Shown: positions 1 through 64,000 of the stretch, in pieces
How the letters are laid out: every line of letters starts with the position of its first letter
Numbering within the stretch: the first letter of the stretch is position 1
Source of the DNA: Diphasiastrum complanatum
Lineage: Eukaryota; Streptophyta; Lycopodiopsida; Lycopodiales; Lycopodiaceae
Length of the DNA: 64,000 nt
Direction: 5' to 3'
Assembly (NCBI GenBank): GCA_029204225.1
Contig: CM055102.1
Span: forward strand, 44,524,484-44,588,483
The notes under the pieces: model-generated
Told to the model about the DNA's origin: nothing
The model's database searches: none
The model's input: the letters and a program-made list of their open reading frames with translations, nothing else
Program-made: the position numbers and the translations under genes

Positions 1-560
1 TCAAACATATATCCATTTTAGATATATGAAATAATCTCAATTGGATGTGAATGATCTTTTGCTTGGAAAATTTCAAATTTCAAACTACATATTTTGAAAT
101 TGCAAGGTGATGAGCATAATCTGCTTCTTGAAAATTTTGAAGAGGAAAATTGCAACCTCTTCGTGGAAAAATGATAGCAAAACAATAGTAACATTTCTGA
201 CTATAACAAGTACTAGCATTTCTCCTCTGGCAGGCTTTGTAGTGTCCTCAAATTAGGCAACTAATTGTCTTCAAGCTCTATCAAAACATATATCACATCA
301 AACATTGAGATCTACAAAGTGAAAATCTCACTAGAAGCTACAAAGTATATACATGCTCACATTATAAATTATTAGGCTTTGTGTTAGTTCTCTTACTGTC
401 TCATTGCAATCAATTTTGCATATGTTGTCAACTCATCACAAAAATTCAGGATTTATAGGCGCGTAGATCTGATTCTATGCAATCACATGTGCTAGGAACA
501 TATCATACATAAAAAAACAAGCTGATTTACATCACAAAAGACTTTGTCTTACGTAGGGCA
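1..560. other. Left edge, no recognisable gene
   Basis: AT-rich sequence with no long reading frame and no recognisable protein or RNA motif. It lies beyond the degraded end of a minus-strand Copia RNase H fragment and is probably old transposon or intergenic DNA. Confidence 0.4.
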
Positions 561-599
561 TTGGAATGGTTGAAAATATGACTATTTTATGTATGTTGT

Positions 600-1235
600 T
601 ATGAATGACATTGATGCTTTTTGTGCAAGTTTTGGTTTAAAGTTGACAATAATGATACTGATCGATGCAATCAGCACAAAACTTTAACAAGTACTTCGAG
701 ACAACACACAAGATTGCTCACCCACCACAAAACGCGTAGCCAAAATGCTTCTTGTGTAGCATAATCTAAGGCTTTGTATTTGGATTTTGTAGTGGAAAGT
801 GATACAATATCCTGCTTTTTACTTGACCAAGAAAAGAAGCCATTTCCAACATCGAAAGCATAACCAATGGAAGGTCACCCCAATCAGCATCTACATAATT
901 TCTCAACTTAGGTACATCAAATCGCCTTGAGTAAACTAGACCAAGATCAAGCGTGCATTTCACGTTTAGCTGCTTTCCAATGCCTAAGGTAGGTGATGTC
1001 GTAAATTGACTCACAATACTCACAACATAACAAATGTTTGGTCTAGTAGTGGTGAGATATATGAGACCACCAACAAGTTGGTGATACAATGTGCAATCAT
1101 TAGGACAACTCTCATCAAGATGTGACAATTTCTTACTAACTTCACTAGGCAAGGTCAATGGCTTACAATCATACATATAGAATCTCTCTAAGACCTCTCG
1201 AGCATATTTTGCTTGTGAAAGTTTAATAGCTACTC
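600..1235 (-). mobile_element. Copia RT C-terminus / RNase H fragment
   Basis: Read on the minus strand from 1235 downward, the frame gives KLSQAKYAREVLERF, then YDCKPL, YHQLVGGLIYLTTTRP and DADWG. These are the usual order of landmarks at the end of Ty1/Copia reverse transcriptase and the start of RNase H (family consensus: VDCKP...TPM, Y-LVGSLIYL..TRPD, DADWAGD). The KSTSG-type block is degraded and the frame decays below about 770. No LTR, PBS or PPT is attached. It abuts a plus-strand Copia fragment head to head at about 1236-1241. Dead remnant. Confidence 0.75.
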
Positions 1236-1240
1236 AACAT

Positions 1241-2279
1241 ATGACTAGTCATCGTGAGTATCTTCACTCCTATACACCTTACAATATGAAGAAATTTGTT
1301 CATCTTGGTGATGATAGTACACATATTATCAAAGGTGAAGGCACTGTAAGATTCAAGTTCCAGCATGACCAATTCAAACTACTATCAAATGTCGTGATAT
1401 CGTCTTTATCGAAGATCAGTTTATCGACCTCAAAGGCAAGGGCAAAGCTCATATAGTCAAATTATCGGATATTCTTGGAGTATCGCACATTAGTGTTCCC
1501 AACTCGATTGATCCTATCAAAGGTCCTAGCTCATCTACTTTAGATGAACAGCTTATCAACAATGAATTTGAAGAAGGTATTGCAGCTTAACAACAACGTA
1601 ATGAAAATAATCAACTTCGCTTATCTCCTAGAAGATCGACAAGAGATCGCAAACCACCTATAGGGTATATTGAAGAATCTACAACCTATCTTGTCCAATA
1701 GCTAACTATTGTTGAAGAAGCACTTAGTCAGCCCAATTTTGATCTTTGGAAGAAAGCTACGGATAGAGAGGATTCATTTCTCATCAAGAACTAGACTTAG
1801 ACTATTGTCAAATTACCTGTCAATAGAAATGTAGTTGATTACAAATGGATATGCATCGATCAAAGAGAACCTCGACTTGTCGTGAGAGGATTTTTGTAGA
1901 TACATAATGTTAACTATACTGAGACATTCAGTCCAGTAGCTAAACGTTCTTCAATCAGACTTCTATTGTTGTTTGTCGTTGTAGTCAATGAAGAGATATA
2001 TCAAATGGATGTATAGATAGCCTATCTCAATGGAGTTATCGAAGAAGATATCTATACGATACAACCCTAAATTTATAATATCGAAGGCAAAAAGAATCAT
2101 TTATACAAACTACACATAGCCCTTTATGGCTTGAAGCAACCTGCTAGAGCATGGTTTCAGAGGACCAACACTTTTCTTATTGATCACAGTTACAAACCAA
2201 GCACTTCAGACTCTAATGTCTATTTCAAGTCAGTGCAACATTCTTTTATTATTATCACCTTTCCATTTGGTAGTGTTTG
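1241..2279 (+). mobile_element. Copia pol fragment: pre-integrase plus N-terminal RT, integrase deleted
   Basis: The first frame (1241-1456) has MTSHREYLHSYTPY and HLGDDSTHIIKGEGTV, the stretch following the Copia protease active site. After a frameshift the sequence jumps to the integrase-RT linker (RLSPRRSTRDRKPP) and then RT: EALSQPNFDLWKKA, NRNVVDYKWI, NYTETFSPVAKRSSIR, AYLNGVIEEDIY and ALYGLKQPARAWFQR. The whole DDE integrase is therefore missing. Several in-frame stops occur. RT breaks off at about 2275, just before the expected YVDD active site, and resumes near 3181 after an insertion. Confidence 0.8.
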
Positions 2280-3180
2280 CATGTCTGAAGGACTTAAGAC
2301 TACCACGCATCTCATTCTTGCTGCTTTTCAGCAACAATATATGTTAAAAATGTCACTTCAAACTTGTTATACTTGATGTATCTTGAGATATGAGATCATG
2401 ATAGGATCTCACACGTGTGGAGTCTGTTTTCACGTGTAAAAAGATGTACATAACTTGTTTTTTTAAAGTTAGATTGATTTTAGATGGATCTACCCATGTG
2501 TGAAATTGACCTTTGAGTAGAATCTAGAAATGAGTCAAATTGGTCAAACTTTTGTAAATATAATGCACTTCCATGTGAATGAGTAAATGCTCCCACATGT
2601 AAAGATGCCATTCACACATATGGATAAGATAGTAGATGATAAGATATAGAGATTCCATTAGATCCTACTTTATAGGGAATATTCCTATAAATGTGGAAGA
2701 CTAGTTTTTTGTTTTCTAGCCAAATAGAATAGTCAACTTTGGGAAATGAGCACATATGGCTCCCATTGGTGGATCTGGATGACTAGGCACTCTTCACACG
2801 TGTGAAAGCCTGCTGGACAATACACATCTCGTGGATGTACTTGATCTATAAAGGGATAAACCAAATCAATGAGAAGTTGATGAGACATAGGCAAATTCTA
2901 GTTTTCTTGTATTTTACACATTTGTCTTGAGTTTTGATGAGTGGAATGCTCTTGTATGCTTGAATACTTTAATCTCTATTTACATGCCATACAAGTACTG
3001 TCCTCCACACATGTGAGGCCGATCTTCATCGATTTTAATCATGTGATCCATTGCTCTTCGTAAATCATAGTGTAATGCATCTAGATCAAGATCTAACATT
3101 TAGAACTTGATAGATCATTGTGTTAAGCAATCAATAACTCTTAATGATTGTTTTGTACAATCAAAGTTGTCCTTTTCTCT
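2280..3180. mobile_element. Insertion splitting Copia RT, resembling a Copia LTR
   Basis: These 0.9 kb separate two halves of one RT and contain no coding landmarks. The interior (GACTAGGCACTCTTCACACG near 2772) matches the LTR-like sequence at about 45790 (GACTAGGCACTCTCACACG). Both carry several copies of the palindrome CACACGTGTG or CACATGTG. I read it as a degraded solo LTR of the family seen at 45.4-46.2 kb. Exact ends and a target duplication are not clear. The insertion point removes the RT catalytic YVDD stretch. Confidence 0.5.
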
Positions 3181-3480
3181 GAAAATTGACAATATTGATC
3201 CAATAAAAGATGCTAAATTAATGTTATCCTTAAAATTCAACATGACAGATCTGGGTAAAGCTCATTATTGTCTAGGTATTCAGATCCAATGAGATAGAAA
3301 GTAGAAGTTGATGTACATTACTCAACAAAGATACATTCACAATATTTTGATCAGATATAATTTGATGAATTGCAAATAAGCTCACTCACCAATGGACCCA
3401 GGACTCAAATTGTTGAAGGACCAATGTCCTCAAACAATCGAAGAGAAAGAGATGCGTGAGTTCCTTATCACTCGATAATA
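3181..3480 (+). mobile_element. Copia RT C-terminal continuation
   Basis: The frame reads NIDPIKDAKLMLSLKFNMTD, LGKAHYCLGIQIQ, YITQQRYIHNILIRYN and SPMDPGLKLL. This is the Copia RT segment that normally follows YVDD (family consensus: I..-K..L...F.MKDLG...-YFLGI). It continues the RT interrupted at about 2275 in the same orientation. Stops punctuate it, and it ends near 3480 where leader and LTR sequence of another, minus-strand element begins. Confidence 0.75.
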
Positions 3481-3489
3481 GGATCTCAA

Positions 3490-3638
3490 AAGATACCATG
3501 TGACTCTACAATTGGAAATCAATTATTTGATACTGAAGTTTGATACCATCCTTTTTCAAGATTACGAGCAAATGTGCTCTGATAATAGGTATGACTCTGA
3601 TATTATGAAGAGTATCTAATAATAGAGCTCTGATACCA
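3490..3638 (-). mobile_element. Leader and tRNA-Met primer binding site of minus-strand Copia element A
   Basis: On the minus strand TGGTATCAGAGC (3627-3638) directly follows the end of the LTR at 3639. This is the standard PBS complementary to the 3' end of plant initiator tRNA-Met, used by most Copia elements. The leader beyond it (ACAATTGGAAATCAATTATT at about 3508) is shared with the copy at about 13144. Element A stops here, against the plus-strand Copia RT, so it has kept only LTR, PBS and leader. Confidence 0.75.
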
Positions 3639-4547
3639 TGTTCGAAGAAGAAAAGATGATTTGAAAATGATTAAGTCAAAATTGAAAGACAAACTATCGA
3701 GCACAGCAAAATGATCCTTCTTCTAATGTATGACTATGCCTATCATAAGTCAAACAAAGCTATCATGAAAATCATCATGTTCGATCTTTTAGCAACTAAC
3801 TTTGAAATCATTAGCACTAAAGTGATTTCATAGCCAAACAGTTACAAAGTAAAGTGATGTATAGAATATTCCAGCATCAAATTAAACAATGAGACATTTA
3901 GCTACTAGTGACTACAGAGAAGCATGCATACATTTTGACATAATACTGAACGCAATAAGAAGATAGATTAATTTAGTAAGTACCATGTACAAAATTAGAT
4001 GATGAGAGCACAAAACAATAGCGAATGCAACCACATACTCTAAACTATCTCTGAGCAACTGATAACTCTGTCTGATGCACTTCCGCTAATAAGAGTAAGC
4101 GCTAATAACAATACTCAAAACAGAGCACTAATAGAACTCTATAAGTCTTCTAAGTAGAAATAGAAGTCTTCTTCTTTCTTCTCTAGTGATCAACTATTTA
4201 TACTAAAGCATTTTAGGCTTATCCAATTAGGACAACTAATTAGGTCATAGGTTGCAATTGCCAGCTAGCCATAATGCGCTGTCATCCATCATCCAATTAG
4301 GACTTCTTGAAAATTTACTTACAAAGAAGTTATGGCAAGTCGTTAACTTCATATCAGATGGAAGTAGTAACTATCATCCTTCGACTCCTTCGATAGTTCG
4401 TTGTCGTTGTCAAAGCCATCTGTTGAGCAATTCTCGAGTATTTCCACAGACTATATAGAAGCACAAATAAACCTAAATAAATGAATGGATGTAGATTAAA
4501 GATTCATTATTCGGATGAATCACTCCCGATAGTAAAATAATCCAACA
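3639..4547 (-). repeat. Copia LTR, copy A (909 bp)
   Basis: On the + strand it begins TGTTCGAAG, next to the minus-strand PBS, and ends ATAATCCAACA; read on the minus strand it starts TGTTGGATTAT. The termini form the imperfect inverted repeat TGTT[G/C]GA. It aligns along its length with LTR copy B at 13275-19857 once two nested insertions are removed from B (shared landmarks: ATCATAAGTCAAACAAAGCT here at about 3736, and GATCTTTTAGCAACTA in both). It carries no gene. Confidence 0.75.
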
Positions 4548-5035
4548 AATTTTCCTTCTACAAAACGATTGTTTGAGCTGTAAATTGGCAAGGATGGGCG
4601 TTGGAGTAGGGCGACCATGTGTGCAACAGAGTGGTGCATTGATCAAATGCCATAATCAAAGTCTGCTAAGGGTTTGTTTTTTGAGAAGGAAGGAGAAGCT
4701 TGAAAAAGAGAGAGAGAAGATGGTCGTAGGGACTCATGCGCACCCAATCATAAAAGTGCCTATGCATTTGGAAGTAGTCTGTGGCTGAGTGAGCCATTTT
4801 TACACACAACAAGATCGATGGTTGGGATCCAAGGGAATCTAGATCAGTGGATAAAGTCCCACCATTGGATTAAAAGTGAAGGCCTTTGAAGGAGTCGAAA
4901 AGACAGAAATGCCCTTCTTTTCATTAAAAATCTTCAACAAGAAGATCTAAAAGGGTCCATTGTTTTTTAAGACTTAAAAAATTTTCAAACTGAAGTTTAT
5001 TATGTATCTGCGAAAATCCTCCCGCGAAAAGTCAA
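4548..5035. other. No recognisable gene
   Basis: AT-rich DNA between an LTR and a Copia RT scrap. A purine-rich run (AAAGAGAGAGAGAAGATGG at about 4704) is the only compositional feature. No protein similarity was recognised in six frames. Confidence 0.35.
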
Positions 5036-5039
5036 GCTT

Positions 5040-5235
5040 TTCTTCAATTGATGCTTTTGTTGGCCTTGTATTTGATTGTCAATATCCATTTGCAATCAAC
5101 TACATTTCTATTGGCAAGCAATTTGACAATAGTCCAAGTCTGGTTCTTGATGAGAGATGAATACTCTCTATCCATAGCTTCTTTCCAAAGTTTGGAATCT
5201 GTTTGACTAAGTGCTTCTTTGACAATAATCGGCTT
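5040..5235 (-). mobile_element. Copia RT N-terminal scrap
   Basis: The minus-strand frame gives VKEALSQTDSKLWKEAMDRE, YSSLIKNQTWTIVKL and NRNVVDCKWI, the conserved start of Copia RVT_2 (family pattern: EA...-W..AM..E...L..N.TW.LV.-P.....-I..KW). It is close to the plus-strand version at 1719-1850, so both may derive from one family. The upstream part carries a CACACGTGTG palindrome. No flanking pol survives. Confidence 0.75.
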
Positions 5236-5309
5236 TGTGAAAAATCCAGCAACTTCACACGTGTGGGGAACCACAACAAAAGTGTGAATGATCTTTACCA
5301 TGCTTTATG

Positions 5310-6095
5310 GTGGCACACAGATCACCTGCAGAGTAATACTACAATCTACCAAATTTTGAGGCCAAAGCACAATCTAGAATGCTATAGATCAAAGCTAAAT
5401 TAATTCAGAGAAAGTACACAAGCAAAATAATGTATGAAGAATGCACCAATCTCGAGTTAGAGAGAGAATACAATTACAAGCAAAAATTGTGCGATATCCA
5501 ATTTTGACATTATGACCTTACCAAAGCTTGATTCATCATTAAAAATAAATGAGAACCATATGTACATATATAGGAGAGCCTTAGCTCGTGGTTCTACTAG
5601 CATGCAATGCATTTCCTACACCTATTCAAGTGTAAACTACCACCATATTGACACCTAACAACTTGCATGCAGAAATTGCACCTAACTTCTACGTACTTTC
5701 TCCAAATGTCAATTTCTCAACTATGAACCTATCATTCTACTTGCATGTGTCCATTAGAACATTTGCATGCTATGCATGTCTCAATAGAAACTTAGGACAA
5801 TGCATTTATGATGGCTCAAGCTCCTACAAGGCCATATTAGACCATTTCTATGTATAAATCTACATGCACATCAATCTAGACACTGTGAACATTGTTGCAT
5901 GTCATACTAGACCAACTAGACATTGTGAACATTGTTGCATGTCATACTAGACCAACTAGACTTTATGCATGTCAATGGAACTTGATCTACCTAACTCAAA
6001 CTCACCCTATTCTACAAGCATATGTGCACAATTCACACCCCTTGATATGTACAATCAATTTACATGGGTAGGACCCCCAAAATCAATATATACAA
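5310..6095. other. AT-rich spacer with a 40-bp tandem duplication
   Basis: No coding similarity. The only clear structure is a direct tandem repeat at 5877-5956, listed separately. CATGCAAxxx/GCATG words recur through the interval, suggesting a decayed LTR, but no boundaries could be set. Confidence 0.35.
5877..5956. repeat. Two-copy 40-bp tandem repeat
   Basis: Unit 1 (5877-5916) starts TAGACACTGTGAACATTG and unit 2 (5917-5956) starts TAGACATTGTGAACATTG. They differ at one base, and a partial third copy (TAGACTTTATGCATGTC) follows. Near identity suggests a recent slippage duplication in otherwise old sequence. Confidence 0.9.
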
Positions 6096-6099
6096 GATA

Positions 6100-7100
6100 G
6101 ATATGTTTTACAAATCTTCACGCTCCTTAAAATATACCTATATGATATTGATAAAGATCTTTTGTGTGTGGATTCTTTGTTTTGCATTTGAAGTGAAGAT
6201 GATCAAAGAATCCATCATAGCAGCATGCTTACCAAATCCACAATAAGATCTCTTTGATAGAAATCTTTTCCAAATGCCTTTGAAAAATATTCCACCAATC
6301 TGTCACTACGTTGATATGCCTCCTCCATGTTTGATACTGATCTCGGATTTGAGAACTCCACATGCATGAAGATGGCTGTAACAAAATCTGAAAAATCCAA
6401 GGCTTTCATGCCTCCTCATGACCACAAAGATCATATAGATCAGGATTATACCATGAGCAATATTCAAGATTAAGCACACTAGCGTTATTAGTTCAAACAC
6501 TATGAACTCTATCCAAAGTGGATCTAATCTTGAAACCAAACTCTAACTTGATCTCATTGAGGCTAAATACTTTGTTAAGGATGTAAGTGTCCTCATTTGA
6601 TGTTTCACTTACTCTCAAAAGAAGTTCACAATATGCCTCAAAACATGAAAAAAACTCCTCTATGAGAACTAAACTCATTCTTGCTCTTACTCAATTTAAG
6701 AGCATACAAATGATGATACAATATCTTGCTTTCTAGATGTTTTGGAAACATAATTAAGTCACCAATGACAAGAATTAATTCCAAACTAAAGACCTCATTC
6801 AAAACTAGAATAGTCTTACTTAATCCTTGAGATGAACAAATCTCAACTAAGCAAGATACAACATCAACCAAAGAAAGAGAATCATAGGTGAGTACAATAG
6901 AATGAATATCACCTCCCCTTATCATTTCTTTTCCATGAAATAAGAAACACAAGGACTCAACCTTGTACAATGAAGATCTCCTTGGATATGCATGTTGAGG
7001 ATACTCCTCCTCAAACCTCGACCCCATCATAAGTTGACTTTTCTCCATAGAATAAACTTTTGATACAATTAGAGACACTGTGCTCTCGGCCCCTTCCAAG
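6100..7100 (-). mobile_element. Uncharacterised block associated with a Copia-like family, copy 1
   Basis: Minus-strand frames are homologous to those at 49.6-50.6 kb. Here KVESLCFLFHGKE, SLSLVDVVSC, FPKHLESKILYHHLYAL, KLSKSKNEF and EDTYILNKVFSLNEIKLEF; there KVESLWLKVHGKE, SLSLLDVSSC, FPNYLESKWLSHQVYTLG, SSKSKHEL and EDTYILEQVFSLNKIKITF. I recognise no domain. It lies 3' of a Copia integrase scrap here and immediately 3' of a gag zinc knuckle in the other copy, so it belongs to the element rather than the host. The frame is broken into three pieces. It could be an extra ORF, or a non-coding element region that happens to be open. Confidence 0.55.
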
Positions 7101-7129
7101 ATTGAAGATAGATCTTCATAATCAATAAC

Positions 7130-8334
7130 TTATCCATGCTCAAACACTTTTGAGATAGAGAGTGTAAAGGCTATGTAGCCTTCCTTGGTGGATAAACATC
7201 CAACCATGATCCATAAGCTTGGATCACCATCCTTCCTTGCTTCCAAGAAAACACATGCAAAGCAATAATCTTCAAGAACACTAAGGTACACAACCTTAGG
7301 CTTATAGTTGAACAATACTCCATATAGTGCAGTCCGTCCAATAACTCCATAACTCAAAAAAGCTTTGCATGATGGAAAATACACATGCACCATAAAACTT
7401 GAAGAGACAAGACATAGCCAATTGTTACATGTGGAACCATCAATAAGATTAGAAAATCAAGAGGCATCTCTCTTTCTTAGAGATGAAGAAAGGTGAGCAT
7501 CCAATTGTTCCAACTCCAAAGGATGTTTTGTCTTGGTAGAAGACATCAAATATGGATCCACATGTGATTTTGCCATAGAACAAGCCACTCTTGGCTTGAT
7601 CTCCTTGACCATAATAGACATAGACTTGAAATTGGAAACATGCAAATTCCTATGCCATAATTCCTTCTTGGAAACACAAGTCATCAATGCAACATCACAA
7701 ATACTTGCATTCTCTTACAAATCTAGCTTGAAAATGCCACCATATCTTGATCCACATGCTAGGATCTCATCACCTTTATTTATGAGACAATTATTGACAT
7801 TGAATTCCACTTCAAAACCATCATCAAATAACTTTCCAACACTAATCACATTCTTTGTGAGATTAGGAACATAAAGTACATTGAAAATTGATAAACTCAT
7901 AGAAGATGTAAGATTCAAGGAACAAATTCCAACTCCTTCAATTGAACATGCATCACCAACAGCAGTGTATATTGATTCTTGAAGTTCTTGATAAGATTCA
8001 ATAGAAATAAAAGAACTCTTGGAGTAACTCATATGAGTTGTGGCTCCACTATCAATATACCAAGATACATCATTAAAGGGTAAAGAGGAGAAACTAGACA
8101 TCATAAGAGATGCATCTCCTTCACTTGCATGTGAGTCTTCTATAATAATATTGGCTTGATCTTCTTGAGTCTTCTTCTTGAAAATAGAAGAATGAGTTGA
8201 ATTATCTTCTACTCCTCCATAGTCTTTGTCCTTTGCTTTGTCCTTTGATTTGTCCTTGGAGAAGGCTTGAGAGTATTTGTTCTTGCTCCTCCCTCTTGAC
8301 TTGTCCTTGGTGTTGGAGAAAGAGGGTTTGTAAG
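7130..8334 (-). mobile_element. Copia gag end, protease, pre-integrase and integrase end (degraded)
   Basis: On the minus strand from 8334 downward come a lysine-rich gag tail (KDKSRGRSKNK, KDKSKDKAKDKD), then the retropepsin active site WYIDSGATTHM, then VLYVPNLTKNVISVGKL, the standard end of the Copia protease region. Next are a pre-integrase motif (ELWHRNLHVSNFKSMS, family LWH.RLGH.N...L) and, after a gap, an integrase C-terminal scrap (7130-7393). The DDE core is missing. The protease frame (7715 to about 8330) is intact over about 200 codons. The lysine-rich tail resembles the gag at 51.2 kb, so both probably belong to one family. The upstream end is cut by the LTR at 8335. Confidence 0.8.
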
Positions 8335-9508
8335 TGTGAGAAACAAAAAATAGCTTGAAAAGAAAACGAACACGAACAGAAGCGAACTCAAAACTCAAAC
8401 GAGAAATGAACTCGAACAAAAAATGTTCATGCGCAGCGGAATGAGCTATATAACTCTTTCCCAAAGCATGACTATCATAAACGAACAAAACATTAGTGAT
8501 AGAAATCACGGTCGATCTGATTACGTAGCCAAACATTAAGCAACAAAACATCAGAAGAATAATTTGTCGTGAACAACTAGACAAATTATTAGTCATGAAT
8601 GATTCGCGAAGAGCTAGACTGAGCTCGACTGATAATCAGTCGCGAATTAGTCGCAAAGAGCAAGACTAAATATTAGTCGCCAACAGTTAGACTAATAATA
8701 ATTCGCTAAGAACAGATTACTAGATTGAGCAATAAGAGAGTCAGACAGAATGTAGAAAAGCATAACAATATTGACACAAATCTGAATGCAGAATGAGACA
8801 AGGCTGTTATTAGATTAAGTATAGCAAAATATACATGTCAATAATATTGTGGAGCCGAGTGCTGTACAAAGCTAATTCAATCTATAAAAGGAAGGAACTT
8901 GTTACTGACAATACAAAAGACTAAATGCGCAAGGCATCTACTTTGTCTATCTCTGATAATCTTCAGATGCTATTATTTTCTCTCTCTCTCTCTCTCTGAA
9001 TACGCAAATGGTATTCAATATATACACAATTTTACAAGTGTGCAGATGAAGAAAGTACAAAGTGGATGTGCTGTCTGTAGAAGATCGTGGGTGGCTATTG
9101 TCGTTGTCAAATCTGTTAGCATAGTTGCATGGGATGAGCGTGAAAAGGCCACGACGTCAGCCTTTGCTGAAATGAACAATGGTGAAGATGCAAAAAATGC
9201 GACACTTTGACAAAATGCCTTAGGATTTGATTTACAGGGTGCCTCCGCTTTTCCAAGGGCACCTTTGGCATTTTTGTAAGGCAGTGTCGTCTTTTTTGTC
9301 TGTCACAAATCATGTGTAAAAACACTGTCGCATTTTTCACCTTTTTTGCCTGTGGAAATTTACTTGTATTTATGTAGATAGTCGAGTTTTTCGCCTGTCT
9401 TATATTACATGTAAGTATGCAGACCGTGCGACAACATGAGTAAAAATGCAGCATGAATGGAGGTAAATTAAAATAGGATTTAGGAGAGTAGAGGAGATAA
9501 ATCCAACA
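8335..9508 (-). repeat. Copia LTR with adjacent polypurine tract, minus orientation
   Basis: On the minus strand a G-run PPT (complement of 9509-9515) is followed by TGTTGGATTTATCTCC, a typical 3' LTR start. The other end, TGTGAGAAAC on the + strand at 8335, reads ...TTTCTCACA on the minus strand, giving TG...CA termini and about 1174 bp. It directly follows the pol tail at 9515-9820 and is inserted in the gag of the neighbouring Copia. It includes a (CT)n tract at 8979-8998 and a cluster of TCGCGAA/TAGTCGC words at 8600-8720. The distal end at 8335 is inferred. Confidence 0.65.
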
Positions 9509-9514
9509 CCCCCC

Positions 9515-10440
9515 CTAATCTGGATCCATGAATGCCTTGATCTTCAGACTGAGTAATGCACAAAATTTGTTGTGTACATTAACACTTAATGCCTTTGTGA
9601 ATATATCTGCAACCATGTCCCACATTCTGTAGTACGTTAAGCTCACCTCCTTGTTGAGAACCTTGCCCCTGATGTAGTGATATTTCAATGTGCTTACTCT
9701 TAGAGTAAAATCTAGGGTTGGCCGATAAGGCAATATCACTCTGATTATCACAGAAGAAAATTGTGGGGTTGTACAAATACAAATTAATGTCTGAAAGTAA
9801 TTTTTTCAACCAAAACAATTTCTTAATAGATTGAAAAACAACAATGTATTCTGTTTCTGTAGAAAAAAGTGCGATAGAGGTTTGCTTACAAATGTTCCAT
9901 GAGATAGGACCGCCGTTGAAGACAAATGTAAATCCAGATGTGGACTTACGATTGTCTACATCTCCTCTCCAGCTTGCATCAGAATATCCACTGAGCTAAT
10001 AAAGATTGTCATTGCTGACATTTCCATAGCAGATGCACTGGTCTATGGTAGCTCAAATATACCTCATGACTCTTATGAGAGCCTTCCAATGGATAATGCC
10101 AGGATTAGCCATATACTGGTTGAGTGAGCTTACTGCAAAAGAGATATCTTTTGAATCCTTGTCGATGAGGAATGTGTTGATCCTCTGAGACCAAGCTCTG
10201 ATAGACTGTTTCAAGCCGTCTTCATAACTTCCAGAACGTATCCTTCGGGCTCGATCATGTAGATGTATTCTTGTATAACTCCATTCAGATAAGTTGTTTG
10301 TACATCAAGTTGATGTACCTCAAGGTCAGCAGCTGCAGCATAAGACAGGAGTGCTCGGATCGATGAATGCTTGACTATTGGACTGAAAGTCTCGTTGTAG
10401 TCGATGTTGGGAATCTGAGTGAATCCTCGTCCTACCAATC
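9515..10440 (-). mobile_element. Copia RNase H and RT with internal RT deletion
   Basis: From 10438 downward: GFTQIPNIDYNETFSPIVKH, SIRALLSYAAAADLEVHQLD, VQTTYLNGVIQEYIYM, then AWSQRINTFLIDKDSK. The frame then passes directly to DISFAVSSLNQYMANPG, WKALIRVMRYI, DNRKSTSGFTF, FFCDNQSDIALSANP, KSKHIEI, KVLNKEVSLTYY and DMVADIFTKAL. The jump near 10150 removes the RT palm with the expected YVDD and the LG...YFLG segment. RNase H landmarks and the C-terminal ADIFTKAL signature are present, though broken by frameshifts. It ends beside the PPT and LTR. Non-functional. Confidence 0.8.
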
Positions 10441-10450
10441 TTGTCTTTCT

Positions 10451-11180
10451 TCAATAAATTGCTCCGTTGGAATTGTATTTGATCTTAAATATCCATTTGC
10501 AATAAATGATATTGCAACCAATAGGAGCTTCGACTAGTGACCACGTCCGGTTCTTAATTAGAGAAGAATACTCTCTGTCCATAGCTTCTCTCCAGAGATC
10601 AGAGTCTGGTTGGCTGAATGCCTCTTTGACTGTCGTCAGTTCCTGTATCAAGAGACATGTAGACTCAGGAGTATACCTTGTGGGCTATGTGTGCGCTCGG
10701 CTTGATCTTCTAGGAGGATTCGACTAATGAACCACTCCTAGGACTTGTTGCTGGACTGTAGCAACAACGTCTTCGTCTGATTTGCTGTCAATGGACATGC
10801 CTAAGCTAGAAGCTCAGACAGTCATGTCAATGGAAGGTGATGAAGGTTCTCCTGAAGCAATATCCTTGCCTTTGATATCGGTGAACTAATCCTCGATAAA
10901 GACTGTATTCCGGCTATACAAGATTTGTTGGATATCAGGATCATACAACTTGTATGTATTATCAGATGAAGTATATCCAATTAGGATGGTCTTGAGACCT
11001 TGGAAGTCCAATTTCTTCCTCGTGTCTTTTGGGATCTGCATGTAGGCAACGCATCCAAGCACTCTTAGGTTCTTCACAGAAGGCTTAGAGCCTGTCCACA
11101 CCTCGTGGGGTATCTTGTCTGAGAGGGCCTTGGTCGAACATTTGTTCTGGATGTAAGCTACAGTGGAGACAGCTTCAACC
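10451..11180 (-). mobile_element. Copia integrase C-terminus, linker and RT start
   Basis: 10886-11101 reads VKNLRVLGCVAYMQIPKDTR, KKLDFQGLKTILIGY and YKLYDPDIQQILYSRNTVF, the domain following the DDE core in Copia pol (family pattern: HLRVFGC.AYV...-KLD....-GYS....Y....-V..SR-V.F.E). 10451-10651 reads VKEAFSQPDSDLWREAMDRE and KNRTWSLVEAP, the start of RT. The same pol continues into 9515-10440. Stops separate the pieces. Confidence 0.8.
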
Positions 11181-11791
11181 TAGAATCTCTTGGGCAACAA
11201 TGTATGTGCTAACATACATTTGGCTGATTCAACTAGAGTACGGTTCTTCCTATCGGCTAAGCCATTAGACTGAGGACTGTAAGGAGTGATGAATTGTTGC
11301 TCAATGCCTTGGCTTTGGCAGTACTCCTTAAACTCGGTAGAGATATATTCTCCACCATTGTCTGACCTTAGGGCCTTGATCGTCCTTCCAGTCTCCTTGG
11401 CACACAACAAAGCTTGATCCCAAAATGGTTTGTCAAAATTAGCACTTAACCTCATAGCTTTAGCACTTTCACATAAAGTCCTATTCTTCCTTTCAGCCAC
11501 TCCATTTTGTTGTGGGGTCCTTGATGTCGTATACTCCCTCTTGGTCCCATGCTCATCACAAAAGGCCTTGAACTTGTTAGGTATGTACTTACCACCATTG
11601 TCACCTCTCAAGCACTTGATCTTTGTGGAAAATTGGTTCTCCCTTGCATTCTTGAACTTGACAAAGACATCATACACTTCATCCTTGCTCTTTAGTAGAT
11701 AGATCCAACAAAATCTACTAAAATCATCAATGAATGTTACATACATCTTAGCTCCACTATTGCTAATTGTAGTAATTCCATGAATATCCAA
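11180..11791 (-). mobile_element. Chimeric Copia integrase (two cores fused in one frame)
   Basis: One open frame of 203 codons holds two consecutive integrase segments. The first has TFIDDFSRFCWIYLLKSKDE, CLRGDNGGKY and TPQQNGVAERKNRTL, then FWDQALLCA. The second starts at once with KETGRTIKALRSDNGGEY and runs to SPQSNGLADRKNRTLVE. The junction is near 11400. In the second core, D (SDNG) and the usual E are 37 positions apart as in D-x35-E, but the E is replaced by D (LADRKN instead of VAERKN). The two halves look like different Copia families joined by recombination or template switching. An intact frame across the join is unusual in this decayed neighbourhood. Confidence 0.8.
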
Positions 11792-11849
11792 ATGTACAAT
11801 TTAAAAAGGCTTTGTAGATTTAGATGTAGATCTATCATAAGTTAGTATT

Positions 11850-12110
11850 CGAGTCATTTGAAAAATTCGAATCTTCGAAAAAATTCAATCCAATGAAAAA
11901 ATTCGATTCTTTTGAAAGATTCGAGTCTTTCAAAAACAAATCGAGTCTTTCAAAAAAAAAACGAGTCTTTCGAAAAGAATTCGATCCTTTGGAAAAATTT
12001 GAGTCCTTGAAAAAATTCAAGTCTTTGGAAAAATTCGATCCTTCAAAAAAATTCGATCCTTTCGAGTCTTTCAAAGATTTCAGATCCTTAAGATCCAATC
12101 TACTTGAATG
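11850..12110. repeat. Degenerate TTCGA/CTTTCAAAAA tandem array
   Basis: About a dozen imperfect copies of an 18-20 bp unit, AAATTCGATCCTTTGAAA in form, with runs such as TCGAGTCTTTCAAAAA. The array is open on both strands (about 72-87 codons) and encodes periodic S/F/K/E or N/F/S/K peptides. I take this to be a by-product of the repeat, not a gene. It sits at the 5' (minus-strand) end of the chimeric integrase. Confidence 0.8.
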
Positions 12111-12114
12111 ATCC

Positions 12115-12690
12115 TTGGTTAGAAAGAGAAATACACTACCAATTTCACCAATGTAGAAAAATCAGCATCTACACACAATTTGAGATGCAAACACTAATAG
12201 AACTTGATCAAACTTGAATGAAATGATTATGTACTGTTGCTGTCCGTACAAAACCAGCAAGCTACTGTATTTCACATGTGTGGATCCAAAAATAACAAAT
12301 ATAGATCATTCTACACATAGAATTGCAAGCAATCACCAAGATAGTGCACCAATGGATAGTAGAACCCAAGAGAACCATGTATAAGCATGAAATGAGATAG
12401 AGAAGAGAGAAGATGACTCTCTCCACGAGTTACATCCTTTTCTAGCATGTCCAAACCCTATTTGGCCACTTGGCTTTCCCACCAAAATGCTAACCCTACC
12501 AATTTTGGGTCTAGATTCAATGTACCCAACTTATTCAAATTGAATCTACTCAAACTCGCATTCTATCTTTCCCACACTTTCAAAAAGTGTTTATTCAAAT
12601 GAAATTTAGACTAATGAACTTTGAAAAGTCAACCTCTAAGTCTAAAACAAGTTTTGGCCTCAATATGCCAAATATGGAAATATTGCAAAA
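12115..12690. other. Spacer, no gene recognised
   Basis: AT-rich, with a CACATGTGTGG word at about 12274 like those in the Copia LTRs elsewhere in the window. It may be leftover LTR sequence. No coding similarity was found. Confidence 0.3.
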
Positions 12691-12699
12691 TGTGATGAA

Positions 12700-13160
12700 A
12701 CTAGTTGAATCTTTCACACTCTCGCCCATTGTCGGACCTCAATGCTTTAATTCTTTTACCAGTTTCCATTTCTACACGCTCCTTGAATTGTCAAAGGATT
12801 TTGAAAGCCTCCGATTTCTGCTTAATAAAATAAACAGCTGTTCTTCTGGAATATTTGTCAATGAGGGTAATGAAATACTTTGCATCAAGAACCAAAGGAA
12901 TTTGCATTAAACCACATATATCTGAATGAACAATGTTTAGAACATCTTTTGCTGCATGCCTATGACTTGATCTACTGGGGATATGTGGCCGATTTGAGTG
13001 TCTAATATATTGAGTATGATAAGTGCAAAAGCTTTACCATCCTTCGATTTCCATTTTGGGGCTGATGTGTCATCTTCAAGCTTCAGTTCGATACCTGTGA
13101 CAACATCCCACAACTCGTTGGCAATTAGTGATACCGTGATGCTACAATTGGAAATCAATT
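12700..13160 (-). mobile_element. Copia gag scrap fused to integrase scrap
   Basis: Minus frame from 13158: LIANELWDVVTGIELKLED, KWKSKDGKAFALIILNILD and TQIGHISP, the gag domain that in the 15.5-19.8 kb element reads LIDRDLWDVVEGVGLKPED...KIKDQKALACITLNLAD. Below about 12940 the sequence becomes integrase: YSRRTAVYFIKQKSEAF and METGKRIKALRSDNG. The region between (rest of gag, protease, start of integrase) is missing. Leader, PBS and LTR B lie immediately upstream on the minus strand, so this is the body of element B. Confidence 0.75.
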
Positions 13161-13262
13161 ATCTGATACTGAAATTTGGTACCACTTGTTGAAAAATAGA
13201 TATGGCTCTGATAGTATGAAGAGTATAGAGCTCTGATAGTATGAAAAGTATCTAATGATATC

Positions 13263-13274
13263 ACTCTGATACCA
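13263..13274 (-). promoter_or_regulatory. Primer binding site of element B
   Basis: On the minus strand TGGTATCAGAGT lies between LTR B and its leader, one base from the canonical initiator tRNA-Met PBS TGGTATCAGAGC. The matching position in copy A is 3627-3638. Confidence 0.75.
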
Positions 13275-14177
13275 TTTTGGAAGAAGGAAAGGAAGAGGAA
13301 GAGTTGATAAGTCGAAGTTCATGGACGAACAATGGAGCGCAGTGGAATGATCCTTCTTCCTTATGCATGGCTACGCCTATCATAAATCAAACAAAGCTAT
13401 CATGACAATCATCGCATTTGATCTTTTAGCAACTACCTTTGAAATCATTAATACTAAAATGATTTTGAAGCCAAACAATTACAGAGTGAAGTGATGTATA
13501 GCATATTGCAGTATTGAAGTATTCAATAGATCAGACGAAACAATAAGAGATTTATCAGTTACTGATAACTATAGAGAAGCATACATTCTGACATGATACT
13601 GAACACAATAAGAAGATGGATTGATTTAGTAAGTAACATGTACAAAGTTATGAGAGCACAAAGAAATAGCAAATGCAACCACGTACTCTAAACTATCTTT
13701 GAGTAACTGGTAACTCTGTCTTATGCACTTCCGTTAATAAGCAATAAGCACTAAATAGCAATACTCAAAACAGAACAATAATAGAACTCTATAAGTCCTT
13801 CTTCTCTGATGTTCTCTTTGTGTTTTCTTTTGTTCTTCTCTAATTCAACTATTTATACTTAAGCAATTTAAGCTTATCCAATTACGACAACTAATTAGGT
13901 GCTAGGTCACAATTGGTAGTTAGCCATAATGTGATGACATCCATCCAGTTAGGCCCTTCTCAAAAATTTACTTGCAAAGTGGTTAGGGCAAGTCTTTAGC
14001 TTCATAACAGGCAGAAACTGTAATTGTCTTCCTTCGACATCTTCGACTTCTCCGATAGCTCATCGAAGTCATCCGATATGTCGGAGCCACCTGTTGAGCG
14101 ATTCCTGAGTATTTCTGTAGATTGCGTAAAAACACAAATAAAACTAAAAAACTAAATGAATGGATGGATGTAGATTA

Positions 14178-15468
14178 TGTTGGAAATTAAGTCCACAGTT
14201 TTCTCCTTGGTGAATACTATTTATATTTCAGATTCTTCCTGCACATTTATGATCACTAATATAGGGTCAGATGAAATCTCTTTTGGTTCTATGTCTGTTC
14301 ATCTGATGCTTGCAGGAATCACAAAAGTCAAACAACCGAACTATTCAAAGGATGACTATGTCGGACTTAAGACTGACCCTCATCCATGGGTAATAACTAA
14401 ATGTTCTCTCTTTTCACATTCGAACGTCAAGTTCAAGAATTTGAAGATCATTGAAGGCTTGGCCAGCTTCAACAACTTCAACAAATCAGGATTTCTATAA
14501 GTCTGCAGAAATACACTGTTTGTCGCAACAATATGCAAAAATGAATTGTTTGTCACACAGTTCACATTTTCAATTTCCCGACAATGGCTTCTTTTCAGCT
14601 ATTTTGAGGAAGTAAACCTTTTGTCGGCTTTTTTGCTTTTTCACAAATGCGAACTATAACTATTTCAGCATCAATTTCAACACCTTAGTGTTTTCGCAGA
14701 ATGCGAAAAGTGCAAAGATGCTATATTTCAACGAGAAACGTCTCCAGCTACTTCCCAAGAAATGCGACAAATGCGACATTCTTGTCCACGCAAGCGATCT
14801 CAAGTCGCTTGACCCCTGCACACCTATTTAGATGTCGTTGTACTCTAAATATCTGAAAAGTACACGACCAAGTACATAATTAGGTTAAACTAGTCTTCTA
14901 AATATAGATTACTTAAATATTTTTTGTAATTACAAGGACACTAGTTATAAATACACCTCCAGCTCACATCAATCCTTGATGCTCCGTAATACAAACTTAT
15001 TCGTCTGATCGGAAGATATTAAGCATCCAAGTTACGCCGACATTCTGGCTATAACACTTTCGTGTTCTTCAAGACTTCAGTGTAATATAGCAGCAACACT
15101 TTCTCATCTATGTCTAACATAGATGTATGTGTGTTGTGATTTCAATTACACTTCCTACTGCATGCTTACGCTCATTCACTCACTCTGATTAGAACACGGA
15201 TGTCTACAACTCCTTAGTTTTTGATCAGACGACGATCGTCTTTGCGCCTGAGGAACAACATTATCATACTGCACTGTCATCATACAAAATTTTGAAACTG
15301 AACTTCACAACTATAACTATTTTACATTAATTCCACAACCCATCCAGTCTCTTCGGTGCACTGTACTCATTTATCTGTTTGAGTATGAACTAATTCATCA
15401 GAACTTGTTGCGAACAAGAGTTGTTCCACACTATAATCTCTCTGTCTCCCGCTTCGTCATTTCCAACA
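14178..15468. mobile_element. Solo LTR (1291 bp) with TSD GATTA
   Basis: It begins TGTTGGAAATTAAGTCC and ends CGTCATTTCCAACA, so the terminal inverted repeat TGTTGGAAAT/ATTTCCAACA is perfect. The 5-bp direct repeat GATTA flanks it (14173-14177 and 15469-15473). The start is nearly identical to the LTRs of the 15517-19846 element, so it belongs to the same or a sister family. It contains no gag or pol: the product of LTR-LTR recombination. Confidence 0.9.
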
Positions 15469-15516
15469 GATTAAAGATCGACTATTCGACTGAATCACTC
15501 TCGATAGTAGAATAAT

Positions 15517-16939
15517 TGTTGGAGATTAAGTCCACAATTGTCTCCTTGGTGAATGACTAATTTCTATTTCAAGATTCTTCCTGCACGTTTATTGATCGTT
15601 GATCTAGCGTGAGGTGAAACCAACTTTGGTTCTACGTCTGCTCATCTGATACCTACATGAATCATAACTTAAACAGCCAAATTATTTGAAGAACATTTAC
15701 AACGAGCTTCCAGTTGATCTCTAGCAAAGGGTAACCAATCCTATTATATTTCAAGTTCAGATGTTAAGTTCAATAATTTGAAGATCATTGAAGACTTGGC
15801 CATCTTCAAGAACTTCCACAAATTAGTACTTAGAACAACTCTGTAGAAATACACTAAGTGTCGCAACAATCTGCAGAACTACACTAAGTGTCACAACAGT
15901 CTGCAGAAATACACTAAGTGTCGCAACAATCTATAGAAATGAACTATTTTTCACAGTGTCGTCTTTTTTCGAAATGCGATAGTGTCGGCTTTTCCCGAAA
16001 CGTGACACTTCAACATAGTTCAACAGTTCAACTATTTTTCAATAGTGTTGACTTTTTATGACAGTGTTGGCTTTTTCGCACTTTTTCGAAGAGAGAAAAA
16101 AACTCGAAAGTCATCCATTTTCAACAAGGAACGTTCCCAACCACTTCCCAGAATTTGCGAAGTGAGAGAAAGCCCCTTCACGTAAAATATGAAGTGAGAG
16201 AATTTACGACGTCCTGGTCCATGTCAACATTCCCTAATTCGTTGACCGTATATATTATGTAGCCAAATACTTCCAAGTACAACGGCTTACCTAATTAGGT
16301 GACAAACATTTACTGTAGTTAATATGGATGCAATCTATAAATGGATCATCCAAGCACACTCTACGTGATGCTTCGTCCATGAGACGAATGATTTTGAGCC
16401 TCCTAGTTATGCCGTCATTCTGGTTGTAACTGCTATTTTGTTGTGCTTTAGTGTAATATAGCAACAACACTCTCTTCTATCTGTGTATAACGTAGATGAA
16501 TGCTTGTTGTGATTTGAATGCACTTCATTGTTGTTTGATAACATTTGTTCACTCACTTTGATCAGAGCATGGATGTCTACAACTCCCCAGTTTCTAATCA
16601 GACAGTGGCTGTCTTTGAAGCCCGAAGAACTTGCGCTGTCATACTGCTCTTTCAATCTATTTCAAGACTAATTCTGACTAAATCCATTTTTCAGTAATAT
16701 CACACACAAACCATTTCTAATCTCTTTGGTGAGCTGTACTCATTTTTGTTTTTGTGAGTATGAACTAATTTATAAGATCCTGTTGGGCAATAGAACACTT
16801 AAGCTGTGATTATACTTAGCATAAATATTCTATTAGACTATTTTTGCATCTAGCAGCCAATGTTGTAGCGGGAGAGCTATTCCACAAATATTCCTGCTCT
16901 CTTCTCCACTCGCATTTTCTATCCTCCTTTGTCCCATTA
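15517..16939 (+). repeat. 5' LTR of the 15.5-19.8 kb Copia element
   Basis: Starts TGTTGGAGATTAAGTCC, ends TTTGTCCCATTA just before the PBS. It aligns along its full length with the 3' LTR at 18419-19846 with scattered substitutions and small indels (for example an eight-base difference near 19184). The divergence could be used to date the insertion. The 3' terminus CCATTA differs from CCATCA in the partner LTR. Confidence 0.88.
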
Positions 16940-16942
16940 GAT

Positions 16943-16954
16943 TGGTATCAGAGC
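16943..16954 (+). promoter_or_regulatory. Primer binding site (tRNA-Met)
   Basis: TGGTATCAGAGC lies three bases after the 5' LTR. It is a perfect form of the plant Copia PBS, complementary to the 3' end of initiator tRNA-Met, and would prime minus-strand DNA synthesis. Confidence 0.9.
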
Positions 16955-17007
16955 GTAGCTCAAATAAACCGAGAGATTAAGTTTATTCTATTTGTATTAC
17001 TGTTAAC

Positions 17008-17442
17008 ATGTCTCATATTGGTAGCTCTTCGTCTCCATCATCCAACGAGGCTAGAATCATTGACAAGTTCAATGGTTCTAACTTCTACATCTGGAAGCTA
17101 AAACTACGGATGATGTTGATAGATAGAGATCTTTGGGATGTAGTAGAAGGTGTTGGCCTGAAACCAGAAGATGGTGATCAAGCAAAGGCATGGAAGATCA
17201 AAGATCAGAAGGCTTTAGCATGTATCACACTCAATCTAGCTGACTCCCAAATATCCCATGCTATCACATGCAAAACCTCTAAGGATGCATTAGATTTGTT
17301 ATCAAATCTCATTGAGACTCATGATGTAACCACTAGATTACATCTTAGAAGGATGTTTTTACTCTTAGCATGTCTGATTCTACTACCATCACTTCTCACA
17401 TCAACAACTTCAAATCTTTGTTGGATTAGTAATCAGTTGTAG
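17008..17442 (+). CDS. Copia gag, N-terminal part
   Basis: Reads KFNGSNFYIWKLKLRMMLID, RDLWDVVEGVGLKPED, KDQKALACITLNLADSQISH, TSKDALDLL and TTRLHLRRMF, the UBN2-type capsid domain of Copia gag (family pattern: L.G.NY..WK..M...L....LW..V). The ATG at 17008 follows the PBS by about 50 bases, as usual. After about 17350 the frame shifts, and the gag end (LPKSYEHFLVMISTQPDFTL, VIGHLLQEEIRR) is found in another frame at 17484-17590. No zinc knuckle is present because pol and the gag tail are deleted. Gag would assemble the cytoplasmic particle; this copy is frameshifted. Confidence 0.8.
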   Translation: MSHIGSSSSPSSNEARIIDKFNGSNFYIWKLKLRMMLIDRDLWDVVEGVGLKPEDGDQAKAWKIKDQKALACITLNLADSQISHAITCKTSKDALDLLSNLIETHDVTTRLHLRRMFLLLACLILLPSLLTSTTSNLCWISNQL

Positions 17443-17614
17443 GATGTGCTATTCAAGATGATTATGTCGTTATGACCTTGTTTGTTTCTCTTCCGAAGTC
17501 GTATGAGCACTTTTTGGTGATGATCTCCACACAACCCGACTTCACTCTTCAAAAGGTGATCGGTCATCTTCTTCAAGAAGAAATACGGAGAAAGACTAGG
17601 GTAAGGACAAATCG

Positions 17615-18280
17615 ATGGTTGATTGCAAACCAATTGATACTCCAATGGATCCAAGTATAGTATTGACTAAACCTACTTGTGCTGATTTTGATAGTGAAGT
17701 ACTCGACATAGCAAAGTACCCTTATCATTCACTCATAGGATCTTTGATGTATGCAATGCTATATACTAAACCAGATTTAGCATACACTGTTAGCACGTTA
17801 AGTCAATTCATGTCTAATCTTAGGTCCTCTCATTGGAAAGCATTAAAGAGAGTGATGAGATATATTCAGGGAAGTTTAGATCACATTTTATGTTATGATG
17901 GAAATGCTATCAACCCACTCGTTCTGCGAGGCTACTCCGACTCAGATTGGGGAGGAACAGTCTCTACCAAAAAATCTACCTCCGAGTTCTGTTTCTATCT
18001 GACAAGGAGACCAATTTCATGGAATTCAAAGAAGCAGAAATTAGTTGCGCTTTCTTTGATAGAGGCAAAGTACATCGTAGCATGTCAAGCTTCAAAAGAA
18101 GCTATATGGATCAGGTTATTACTTCACAACTTACATCACACTCAATTCAATGCTACCACCATTCTGTGTGACAACTTAAGCTATATTTCACTGTCACTGA
18201 ATCCCAGATTTCATGGCAAATTCAAGCACATAGAAATCCAGTATCATTTCATTCGGGAGAAAGTTTCTCAGGGAAAGTAA
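17615..18280 (+). CDS. Copia RT C-terminus and RNase H tail
   Basis: An intact 221-codon frame: MVDCKPIDTPMDPS, YHSLIGSLMYAMLYTKPDLA, HWKALKRVMRYIQGSLDH, GYSDSDWGGTVSTKKSTSEF, WNSKKQKLVALSLIEAKYI, EAIWIRLLLHNLH and HFIREKV. These are the Copia landmarks from thumb to RNase H. The active-site YVDD would lie upstream of the deletion and is gone. The RNase H acidic positions look kept at SDSDW and SLIEAKY, where families usually have DADW and S..EAEY. The last part of the usual tail (VADIFNKALP) follows in another frame at about 18308. Confidence 0.85.
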   Translation: MVDCKPIDTPMDPSIVLTKPTCADFDSEVLDIAKYPYHSLIGSLMYAMLYTKPDLAYTVSTLSQFMSNLRSSHWKALKRVMRYIQGSLDHILCYDGNAINPLVLRGYSDSDWGGTVSTKKSTSEFCFYLTRRPISWNSKKQKLVALSLIEAKYIVACQASKEAIWIRLLLHNLHHTQFNATTILCDNLSYISLSLNPRFHGKFKHIEIQYHFIREKVSQGK

Positions 18281-18409
18281 TCCTTCAATACTACTCCACA
18301 ACAGAAATGGTTGCAGACATCTTCAACAAAGCGCTTCCCAGGATCAAGCATCAGAAGTTCTTCAACATGATGAATCTGACAAAGATACCAAGGCACCAAC
18401 CGTGATCTA

Positions 18410-18418
18410 AAGGGGGGC
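18410..18418 (+). promoter_or_regulatory. Polypurine tract
   Basis: AAGGGGGGC directly precedes the TGTTGG start of the 3' LTR, the expected place for the primer of plus-strand synthesis. Confidence 0.85.
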
Positions 18419-19846
18419 TGTTGGAAATTAAGTCCACAATTGTCTCCTTGGTGAATGACTTATTTCTATTTCAAGATTCTTCCTGCACGTTTATTGATAG
18501 TTGATCTAGGGTCAAGTGAAACCAACTTTGGTTCTATGTCTACTTATCTGATACTTGTAGGAATCATAACTTAGAGAACCAAATTATTTGAAGAACGTCT
18601 ACAACGAGCTTTTGGCTAATCTCCAGCAAAGGGTAACCAATCCTCTCATATTTCAAGTTCAGATGTTAAGTTCAATAGTCTGAAGATCTTTGAAGACTTG
18701 GCCATCTTCAAGAACTTTCACAAATTAGCATTTAGAACAACTCTGCAGGAATACACTGAGTGTCGCAACAGTCTGCAAAAATACACTAAGTGTCGCAACA
18801 GTGTACAAAAATACACTATGTGTTGCAACAGTATGTAGAAATGAACTATGTTTTTCACAGTGTCGGTTTTTTTCGAAATGCAACATTGTCGACTTTTTCC
18901 GAAATGCGATAGTGTCGGCTTTTTTCTAAATGCGACACTTCAGCATAGTTCAACAGTTCAACTATTTTTCAACAGTGTCGGCTTTTTTGCACTTTCCCAA
19001 AGAGAGAGAAAAAGCTGACAGTCGTCCAATTTCAACAAGAAACGTTCCTAGCCACTTCCCAGAATTTGCGAAGTGAGAGAAAGCCACTTCACGTAAAATG
19101 AAAAGTGAGAGAATTTGCAACGTCCTCGTCCGTGTCAACATTCTCTGATTCGTTGACTGTATATACTATGTACAGTTATCACAAAAGCCAAATACCTCCA
19201 AGTACAACGACTTACCTAATTAGGTGACAAACATTTACTGTAGCTAAGATGGATGCAATCTATAAATGGATTCAAGCACACTCTACGTGATGATCCGTCC
19301 ATGAGACGAATGAGTTCGAGCCTCCCATTTACACCGTCATTTTGTTGTGCTTCAGTGTAATATAGCAGCAACACGCTTTTCTATCTGTGTATAACGTAGA
19401 TGAATGCTTGACAATGTGATTTGAATGCACTTCATTGCTGTTTGATAACATTTGTTCACTCACTTTGATCAGAATACGGACGTCTACGACTCCTCAGTTT
19501 ATGATCAGACGATGGCTGTCTTTGACGCTTGAGGAACTTGCGCTGTCATACTGCTCTTTCAATCTATTTCAGAACTAAACTTTTGACTAAATCCATTTTT
19601 CAGTAATACCACACACAAACCATTTCTAATCTCTTTGGTGGACTGTACTCATTTTTGTTTTTGTGAGTATGAACTAACTTGTAAGATTCTGTTGGGCAAT
19701 AGAACACTTAAGTTGTGATTATACTTAGCATAAACATTCTATTAGATTGTTTTTGAATCTAGCAGTCCATTATAGTGGGAGAGTTGTTCCACAAATATTC
19801 CTGCTCTCTTCTCCGCTCGCGTTCTCTATCATCCTTTGACCCATCA
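18419..19846 (+). repeat. 3' LTR of the 15.5-19.8 kb Copia element
   Basis: Starts TGTTGGAAATTAAGTCC and ends GACCCATCA, followed by the TSD ATAAT. At 1428 bp it is almost the length of the 5' LTR (1423 bp). It contains runs of the word TGTCGGCTTTTTT/TGCGACA, also present in the solo LTR. Confidence 0.88.
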
Positions 19847-19979
19847 ATAATCCAACACAACTTTGGAATACATATATGTTCTTCCAAATTAATGCTTTAG
19901 GCATATACATGGCCAGTTATGGTTTACAAATTCATGTAATCTAAAGCTAACAAATGGAGTAACTTCAATAGCTTTTGAT

Positions 19980-20096
19980 CTGTAAAGATGCGATAATGTT
20001 TTGGACGACACATCCTCAATCATAACTACTTAACTAAGGAGATCAAGCTGATGAGCGTCTTTATTTTTTAGGACAAAATTGTTTAAGTAGGGGGAT
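19980..20096 (+). mobile_element. Gypsy pol terminus and polypurine tract
   Basis: The frame ends DQADERLYFLGQNCLSRG, then a purine run GTAGGGGGA, immediately before a TGTCATG LTR start. An acidic tail followed by a PPT is the usual end of plant Gypsy pol. Everything upstream of it is lost at the boundary with LTR B. Confidence 0.5.
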
Positions 20097-20608
20097 TGTC
20101 ATGTACTTTTAGTATAACAGTACTTATCAATGCTTTAGAACATCCATTGTAAGCTTTGTAGGCCCAAAAGGAGCTATTAGCCTCAATAATAAGGTGGTTC
20201 CCCCCTCTTTAGGTCCTTCAAAGTGTCTCAATAAGGATAATAGGCCAACAAGGTCCAAATACATTTTATAAGGCTTAACAAGGGCTAACTATCTCTCAAG
20301 AAAGTTATGCTAAGTTAAGGGCTTTGCCTATAAGTAGGCAAGAGACATCAATTTTATGATCTTTTGGCTCATTTGCAAATGAGAGAGCTTAGCTCCTTCT
20401 TTGTAAATGTGAGCCATGGGAATAGAGCTTGCTAGGTCTCATGTGCCCAATCCACATGAATCTCATTCCATCTTTGTATTTGATTTGCTTCCATCCTTTG
20501 TTTCTAATTGATAGTTCCTTGAAGCTCTATTTGTATTTTGTGTTTTATGGCTACATCAACATGAATGCTAGACAAGGATGTTCCTTGAGATACGTACTCA
20601 CTCCAACA
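20097..20608 (+). repeat. Probable Gypsy 3' LTR
   Basis: Starts TGTCATGTACTTTTAG after the PPT and probably ends CACTCCAACA (TGT...ACA termini, about 512 bp). No partner LTR in the window allows the 3' end to be confirmed. It may also be the end of an older, longer LTR. Confidence 0.45.
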
Positions 20609-20659
20609 TAAAGTGCCAAAGTGGTATGAAAGGATAGTACAAGAAGGATAGGAAGAAAT

Positions 20660-20835
20660 CCCATCTACAAGCCAAGCTGGACAAATCAGGAGATCCACGA
20701 GGAGTCAAAGACCACTCGATAGATACCAGGTAAATTACGTTCTCATGACGGAAATAAGAAATTTCCATGAACCCACTACATTTGAAGAAGTGAGGGAAAG
20801 CAAATTGCAACTGTTGATGTTTCTATGGTTGCACA
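20660..20835 (+). mobile_element. Copia integrase-RT linker scrap
   Basis: Frame IRRSTRSQRPLDRYQVNYVL followed by EPTTFEEVRESK matches the Copia linker (family R.S.R...P..RY......-EP..-EA). It stops soon after. No other pol motif was recognised nearby. Confidence 0.5.
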
Positions 20836-20839
20836 AGGC

Positions 20840-22330
20840 CAAGCAATAAGCAAGGCCAGACACCCCATTCAGACTCTTGAAGTGCAAAAGCAAGGGGCCA
20901 CATATAGGGATGACTTCCTAGCAACATCAATTGTCCTTAGAATCAAAGAATAGACAATAGAAACAAGGAATGGTGGGGCTAGGGAACAAAAGATCAAGCA
21001 CCATAGAACTCGTGAGAGATCCCTAGTTAGACATAACTTTGATTTAGTAGAAGCCCTCATAAAAAACAAGACTGAAACATGAAGGAGAAGCATAGGGCCA
21101 ACACCCTACATTACATAATGAACCCAAGCAGTAGAAAGGTAGGATATCAGACCTGTGCAGCCTAAACTCCAACTGGAATAACAATGTGTAGAAGACATTG
21201 CATAGGTCTTAGAATGCAGCTAACCACCAATGCTAAACTCACCATGAAATGCCAAGTAGAAATCTCTTTATGGCCCTCATAGGCACATTAGAATATTGAC
21301 CAAATGATAGGTAGCTAACCCCAACCATAGGCTGCAATAGTCTGAACTTGGAAAAAATGACTAAAATCAATAGGCCTCTCACCGTGAAAGAGGAACAGAG
21401 AGAAGATATCAACAATCTCCAATCCAACCAAATAACTAGAATGGGCGAATTCGATCTCCCTTTTCACTGCCACCCCAACATAACAAACACCAGACCCCAA
21501 TCATATGCCTTCATGATATCTTGAAAAAAAGAGGAGCCTAGAAGGCAACACAAATAAGACTAAAAAACATCACAATGACCAAGACAAGGGCTTAAATAAA
21601 AAGGAAACTGGCAAACGCAATGTAAGAACGATAACAAAGTCCATCATATCTAATAATTTATAGCCTTGAAGAAACACTTTATACAGTTAGTCTGTACTCT
21701 GGCTGCGCGGTTGAGCCCATTCATAGCCAACCCATCACATTAAAACACAACAACAATACAGCACACGAGGAATTCTAATAATTCATCACACCTAGTTAAC
21801 TTGAATAACATGAAGTAGAAGAAGAAACAACAATATTAATGAACATAGGAGTTGTGAGTAGAGGTAGGCAAACACACTCTCATGTTCCTCCAAGGTAATT
21901 GTCATCGAGCTTTGTGTCTGGGAACACGAGGACTAGAAGAAGGCATAAGAAGAGATGTGGCCGTAGTTGCGAGAGAAGGAGTGGATGAAAGGGGTGGGCG
22001 CTATCATTCGTGATGATGAGCAAGCTGATTCAGAGAGGGGATCTAAAAAACAGTGAAGATCGAGGAGAAGAAAGAGGATGAGAATTTCAATTGCACTAAA
22101 GACGTACACCAGCGAGAGTCGTTGCTGCACACTTGTTTAAAGAGAGTGATAAAGGTGTCTTCCGTGCAAAGTCACACGTGTTTAAACAAAAAAAATACCA
22201 GTAGATTTCAATCACCAAGAGTGTAGAACATTTAGTCACATGGATAGGCTCAACATTCAATAAACTTTGGTCTGGGCATAGGCTAGAATCATGAACAATT
22301 GTGAAAGGCCATGAGAAAGAAGCACCTCTT
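20840..22330. other. Spacer upstream of the methyltransferase gene
   Basis: No recognisable coding sequence on either strand; short open stretches show no family pattern. It lies between transposon debris and the gene at 23.4 kb and may hold the promoter, but no TATA or start site could be assigned. Confidence 0.35.
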
Positions 22331-22358
22331 TGTATCTTAATTTTTTTTTTTTATTATC

Positions 22359-22386
22359 TCTTCTTCTTCTTCTTCTTCTTCTTCAT
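22359..22386. repeat. (CTT)n microsatellite
   Basis: About nine CTT/TTC units, preceded by a T-run, 1 kb upstream of the first coding exon of the methyltransferase. Such CTT tracts are common in plant 5' UTRs. The opposite strand reads as a polyglutamate frame, which I treat as an artefact. Confidence 0.9.
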
Positions 22387-23391
22387 CTTCATCGTCTTTT
22401 GCTTCTTCTTCGTCTTCGAAGATGACACGATGCCGCTTCAACTTCCATAACGATGCTCGATCGCTTGGGATCGGATGGATCGTCGAGCGTGTTGAACGTA
22501 AGTTTTGTTTTCGTTTTCTCTTCAAAGCGTAACATCTTTCGTACTGGCTTTGTCAGCTTGCCATTAAGTGACGCCTTTGGTTTGCCATTTGTCTTCATTC
22601 TTGGATTAAACGTAAGTCTGTAACGTCAAATTTTACGAGTCGCTTTATGTAATGCCGTCCGGATGGATGTTCTTCGATACAGATTGCCATTGAATGCAAT
22701 GTTGTAATTTTTTTCCTGCTTTTTTTTCATTGAATGTAGATTGTGTTGGAGCCGGCTGTATTCATGCCGTTCGCTGTTCTTTGCTACTAATCGTGAATTA
22801 TAACCCAATATTTTTCGGTTATACATGTGAAGCTGCCATGTTTCACATCGATAACCTTTAAATATAAAGCATGCCTGGATTTTCTGCTCATTGTTTCTCA
22901 TTGCCATTTACTTCTTGCTGCATTACTGCTATTTATTTTGGATTCATGAGCAGAATCTTGTTGGTTGCAGCAATCTGAACTGTCAATGACAACGTTACGT
23001 ATTGCTAATTGCTGTTTTCTTTACCATATTTCAGGTGAGCCTGGTTTCAGACTGAACCGTAAATGGTCTGAATACTCTTCCACAGTCATTTAGTGAATGC
23101 ACGACGCGAGCTTCTCGTTTCAGTAATTGCGGTTTCTCTAATCCCTTTGCTGAGTGCTCCAACTAAGACTCCAGCACAACTTGTTTGAGATGACCAAACG
23201 CAGAATATCATCCCCTTACTTTTCCTCCTTTGCCAAACATATCGTAAAATAATGCCTTTTGTTTCATCACTATCTTCTGCTCAATCTTTCAAGCACGTTC
23301 GCTATAGCAGGAGGTTGGTAAAGACCGACAAATTTCTATCCTTGGCTGCCTACTCCAATTACAGCATTCAGAGCCTTACACTTATTCAGTC

Positions 23392-23493
23392 ATGGATAAT
23401 CTCATCGAGATGCTCTATGAAATCCAAAAGGAAGCTTTATGGCTAAGAGAAAGAGAAACACGAGCCAAGGAACGCCGAAATAGCTTGAAACAG
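23392..23493 (+). CDS. Exon 1, charged N-terminal helix
   Basis: ATG at 23392 gives [17 protein letters not shown] followed by [16 protein letters not shown], then donor GTAAAC. The 34 residues look like a coiled coil. The frame is open upstream to about 23300, so an earlier start or upstream exon is possible, but this ATG is the first in frame and joins the next exon in phase 0. Confidence 0.6.
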
Positions 23494-26400
23494 GTAAACC
23501 ATAGGCCGGGTAGTCGTGACAATAGATTCTAAGAATATTTTCTGCTACGTTGAAGATCAGTTTTTGACAAGTAATTGAAGAGGTATAACTCGGCAATTCA
23601 TTTAAATTTGTGCTATAGTAAAATTTCTGGTAGTTTTTACACGTTTTGAAGGTTAATCAGGCATTCAACTAGCCATTCATAGCAATTTGTGCTATTTTTT
23701 CGAAGGGTTGATCATAACCTTGTAGTCTTCAGTCTCTCATCTCAGAAGAAACCCTGCTAGATGAAGCTTAATCTTTGTAGGGTGCTTAATACATTTGTGG
23801 CTTGAGTCCTTCAATACTGGCACTGGAAACTTCTATTGACCTTGGTTCTTATGGCAGAAATCTATCCAGGAAGGAGTGCAGGAACCTCCGGTGGACGATT
23901 GGATAAAAGCTCTCAGAAGAAAATTCCATACTACTAACCCAAAGCCTATTGTGGTTTTGAGCCTATTTGATGGCATTGGAGGCATTTGGGCTGCTCTCAG
24001 GCTCCTGAACATTCCATTCACTGGATACAGCTCTGAAATAGTAAGTATCAACAAGCTGCTAATGAGATCAATAGAGCTTTCATTGTCTGTTTTCTGTGTT
24101 CATACCTAGCCCGTGCCTTATTTTCATATAGCATCAACCTAGACAATATTATACAGCTACAAAATGTCAGTATCACCTATAGTACAAGTCGGAGGTTGAA
24201 TACCTCTTCGTTGTTTTAACCTCTTAGCACCTAGTACTTTAGGTAATAGAGACAAATGACTAACGTTGTGGGTGTAGAATCTAGGATCTAGGAGACAAAC
24301 TGAATAGGCATGCATTGTGAGGTGAAAAGGTGTTGAACCTCTAACTGATACTAAAAGTTAGACTGAAGGTTATAGAGTTAACAGCTCACATTCGTAGGTG
24401 CAGAATATGTGAGAAGAACTGAGCAGTGAAGATATGTGATAAGAAATGTCGTGATGTGAAGAGTTGAATCTCTGTCAGGTGCTTCGTAATAGAGATATTT
24501 TACGGACTCTTTCAAGTGCAGACAGTAGAATATTGTGTATGTTAATGCTAGATTACATGATTAACGATACTCCCCTTTAACCTAGCATCATCTTTGAAAC
24601 AAACTATGACAAGGTCAAATTTTTTAGCAGCCATGCTTCCATCAAATCTATAAAGATTGCTTGTACTGCCTCCTTTGTTGCAGCTAGTCCCCCTGCTTCG
24701 AATGTTTTGGAACCTTTTGTTGGTAAAGATGTGCTCTTGTACCCCCTGTGACCCACATATTATTAATCTCTTTGGCACGTTCATGTAAAGAAGAGGTGAT
24801 GCAAATTGTATGGCAGTACAAAGGATGGATCTATGCCAAAGGGAGGGTGAGGGGAAGAGGGAGAGGGAAAGGGAGAGGGAGAGAGAATAACTTGGTAGGC
24901 CTTCTGTGAAAAAGCTTAATACCATTGAGCGATTCAATTTTCATACAAAGTTTGACACGATTTATGTATCAAGATTTAGCGACGTTAATGAATATCTAGG
25001 GGATTTGACTAACGAAAATCATATCTAGTAGCATTTTCTACTGACAGTTTTCTGGCCCACCATGTAAGCATTACCTAGTAACCACTTAATTTTTTTGAAA
25101 TTCAAATTAGGTTCTCTAAGCTCTTGTGACATATGTGCCATGTCAAAGAGTCAGCAATCCTTTAAACATGTTTCTTTTATTGAGTTTTTTCTGTTCCCAT
25201 CTTCAAATTCATGTCAAGGCCAGCTCTTTTTGAGCCTTTTCTATCTCCTCTCTAGGTTTTATCCTCCAAGGCTGTCTACATTTAAAACCTACAGAATTTT
25301 GATCTCTTTTTTGTGTGCCGCTAATATCTTTTTTTAATGAAAGTTTGATGGCATTTATGAAGGCTCTAATTTAAAAGTTATAGAACCCATTAAGGTCTTT
25401 TGTGCCTTTGACAGAAACCCTTAACAAGGAAATGAGTGGCTTGCCTAAAGTTCTAGCTTGTTCAAAGTTCTAGTTGATGGTGTGATGTTCCACTACTTGT
25501 TTGTTTTGTTTGGCTCTCCTTTGGCTTCAGCCTACACCATTGCTGCTTCTGAGGTTCCTTTTTGTATCTCCCCTCTATAGCATTGTTTAATCTAGGATTT
25601 ATGGTCCCTTTGGTGCGGTAACACTCATCTATGACGAATGGTATGTTAACTGTGACCTTTCATAGGGTCAATCTCATGCAGTCTAATTCCTACTATTGCC
25701 TTTCACATGGGCATACCTTAGTGGGATGTTACAATTTGTCTTCTTATTGTTCTATTTTATATTTGCTCTTAGATGTAATGGCATACTTGCTTTTTCTATT
25801 TTGATTACCTTGTTTGATATAAATCTGTGCCCTTATATCACGCCTGTGCAGAATCCAGATGCAATACAAGTATTAAGAGAGAGATACCCAGATATTGAAC
25901 ACCTTGGTGATATCAGAAAGGTGACACAGGATGATGTCAAACAACAAATTGACCTTGTTGTTGGTGGCTTTCCTTGTCAGGATCTTAGTTGTATGGGTAG
26001 AAGGATTGGGTATGACTTATCTCTAAGTACTTACTAAAACATTTGCTTTGCTTTGCTATGTAACATGAATCTGTGCAATGTTCTATTTAAATCTACCAAA
26101 TTGAAGGCATTTCACTATTGCTATGTGGTTGTGACACATTATTTTGAAAATTGATTATAAAGTTTCTAACTGGCATTTTTAGTTCATATAGAATGACTAG
26201 CCCATAAAGTCTTTTTTTAGCTAAGAATGTTAGACAAATAATGTTAGCAAAATTTCTTACAGACCACATACTAATGCATTTGGAAAATTAGATCAATACG
26301 TTAGTATTACTTTTGAGGTTGCAAAGATCATTGTCAATTTTGGATATGGGTACCGCTAATCAAGGACATGTTGTCACCATGAGAGTGATTTGGTGAAATA

Positions 26401-29400
26401 CCATCTATCTCCGGGCTAACAATGTGAAGTAACTTCACCAGCAAGAACTCATAGGAAAGAGAGACTTAATCCAGTCCTATTTTGAAAGGTCCATATAATT
26501 TTATAGAGATTTAAGGGAAAGCCTTACTTATTGAAAAAGAAATAAAATGCATGGAGTATATTTTTACCAAAGGAAATACTAGGAAGACATTTGATATGAT
26601 AGTGTGTATGTTCCTTTGCAGATCTTTTTGTTTCAGACTCGCCATGAATATTTTAAGAATGTACATTAATATCATGTGCCTGTGCAGGACATTGTCACTT
26701 TTCTCTTGCCCTTCATTCTTCTGACACTTGTCCCTGCTTTCATTATTTTCCTGTTGGCACACATAATGCCTTTACAGAAATACAAACAATTTACAGGCTA
26801 TCTTATGAAGCTCAATTTTTTTTTTTTGCACTTTTCAGGCTTCATGGACAACAAAGTCGACTCTTTTTTGAAGTTCTCCGGGTGCTTCAAACCTTCAAAC
26901 CCAAATGGTAAGTAAAATTGATTCAAAACTGAATCCTATTTTAAGTATCGTGTCACTATCTATCCTTTACATTCAAGATCTAGATTTTATCGAACCCATT
27001 GCTGGAAATGTGCATCTTATCTCCTGGCTGCTTTAGTTGGGTTGACTAAATCTTTCTCATCTATGGTCATATTAAGACTTAGGGATTGTTTTCTTCTAGG
27101 TTTCTTGTTGAAAACGTGGCCTCCATGTCATGGATAGATCGTGATGAGATTTCCAAGTATCTGAAATGCTATCCGATAGAAATTGATTCACAAGAGCTAA
27201 CACCAAGTAAAAGAAAGCGATTATATTGGACGAATGTCCCTCATCCAAAAAGTCTTCCCATGATTAAAGAGCACCACTTGACATCCCTACAAAGTGTGTT
27301 GGAGAGTGGTACGGCCTTGGAAACAAAGCTTGGTGTAAGTTTATTTACAATTCAACAATCTTTAGTGGATTTATACAACTTGATGTTTAAATGCACCAAT
27401 TCTAAGTACATATTCTTGGCTATATGTAAAGCAGTACAAATTTGGTCGACTTTATTTAAAGCTTTATCTTACATATTGAGTTCATACAAAAGTTGCAAGA
27501 CTTTGGCTTCCATCATTTTTCTCTCTCACCTTAATCAGTTCTTTGCTTACACGTACATGATTCTTTTTGCCGTTTTCTTTGTTCATAAGCAAATTGGGAA
27601 GAATTGGAAGGAAAATGGAGAAGTGAGAAATAATTATCATAACAGTAAAATGATGCTATATGTAACATTATATTTTGGCTCATTGACATGTTTCCTTTTC
27701 TTATTGCAAGATTGGCTCAGGAAATAGTTCAACTTAAGCCAATTTGCATAATTGTCAATGCATAACTTGAAGTCATAGTTTTGTTAAAGCACTTAATGCG
27801 CTTGTGTTTCAAGTGTAATATGTGTTTCTTATTAGTCATTATCGTGGCTCTTTGTTTGGAGACGTTTTGTGTTGCCTATGCTAATGATCTACAAAATGGG
27901 ATGAATGGCCTCTTGAAAGCATTGAGCAGTGATCTTGGTGGCTTGTTTGATAGCGTCATGCATGGCCTTTAGGATTCATGGAAACTCTAGACAAGAGTTA
28001 GAGGTGGCCATGCCATTCGAGAAATTGAGAACTTGCTTGGTTTCTCAGTTGGATAGACTAGCATCTATCTTCTCACTAATGACATCTATTAGGCTTGTGT
28101 CCTCCGTTTGGTTAAGTTTTATGGATATTTTGTCATTTTTTGATATGCCCTTATAGTCCCAAGTTTTAGGTAAATACAATGAAGCTTTTAAGTTATGAAT
28201 TCTTTGAAAGCACATGGATCTCTATAGGAAGTGTATTCAATGATAGTTTCTATAAAGTGTAAAGGAAAGTAGCATTTTATTCATTTTACTGCAAGTCTTC
28301 ATCATGTATGAGCTTGCCCTTTGTTGTCAAAGAAGTATTAGAGACTCAATGAGATCTCTAGGAATCATATGAAATCATATTAGACATACCTTTATGCATG
28401 TGATGTGTGTTGTTGATGCAAGGAAACTAAGGATGACACAATCAAATATCAATGTATTTAACGTATTTAAGAAAAGTAAGGCTTCATCTAAGATTGATAC
28501 CAATAGACATAGAACATTGAAAGATGATCAAGATTACAAAATCCATGACGTATTACAATTCTGACCGATAGATCAATAGATTTATGCCAACTCTAGATGC
28601 ACAACTTGCTTAGATACAAAGACAAGAGATCTACTTTAGGATTAGAAACAAATCATACTTATACTTGTTGAGGCTTGCGTTATGTCACCAAGATGCAATA
28701 AATGTGGTTTAATATTAAACCATCATCTTCCCAATACACTTTGGAAGATGTGTCCATCCATTTCGTATTGGCCCTAGATTAGAAGTTTGCAACTAAGTAG
28801 ATTGCATGAATGTCAAGTGGTGGGTAGCTCTAGACACCTTATCTAGATGTGGAGGACCCAAATTTTTGGGTTTCAGAAAGTGGCCTCCAAATTTGGTGCT
28901 TGACCTAAAGTTGGATTTTGTGCATTCTTTCATAGCTTCTTATATAAGCTTGCATTCCCCTTTAAAGAACGTTCAAATGTAGGCACTTGACTTAGGCTTT
29001 GAGGTCTATCACAAACTTGGCAGTTGGATATTCTTTCACATTCTCCCTCAAATACAACTTCTTTCCCCCTTGATGAGCGATCTCTTTTTAACACCAAGAA
29101 GGTTTCTATGTTTCTCAAATAGTTTTTGGCCTAAGAACTTAACAAAAGTTTTCCAATTGATACAAAGTTTAGTGTCCATATAGGATGATTCACTACTCTT
29201 GAATTGATTTTACAACTTGATATAGGATTATAAAGTGTAAATTTTTCAAGGATAGACAATGCAAACTTTTCTTCTCTTAAGAAAATAGTATTATGTTTTC
29301 TCCGTGCTTATATCCCTAACATGCAATGAAGACTTTCAAGATCCTTCATTTCAGGTCTTTGACTAATCCTTTTGTCAAAATCTAACTTCTTGTAAGTAGA

Positions 29401-32400
29401 AAATCATCAACTTAAGGCAAAAGACAGGTGATATAGTTTTCATCAAACTTGTAGTAGAAAGAGTGACCATATGCACTCAACATGAGACCAAAAGGATTAG
29501 ACTCCCTCTGAACTCTCAAGCAAAGAACGCGGCTGAAAGCCATACATCAGCATAAAAGGACTGACTTTGGTGGCAGAATGCTTCGCACTATTGTGCACGA
29601 ACTCAACCATTGGGAGATACTTTTCCCAATCAGACTGTCGGTGAGAAAAATATGCTCTAAGCATATCTTCCAACGTCTGGTTGATACGTTCTGTCTGCCC
29701 ATCAGATTCGGGGTGATCAAAAGAACTAAGACTAAGGGTTGTTTCATGTTTATCAAAAATTGACTGCCAAAACTTGACAGTGAATTTGGAGTCACGGTCA
29801 CTAACAATATCATTCGGCAAGCCATACAATTTGAACAACTTTTCAACAAAAAGTTGGGCTAGTTCAGATGCCTTGACAGTTAATGTAGTTGGTATAAATT
29901 GCGCCATTTTGGTTAGCCTGTCAACCACCACCCAAATGGCAGCGTGACCACTCCTGGTTTTAGGGAGTCCAGTCACAAAATCCATTGAAATGCTTTCCCA
30001 TTTCTTGTTGGGAAGGGGATGTAAAAGACATGCGACTTTGAGTTTTTCTGCTTTATTTTGCTGGCATTGTTCACAACCTTGAACGTATGCCTCGATATGA
30101 CCTTTCATCTTTGGCCAGAAAGTCAAGTGTCCTCTGTATGCCTGGGTGACCATCACAAGGGTTGTCATGACACTGCTGCAAGATTTGGGCCCGGAAGTCC
30201 TCTTTATCTGACACACAAACCTTTCCCTTATGGAAAAGCAGGCCATTCCTTATGGAATAGTCTTCAAGTATCTTGTCATTTTGGGATTGCTTGGGATCTT
30301 GCCTCCCAAGATCATCACTAGATCTAGAATTTCCCGTCAGGACATCTAGCCAGATGCGACCAAAAAACCAATCGGTTCGACAAAGATCCTGAATTGAAAG
30401 ATACAAATTAGATTGGATTTCAGCAAAGCATAGCTGATTAATCTCTCCAATCCGACGACTCAAGGCATTGACAACTATGTTCGACGTACCTTTATGATAC
30501 CTAATGTCGAACATGAACTCCTGAATGAGTTCCGACCATCTAGCCTTATGGCCACGAAGGTCCTTGGCATTATAAATGTACTTAAGGGATTGGTGATTAG
30601 TCATTACCGTAAATCTGGCACCATAGAGATAATGCCTCTAGATTTTCAACGCGTGAATCACTGCAAAAAGCTCCTTCTCATAGGTAGCATACCTTGTCGG
30701 AGCAGGATCCAGCTTCTTGCTTTCAAAAGCAACTGGTCTACGGTCCTAATAAAGGGCCGCTCCTACATCAAAGTCGCTAGCATCCGTATCCACCACAAAG
30801 GGTCGGTTAGGATCGACAATGTTTAAAATTGGGGCCATAGAAACACAGTGCTTGAGAGTCTCAAAACTCTCATTCATTTCTTCAGTCCATGTTATCAATG
30901 GACTTTTTTTGTGGCTACATTTTTTCTTCACCACCTTAAGAACGTTCGTTAGGGGCAATGCTATCAAGGCATAGTCGATAATGAACTTGGGAAGGATTTT
31001 CATCACGAATTGTTCGAGGTCGTGCCCATTCACGTACCTTACGAACCTTGTCATAATCGATTTCAAGACCTTTATCAGATATGACCTGGCCCAGGTATTT
31101 GAGTTTAGTTTGGAAGAACTCACATTTCCACTCCTTAGCATACAACTTTTCTTGCCTTAGAAGATCCAAGACAATATGAAGATGCTCTTCATGCTCCTCA
31201 AGGGTCCGACTTAAATTAATATGTCGTCCAAATACACCACCACAGAAATTGTCCCAGATATGGATGAAGAATATCGTTCATCATCTGCTGGAAAGTGTCA
31301 GGCGCAGTCGTGAGTCCAAAGGGTAAAACTAAAAACTCATAATGACTGTACCTGGATCAAAATCCAGTCTTAGGAACATCCTCGTCCCTAATCCTTATCT
31401 GATGGTATCTTGACCTGAGGTCAATCTTGGAGAAATACTTAGCTCCATTCAGACGATCCATTAGATCATCCATCCTCGGTAAGGGGTATCTGTGCTTGAT
31501 GGTTCAATCATCTAACTTTTCTAACTCACCACACAAACATGTGCCACCATCCTTTTCACTAACCAAAAGGATTGGTGCTCCCCAAGGGTACTTGTTGGGC
31601 CGAATAAGGACCATCCTAAGAAGTTCTTGTGACTGCTTAGAAATTTCATCCTCTTCCTTGATGCTCACTCTGTAAGGAAAAAGAGATAAAGGTTGGCTTC
31701 CAAGAAGCAACTCTATCTGATGGTCGACACTCCTTTGGGGATGTTTATCAGGAAAAACATCGCTATACTCTTGCCTAAGTATGTTAAATAATCTACCTTC
31801 AGGTGAATTATCACTTAAGGGATTATTTATAGACACATTCAAAGGCAAATGCGATAAATCAATATTTAGACTCTGAACTGCATGGTCATCCACATAGACT
31901 TCTTTCGATTTTGCATCTATTTTTCTTGGAAGTCCAACTTGTAGATGATTTTATGTCAAATTCTTCTCTTACGAGTTCGGCTAATTTGCTGATTATGCCA
32001 CGCACCCCTTTGTCTTGGTGTTGTGTCCACTCCTCCAAATACATATGTCGGTACTTGGACGTACCGTTCAAAGAACTCTCTAAGCACAACAGCCTCGATA
32101 TCTCTGATTACCCGGCCATCGGATATCTCTGATTTAGCCGAAGCATCTTTCAAAAAGCAAAGATAAACTTTATTACCAGAGTCTTTTAAATATTCGACAA
32201 CTTCTAAAGCAGAAACCATAGGATCAAAAGGCCTATTTACATCGCCTTTTAGTTCAACCAATGAGCCATTATGCAAAAAGGAAATACTATGAGTTACATA
32301 GTCCTTTCTTAAAGACTAATTTTTTGAGTAAAACCACTCCTTTCCTAAGATTATGTCTACGCTATCCAAATTCATAATATGAAAATCCAGCGGATAGACA

Positions 32401-35400
32401 TAATCTTGAATTTTGAGCGGCAACTGTGGAACAAGTTGGTCCCAAGCTTGCTGATCTTCCCCCGACGCCATTTTCACCCCATACAAGTGATTACTTGGCG
32501 AGGTGGCCGCCTTGAGTTTCTGCACTAGTTTAGCATTTGTAAAGTTATGTGTGGAACCATCATGAAAAAGAACAGTCACAACTTGGTATCCAATGATCCC
32601 ATTCATACAAATGAGATTGTGGGGGCCAAAAACAGCTGTATTAAAGCAACAATTCTCACAACTACAAGCTATGTACTTTCTTCATGCGTCTCCCCCCCTA
32701 TTTCTTCAAACAAAGCTTAGTTTTTTTGTTTAAACTAGCTTTAGATTTATTTAAACTTGAGTTTACAAGTTTTAGAAAACCTTGTAAACATAAACTTTTA
32801 AGTTTGCAAAGTTTAGAATTTAAATTTTCAGACTTTAGAAACTTAGAAAACTTAAAAACGCATGTTTTACAACATAACTATACAAAGTTAAAGTTATGAA
32901 ACTTTTATAAACATAGTTTCAAAACTCTACAAGAAGTAAGTACGTTTTAAAATGAAAGTACTTTTCAGACAAAGTACAAGTCTCCTCCCAGCATGTGCAA
33001 CTCACACTGTGCAGCAGTGGCCCACCACGGGATCCGCACGCCAAGCTAGCACCTCAGGTAGCGCTCAGGCGCGCGTGTGCGGGGGTTTTCATTCCAAAAA
33101 AAAATGAGCAGTGCTCAAAACTACAATTATTTTTTTTATTTGGGCACCCAAAAGGCCAAGAAACAGCCGTTATGGACTGTACTTTTCAACAGTCAGAAAA
33201 TACAGATTTTCTAGCGGTTCTCCGTGCTCGATCTGTCAAGCAGGATTTAAAAACACGGTTTTAAAAATTTCTGCAACCTAGACGGCTACCAAAAACTAGA
33301 GAACCGTAAAAATCTCAAATCTTCATTAATGTGTCTCCGTTCAACTGTTTCTTTCAATGATGAACTTATGTTAGAACATTATGTCCACTATATGATAATT
33401 CCTTATATTCAAAGGATGTACTAAAATTTGGATTCAAAGCTTGTTTTTTTAATGTGCTCTAATTTCAAGATTATTATCTTGTGCTGTTAGTGTATCTTAT
33501 CCAACAACTTCTGTCCTGGTAGCAACGTCCAACTCCAACGGATCCTTGACAATGAAACAAACTCTTTACGTTACATTTCTGTCGCTGAGCTGGAAAAAGT
33601 AATGGGGTACCCATCTGGCTATACAGATGTTCATTTCAAAAATCCAGTAGAATCTCGGTAAGTGGTGCCTCATATCTTAGGTCTCTATGAGTTTTTTTGT
33701 TTTTAGACCGAGGACTTCAAAGTGCAGAAGAAGACTAAGATGTAAAAAAGTGTACTTTTGACCTTTTGATCACAAAATGTCATGTAACCAGGTCTCAGAT
33801 GATGTCATCTTTTCATCTAGAATTTGATTGACATCCTTCATGAGAATGGACTAGAAATGATGATACTATCTGCACAGTACTTTTGACAGAAAACATCGGA
33901 AGACTAGGCTATGCCAGCAATCAAAAAAACTCCTGCCAGACACATCACTCAGTATTCGCTGGGGTTTGTTGGGTAACAGCTTCTCGGTAACTATGTCAGC
34001 TGTTAACTTGAATACTAGAAATATCATTTGTCTCAACCAAACAGAATGTGCCAGCATTTTAATTTACTTGTATTCTTATAAATTAATGTGTCCTATTCAT
34101 GTACTGAAAATTTCTCAGGTCGCAGTCATTGCATATCTTTTAAGCCCTTTATTGGACCATTCAGTACAGCAATCTGGGCTTGAACCTTTTCCATTTTCTC
34201 AGAAGTTGCGTGAAGATGAGTGCGCTGTGATGGAGCCGGGTGAGGTACTGAACTTTTGAGCAAGTAACACTTCCATTAAACCTGAAAGTTTTTAACTTTA
34301 AACTTTTCAGGAAAGAGCAGTTTTAGCTTGTTCCTGTCGATTTGGTGGCCTGCAAGATCAAACTTGATATCAAGGCCCGTGTTTTCAAAACATTGGGAGT
34401 GAATATCATTTCTGACTCCTGCAAATACTTATAAAACTTATTGCCATGTGACCCTGCAAAACTTGTAGTCTAGAAGTCTTCTAGTTCTGGAATCTGTATG
34501 AATCACAATCTGTTAATTCCATTTGTTTTCTTGAGTGATTGTCAAAATGTAAATCAGTACATCAAATACATGAAAGGTCAGGCTTCGTCAAGACTTATAT
34601 TCCAGCTTTGCTGGTGTTGGGAAAATGAAGATATCGAGTCTTATTAGTCAAATGTATGGTAAGTTTTGTCATAACATTTTCCCTTGTACAATTGTTTTTA
34701 TTAATGCGTTTGATACTGTGATTTATTGAAGCAACCATATCCAAAGTCAAGTGCTTGAGCAACTCTATTAGTGGTCAATATCTACACATGTCGGTTCTGC
34801 CCTTGCAACAACCTTCTGATCTGTCATTGAAAGTAAGGCTGACAAAAGTACTAGTAATGGAGCTGAAAGTTAATTTTCAAAGTATTGATGATATTTATAT
34901 GCTATTCGTGTTGGGATACTATGATTCAAATTTCAGCATTATTAGTTTGTCCTTTCTATATAATGCACAAGAGAGTGAGCAAGAATGGCATTGCAATGAA
35001 ACACGACATAGGCTTTAGGTCTTGTTTTAATAAATCAAATTAACATATCGAGTTAACCATGACCTGAGAAAATTGGGATCAAATTTTGTCTTTGGAACTT
35101 AAATATGAGTTGTAGGCTGAATCTTGTAAATGGTGTTGCAAATTCATTCAAAATTGACGGTCAAGGAAACTTGACACTCATTATTCAAGGAAAACTGTTT
35201 TTCTTTTAATAGATTTGGGCTTTGTTCAATGCACATGAGCGACCCAATTGGTATGCCTTGATCATAAGTACATCTGGCGGAAGGTTCTCACCATCACAAA
35301 CAAATGGAGACAGAGGGCCAGTTGATATTCATGTGTGAGAAAATTCTTTCTTTTGTTTCGAGTCAATGCCATTTGTGTGAAAGGTGAGGCTGTGATCTCG

Positions 35401-37002
35401 TGTTCATTATCTCATTAATGCAACAAGAGTTACTGGATCCTTATGTGTATGCAGGCGATTCTTAAAGCTGGATCCTGAGTACTTGAATGTAGAAAATGAT
35501 AAATGGAATCCAATACGGGGAACTGGAAGATACACACTAATGCCAAATATTGACGCTCAAAATTCCTGGCTTCCCTTTTCTCACAGGTAAAGTCTATTTT
35601 TCAAAATAGTATAATAAGCTGGTCTTTATAGCTTCAGTTCTTTTCACCGAATTCTGCCTTGTGGTGGAATTTTGATATACACTCTTCCATTAGCTTAGAT
35701 CTGATATATTCTTGTTTTCCTGCTTTTCCTTGTACTGATGCCAACCTCTGCTAGCTGTAAATAGCGATCTTTAAGATTATGTTTGTGATTGAAGGTTTCT
35801 TAGACAGGAAATTAGTAACTTGTATCTACCACTTGGATATCCTAAAGCAAGTTTTTGTTCTTATGATGCAGGGTCATCAGCACCATCAAACTCGAAGATG
35901 ACTATTTTATTTATCCTGGAAAAGGTCAAGTATGGGCAGTCTATGATCCTAAAACTCATCGCCCTGCTCCCTTTTTTGTGGTGGGTGAAAACTGGCTTTT
36001 TTTTCATATGAGCAAGATAATCTCGTACCTCGTAGATCTGTCAAGTCAGTACTTTGCATGTTCTCTGGCACGAAGTTGTAGATTTAGCTCAAGGAAATAG
36101 AATTAATTCTCTGTAGGAGGAAGGCACTTGGGTTATGATATCAATGCAAGTCTCCTCTACTGTTTGAAACCTTCTGATTGGTCGACATTTGTTTTTATTG
36201 CATTAGTGGACATTTGTCAATCTGGCATTTTAATGTTTTGATACTTCATGTACATAAGACGTATGTTATGTTATGACTTAAACATTGTCTATCACTTGCC
36301 ATTATAGAGCTTTCAACCTTGTCCTGTATATGCCCCTGGCATTTCTGGCCAATTTCAACTGGAGTAGAAGTGTGGCCATGTACTAATGTGAACTTTTTTT
36401 TTATCCAAGCTGTTTCTACAACGAAATTATGGACTGCTACATAAGAATCACCTTTGAGATTCGAGAATTTGTTTTCTAATGTTTTGAAAATGAGCTTTTC
36501 ATAGCGGTTCTTGCCAGATGCAATTTCTTACATATTTCAGGGCTTGTATATGACGCCATAAATTTGATTTTCTTGGAATAGTATGTGTTGGAGATGGAGC
36601 TTCATTGTGGCCCAGGGATTCCAACAAAGCCAGGACAGGAGGGTTACAAGGCTTTTTGCTACTTGATGCAGGAAACTGTCTCTCCTGAAATATTCAGGTA
36701 TTTTTCTAACACAAAATTATCACGGAATAGTCAGAAGGTGGCAAAACCATACAAAGTTTTTATAAATAATCACTAAGTCACATATTTTCATTGATTCCAC
36801 CTGCAGGTGCACTACCAAAAAGTTGGAATACACAGACTTATCGCAGTTCTGCTTTATGGTACCTTTCTTTTACAAAAATGAGTCAGGGCTTTTCAAGCTG
36901 GACTACAATGCCAAAGGAAGAAAGTCTCTGGTTGACTATCATGAGAGACAATTTAAGAAACACACACAAGATCTCTTAGATAACATGGATGATTCAGTCT
37001 AG
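23392..37002 (+). CDS. DNMT3-type DNA methyltransferase with C-terminal DUF3444 domain (predicted fusion gene, 13 recognised exons)
   Basis: Nuclear enzyme expected to transfer methyl from S-adenosylmethionine to carbon 5 of cytosine. Thirteen exons with GT/AG borders give about 583 residues. Order: a charged helix (1-34), motif I FDGIGG (71-76), motif IV with catalytic Cys in PCQDLS (Cys about 137), motif VI ENV (175-177), DNMT3-like [18 protein letters not shown], motif [12 protein letters not shown] (288-296) and LLGNSFSV (310-317), then DUF3444 (about 359 to near the end). Canonical motif order excludes [11 protein letters not shown]...DLVVGG resembles DNMT3 GDVR.VT...DLVIGG. PCQ replaces the animal PCN. 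No PWWP, ADD, UBA, BAH or chromodomain was seen. The segment near motif VIII is unassigned and lies in a TE-filled intron. Exon phases agree except between the exons ending near 35984 and starting at 36582. Alternative: two genes, the first ending at the stop 34257-34259. Confidence 0.72.
23858..24040 (+). CDS. Exon 2, motif I (SAM binding)
   Basis: Acceptor ATGGCAG, donor GTAAGT, 183 bases, phase 0 at both ends. Reads [13 protein letters not shown], then [20 protein letters not shown] and GYSSEI. FDGIGG is the glycine loop that binds S-adenosylmethionine; the acidic residue in SSEI is where motif II contacts the ribose. This is the most diagnostic exon of the gene. Confidence 0.9.
25852..26009 (+). 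CDS. Exon 3, motif IV (catalytic cysteine)
   Basis: Acceptor CCTGTGCAG, donor GTATGA, phase 0 in and phase 2 out. Reads [47 protein letters not shown]. The Cys of PCQ is the nucleophile that attacks C6 of cytosine. The 1.8-kb intron before it holds only a purine-rich tract (24840-24890) and unremarkable AT-rich sequence. Confidence 0.9.
26839..26907 (+). CDS. Exon 4, LFFE helix
   Basis: A short 69-base exon after a T-rich tract (TTTTTTTGCACTTTTCAG) with donor GTAAGT. Reads [20 protein letters not shown] and KPKW across its borders, matching the LF.E..R.....P segment between motifs IV and VI. Split codons restore the frame on both sides. Confidence 0.88.
27100..27334 (+). CDS. Exon 5, motif VI and DNMT3 signature
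   Basis: Acceptor TTCTTCTAG, donor GTAAGT, phase 0 out. Reads [40 protein letters not shown] and TNVPHP. ENV holds the glutamate that protonates the cytosine ring. I-D-x2-E-[LV]-[ST]-x4-R-x-R-x-[YF]-W-x-N-x-P is the pattern best matched by DNMT3 ([20 protein letters not shown] in animals) and by some phage-type C5 enzymes. Confidence 0.9.
29150..29500 (-). mobile_element. Copia RT fragment beside the intronic Gypsy
   Basis: Minus-strand reading gives [20 protein letters not shown], then VDDFLL (the YVDD active site with its Tyr codon replaced by a stop), [14 protein letters not shown] and [15 protein letters not shown]. The order matches Copia RT around the active site (VDD.-L.........-F.MKDLG...-YFLG). 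It directly adjoins the Gypsy integrase at 29497 with no LTR between, so one element is inserted in, or recombined with, the other. Confidence 0.6.
29497..30604 (-). mobile_element. Gypsy RNase H end, zinc finger and integrase
   Basis: From 30604 downward: [46 protein letters not shown] (RNase H end; family has DALSR), the H2C2 finger [15 protein letters not shown] and CEQCQQNK, then integrase [29 protein letters not shown] and [17 protein letters not shown]. Acidic catalytic positions appear as D in ISMDFV, D in SDRD and E in QTERIN. The integrase frame is open for 249 codons, so this copy is less decayed than most others in the window. The C-terminal domain after [10 protein letters not shown] is lost at the Copia junction. 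Confidence 0.88.
30605..32620 (-). mobile_element. Gypsy protease and RT (frameshifted)
   Basis: Protease region 32316-32606 reads [20 protein letters not shown] and [11 protein letters not shown]; the catalytic D of DSGSTHNF is H here (HDGSTHNF). RT pieces are [58 protein letters not shown], the YLDD box out of frame at about 31215, [20 protein letters not shown] and [12 protein letters not shown]. Stops and frameshifts divide it. Gag and LTRs were not found in 32620-33300. It lies antisense within the methyltransferase intron. Confidence 0.85.
32990..33095. other. GC-rich patch in the large intron
   Basis: Short GC-rich stretch (CGCTCAGGCGCGCGTGTGCG at about 33062) in DNA that is otherwise strongly AT-rich. 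It may be the leader or LTR edge of the antisense Gypsy, or a captured fragment. Nothing coding was recognised. Confidence 0.4.
33491..33657 (+). CDS. Exon 6 (recognised), motif IX
   Basis: Acceptor GTGCTGTTAG, donor GTAAGT, phase 0 in and phase 2 out. Reads [20 protein letters not shown], then [43 protein letters not shown] aligns with animal DNMT3 [20 protein letters not shown], just after the short target-recognition loop. Phase 0 would let it join exon 5 directly, but a missing phase-0 exon is more likely. Confidence 0.85.
33953..33986 (+). CDS. Exon 7 (34-base microexon), motif X first half
   Basis: Acceptor ATCACTCAG, donor GTAACT. It encodes [11 protein letters not shown] after the split arginine codon. 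LLGNSFS is motif X, which packs on motif I; animal DNMT3 has LLGRSWS here. The exon splits motif X from its last helix. Confidence 0.8.
34119..34244 (+). CDS. Exon 8, end of motif X and linker to DUF3444
   Basis: Acceptor TTTCTCAG, then [37 protein letters not shown] and donor GTACTG in phase 0. [12 protein letters not shown] matches DNMT3 VPVIRHLFAPLK, the end of the catalytic fold. Animal enzymes stop within a few residues. Here about 25 more codons lead to PGE, just where DUF3444 domains start (pattern: F..G.IWA.Y). Reading through the donor would meet a stop at 34257-34259. Confidence 0.75.
34245..35212 (+). other. Intron joining the methyltransferase to DUF3444
   Basis: A 968-base AT-rich interval from GAG|GTACTG to TTTTCTTTTAATAG. 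No transposon, no promoter-like element and no J-domain coding sequence (no HPD motif) was recognised. That argues against a separate J-domain gene starting here. Confidence 0.55.
35213..35334 (+). CDS. Exon 9, start of DUF3444
   Basis: Acceptor TTTTAATAG, donor GTGAGA, phase 0 in and phase 2 out. Reads [26 protein letters not shown] and GPVDIHV. DUF3444 domains start [FI]WA[LV]Y....MPR[FY]YA.I, which this matches with a shortened loop. Confidence 0.7.
35455..35586 (+). CDS. Exon 10, DUF3444 middle
   Basis: Acceptor TATGCAG, donor GTAAAG. Reads [28 protein letters not shown] and NSWLPFSHR. In DUF3444 this is the V.WL....-cG.F..G......-FSH.V segment. The FSH motif is the clearest marker. Confidence 0.7.
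35872..35984 (+). CDS. Exon 11, DUF3444 I.P.KG.VWA.Y motif
   Basis: Acceptor TTATGATGCAG. Reads [38 protein letters not shown][KG]KG.[VT]WA[LV]Y is the hallmark in the middle of DUF3444. The 3' border is uncertain: a GT at 35985 gives phase 1, which does not fit the next exon; an earlier GTGGTG donor or a small missed exon would fix this. Confidence 0.68.
36582..36697 (+). CDS. Exon 12, DUF3444
   Basis: Acceptor TTGGAATAG, donor GTATTT, phase 2 out. Reads [14 protein letters not shown] and [14 protein letters not shown], then SPEIFR. This corresponds in position to the YE.VE.L......V..L.K..GFK..F part of DUF3444. A competing frame closes with a stop before the donor. Confidence 0.6.
36807..37002 (+). 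CDS. Exon 13, DUF3444 end and stop
   Basis: Acceptor CCACCTGCAG. Reads [30 protein letters not shown] and a charged tail with [15 protein letters not shown], stop TAG at 37000-37002. The usual DUF3444 end is .IP...L..FSH.[IV]PSF......-LDP.A.P; here FSH is FCF. A polyadenylation site was not assigned. Confidence 0.68.
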
Positions 37003-37446
37003 TTCCTGAATTTCAATTGGCCACAAGTTATTTACTTGCTGCACCTGCACTTGTGGACTTATGCCTCTTTTCACTTGGATAGCAAATGTATTTTCGGCAA
37101 GTGAGTTAATACTACATAGCATAGTTGCAAACCCTGCTCTGGAATGCGATCCAGAGATTAGGTTTTTCCATTTTTTATTTATTTATACTTTTCCTTAAGA
37201 TTCTTTCTGCTTTGTGTTGAGATTTTTTTGGGTGAACTCACAAAATTAGTTGAGAGAGCTTTCTTCCATCATCCTTTCCACATCTCTTGAATGGGCATGG
37301 AGAAGGCAAGTGAATAAAGAATACATTCATTGCGCTATCCTTGTTTCATGGTTGCTTTCTTTATAGAGCTGCAATTTTTATGATTGTGTTTCCAGCCTCT
37401 TTAAGTAGCTCACTGTACAGAATACTTGTAGCTAGCATGTATGAAC

Positions 37447-38440
37447 CTTAGAAGCCCGTTCCAAGCAAAATGGGTCGGAACGTTCCGTTCCGCCTGTTTC
37501 GTACGTTCCGGAACATACTGGCTCGGAACGAGTCAGTTCAAGCTAAAAAAAATGGTAAACGACCCTGCTGGCCCGCGCATTCTGCATTTCACAGATAGCG
37601 AGCAGGGAAAGTGCGCCTACATCCATTTTGGGGATGAGCTGAGATCAGAGAAGCCCCAACAGCAAAACTTCATACTTGCAACGGGTGAGCGTCTCGATAT
37701 GACGTTAACACTGCAGTCTTCAAAAGTTGCAGGGACGCTTGCTCAAACCTTTGAATGTGGCTTATAGACAGCAATACCAGTATCTCAAAAGCTGTCATTG
37801 GCTGGCAAGCGGTTCGCACTATGTTCAACAATTCCTGTCTTGAAGGCGGATCTTGCTTCACGGAGAAATTTATATGCAGCACTACCGTTCCTTTGACCTG
37901 CTCAAACATATCAGCATAATTGATTCTTGATGTCTTTTTTGCACGACATCCATTTTCCCTGGATTTCTTACCAATATCATCGCCATCCAATCTATTAAAA
38001 AATACGAGCTAGAATTGCTGTCTGAGCCACGCTATATATCTTGATTCTGTTCCTTAATCTCCAATGCTGTGTTAAAAACCATGTTATCCGAGCCAGAATT
38101 GCTGTCTGACCCACGCTATATTTGAGACGTCTCAAAACCGTGGATGACGTGACGTGGGCCTGAACGAAGCCACTACTCACAGACGCCTTTATGATGGAAG
38201 GAATTTTGCAACCAAGATAACCCGTAGAAGCATAATGCATAGAACTGCAATCAAGTATAGAACCAGAACGCAATCCTAAATGGAAGCCAAACGCTTAGTT
38301 ACCCGGTCTGTCTATCAACTCTCAGCATATGTTATTTTTTTCTTTGTTAAAAAAAGCATATTTTTTAATTTTTTTTGGGAGTCCCGTTCCGGAACGGAAC
38401 GCGTTCGAGAACGCGTTTCATTCCGGAACGGGCAACTAAG
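37447..38440. mobile_element. Non-autonomous TIR DNA transposon, about 1 kb
   Basis: Starts CTTAGAAGCCCGTTCC and ends GGAACGGGCAACTAAG, so its ends are CTTAG[AAG/TTG]CCCGTTCC in inverted orientation. TATGAAC is found just outside both ends (37440-37446 and 38443-38449), an imperfect 7-9 bp target duplication as in hAT or MULE elements. Subterminal GTTCCGGAACG palindromes occur at both ends. The interior is less AT-rich than its surroundings and holds open frames on both strands, listed separately. A 176-bp relative lies at 56857-57032. Confidence 0.75.
37670..37990 (-). CDS. Unknown open frame inside the TIR transposon
   Basis: A 106-codon minus-strand frame with SRINYADMFEQVKGTVVLHI and KQDPPSRQELLNIVRTACQP. 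It has the look of real protein (mixed composition, no low complexity) but I recognise no family. The opposite strand (37441-37767) is also open (RILHFTDSEQGKCAYIHFGD). Either could be a captured host exon; only one can be genuine coding sequence. No start context or splice evidence decides it. Confidence 0.25.
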   Translation of the reverse strand: MDGDDIGKKSRENGCRAKKTSRINYADMFEQVKGTVVLHINFSVKQDPPSRQELLNIVRTACQPMTAFEILVLLSISHIQRFEQASLQLLKTAVLTSYRDAHPLQV

Positions 38441-39493
38441 GCTATGAACAAACATATTTGGATGATTTTTTGGCAAAAAAACATAACACTTTCTCTATCT
38501 CTTTGGAAACTTCTGTACTTTCAGATCTTATCAGTCGTAAAGATTCATCTATTTTATCTAGGTATTTGTATCGATTGCACAAAAAGCAGTTGTACAGATT
38601 TTAAAGCAAAAGATTAAGTTCTAGAAAAGAGTTCATCGCTGAAATTTTCCAGAATTTATATGCATAGTCATTGATTGTCAGTATGTCCCTGTAAAAGTAA
38701 ATCATGTGAGATGATCATGCCTCAAGTGAGACCGACCAAATCAGCTAACTAACTAAATTACCGAAACAATCTCAACCATTAGACTTTGTTCCCCAAAAAG
38801 AAGAAAAAATCTTAAATTTGCAATTTGGGTCGCAGGTCACTAACAATCCGGAATGTGCGTTCTAAACATTTTTGCAGCGGATTGTGCCACTGCAACTATG
38901 TTACGTAGGTAACAGTATTTGTGCATGATTTTGCAATGTAGTTTTCTCCAGTTTTTCATAGCATGTCACTTTCTGGTCTTGAGGTCCACTGCTGTTGGCG
39001 ACCATGATTTTACCCTCAATGTCGGCAGCATGATTGTTCAAGACAGTTCCAGAAGAATCTCGAATCTGGATTCCGACTTACCGTCTGAATTATTTTTTTT
39101 TGAGATTCATGGTGTTCCAAAATGCCATTTGCTTCTTAGTCAACACTGGTATACCCAAAGAGAATCTGGAATTTTTTGAAACCCAGATAGCAACTTACGC
39201 TTGGGTATTGGTGAGACATAAGCAGTGCCGGTTGGCTAAGATTGTTTGTGTATTGAATTCTATATTATTGTTTTGATATAGGTTCTGACTTTTTTGGTTG
39301 CATTTATATTTTTTCCAAGCTTTACCTTACGACATCATTGACTTCTCAAATCAAATTTGAAATAGACATGTTCCAAGTTCACTTCATTCTGATTATTTAG
39401 TAGAAAATAGAACTTATTTGAATAGGATCAATTTGAATAAGTTTTGTACGATGGTTCAGTAGTTAAAATTTCATGCAAAATGCTACCTTAGCG

Positions 39494-39495
<2 letters not shown>

Positions 39496-39552
<57 letters not shown>
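39496..39552. repeat. (CT)28 microsatellite
   Basis: A perfect run of CT for 57 bases. The length and purity make it a likely polymorphic marker. The minus-strand frame through it encodes only alternating Arg-Glu and is not a gene. Confidence 0.97.
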
Positions 39553-39554
<2 letters not shown>

Positions 39555-39953
39555 GAAATGAGAAATATGTGCAAGAAAATTCAGCAACACATGGACCATT
39601 GAGATTTTGAAGTGGGAGAAATGTTAGCTGCCAAAGAGATGTAAAATGCATCGTTATCAGCATATTGAGTTAAAGTGTGTCTTAGATGGACAGGTCAGAT
39701 TTGAGACATTTGAGATTGATTTCACCTATAGACCTCAAATTTCACCTTCTACATTGTCAAAACTAGTGTGATAAATATTTGAGTCAATCTCAAATTGTAT
39801 GTAATGGTTGAAATGTGTTGAAAACAAACCATTTAGGTACACCACAAAAAGGTTGATCCACAAGCATAATTAAGAATATTTATGTGATTTTATATTTTAG
39901 GCACAAATGTTTGAAAGTTTGTCCAAGTTGCACTTCATTGGCTTAAATTAGCC

Positions 39954-39958
<5 letters not shown>

Positions 39959-39990
<32 letters not shown>
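39959..39990. repeat. (TG)n microsatellite
   Basis: A perfect TG run of about 16 units, 400 bases from the CT tract. Confidence 0.95.
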
Positions 39991-39992
<2 letters not shown>

Positions 39993-40936
39993 AGTTTTAC
40001 TTGTCCCAAGCTTTGACCTTGTGGACATGTAGTATCGCCTCGACTGGCCGTAGTGAGCATGAATGTGTATTTTGATCACGCAATATATTTCCTAAGTATT
40101 TACAAAAAATCTAGAAAACTTGAACAAGAAGCTCCTTTCTTCTCACAAAATCTACATTGTTGTATTTGATGTAATATATAAAAATCAAAGGAGCCAAACT
40201 GCTAGCTCAGCTAGTCACAAGATAATTAACCTCACACTTCAGTAAAAAATACACATGCTTTGGAATTGTGCTATCAACTACGCAACATGTCATGGCACAT
40301 TGTAACCAAGGTGCCAAGCATGGGATGAACATTCATGTAGGAATACTTAGGTAGCAAGTAAGAATATAGTTGCAATTCGCCAACCAAATGTAGCTGAGAA
40401 TTAAGTACAAGCGAAAACTTTGAAAATATTTAGATGTCATTATGGGGAACAAAAAAAGCACAAACCATGAACTAGAACTTTGAGTAGAATCAAGTGCATA
40501 TTTCTCATTAAATCGGATTGTGGAACATTGAGACATAAAAGCCTAAGCGGTCATCTTTTTCACTTTGACCATAACAAGGCCTTTCATCCAGATTTTTCAA
40601 GGAACCAACTTAAGTTTATCAATGAGAACTTGTTAAATCATTATGGCACTCCTTTTCCAATACATCGATTCAAATTTGAATTTCCAATGTGATTGGAACC
40701 CTCACATCTAGAAAAAACTTGTGAACTATTTCAAGATCTCCTCCAAGGATCCAAGACTAGGATGCTAGATGTAGTAAAACAAAGAGAACGGATAGTGGAT
40801 CAAACTTACCCAACCAATCTAGATCAAACGGATATAGCTCCCAAGCTATACACCAACAAAGACTCGGTAGGAGAGATGTCACACCAATAGCATGTAGTTT
40901 CCATACACAAAATCAAGCTCTCTCCATGGGTGGCCT

Positions 40937-43850
40937 ATGGGTTTTATACCCTCCAAGGCTCCATCTCAACTAGGAGTGAACTGTGACACTTCAGTAGCCT
41001 ATCCTACCGCATCAGGGGTATATCCAAATCTCAACTCAGAGAAGAAGAAATACAACAATATGAGGCAGTGGATTGAAGACTTGCAAGAAGATGAGGCATC
41101 GGAAGCCGCTAAAGCTGCAGTCGAAATTCATTTGTCACCTGTGCTTCTATCACATTACATAATCCACAAACAGATGCCAATACTCAGTTAGATCATCGCG
41201 AAGAACCTTTCAAGATGATCAAACATGAAGCACCGCAAACATAATTGATCATGAATATTCTATCTAGCAAGATGGATGCTACATTGGGAGAATTTTTTAA
41301 ATTGGTGCCTCAAGCGAAAGAAGTGTTAGCGGAGAGATTGACTCATACTGAACCAACAGTCCAATAGGAACCACTATTTTGTGCCGGTTTTGAAGAATCA
41401 AAGGAGGTACTCAATGTAGGGGTTTCTTAAGAAAGTGAGTAGAGAAACATCACCCTGCCAATACAACGCAAAAAGTTTGGTAAAGAAGCAGCTGGGATAA
41501 ATGGAGGTTCAGGAGTTAATCTGATCTCAACAAAGCTATGTGCCAAATGGGGCCTTACAAAGATGAAACATACAACTTTTGCTATCAAACTAGCTGATCA
41601 AACTATAGTTCGCAGACTATAGTTCATCTTAAAGGCATAGTCGAAGACATACCTGTCAAGATTGCTAGAGTTCATTTTATCATTACTTTTGTAGTAATCA
41701 GCTTACCAGATGTTCCATCCGTTTATTGTGTTCTATTGGGACGCCCTTGGTTACAAGTTACGCAAGTAATTCATAACTGGGGAACTGGAAAAATTACATT
41801 TGAAAATCGTGAGCGTGTAGTTAAAGGTGATCCAATCACTTAGACAACCAAACCAATAGTCCAAAAAGGAGATGATGATTCCTCAACAACGGATCATACT
41901 TGTGATCGACCAGTGAAAGCTTTGGGAGTGCACTATGATTCTCAAACAGATACTGTTAATTGGAATCAAGCTCTTGCAACTGTGGATTGTACAACAAGAT
42001 ATATGTGTCAATGAGATGACAATTCAGAGTTGAGCGAAATTCGTATGTCTGATCGAACTTTGGATACGCCGATCACATTCCCAATGAATATGATGAATGT
42101 AGCATGGATATCAACCGACCCAATTCCAGATCCTATTGAAGATGAACTCATTTACATTAGTCATGTCTTTTTTATGATGAAAATGAAGAACTTACTAATG
42201 AGCTGATTTTAAATCACATGGATCCTACAAGGTTTGGAGTTCGCGATATTCTTGATGAACGAACAATAAAACCGTCGAAAGCAGTTGTACTAAAGGAAGA
42301 AAAGAATATAGGACCAATGATGAAAAAGAAAGCTAAGCAACATTATAACACACTTTTGAAATGGAAAGGTTCATCCCAAGATGTCGTTTTGACAGTTGAA
42401 CCAAAAGATGTACCGCCTTTATTGGATAAAGGAAAAGAGAAGACCAAAGACGACTCTTCAAGTCAGAATTCTTGCAAGACATCACCTTCTAAGAAGTCTT
42501 CACCTTCTAAGAAGACCTAATCTTCTAGAAAGTCATCACCTCCTCGAACGATTCCTTCCAAGAAAGCTAAACGTAAATCAAAGGCTAATCCTTTTGAAAA
42601 AGAACAATCAGATGCAATCCAACATGACATGCCAGATCATTTCAAATGTTATACCTTGGACGATGTTGTTATTATGTTACCAAAAGCTCATCGTGAACCT
42701 GAGGATCAAGTGCCAGAAACACAAGAAGTTTACGATGGATGACTCAGCCTATGAATCTTGCTAAACAAGGAGAGGCTGAGAAGATTGCTCAAGTTGGAAC
42801 ACAACCCCAGAGTAGTTTCAACCGTTAAGGAAGTTGTTGATTAAATATCAAGATTGTCTTTCTTGGACATACAAGGATTTAAAAGGAATTCCTACATTAG
42901 TAATTGAGCATACAACACCCTTGATACCTGATGTCGTGCCAAAAGTGGCAAGATTCTATCTCTGCAATCCGAATGTCACTGATCTTATCAAGGAAGAGTT
43001 ACAAAGGTTACTCAAAGCATATTTTATTTACTAAATTGAGCACACTGAATGGGTGTCGCCAATTGTTGTCATTCCTAAGAAAAATGAGAATATGAGAATT
43101 TGCGTGAATCTCAAAGCCTTGACCAAAGTGACACAAAAGGATCACTTTCCGTTACCTTTTTATAAAAAGCATATTGGATCGCCTTGCTGGAGTGGATGTC
43201 TACAATTTTTTGGATGGATTCAGTGGCTATAACCAAGTTAAAATCGCACCTAAATAGCTTTTGCAACAGAATGGAGAACGTATGCTTATAAAGTTATGCC
43301 ATTTGGACTTTGTAATGCACCAAGTTCATTTCAGAGGGTTATGCAATTTGCTTTCAAAGACTATTTGCAAAACTTTCTTGAAATTTATTTGGATGAACTC
43401 GGAGTCCATAGTGCCGATACAGATCATCTGGATCGTTTGGCAAAAGTATTTGAACATTGTCGCAAGTATCAGATTTTCTTAAATCCAGAAAAGTGTCAGA
43501 TTTGGGTTACTCATGGAGTTGTTCTTGGACATGTGATAGCAAGACATGGGATCGCTACGGATTATTCCAAAATCAAGGTCATTGTGGAGTTGTCGTCACC
43601 AGGAACAATTCGAGGAGTTTACATTTTTATGGGTCATGCAAACTATTATTGGATATTCATTCTATTTTCTACGGACTTAGCACACCTATATATAAGTTGA
43701 CTATTGTACCAATTTGGACGACTGAGATGTTGGAAGCATTTGAGAAATTAAAGACTGCCTTAGCTTCTGCATCGATTCTACGAGCTCCAAATTGGACAAT
43801 TGAATTTCATGTTCCTCCTCCACTTACACCCAATTGTCCCACTCACTTTC
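40937..43850 (+). mobile_element. Gypsy element, + strand: gag end, protease, RT (decayed)
   Basis: Before the protease are helical gag-like pieces (KKKYNNMRQWIEDLQEDEAS, LSSKMDATLGEFFKLVP). The protease reads INGGSGVNLISTKLCAKWGL, SLPDVPSVYCVLLGRPWLQV and VIHNWGTGKITFENRE; the catalytic Asp of IDGGSG is Asn. A lysine/serine-rich spacer follows (SPSKKSSPSKKT). RT reads HTTPLIPDVVPKVARFY, EWVSPIVVIPKKNENMRICV, PFGLCNAPSSFQRVMQFAFK, IYLDELGVHSADTDHLDRLA and FLNPEKCQIWVTHGVVLGHV. YVDD has become YLDE. Integrase and LTRs are absent. It ends against a Gypsy running the other way. Confidence 0.82.
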
Positions 43851-45380
43851 TCTTTTTTTCGAATGATTTTTACAATCTTTAGGAGCAATTTGGACTAAGA
43901 AATAGCCACTAAACCATCCAGAAAGCTAAAAGCTTCTGCTCTTGCCAGATCTTTGAGGATCTGTGTGGTCAGAGGTAATGGAAAGTGATCTTTATTTGTT
44001 TGGTCATTGAGCTTCTTCAAATCCACACAGATACGGAGTTTACCATTTTTCTTTGGCACCACCACAATTGGCGATACCCAACTTGTATGCTCGATTTCAT
44101 AAATGAAACTAGAATCGAGAAGCTTTTGAATATCTTCTCGGATCTTCTCTCGATAGGTAGGTTGGTGCGATAAGATTTTGCTCTCACAGTTGTTGCACCA
44201 TCTTGTAATGGAATTGTGTGCTTTGCAATGTCATGAGGAAGCCCCTTCATTTCTTTGCAATTCCGTGCAAACACATCTCTGTATTTATGCAATAACTTTT
44301 CCAAATCCCATAATTGGGTTGGATTCAAGTGGGTACCCACGTGCACAAAACAATCTATGTCTTCATCACTATTATGTAGATTTAGAGGTATTGTCTTTGT
44401 AGGTCCTTCAAAAGAAGATGGTAGTTGAGGTTCCCTTTTTGGCTTTACCAAACTGATGATCACATCATCACTTGTGTATTCCTTAAATTGATGTGGAACA
44501 TCATATAACGGATCATCAACTAACTCTAATGGGATGTACTTTAATGCTTTGCTTTTAGATGATGAAGCCGTTCTTATTGGTGGATACTTCAGTAGCAAAA
44601 GCGTGTTCCGGTATCCACTCAACAAGGAGTGCATTTATCATATATAAGGGCAGAATGGGAGTGTTGATATCAGTGGAGTTTATGGCTATATCGATTGGGT
44701 CTTCTTCTTGAACTTCTTGTTCACAAAGAGTGGCGTTGACGCAATCAATGGTTGCCAATATCAATACTCTGCATGTACTGACCCTTTATAGTTGAGTCAA
44801 CATTTTCTAGGTCATCATAGGTAGTTGAAAACCAATCGTCTTCAATTCATGCATGACATCGACAAAGATTCTCTTGTCTCTGTTGCCAAAAATTATCTTA
44901 TTCTTCTTCCAATCTTGAATCACTCTGGCCATTTCTAACCAAGGTGTTCCAAGAAGGAATTTATAGGTGTGTGGTTCATTAGGAAGTTCTAGTACAACAC
45001 ACTCTATAATGAATATCAAACCCGCAATTGTAATATGTAAATTAGTTATATGACCTACATGCATCGTCATTCTTTGGTCAGCCATTTGTAACTTGTACGT
45101 AGGCTTTTCCAATGTTGTCATGCCTTTTTTTAAGGAAAATGCAATAATATTCATGCCAGACCCACTATCGATAATGGCTTGTATGGATGGATAAGATTTA
45201 TAGTTCACAGGTAAAGTGATGTTGTTACCTTTAGCAACACCAAGAGTAAGCTCATGTCTACATTATGAACCACTTCATTGTTTTCCAGTTGTCCTAGTTC
45301 ATCTTGAATATCAGGCTATTGGGAGCTTTTCAATATGGCATCCCTTAGAGTCTTGGAAAACTTCATTGTGAAAATGTCAA
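43850..45380 (-). mobile_element. Gypsy element, - strand: RT start and protease
   Basis: From 45380 downward: protease SIQAIIDSGSGMNIIAFSLK, FLLGTPWLEMARVIQDWKKN and KIIFGN, with the catalytic DSG intact over a 133-codon open frame; then RT preamble LEKLLHKYRDVFARNCKEMK, GLPHDIAKHTIPLQDGA; then RT start KLRICVDLKKLNDQTNKDHF, FSFLDGLVAI. The RT palm beyond about 43850 is lost where it meets the + strand Gypsy. Its gag lies at 46.97-47.66 kb beyond a Copia insertion. Protease organisation resembles the + strand neighbour, so they may be related families. Confidence 0.82.
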
Positions 45381-46206
45381 AATCATGCTTGATCTAGGCC
45401 AAAATCATGTACATATTATGTTTACACATGTGCGAAGCCTGTTCCCACATGTGAATTTAATTCATTTATCATTTAGATTAGTCATCTAGTATGTACATAT
45501 CATTTGATTAGAATTCTATTAAAAGGCCAAAATCTAGTTTTTGAGCTATATGCCATTGACACCCTTCTATTGGTAGAATGTGCAAGATATTTAGATTAGG
45601 ATTGGTCTCCCACTTGTAGAGGTCTACTCACATGTGTGGAAAGATCAGTAGAGGTCGAGTTTAGATTGATAGAGGATTTTTATCTAGGTTCCTATATTGT
45701 AGGAAATCACCCAAAATCAAGGAGGTGCCTTAAATCATGGAAGTCATGGACCATGTGCCAAGTTTGATGTGATTGATGGATCCTTAGGTGACTAGGCACT
45801 CTCACACGTGCTATATCAATGACTCAGCAGCAGCTCAAGCACTCCTTCATGTATATATAGTGCCTCATTTGGCCATAATGAACATGGAAGCTAAATCTTG
45901 GTTTTGGAGCAAATTTAGTCTATTTTCTCTATTTGTCTTGTGTTTTTATGCATTGATTGGGTTATTAGCTTAGTGTACTTCACTCTCAACTTGATTTTCG
46001 TAGTCTGACAAGTTTTCACACGTGTGAAACCAACAAGTACAAGTTCTAATCATTAATGATTGTTCTTGTTAGATTTCTTCATCTAGATTTGATCTAAATG
46101 CTATCTAATCTTGTGTAGATTGATAGGTTGATCTAATCTAACATCCAATCACACTTGTGGATCTGATTCAGATCTATTCTTGGTCCATTTTTTTTGTAAA
46201 TTGACA
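45370..46206 (+). repeat. Copia 5' LTR inserted in the minus-strand Gypsy
   Basis: The 3' end is sharp: TTGTAAATTGACA precedes the PBS at 46207. The 5' end is estimated from where Gypsy coding stops (TGTGAAAATGTC near 45367), giving about 840 bases. It contains CACACGTGTG-type palindromes at about 46018 and shares the block GACTAGGCACTCTCACACG with the insertion at 2280-3180. Confidence 0.6.
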
Positions 46207-46218
46207 TGGTATCAGATC
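46207..46218 (+). promoter_or_regulatory. Primer binding site (tRNA-Met type)
   Basis: TGGTATCAGATC directly after the LTR, one base short of the full TGGTATCAGAGC consensus. Confidence 0.7.
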
Positions 46219-46797
46219 CAAGTACAAGTGCATTTATGACATTGATCTAAAACTATTCCCAAATTGGCAAGTTTTGGGAAACAAGCTAATATTGAGGTAG
46301 TGAGTTGGAATGGATAGCTAGAACCATAATATTTGTACCAAATCTTGCTGTGGGCTGCAGGTGTACCTTCCACACGTGTGGGGCCGTACAGAACCTGTTT
46401 TGAATAGTATTTTTCATTTTGGTGCAGTTTGAGCTTCATACACCCAATTTGAGTCAATTTAGTGCAGTTTTCAACCCTTCGCTTGCATTGTTTCTATTCC
46501 ATTGATTTGTTCTTGGTTTAGATCAATCATATAGGTGGATTAAAGCTTGTTTACAGTAAGTTGAAGTCGATTCTCTATTTTTTGAGTGTACTTTGAAGTT
46601 GAGAGAGATAGAGTGTTATAAACCAAAGATTAAGGAGTGAATTTGTAGAGTTGAGATTATAATGTATAGATCCATCATTCAAGATTTGTTCTAGAATGGT
46701 AGGGTCAGGTCTATAATCTTGTTGATAGCTAGAAGACACTATAGGATCAGATCTCTAAGTGAAACCATCTAAGTTTCAAGTGCATTTACACTAATAA

Positions 46798-46950
46798 TGG
46801 CATCAATGGGTGGCTTCTTACTTGAAGCTAGTGAAAGACTTTCATCAACTAATTATGCCATTTGGAAAGTTTGAATGGAGTCATTATTAGTACTTCATGA
46901 TTTGTATGACATTGTTGTTGGAGTGGAAGAAGAACCTCGAGTACTCGAAT
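46798..46950 (+). mobile_element. Copia gag start, truncated
   Basis: ATG at 46798 gives MASMGGFLLEASERLSSTNY, AIWKV, stop, MESLLVLHDLYDIVVGVEEE. It is a close match to the gag start at 51518 on the minus strand (MASMGSFLLESSERLSTSNY). Coding stops at about 46950, where Gypsy gag on the minus strand begins. The element is therefore a 5' fragment (LTR, PBS, leader, gag start). Confidence 0.75.
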
Positions 46951-46969
46951 TGAGATTTCCAGACTTGGT

Positions 46970-47660
46970 CTGAATCTCTTATCTCACTTGGATGACCTTC
47001 ATTGAAAGTACGGTGAGCTCTTTTCTCTCTATGGTCGTCCTCATCAGACCCTTCATCTTGTTCTCAAATGGCATCTGACATAGCTGATTCAAGAGTATGA
47101 TACTCTTCACTAGGTTTAAGTTTAGTATACATCTTGGAAGGCCAACTAGAAACCATATGATCAACATCTTTTTAGTTGGCTGTTCTTGGACTTGACTTCT
47201 GAGACGCTTGAAGCGCTCAATATAGTCAAGTACTCGTTCATCTTTTTTTATTTTTATGTTGCTAAGCCTTGCGAATGGACTCTCAATGAGTCTAAAAGAT
47301 TGGAATATCTTAATAAAGGACTCCTTCAACTATGACCGATATTGTCTATCGTGACGATCAAGGTTCAAAAACCACTCCCGTGCTTTATCCACCATGGTCA
47401 TGGAAAACAATTGGACATTTGAATCATCCTTATATTCACCATATACTTCACATGCGTTCTCAAAGATTTGTAAAAATCTATGAGGGTCCACATTGTCGTT
47501 GAACTTTGGTAAGTCCAACTTCGGTGTTCGTTTATCAAATCTTGCTATATGAGGAACAAGTTGAACAAGCTAATCGTTAGGGCTATAATATTGATTAGGC
47601 CTCCATCTGGATGGCCCAGGATCTTGATTCACTTGAGATCTAAGAGAAAAAGGTCGTCAT
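46970..47660 (-). mobile_element. Gypsy gag (retrotrans_gag), minus strand
   Basis: Reads DLPKFNDNVDPHRFLQIFEN, ACEVYGEYKDD, AREWFLNLDRHDRQYRS, LKESFIKIFQSF and DERVLDYIERFKRLRSQV. The order LP.F.G..DP..-W......F....-A..W............F...F matches the capsid domain of plant Gypsy gag. One stop interrupts it (47328). It probably belongs to the minus-strand Gypsy at 43.85-45.38 kb. Confidence 0.82.
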
Positions 47661-48140
47661 TCGGATTATCGTTCAGTGTGATCTCACTCATTCTGGTACA
47701 TTTGCCATGAGAACTAGTTCGATTCAACTCTGTTTGTTTTGAACTTTTTGTAATATCTGGTTGACAGTACCTTAGAATAGAATTAGGCTTACAATAGGTA
47801 ATTCTATAAACTTGATCTATCGGAGCTGAGCAGAAGCTCGTTAGATGCAACTTTGATGACCGTGTCAAATGTAGAATCCACACTCCTCGATATAAGTTTT
47901 GTGACGATTTCAGAAGCTGTTGGATCTGTTGTCGGTTACAGCTCCAGATAAAACTGCTATGAATGGATATGTCTCAGACAGTTTTGTCTTTGATTGAATC
48001 TTATACCAGAATTAGATTAGCAATAGGATGTATTGATTGTTTGTCAGATATTATTGAACTCAATATCGAATATGATTCAGATATTAAATCAATCAAGAAA
48101 ATTTGATCAATTGTGAGGAACTCAGTTAGCTCATTGGATG
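47660..48140. other. Spacer upstream of the Gypsy gag
   Basis: AT-rich sequence with no recognised motif. It is in the position of the leader of the minus-strand Gypsy, but neither PBS nor LTR could be identified. Confidence 0.3.
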
Positions 48141-48560
48141 CATTATGAAGCTCGTTGGATGTAAATTGTCGGGTCTATACTATCGGATGTAATCTTCAAG
48201 TCTAGTCATCGCATCTAGCTCGTCGACTGTAATGTCAGTTCTAGGACGTCGGATGCAACTGTTGGTTCTAGGACGTCAGATGCAATTGTCGGTTCTAGGA
48301 TATCGGATGCAACTGTCGGTTCTAGAACGTCGATTCCAACTGTCAGTTCTAGGACATCGAATGCAATTGTCAGTTTTAGCACGTTGGATACAATTGTCGG
48401 TTCTAGGACTTCGAATGCAACTATCCAAGTCTAGTCGTCGGATCTAGATTGTTGGATGTAAGTCATTGGATCTAGATTGTCAGATGTAATCTCTCAAGTC
48501 TAGTCGTCGGTCTTCAGATCTAGCTGTCGGCTGCAACTCGTCGGACCTAGACTGTCGGTT
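48140..48560. repeat. 27-bp minisatellite
   Basis: The core at 48235-48425 has seven copies of a 27-base unit of the form CGGTTCTAGGACGTCGG followed by ATGCAACTGT. Degenerate copies (TCGTCGGATCTAG, GACTGTCGGTTCTAG) extend on both sides. Because 27 is a multiple of three, the + strand is open and encodes LSVLGRRMQ-like nonapeptides. I see no start context or homology that makes it a gene. Confidence 0.88.
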
Positions 48561-49600
48561 CTAGACTGAAACTAGTCTTCCTCCTTTGAATGTGGAATGT
48601 GAGAGGAACGTCTTACTGGAGGATTGATGGGAATAAGAATTATGGATCAAGCGATTTGGTAACAACGGATCTAGGGAGAGTATAACGAATGGTATGCCTA
48701 ATCATGTAAGTCAAGAAAATTGTGGTATCAATGTGCCGTGTCGGTTGGTTTCTTGAACGATTGTGGTATTAGACGTCTTCTAATGTAATCATTGTGAAAA
48801 TTCACACATGTGGGAATGTCCTAATGTGTGAAATTGATCTCCTAAGCTTGGATCATGCACTATAGATCACCTATTGATTGAAATCCAAGATCAATGACAA
48901 GATCTAAGGCAAAAAGACCATTCTACATGCATTCATTCATTACCAAAAGGTGTTTCACACATGTGGAAGACTTCATGAAATAAACTAAGTCCAAACAATC
49001 TCCTCTCCTCGGGTAGAGAGAGAAAATACCACTTTTGGGCTCATCTAGAGAGAGAAGACAATACAAGCAAAATTGGCAAATCTCCAAATTGACTCCAAAA
49101 CTCATAGATCTCTCATACATTAATGAAGGGAATGAAAGTACATATAGAAACTCATGGAGATCCATGCTTGATTCTTATTGGACCTCTTAAACATAGCCTC
49201 TCTAATCCTATTGGATGTGTGATGCAACATCCCTCACTTTTGATTGGACCCTTCCAACACATCTCTCTCTCTTATGATTGGACCCTTTGACTTTTGCCAC
49301 CACATAGGGTGCATCACTCATCAAACCTAAACTTGACATGTGTAAGCAAACTAACTAGCTTGAGTTACATCACAATTGAATTTCGGCCTAATCATGACAA
49401 AACATGTGTACTTGACCATTTGATCTCTAAAGCCAAAATTGGCCCTATCACATAGTGACACAAAGATGCTTGACTAGAAATCTTTATGATACCCCTAAAG
49501 TCAACATTATAAACCATTTTTAACTATTTTACACTTGTGGGAACATGCTCCACACATGTGAAATGTACTCACAAACATAAAATCATAAAAAAACCAAGAT
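48560..49600. other. Spacer, possible Copia LTR debris
   Basis: No coding similarity. Contains CACACATGTG(G/A) palindromes at about 48806, 48956 and 49552 like the Copia LTRs, and lies at the 3' end (minus orientation) of a Copia-like element, so a degraded LTR is likely. Boundaries not found. Confidence 0.4.
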
Positions 49601-50880
49601 AGATTTTGAAAATTTTTCACACTCCTCAAAAACTAGCTTGGTAAGATCAAGGAGTTTGTGTGACTTTTTGAGTGGATCCTTTGTATGCATATGAAGTAAA
49701 AAACCAGCAAAAGGATCCATCATAGCAGCACCCTCAACATATCCATGATAAGATTTCTTTGGTAGAAATCATTTGCCAACACCTTTGAAGAGCATTCCAC
49801 CAATTTGCCACTATATCCATGTGTTTCCTCCATGCTTGATGACGATCTTTGATATAAAAGTACCATTTGCATGAAGGTGGCTGCACCATGATGAAAATCA
49901 GAGGCTTCCATGCCTCATAAAGATCACAACGATCATAGAGATCAAGATCATAAGATGAGCAAAAGTGTTGATTATCAAGATTAAACATTCTAGCTTGACT
50001 AGTTCGCATACTATGAACTTTATCCATGATGGATCTAATCTTGAAATCAAATGTAATCTTGATCTTATTGAGGCTAAATACTTGCTCAAGGATGTAAGTG
50101 TCCTCTTTGGATGCTTCACTTAATCTCAAGAGAAGTTTACAAAATGCCTCATAACATGTAAAAACATGATTTTTCAACTTTATGAGCAACAAGCTCATGC
50201 TTGCTCTTACTAGATCCAAGAGTATACACTTGATGACTCAACCACTTGCTTTCTAAGTAATTTGGAAACATATCAAAGCCATGAATGACAAGTAATATGT
50301 CCATACTAGAGGCATGATACAAGACAATCATTACCTCACTCCAACTATGAGATGTAGAAATCTCATAAAAGCAAGATGATACATCAAGTAATGAAAGAGA
50401 AGCATGAGAGAATATGTTGGAGTGAATACCACCTGAAACTTGCCTCTCTTTACCATGAACTTTGAGCCACAAAGACTCGACCTTGCCCCTTGAAGATCCC
50501 CTTGAAACCATGTGTTGAGAAGACTCCTCCTCAAGCTTTGGCAAATCTCCATCATACACTTGGAATTTTGGTAGATTTGAGAATCCTACCATCATCCTCT
50601 TGATTGAAATTGGATCCTCCTTACTCCTTATGTGCAAAGGAATATCGGCAAAGAAAATGGATCTAAAGATCCCCAAAGTATCAACTATTGCAATCTTCAT
50701 ATCAAGCACTTTTGATAAGAGGTACCTCCAATTGAAGTCTTCAAGCAAGAAGTCACATGACATAGCACTATTTTTGCTTCTACAAGATGAGATGAAATCA
50801 TCCAAATGAACAAGATAAGAGAATTGATGAGAAGTAGGCTGTCTTGGCAATAACTCTCCATGTGCTTGTGCCAAAGCACT
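49600..50880 (-). mobile_element. Uncharacterised block associated with a Copia-like family, copy 2
   Basis: A minus-strand frame of 283 codons (50149-51000) covers most of it, followed by a second frame to 49734. Shared words with copy 1 at 6.1-7.1 kb are given there. Extra sequence here includes SHQFSYLVHLDDFISSCRSK and SFFADIPLHI-like pieces of no known family. It starts immediately after the gag zinc knuckle with no protease between. The frame is longer and less broken than copy 1. Whether it encodes a protein or is just open by chance cannot be settled from two copies. Confidence 0.5.
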
Positions 50881-50884
50881 ATCT

Positions 50885-51518
50885 TCATGAGCTTTGGAAC
50901 ATAGATTGAGGTAAATCACTTGCCTCCTCTTTGAGATGATCCAAGCACCTCTTGGCCACACTTCCACAAGGATTAGCAACAATTTTGAAAAGCTTACCAC
51001 AACTAGTCCATATTGCTATCTTATCATCATTTCTCTTCTTGAAACAATTAGAAGCAAAATGCCCCTTCTTACCACAAAGGAAGCACTTCTTGTTGGATTT
51101 GCAACTTGTTGATGTTTGTGATGACTCTTCATCACTCTCCTCCTTTGACTTGTCCTTCATGAAATGTTGATGTTGCTCTTTGTCCCTTCCTCTTGGCTTG
51201 TCCTTTGTGAAGTATGCTTTCACTTTTCCACATAGATGGATTCCAATGTGTCCCAAGCCTCCTTGGATGTGGTACATGAGCCAATATCACAAACAATTCA
51301 TTTGAAACATTTATCTTTATGATATGTAGAGCCATCCTAGCTCTCTTTTTGTACTTTTGGACCTCTTGGAGCTCTTGAGGCTCCTCCTCAAGTTCTAGCA
51401 CAATCTTCATCACATCTTGGAGCACCAAAATGGACTCCATTTTAGCCTTCCAAATAGAATAGTTGGAGGTAGATAGTCTCTCACTAGATTCCAATAAAAA
51501 GGAACCCATAGATGCCAT
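50885..51518 (-). mobile_element. Copia gag with zinc knuckle
   Basis: The minus-strand ATG at 51518 gives MASMGSFLLESSERLSTSNY, SIWKAKMESILVLQDVMKIV. After a frameshift near 51250 come KDKPRGRDKEQHQHF and the CCHC knuckle CFLCGKKGHFASNC, which binds RNA in the particle. The lysine-rich linker matches the gag tail at 8.3 kb. Protease and downstream pol are missing. Confidence 0.85.
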
Positions 51519-51529
51519 GTAATAGTGAA

Positions 51530-52170
51530 GACTCCTTGTGATTTAGACAGTTAAATGTTGCTTCTCTCTCACTATAGGATCATTGAAAGGTGTACTACCA
51601 ACTCCTATGCAAGATCTTGCAACAAAATGTGAGATGGATCTCACTAGCTCACCAATCTCTCTCAAACTAGATCAACCTCTCATCAATTGATGGAGTATCG
51701 GCAAAATTTGGGTAAAACTATCTTTGGCATGTGTGAAACACTCCAAGAATCCACAAATCACTCAAATACAAGCCAATTGTATGAAAGAAAGTGGCTATGA
51801 CCTCGAAATGATGACTAGATTTCAAATAGATGACATTGGCAAGCCTCTTCTTGAATTTTTTGATCACACTAGCAAGATATGATCAAACCAAATGTGTCCA
51901 CACAGGTCTAGGTGGAGAGGGCCCAAATTTCTAGCTCCCATGTGGTTTATAATCTTTTGGAAATTACCATGGGGCTCACAAAAAATGCCTAGCACTAGTA
52001 AATCTCGTGCTCTCAGACTCGGCTCTCAACATCGTCTCCACTGGAAGCCCTTTTGAGTGATGAGGCACTGCATCGACGCCTCAGGGGCATGTCATCAACT
52101 AACAACTACTAATGGAGCTGAAAGTCATCAATTTAGTTGCTGTTCCAACCAGTGCAACATTTTGACAAAA
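51530..52170. other. Spacer, likely Copia leader
   Basis: No reading frame of note. It lies where the leader and LTR of the minus-strand Copia should be. No TGGTATCAGA complement was found, so the PBS is lost or altered. Confidence 0.35.
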
Positions 52171-52174
52171 ACAG

Positions 52175-52747
52175 TGGAAGCAAACATATTAGATTGGGAG
52201 CACAAGCTACATGTTGCGGGCTTTCAGAACTGCATACAAATACAACATCCAACAAATGCCATTTCAGTTGGTGTATGGCCAAGATGTAGTAATGCCGCTA
52301 GAATTCCTCGTTCCATCTCTTCGGATTGCCATAGTGCAACCATTGGATGATACAAGATCACTCCACTTTGTCATGAAGCGCTACACAAGTTGTGTGAAAC
52401 ATGCTTGATAGTAGTCCATGCTCTTGCTGTAGAAAAAGCACATCGCAAGGCTTGATCGTCATTTTCACAAGAACGATCTCAAAAAAAGAGATTTGGTCCT
52501 CATGTTTAAGACTAAAGCGATCAAAGGCAAACTCAAGTTCACTGGTGAAGGCCCTTACCGCATCATTGGCATTTTATCGCAAGGGGCAGTGACCTTGTTG
52601 GAGACAATGTATGAGATACTGTTTGCTACTCCCATGAATGGTAGCCGGTTACACAAGTACTGGTCGCCACCACCCTTCCCACAAACACTTCTTGAAGAGT
52701 TTAGGATAGGCTCATCATCTAATAAGCCTCAAGTTTTATGTAAGTGA
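52175..52747 (+). mobile_element. Gypsy integrase C-terminus and pol end
   Basis: Reads LRAFRTAYKYNIQQMPFQLV, YGQDVVMPLEFLVPSLRIA, then after frameshifts VLMFKTKAIKGKLKFTGEGP, YRIIGILSQGAVTLLE and MNGSRLHKYW. It matches the end of plant Gypsy integrase (family: .P..LVYG..AV.P.E...-S.R......-GPY.I.......-L.....G......-NG..LK.Y). No upstream pol remains. The following 3' LTR was not identified. Confidence 0.75.
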
Positions 52748-52749
52748 TA

Positions 52750-54440
52750 TCTATCCATGCTTTTCAGGACACATTCCATCATCAACAATAAATGTGTTGA
52801 CAACCTTCTACCATAACAAATGCGGGTTGAACACTTACTGGGTCTCGCCACTAAAGTTATATAGGACTAAGCTTACCAAGTGAGCCTCGCCATAGTACAC
52901 TATATAGTTAGAGTAATAAGTGCGAGACATTGGCAACTTGTATGTATAAGCCCAACCCAATGAGCATGCCAATAGGATTTGTAGAACTAGGAATAAGTGA
53001 GTTGAGTATAAAATATATAAAATACCAAAGTCAAGTTCACATGGTTCTGAGTTGGAGGAACTCACATGATTCATGTGAGGACCCTCTCACTCCAAATTTA
53101 ACTCACATGATATATGTGAGGGGCACCCTTCTCAATTTGTAACCATTAAATATTTCATGAAGGGCTTGGATTAGAATCCTTGCCAAGTAGGAATAGCCAA
53201 ACAAAGATAAAATCATCATTTTTGCTTGTTTTTTCATAAAGTTGGATAGTATGTTGCTGTAAAACGCCTTGTAGAGCTTGCCAATAGTTGAATCAAAGTC
53301 TTTTGAAGCTTTCCATGAAGTTTGAGCCAAAAATTCCATGAATTGAGCTTGTAGAAGGCCGAAAAAAGCCAAAAAGATAGTCTTCTTTTTGGTGATTTTT
53401 GGCGGATGGATTGCTCTCAATCCACAAGGGGATCATGTTGAGAAAATTCTGTCTAGTCCCCTTTTTTACCTATAAAGCAAGCTAAGGATTCAGTATGCCC
53501 CTAGTCTTGGACCAGTACTCTAGTGAATCAAGATCATTAGTTATGTTGTCATGCCCATGACTGGTCTCGGGTAGGGTGTCCACGCTAGGGACTGGTAGGC
53601 CAATTAATTGTGACTATAAGGGAATTGGGACCCTTGTGTGTACATGGTCATAATTAATGGTTGTAGGCCTAAACACATGGTGGTGAGTTGGTATGGGTCT
53701 ATCGGTGAGTCATTAGGGAACTGGATGACGCGGCCCATATAGGCTGCAGAGGTGTCCAGTGAGGTGTCACATTGCGTGCATGGGCCTTGGAAGATATAAG
53801 TATACATGTTGGGCTCTCTTTAGTGTATGTTTGATTCTGTGATAGGTAGCTAGCTACATGCTACTAGTGTGATTCCTCTTTCCATGACTCTGATTGATCC
53901 ATAGCTTGGGGGCTAGATCCGTACAATCTAGGTTTGGTTGGATGGGTTTATCCACCACCCATTCCCTTGTGTTGTTGCTTTGATGGTATGCTTAGACTAG
54001 TATCCTGTAGTGAGGACTTTACATATGCCATGTCATACTCGATGTGAACCACAATGTAATAAATAACCTTGTGAGGCCCAGACACACTAATTCGAGTTAG
54101 TACAAGGTTTGGGACAATCAATGCATGTGTAGAATATCAATAGCAATTGAATCTATCTATAGGGAAGTTGGGACCTTACATTACTATATGCACATGGAGA
54201 TCTTAGGCGTATATAAGAAGGACAAACTCGCCCTACTCCATTGTTTTGGTGATTCATTGCCATATCCTCTCTCTAATCTCATGCTTCCTAATCTTTGGCT
54301 TGGGGGTGAAGCTTCTAGAGATCAATCAGTTGCTTCTACTTGGTTGGGTGGTTTCTCCAAAGTGTATTCTTTATTGTTTTGTCTTGTAAACAGGATCTTG
54401 AGGAGCTTTTCCTTACATTTAGTCTCAAGGAATAAGTACC
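52750..54440. other. Spacer, no gene recognised
   Basis: The longest open stretch is a 105-codon minus-strand frame at 53103-53420 rich in Phe and Lys, with no family resemblance. ATATGTGAGG/CACATGAT words suggest LTR debris following the Gypsy end. Confidence 0.35.
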
Positions 54441-54447
54441 CAAGGAT

Positions 54448-54790
54448 GTTTCACATTCCGCTCTCAGTCTCTTTAGCTAATGGCTTTTTATGCAAATTTT
54501 CCTTATTATCTGTACTACTATAACCTTCTTAGCTATATTTGATATGCTAGTTATGTGAAGCTATTCCTTTACACATACACCACTTCTAGTACTATATTAA
54601 AATTTTAACTTCTTTTTTTCACATTTCCACTCTTAGTCCCTAGTTAATGGCTTTTTATGCAAGTCTTTCTTATTACCTTTTACTACTATAACTTTCTTAG
54701 CTATATTTGATAGGCTAGTTATGTGAAGCCATTACTTTACATAGATCCCACACCACTTCTAGCCTACTATAAGAAAATTTTAACTTAGAC
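54448..54790. repeat. Tandem duplication of about 170 bp
   Basis: Copy 1 (about 54448-54612) and copy 2 (about 54624-54790) share TAATGGCTTTTTATGCAA, TTAGCTATATTTGATA and GCTAGTTATGTGAAGC in the same order and orientation, with scattered differences and small indels. Both end AAAATTTTAACTT. No gene inside. Confidence 0.88.
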
Positions 54791-54799
54791 ATTGTTTTT

Positions 54800-55900
54800 T
54801 GGCCATTGGCTTCCACTCCACTTACACTTTGGTTTGGGGTCTAGATAGCTTTGAACAACGTTCACATTTACTTTGGCAATTGGGCATAATTTGTGCCATT
54901 GGTTGCAATACGTATATGTCTTCTTTCTATGCTTTAACACTTCATTTATGCTTATCAATATCAATACCATTTTAATAGCTTTCTTGATTAGTTGCACCTC
55001 ATTGGCAATAAGTGTATGTCACAAGCGATAATGGATATGTAATTCAAAACTTCAATTGAGATTCTCTATCTATTGATATATTTGTTGCTATTCTATTAGC
55101 TCAACTACTTTAGTCTTGTGTAGGCTGGGGATTGTAGAGGCAAAATCCAGAATGAATTGATTAGGTGCAACCTATCCTTGTAGTTTTTTAAGGATAAAAA
55201 AAAGTAACTATAAGGTTAAGGTGTAGTCCTACTATGCTAACTCTCCTTTGTTCCATGATATTCAAAATGCATGAGAGAATTTTCTTTTGAAAAGCTTTGG
55301 CCATCGTTGACAATGTTTCCAACAAAGGATTCTTATGCTTCTTACTACCATCACCTTCAATTGAAGTTATATCCATTTCATGTCAACTGACACTTCTTTA
55401 TTTATGGAGTCTTTCCATTAAATACTCCACCAATGCATGCCACTCATATTCCATGTTATCTTTTCTACTTCTCTTATTATTTTGATTGCAAAGAGCATTC
55501 AATGGACCTCTCAACTTACATCAGGTCCATTGTATCGTGAAACAACTCTTCTAGATCCAAAACTAAATCAAAACATCTCATAAGATTTACACAATCAATA
55601 AGAGCACAAATATAATGTAGACCTCATGGTAACAAAGATAAACGTTGGTCATGTTTATAAATCTACACTAAAATTGCTAAAATACGTGCTTTCTTACAAC
55701 TAATACCAACATTAGTTAATATGCTTCAAATAATCCTCTTATGCAGCAAAATTAGAGAAAATTAATCCTTCTTGCTAATTTCCCCTTAAGTACAACAAGA
55801 AAGCAAATCATTACATGGGAGTATATAAAAAATCAAAACTCTTTGCATTTATAGTCAAATGTATGCCTTCCAAGTACTCCAAAGAATTAGCATGACACCA
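54800..55900. other. Spacer, no gene recognised
   Basis: AT-rich; short open frames only (for example 55188-55376 on the minus strand). Possibly the 3' part of the doubtful Copia remnant that follows. Confidence 0.3.
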
Positions 55901-55949
55901 CTATCAAGTTTGCTCTTTGCAAACTTTAATGAACTTCGTAACCTGCCAT

Positions 55950-56260
55950 GTGATCATATGTCAATCATCAATCACACTTAAGAGCATAGATGTGGTTTTA
56001 TCATATTACATGCATGACATGAATAACTACTCTTAAGTACCCATTTACTCTCATCACTAGAAAAAGATTGAATGACACATGCTATCCTCTTTCACTCTAG
56101 TGCGATAGTGAAAGATTCTTCATCAACGTATGAGCACTCTTGAATATTCACTTGGTTTTTTTGTTTGACATTCTCCACCCACGCAAACCCATGTCTCTTA
56201 AGTCACATCAACATATAATAGAATTGATTGGACTATCAAGATGCTTAGCCAATTAATTAT
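55950..56260 (-). mobile_element. Possible Copia gag-protease remnant
   Basis: Minus-strand frame NVKQKNQVNIQECSYVDEES, FTIALE, stop, KRIACVIQSFSSDESKWVLK, SSYSCHACN. This may be a ruined form of the Copia protease entry (W[IV]LDSG[CA]S-H-C). DSG is not preserved, so the identification rests on position and spacing only. Confidence 0.3.
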
Positions 56261-56856
56261 AAGGTTCAAATGGCCCTTTTACCTAAAGTCAATGTGAAAA
56301 TACTACAAATGATTCCAATCACATATGTCAGGATGGTTGAAAAGATATTTCAGTGAAATGACTTGCTACACCAACCACCCACATAAAAGGCGCATAAAGC
56401 TTTCACACAAGGCCGCCTGTTAGAAGGAACTAAAACTTGGCTCAGTTTGAATTTGAATAATGTGGAAATGCATCCCATTTGACATGGAGCAATGATTCCA
56501 CTTAAAGGAGGGTAAATGAATATGCCTAGTGGCCTTCCTCAACCAATGAACTTACAACATGGTGGCTTCCATTTTCACATAGGTTGCCACCTGGGGCGAA
56601 GTCCGCCTTTGTGTAAAAGGTGGGAAGGCACTTGTTCAAGTAGTCTCAGCAAATGAGAGGAGAGTATTTTGGCTCTCCCCCAATTACCGACCTCCTATGT
56701 GAGTTCCAGCCTTATGATGTGCACAATCTCAGACATCCCACAAAAGATAAATTCGTCTTGTGAAAGATAATTCAAGTAAAAAATTTCTCCAAGAAGTCTC
56801 TCCCCAACCATCAAAGATATGTTATTGAAAAAAGGAATTGTCAAGTTTGTTTTATC

Positions 56857-57032
56857 ATTAGTTGCCCAATGCGTTCCGTTCCGGAATGATGCCCTCAAAA
56901 AAAAAAATACGTTTTTCTACAAAGGATTTAATTCATATAAAATGCAGCTAATTGTAAAACTTAAAAAATATCGTTCCAACCAGGAACGTTCCGGAACGTT
57001 CTGACCCATTTTGGTCGGAACGGGCTTCTAAG
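56857..57032. mobile_element. 176-bp MITE related to the 37.4-38.4 kb transposon
   Basis: Left end ATTAGTTGCCC with GCGTTCCGTTCCGG just inside; right end CGGAACGGGCTTCTAAG. The right end is the reverse complement of the 37447 terminus, including the adjacent CCCATTTTGGTCGG block, and the left end matches the 38440 terminus. GTTTTAT flanks both sides, a probable target duplication. The middle is an unrelated AT-rich filler of about 90 bases. Confidence 0.78.
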
Positions 57033-57039
57033 GTTTTAT

Positions 57040-58390
57040 GTAATTTTTACATCTAGTTACATTCAATCGCGTTCCTCTGTATTATAAACACCACTTCAAA
57101 GATACGTAATGCATTTCCCATCATAATCACAATATTGGGACATTAAATTTTTTTTTATTAACCTTTAGTTTGATGGAAACAAGTCAACAGTACCATATCA
57201 CAACAAGTTAAGAGCAATAGTCTCGATATGAAAGAAACAAGGAAGTTTCCATTACTGGATCACAAATCTACTCTTGAATACACTGTTGATTCTCATACAA
57301 ATAGTTGGGGAATAAAAATTGGACATTTTAGAATGGGTTCTCAAGAGACTTCTTAGTTGGAAGCCCCAAGTTTTCAGCTAAATATTCCTATAGCAAAATC
57401 TTAAGAAATTTTTTTGTATCAGTGTAAGTCCAATGTGCCAAAATACAAATGGTAAAATTATTCTGTTTACCAAAAAAGGAGTATTCTTATGACATAAGAA
57501 ATCAATAACACATTATTAGCTAGATTTCGACAAACAATTGAGCAAGGCATGTAAGGTATTTGATGAAAACACCTTAATCAAAGGAATATGCAACCATTAT
57601 CAAATGTGTATTGAAGGTAGCACTTTATATGGGTTTAGAATTCCATTGGGATCAAGAAGATTCTTCATTTTCACCATTAATTGCACCTGCATTCACATAA
57701 ACAATAAAACATTGATGTCTAATATTTTTGCTATAATTTTTTTTTGTTCCATGATTTAGCATAACAGTCTTGCCATATCAATGTAAAGGTTTCCTCAAAT
57801 TTTTTGAGCTATTTTTCAGTGCAAAACGCCATTCCACAGAATTAATTGTCTCGGTGAACCATAAAAATACAAAATCAGGAATCTACATGGCTCAAACTTT
57901 TTTTTGCTAGTGGTAAAGTTTTTGATCGAACTGGTGAATCAATTTTTTGGAGATGCTGATGGCTGAAAATTCTTTACAGCACAAAATCCTTTTGGATAAG
58001 AGTAAGTAGAATTTAAGCTCCAACCTTCACATAAGGGCATGATCTTACTGGAAACCTTTAACTGGTGGTTGAGGGTAGTTTTCAAAGTTATGTCTCGCTC
58101 GTTGCAACTTCTTAGCTGACCTTTACCACCAGTAAAGGTCACTAGAAAGACCCTTCCCCCATACATCTAATGCATTCTTACATAATGTGAACCACTCACA
58201 TCTTACTTCTTGTCATGATACAATGTCTTTTGGTTTTAGAAAAATGAAAAAATCCTTGCTATAGCTAAATGTACAACCCTGGTGTAGTCATTGCTTAATA
58301 CAATAGATTTGTGTGCAAAGTTGCGCCAGAACAAAATTCCAAAACCATGTTTGTATGGATTCCATTGATACCCATTCCTAGCATTTTTGG
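57040..58390. other. Spacer, no gene recognised
   Basis: Short open frames (for example 57538-57759 plus, 57939-58166 minus) show no recognised domain, splice context or repeat. Confidence 0.35.
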
Positions 58391-58393
58391 GTA

Positions 58394-59358
58394 GGAACGG
58401 GTACGGTACCATTCCTAAGGAGCGGCTGTTCCATTCCTTGGGAACAGATTTTTTATTGTACCATTCCAAATGTATGGAACTGTTCCTAAGGTATGGAACC
58501 GATCCTGTTTCAGGACAGAACGGTTCCGTATCAGGAGGAAAAAAAAAAAGCTAAATTTTTTATACCTAATTACTTGGACTTGTGAAGGTACAAGAGCCTA
58601 TTCCTAAGTTTCTAACCTTGTTCCTGTTCCTAACATTTCCGGAGGTCATGCATAAAAAAAGTGTTTAAAGTTCTATTGACCCTAAGTTTCTAGGACTTCT
58701 AGCTCGTGTTCCTGTTCCTGTTCCTCTTCCTAATCTTGTTCCTAAGTCCCTGTTCTTGTTCCCAAGTTCCAGTTCATGTTCCTAAGTTCCTGTTCCTTTT
58801 CCTCTTCCTAAGTTCCTGTTCGTAAGTTCAAGTTCCTGTTACTGTGTTCCTAAGTTCTTGTTCCTAAGTTTAAGTTCATGTTCTTGTTCCTATGTTCCTG
58901 TTCCTGTTCCTGTTCAAGTTCATGTTTCATTCCTAAGTTTTGTTCCTATTCTTATTTTTGTTCCTAAGTTTCGTTCCTATTTTTGTTCCTATTCGTGTTC
59001 CTAAGAGCGATTTTAACTTAGGTTTCAACTTAGGAACACGAATAGGATCCTGTTTCTATTCCTAAGTTTCGTTCCTATTTTTGTTCCTATCCTGGATTCT
59101 AAGAGCATCTTTAACTCAGGTTTCAAATTAGGAACACGAATAGGAACAAGAACATAAACCCTTTTTTTGTGAGTAAAAACCACTTTAGGCCCCCCAAAAA
59201 ATGATCTAATCATTTTTCTAAACAGATTTACCTACTTCAAATTTATTATAAAATAGAAAGGTTTTTTTTTTTTGTAGGAACGGTTCCTAAGGTACCTTGG
59301 GAACCGTATGGAACGGTTACTTAGAAAGGAGTTCCTAGGAATGGTTCCGTACTGTTCC
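58394..59358. mobile_element. GTTCC-rich inverted-repeat element with internal minisatellite
   Basis: The left end GGAACGGGTACGGTACCATTCC and the reverse complement of the right end (GGAACAGTACGGAACCATTCC) are imperfect terminal inverted repeats. Subterminal GGAACGG/CCGTTCC words occur at both ends. The interior (58695-59130) is a hexamer-based array of GTTCCT/GTTCCTAA. No transposase. Base composition of the ends recalls the CCCGTTCC-ended transposons but the termini differ, so a distinct non-autonomous family is likely. Confidence 0.55.
58695..59130. repeat. GTTCCT minisatellite containing a hairpin
   Basis: An irregular array of GTTCCT, GTTCCTAA and TTCCTATT units. Near its end the unit switches strand: arms at 58987-59005 and 59029-59047 are perfect 19-base inverted repeats (TCCTATTCGTGTTCCTAAG and its complement) around a 23-base loop. 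The orientation change suggests a fold-back or inverted duplication. Confidence 0.85.
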
Positions 59359-59359
59359 T

Positions 59360-60585
59360 CTGGAATACTATTTTGGAGCATAGGATTTCAGCTGTCTGGA
59401 ACTCCTTTTCCTTAGTTTTTTTAAAACTTCATATATAGTATTGAAGGGGTATACAATGCTATACGTAATAATCAGGTTTAAACTTTTGTACATAATGTGG
59501 ACACAAATCTTGAATTGAACACAGGCTATGCACTACATTACAGATTCTCTATAAATATTCAAATTTTGTAAATAATTCACCCCATGAAATCTAAACAGTC
59601 ATATAAACACTGATATAATCATAGTTCGGTGGTGTACAAAAAGTCTTTCTGTATGTATCTCTTTAAGATAAGCTAATTAATTTTTTTTTAAGGCTAACTA
59701 AGCTCAATTTAGACAGCCACATTTTTTGCTAATTTCCAGTGCGGGGGGGGGGTTTGATTTCCAGCATTGGTTCAAGCCATTTTTCAAAACATGTCTGTGT
59801 TTTTTGCTTGTCAAAGGAGGTCGATTCTAGCCATTGAACACCAGCACTAACTTTGAAAAACTTCTTTATAAATAGAAAACACAAAAGAAATGAAAGGCAC
59901 AGCCCACTCCATGTGGACATGGAACAACTAGTCGGCGCGTTGTCTATTGTTTATTTGCAGTATTGTGTTGAGAGTACAAAGGAAGGCAGTTGTGTAGGAG
60001 AAATGGGTGTGAAGAAGAGTGCAAGTAACTTCTCAGCTAACAATTTTCTTGAAAGGTAGAGTAGGAGGAAAGACCTTAATCCTGATGCAAAAGGGTGATA
60101 ATCTAGTGTGGATTCTTAAGAAAATTCCAGAAAATAATGTGCTGACTATGACATAGTAACTGATGACTTGAAATTTAGATTTCATGCTTAGCACTTCCTC
60201 TAATCTCCTAGTCATACTTGGCCGAATGGCAGGTCTAGTTTACGCTTTAGATCATCGACACAGTCTTTGTTTCTGACTATGCTAGGATCTGTCCTTACAG
60301 ATCGCAGAGAATTGGGGAGCATTTGTGGCCAGCAATCATTTCAAGAGGTAATTTTAATGGTTTAAATTCATACTATAACCGAAACAACCTGGTCTCCTTT
60401 GTATCAATGAAGCTAATACGTGATTGTCCACAAAAAGGAACTCAATTTACAGGGTTTTTGAGAACCAACTTTTGCATGTAAAAAAGGAATTTCATCTTAA
60501 GAAGTTTATCTATACTACTTAACAGCAGGACTCTATGTTTGTTTAACTTGCACCAAACTTTACTAGAGACAAAAAGTGGGAATGT
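59360..60585. other. Spacer; expected last D2HGDH exon not found
   Basis: The minus-strand gene ending its visible part at 60589 should continue into this interval with a LDP.GI-NPYK exon. I did not find it. A G-run (59742-59751) is the only notable tract. Confidence 0.35.
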
Positions 60586-60588
60586 TAC

Positions 60589-61081
60589 AGTTTCAGGAGT
60601 CTTGCTGTAGTGTATTGCATGAGGCTTCATGAATCCTAGACCATGTTCTGCACTTACGCTTCCTTTGTGCTGTGATGTCCACTCGTACACAAAGGGTTCT
60701 ATCTGTAAAAGTAGCTGCAACAAAAGAGCTCTCAGAAAAAATAAGCAGTTTTGTGGTTCCACTTTTACATGTGATTATCACCACATTCACACTACATTTT
60801 AGAGATTGAACAATTTCAACATCAACTGGTATTTATATAGAATTTCAAGGACCACTCTTTGATCAATTGCAGTGGTTGCTTGATTGACTTCAAACTTAAG
60901 CTGCAAAGGACAGCCAATCGTTTGTGGAAACTGTCAAATGACTCGTACCAGAGCATTTGACAACATATCAACCAAAAAGATCTGCATATTTGTACCTTCT
61001 CATCATACTTAGGAGCTGAAATGTTCAGGTGCAGGTTTCCATCCCCAAGATGACCATATCCAATCACAATTGCTGAGTCAC
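60589..61081 (-). CDS. D2HGDH: D-2-hydroxyglutarate dehydrogenase, partial (two exons)
   Basis: A mitochondrial FAD enzyme that oxidises D-2-hydroxyglutarate to 2-oxoglutarate and passes electrons to ETF. Upstream exon 60996-61081 reads [28 protein letters not shown]; donor GTACAA. The next exon, 60589-60714 after acceptor TTGTTGCAG, reads [36 protein letters not shown] and SKTPET, donor GTAACA. The join [17 protein letters not shown] matches the plant enzyme without gaps and phases agree (0/0). [11 protein letters not shown] and SAEHG hold the His and Glu metal-binding residues of the FAD-oxidase C-terminal domain. The N-terminal FAD domain and the final LDP.GILNPYK exon were not found, so the gene is either spread over large introns beyond what I could recognise or a broken copy. 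Confidence 0.85.
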
Positions 61082-63540
61082 CTAGTCAAAGAGAATAAAC
61101 TCAAGAAGTTCATGCTCACCACAAGTTGCAACTTACAGATTTTGGCAAGACAATAAGGGTAAAAATAGGAATTTTAACACTATGCGAGAAATTTCGACAA
61201 TGGATGGCTTGAAAGTTCTGGCCAAATGCAGCAAATGAAATAAAAAATCAAGAAAAATATCAGCACAAAAATTCTAGAACCGAATCAGAAAACGTGATAA
61301 TGAGGTGGGATGCTGCTTGGAAGCTGATGCCATGATAGGGATAGACTATGGCACCAGAACATACTTGCATCCTTCCACAAGCCCAAACTCACAAATTTTT
61401 TAAAGCTGTCAACCTTATTCTTAGAAGTATGTGCAGAACAAATTCAGAAAGCAAGTTCAAGAGCATATTTAATCACAATAGAACTATTCTCTAATCTGGA
61501 AAAGACTAGCAAACAGTTACAGGATATTCGATAGGAATAATAATAAAAAAACCCAAATTCAAGCATGTTTTACATCATATCACAAGACCTTAAGAGACAA
61601 AAAAAATTACCTACAGCCATGATCTTATGAAACACGTTACTCGCACGAGCTCAAAAGCAATAGCAACTTAAAAAACTAATTTTAATTCGAAAATTATGAA
61701 CTCATCTTGCTAGCTGAGCAATTCGGATAACCAGTTCATGGAATTTGAAAAACTAAAACTCAAGGCCACATGCTTATTTTGACGATTTTCTCACAAATAA
61801 TGCCTAAAACAACAAAGGCATGCTATGATGTTTTCTGGCCTGTTTTGGGGAGGGAAGGTGCAGGGGAAAGGGGGATGGTTATGGGCTCTGGAGTCTGCAC
61901 TAAGTTCTCCATAATGGAGTCAAACAAAATCAATTTTACCTCTGGCAAAGATAAAATATCTTACGCTTTTTTGAGAATTTTTAAGGTGAGTTTTGGCAGT
62001 CACCAGGAGATAAAAATATTAAGGTTGAATTATGGTACCCTTGACCTCTCTTGCTGTAGATCAAATAATGCTACTATATTCAAAGTAACATCCAGCTATG
62101 GGCATGCAATTAGGGCCTTCATTAATATATTCTATCGTACTTGGGGCCACATCGATTCATACAGACCCCAAAAGTACTAATTAATTGCATCCACTCCATT
62201 TTCATGTCGTTTAGTAGTTCTATATGCTGTTCCGTGTCCTATCATAAAGCAAATATCAGCTGTCAAAAGGAAACGTCAAAAAAATTTACAATTTGATCAG
62301 CTATGGCTGTGTCACTGGCCTGCGGTGACATCCTTGTACATTCTCTACATGTATCAAAATTTTATTAAGAGTTTGCTGAGATGAGTCGCCAACCTTCTGG
62401 ACTTAGTTGACCAGTGATCAAGATATGTTGAGGTATTGCGAGCTTGGTGTTATACAGGTTTAGGGGGGCCAACATCACTAGCCAATTTTGGTCCTCTGGG
62501 GCCTTGACTGCGAAGATGTAGAACTGTTCTATGCTACTTAAAAAGAAGATAGAAGGCTGTGACCACACCATTATACGAAGAAACTCGTTTTTCCAGAAAT
62601 TATCCTCTAATTTCAGACCTTTGAGATTTGCTGCAGACCTTTTAAACAAGGAATTGCTGCTGACTATAGTGATATCTGATTCATATCACTCGTAGTTAGT
62701 CGGCAATCATGCTAAAAATCATGGTCTAAAAGATTTTTGATAGAATTCTGACTTTGGCTAGCTCAAAACCGATTTCTACTATACAATTTTGTATCAGAGG
62801 TTGATGCACTCTTTGATAGGATTGAGAACGCCCTACTCTCAGCCTCGTTTTTCATTGATGAGCATACACATGATCATGTGAAGAATTCTTCCATAAAATG
62901 TGAAAACTACATGGAAAAATGGGAGTTTTACTGATATTGTCTTCTTGTGCTTTTGTATACATTGTTGGTAGTGATTTGAGCGTTCCTTGTTGCTTACTGT
63001 GCTCTGGGATTAGCGCAAAGGGGACCTGAGTAACAGAATCCGTAAACAATATGTTTTCAGCACATAGTACGAGCATACTAATCAAATTAAATTTTTTTGC
63101 TATATTGGAGCTATAGGTTTGAAACATTGAGCCTTACCCAAATTCAACCTGCAGCAACTCTCACACGGTCCTAGTGAGATCTCAAATCTAAAATGAGAAT
63201 CTCTGCTTTATCTAGATAGACAAAGATGCCCCCAATTCCATGTATTGCTTCGGTTGGATTAATGAGATTTTTAATCTTAGACCAAGTCCAATATGCAATG
63301 TGATTCTGTTTTGGATCATGGTGAAGTATTTTCTCTAGAAAACATTGAGATACTAAGCCATGAGCAACAAATAGTGCAGACTATTATAAATGAATGAAAA
63401 AAGGCATTCTTTTCTAGATTACCCGTGGCTTATCACCTGCAAGCATGGTAGACCAGTGGAAAGAGGTATCACTTGGTAGTCAACTTGTCTTGGGCAACTA
63501 TAAATGTGTAGCCATAAAAAAGAAGATGAGGCTGGTAGGC
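61082..63540. other. Expected 5' part of the D2HGDH gene, no exon recognised
   Basis: On the minus strand the preceding D2HGDH exons (YVLIETTGS, GLISDGV, KYDLSLP) should lie here but none was found. Open stretches at 61770-62180 (plus), 62365-62649 (minus) and 62852-63127 (minus) have no family resemblance and no exon borders I trust. Confidence 0.35.
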
Positions 63541-64000
63541 AAATAGAAGAATATATTTGAGAATGGGACATATCAGACCTTGTTTATTGCCATGGGGTGC
63601 ACCAGTCCTTTTAAAGAACAAGAAGGATGGGGGTATCCATATGTGTGGATTAAAAGGTCTGAATATAACTTACTATGAAAATTAAATAACCATTGCTTAG
63701 AATGGAGACCTTGGAGACCATCTTCACTTTACTAGAATTGATCTTAGGACATGGTACCGTTAGATCAAAATTAGCAGAACATATATCTAAGACAAGTTTC
63801 AGATTCGATGGTCATTATGAATTTTAATTCTTACCTTTCGGATTAACTAGTGCTCCTACAATTTAACAAATGATGAATGATTTGTTTCGTCCATACTTGG
63901 CAAATTTTGTAGTAGTGTTTTTAGATGATATTCTTGTCTACAACAAAACATCGAAGGAACATGTGAAGCAGCTTTGTAATGTACTATGAATTCTTAGAAA
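63540..64000 (+). mobile_element. Gypsy RT, continuing beyond the window
   Basis: Frames give HIRPCLLPWGAPVLLKNKKD, GGIHMC, then after frameshifts KTSFRFDGHYEF, LPFGLTSAPTI, QMMNDLFRPYLANFVVVFLD and DILVYNKTSKEH. FLDDIL is the RT active site (Y.DD with Phe for Tyr). Stops occur, and the region between the first and second block is frameshifted. The rest of pol should lie to the right. Confidence 0.8.

Follow-up and report, generated by a model that had tools for sequence, protein, structure and literature searches.

A DNMT3-type methyltransferase spliced to a C-terminal DUF3444 domain in the clubmoss Diphasiastrum complanatum

The window (the whole 64,000-nucleotide stretch of Diphasiastrum complanatum DNA analyzed here) was placed by genome search at positions 44524484-44588483 of contig C11, and contains a forward-strand gene whose 13 exons, set manually and then verified with a script, span 23392-37002 and encode a protein of 603 amino acids (Table 1). 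Translation starts at the ATG at 23392 and the stop codon ends at 37002; all 12 introns have GT-AG borders, and the script check found no internal stops in the joined frame. The translation is identical over all 603 residues to a deposited D. complanatum protein (P0001, O6H91_11G087200), whose locus tag assigns the gene to chromosome 11. A family profile from which both D. complanatum rows had been removed matched 12 of the 13 exons, in order, in the six-frame translation of the window (exon E-values 6.4e-44 to 2.9e-5), exon 1, with 34 residues, being the only one missed in that search. With the full family profile, no other DNMT3 copy or fragment was found in the window at E 1, and nothing in the window matched Rfam at gathering scores. 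Intron 5 contains no direct repeats of at least 20 bases, and therefore no LTR pair is recognized within it.

Table 1. Exons of the DNMT3-DUF3444 gene, with the longest intron (positions in the window).
Feature	Position	Strand	Content
Exon 1	23392..23493	+	Start codon and charged N-terminal segment; aligns with the N termini of relatives in alignment A1
Exon 2	23858..24040	+	Motif I (LSLFDGIGG)
Exon 3	25852..26009	+	Motif IV (GGFPCQDLS), with Cys137
Exon 4	26839..26907	+	Gene model and leave-out profile match
Exon 5	27100..27334	+	Motifs VI (ENV, residues 175-177) and VIII (Arg209, Arg211); missing in isoform P0002
Exon 6	33491..33657	+	Last methyltransferase part ahead of motif X; P0002 begins exon 6 at 33523
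Exon 7	33890..33986	+	Start of motif X (LLGNSFS); P0002 begins exon 7 at 33878
Exon 8	34119..34244	+	End of motif X and linker to MEPGE
Exon 9	35213..35334	+	Start of DUF3444 unit 1 (IWALFN...WYALI); Pfam match
Exon 10	35455..35586	+	End of DUF3444 unit 1 (FSHR)
Exon 11	35872..35980	+	Start of DUF3444 unit 2
Exon 12	36582..36697	+	Within DUF3444 unit 2
Exon 13	36807..37002	+	End of DUF3444 (MVPFF...LFKLDY), C terminus, stop
Intron 5	27335..33490	+	6156 bases; opposite strand has fragments of a broken Ty3/gypsy-type pol, ~29500-32681

The first part of the joined protein matches the DNA_methylase family (PF00145) at 103.5 bits against a cut-off of 22, and the only other Pfam domain found in P0001 up to E 10 is DUF3444. 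The segments that we take to be motifs I, IV, VI (ENV), VIII (R-x-R), and X follow one another linearly over exons 2-8, as judged from exon order and from an alignment (A1) of 33 proteins including P0001; this is the canonical order read in the initial annotation, and not the rearranged order of DRM enzymes. Within A1, Arg209 and Arg211 are invariant, and Glu175-Asn176-Val177 and Cys137 (presumably the catalytic cysteine, from what we know of the family) are nearly so. When the family profile was compared with solved chains, the highest scores were those of DNMT3B (up to 172.4 bits), DNMT3C (171.8), and DNMT3A (170.3). Solved entries for these three enzymes range from 163.9 to 172.4 bits, with shortened 3B isoforms at 130-132, while the scores outside DNMT3 were 84.5 (4onj), 79.1 (DRM2), 75.8 (HhaI), and 25.2 bits (DNMT1). 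By profile score, the catalytic half is thus nearest to animal DNMT3 among solved structures, and an enzyme of DRM or DNMT1 type was ruled out by the same scores.

The second part of the protein matches DUF3444 (PF11926) at 43.9 bits against a cut-off of 26.1, over profile positions 20-129 of 211, so that the one joined translation passes both Pfam cut-offs, in agreement with the initial reading of a single fused protein. Exon 8 ends in ...MEPGE and exon 9 begins with IWALFN, both in phase 0, and the join reads G-E-I-W-A, which recreates the G-[EQ]-[IV]-WA pattern that the initial annotation places ahead of the domain start. The linker does end in MEPGE as described; it measures 30 residues from the end of LLSPLL, and the proposed length of 25 depends on where motif X is considered to end. 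The MVPFF...LDY block lies in exon 13, and the other DUF3444 letters cited in the initial annotation lie in exons 10 and 11.

This pairing of domains is conserved. In a precomputed list of the 34 best database matches (P0001-P0034), 32 carry both Pfam domains, and the two exceptions (P0031 and P0033) are sequences that begin inside the methyltransferase part. At E ≤1, DUF3444 was found in all 33 proteins of A1 and DNA_methylase in 31, the two misses presumably being these same truncated entries. Among the best 120 of 821 matches, a DUF3444 profile was positive in 37 (by count P0001-P0037) and negative in 83; 33 of these proteins had gone into building the profile, so the independent finds are only isoform P0002 and three Closterium proteins (P0035-P0037), which are also the four left out of A1. 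The named positives in this set of 120 are mosses, liverworts, lycophytes, ferns, Klebsormidium, and Closterium, all of them streptophytes, and the negatives are mostly methyltransferases of 330-430 residues. A search with residues 360-603 of P0001 returned 19 proteins, 18 with both domains and P0031 with DUF3444 alone, and no J-proteins were among them. When the DUF3444 alignment A2 was searched against proteins, with candidates probably limited to those of near-equal length, there was no match at E 0.001. Counting against the pairing, a search of the 1.74-Gb assembly with the Pfam DUF3444 model, in which exons were not joined and only the best candidates were scored, located 11 places, and these include neither this gene, in which DUF3444 is spread over exons 8-13, nor any gene on C13.

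The initial annotation knew of no report of this architecture; it is in fact stated in the text of Yaari et al. (2019; PMC6453930), where moss DNMT3a and DNMT3b are described as an N-terminal DNMT3-type domain with a C-terminal DUF3444, with Malik et al. (2012) cited for the moss layout. According to that text, non-flowering streptophytes have kept this layout, angiosperms were not found to have it, and a tree that includes animal DNMT3 is also reported there. A flowering-plant source, which would have been a genuine surprise, was rejected here, since the protein is identical to one from D. complanatum, a lycophyte of the Lycopodiaceae. The fusion is real, and the clubmoss gene is a correctly read member of this published family with an already known architecture. 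Its domain order is that of PpDNMT3a and PpDNMT3b of Physcomitrium patens and of MpDNMT3a and MpDNMT3b of Marchantia, as published (PMC6453930), and four entries from Physcomitrium and Marchantia polymorpha (P0020, P0023, P0025, and P0027) are 45-49% identical to the clubmoss protein over 88-96% of the query. The one difference of note from the moss and liverwort enzymes is the presence of at least two deposited clubmoss genes that are mutual sisters. With animal DNMT3A, 3B, and 3C the clubmoss protein shares the catalytic domain and its motif order; unlike in them, Pfam found no PWWP or ADD domain, and DUF3444 lies behind the catalytic domain. It shares a DNMT3-related catalytic domain with DRM2, whereas its motif order is linear and the DNMT3 domain of DRM methyltransferases is described as rearranged (PMC6453930); the stretch best matched in solved DRM chains covers only residues ~65-169.

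DUF3444 also occurs outside DNMT3 in the same genome. Six loci have a full-length DUF3444 match, of which four proteins (J-type, hereafter) were scanned as open frames only; a zinc ribbon was found in all four and a DnaJ domain in two. The DNMT3-borne and J-type domains correspond over full length, across both halves (hhalign probability 97.6%), and in the first half, 10 sequences drawn from both types all share G-x-x-W-A, P, Y, G, and F-S-H. The J-type proteins differ in lacking a methyltransferase and in having a DUF3444 far closer to the Pfam model (220-241 bits, vs. 43.9 in the DNMT3 protein). A link between DUF3444 and the Arabidopsis SUVH-SDJ methylation-reader complex was considered and dropped, as a term search of PMC7827474 found no "DUF".

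Within the DNMT3-borne DUF3444, the first half is similar to the second. They align over 49 columns with an hhalign probability of 90.2% and a score of 37.2; the highest score among 150 column shuffles was 18.8, and the reversed profile reached 11.4. Between types, like halves score 43.1 and 43.4 (values with no shuffle control), and unlike halves score 32.7 (DNMT3 half 1 with J-type half 2) and 31.8 (DNMT3 half 2 with J-type half 1; both unshuffled). The J-type halves compared with one another give a weak 22.7, narrowly above the maximum of 21.3 in 100 shuffles, in a test on four of eight fetched loci (of the others, two have the same domain letters and two are short). These comparisons suggest an old internal duplication within DUF3444. 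PDB searches with DUF3444 profiles found no significant solved relative, the matches being weak (best E 0.051 and 0.25), and no Pfam reader family (Tudor/PWWP/Agenet-like) was detected in P0001 up to E 10. An Agenet match at E 0.059 in one of 10 half-domain sequences is at chance level, with SfsA reaching 0.042 in the same scan.

A second deposited isoform and a second gene were also identified. In isoform P0002 (518 aa, same locus tag), exon 5 is absent and the next two exons are entered at acceptors immediately ahead of 33523 and 33878. P0002 therefore has neither residues 175-177 nor residues 209-211, and is probably inactive, since motifs VI and VIII are missing. P0003 (O6H91_13G040900, assigned to chromosome 13 by its locus tag) is 56% identical to P0001. 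In a tree of 37 rows chosen out of 120 (31 with DUF3444 and six without), P0001 and P0003 are sisters (95/89) and group with Selaginella (95/64), and the end branch of P0001 (0.6) is longer than that of P0003 (0.39). Rows with and without DUF3444 separate at 100/100, but this is partly built in, as the tree columns include DUF3444, which is absent in six rows.

Could the gene model have joined two neighbors, a methyltransferase gene that stops at 34259 and a DUF3444 gene that begins near 35213? Retention of intron 8 would yield ...MEPGEVLNF and then an in-frame stop at 34257-34259, and DUF3444 proteins free of a methyltransferase do occur elsewhere in the D. complanatum genome. However, mosses, liverworts, ferns, Selaginella, and Klebsormidium have both parts in one protein, residues W381, N385, P390, W392, and Y393 immediately behind the join are invariant in the 33 aligned proteins, and the deposited P0001 and P0002 both cross it, which makes two separate genes exceedingly improbable. 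It is also unlikely, if less remote, that O6H91_11G087200 is a decaying or regulatory copy whose output is low in active enzyme or acts as a non-catalytic partner, with P0003 as the working enzyme. The motif-deficient isoform, the broken gypsy-type pol pieces in the longest intron, and the longer end branch would fit such a copy, whereas the full-length frame is intact, with its conserved motifs and without stops or frameshifts. From moss, de novo CG/CHH methylation activity is reported for DNMT3b, and in a transgene test the dnmt3b mutant lost CHH methylation, which stayed unchanged in dnmt3a (both from the text of PMC6453930); mutants of moss DNMT3 are reported to be viable and to develop normally (PMC8566409). 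Not every DNMT3 copy, therefore, need be active or vital.

We regard the locus, with high confidence, as the gene of a typical plant DNMT3, in which a methyltransferase with a probable de novo CG/CHH role is spliced to a C-terminal DUF3444 that would most likely serve as a binding part. By orthology with moss DNMT3b, the enzyme would most likely place CG and CHH methylation de novo, and its targets would most likely be heterochromatic transposons in the main, reached without small-RNA guidance. As the only other Pfam domain in the protein, DUF3444 would be the obvious candidate for a targeting or partner-binding role; apparently composed of two similar units, it would most likely take the place of the animal PWWP and ADD domains and bind chromatin or a partner protein. 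A narrower version, in which a duplicated pair of small domains would be the plant counterpart of the PWWP/ADD readers, directing DNMT3 and recognizing the same mark or partner in J-domain proteins, is offered only tentatively and is rather doubtful; its duplication component relies on the half-domain comparisons above. In the text of PMC6453930, plant DNMT3s are described as lacking a chromodomain, and the tie between CHH methylation and H3K9me2 as likely indirect. A role away from chromatin has somewhat better prospects, though still short of probable: DUF3444 could bind a chaperone-type client or stabilize the enzyme, as a partner domain common to J-proteins. The zinc ribbons and DnaJ domains of the J-type proteins (in their open frames) are in keeping with such a role, and the strong divergence of the DNMT3-borne domain would speak against it only indirectly.

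The ordinary DNMT3 reading means that this clubmoss keeps an intact plant-type DNMT3, a class of enzyme reported as lost in flowering plants, and has at least two deposited genes for it. Furthermore, it sharpens the question to what DUF3444 does for DNMT3, and the putative internal duplication of the domain may offer a simple way to ask it.

The diverged DUF3444-like end of three Closterium proteins (green-algal, DNMT3-type; P0035, P0036, and P0037) was seen with the DUF3444 family profile, which scored them at 63.4, 63.2, and 31.2 bits, respectively, and this end is absent from the precomputed Pfam list. Within the genome itself, the DUF3444 letters of two loci on small contigs, L003 (G000:C2472) and L005 (G000:C3092), are the same as those of L002 (C2) and L004 (C17), and these are probably the same genes, assembled in duplicate.

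Intron 5 of the gene harbors broken retroelement remains, for which the Pfam scan gave a match in five of seven pieces, spread over several frames: RVP_2, RT_RNaseH, RT_RNaseH_2, and Integrase_H2C2 exceeded the Pfam cut-offs, while RVT_1 and rve fell below them. No direct repeats of at least 20 bases occur within this intron. Elsewhere in the window, one stretch with oppositely oriented, GGAACG/CGTTCC-rich ends has, on visual inspection, the look of a small terminal-inverted-repeat transposon. An open frame, also judged by eye, resembles the end of a Ty1/copia pol, and its Pfam scan returned no match at E 0.01.

Features of the gene and of transposon-like stretches in the window
Feature	Position	Strand
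Open frame, Ty1/copia pol-like	17600-18280	+
Exon 5, skipped in P0002	27100-27334	+
Ty3/gypsy-type pol pieces (Pfam), within intron 5	29500-32681	-, opposite to gene
Acceptors in P0002	33523 and 33878	+
Stretch resembling a small transposon	~37470-38440	

The deposited isoform of the locus, P0002, should be non-catalytic, because the skipping of exon 5 removes motifs VI and VIII.
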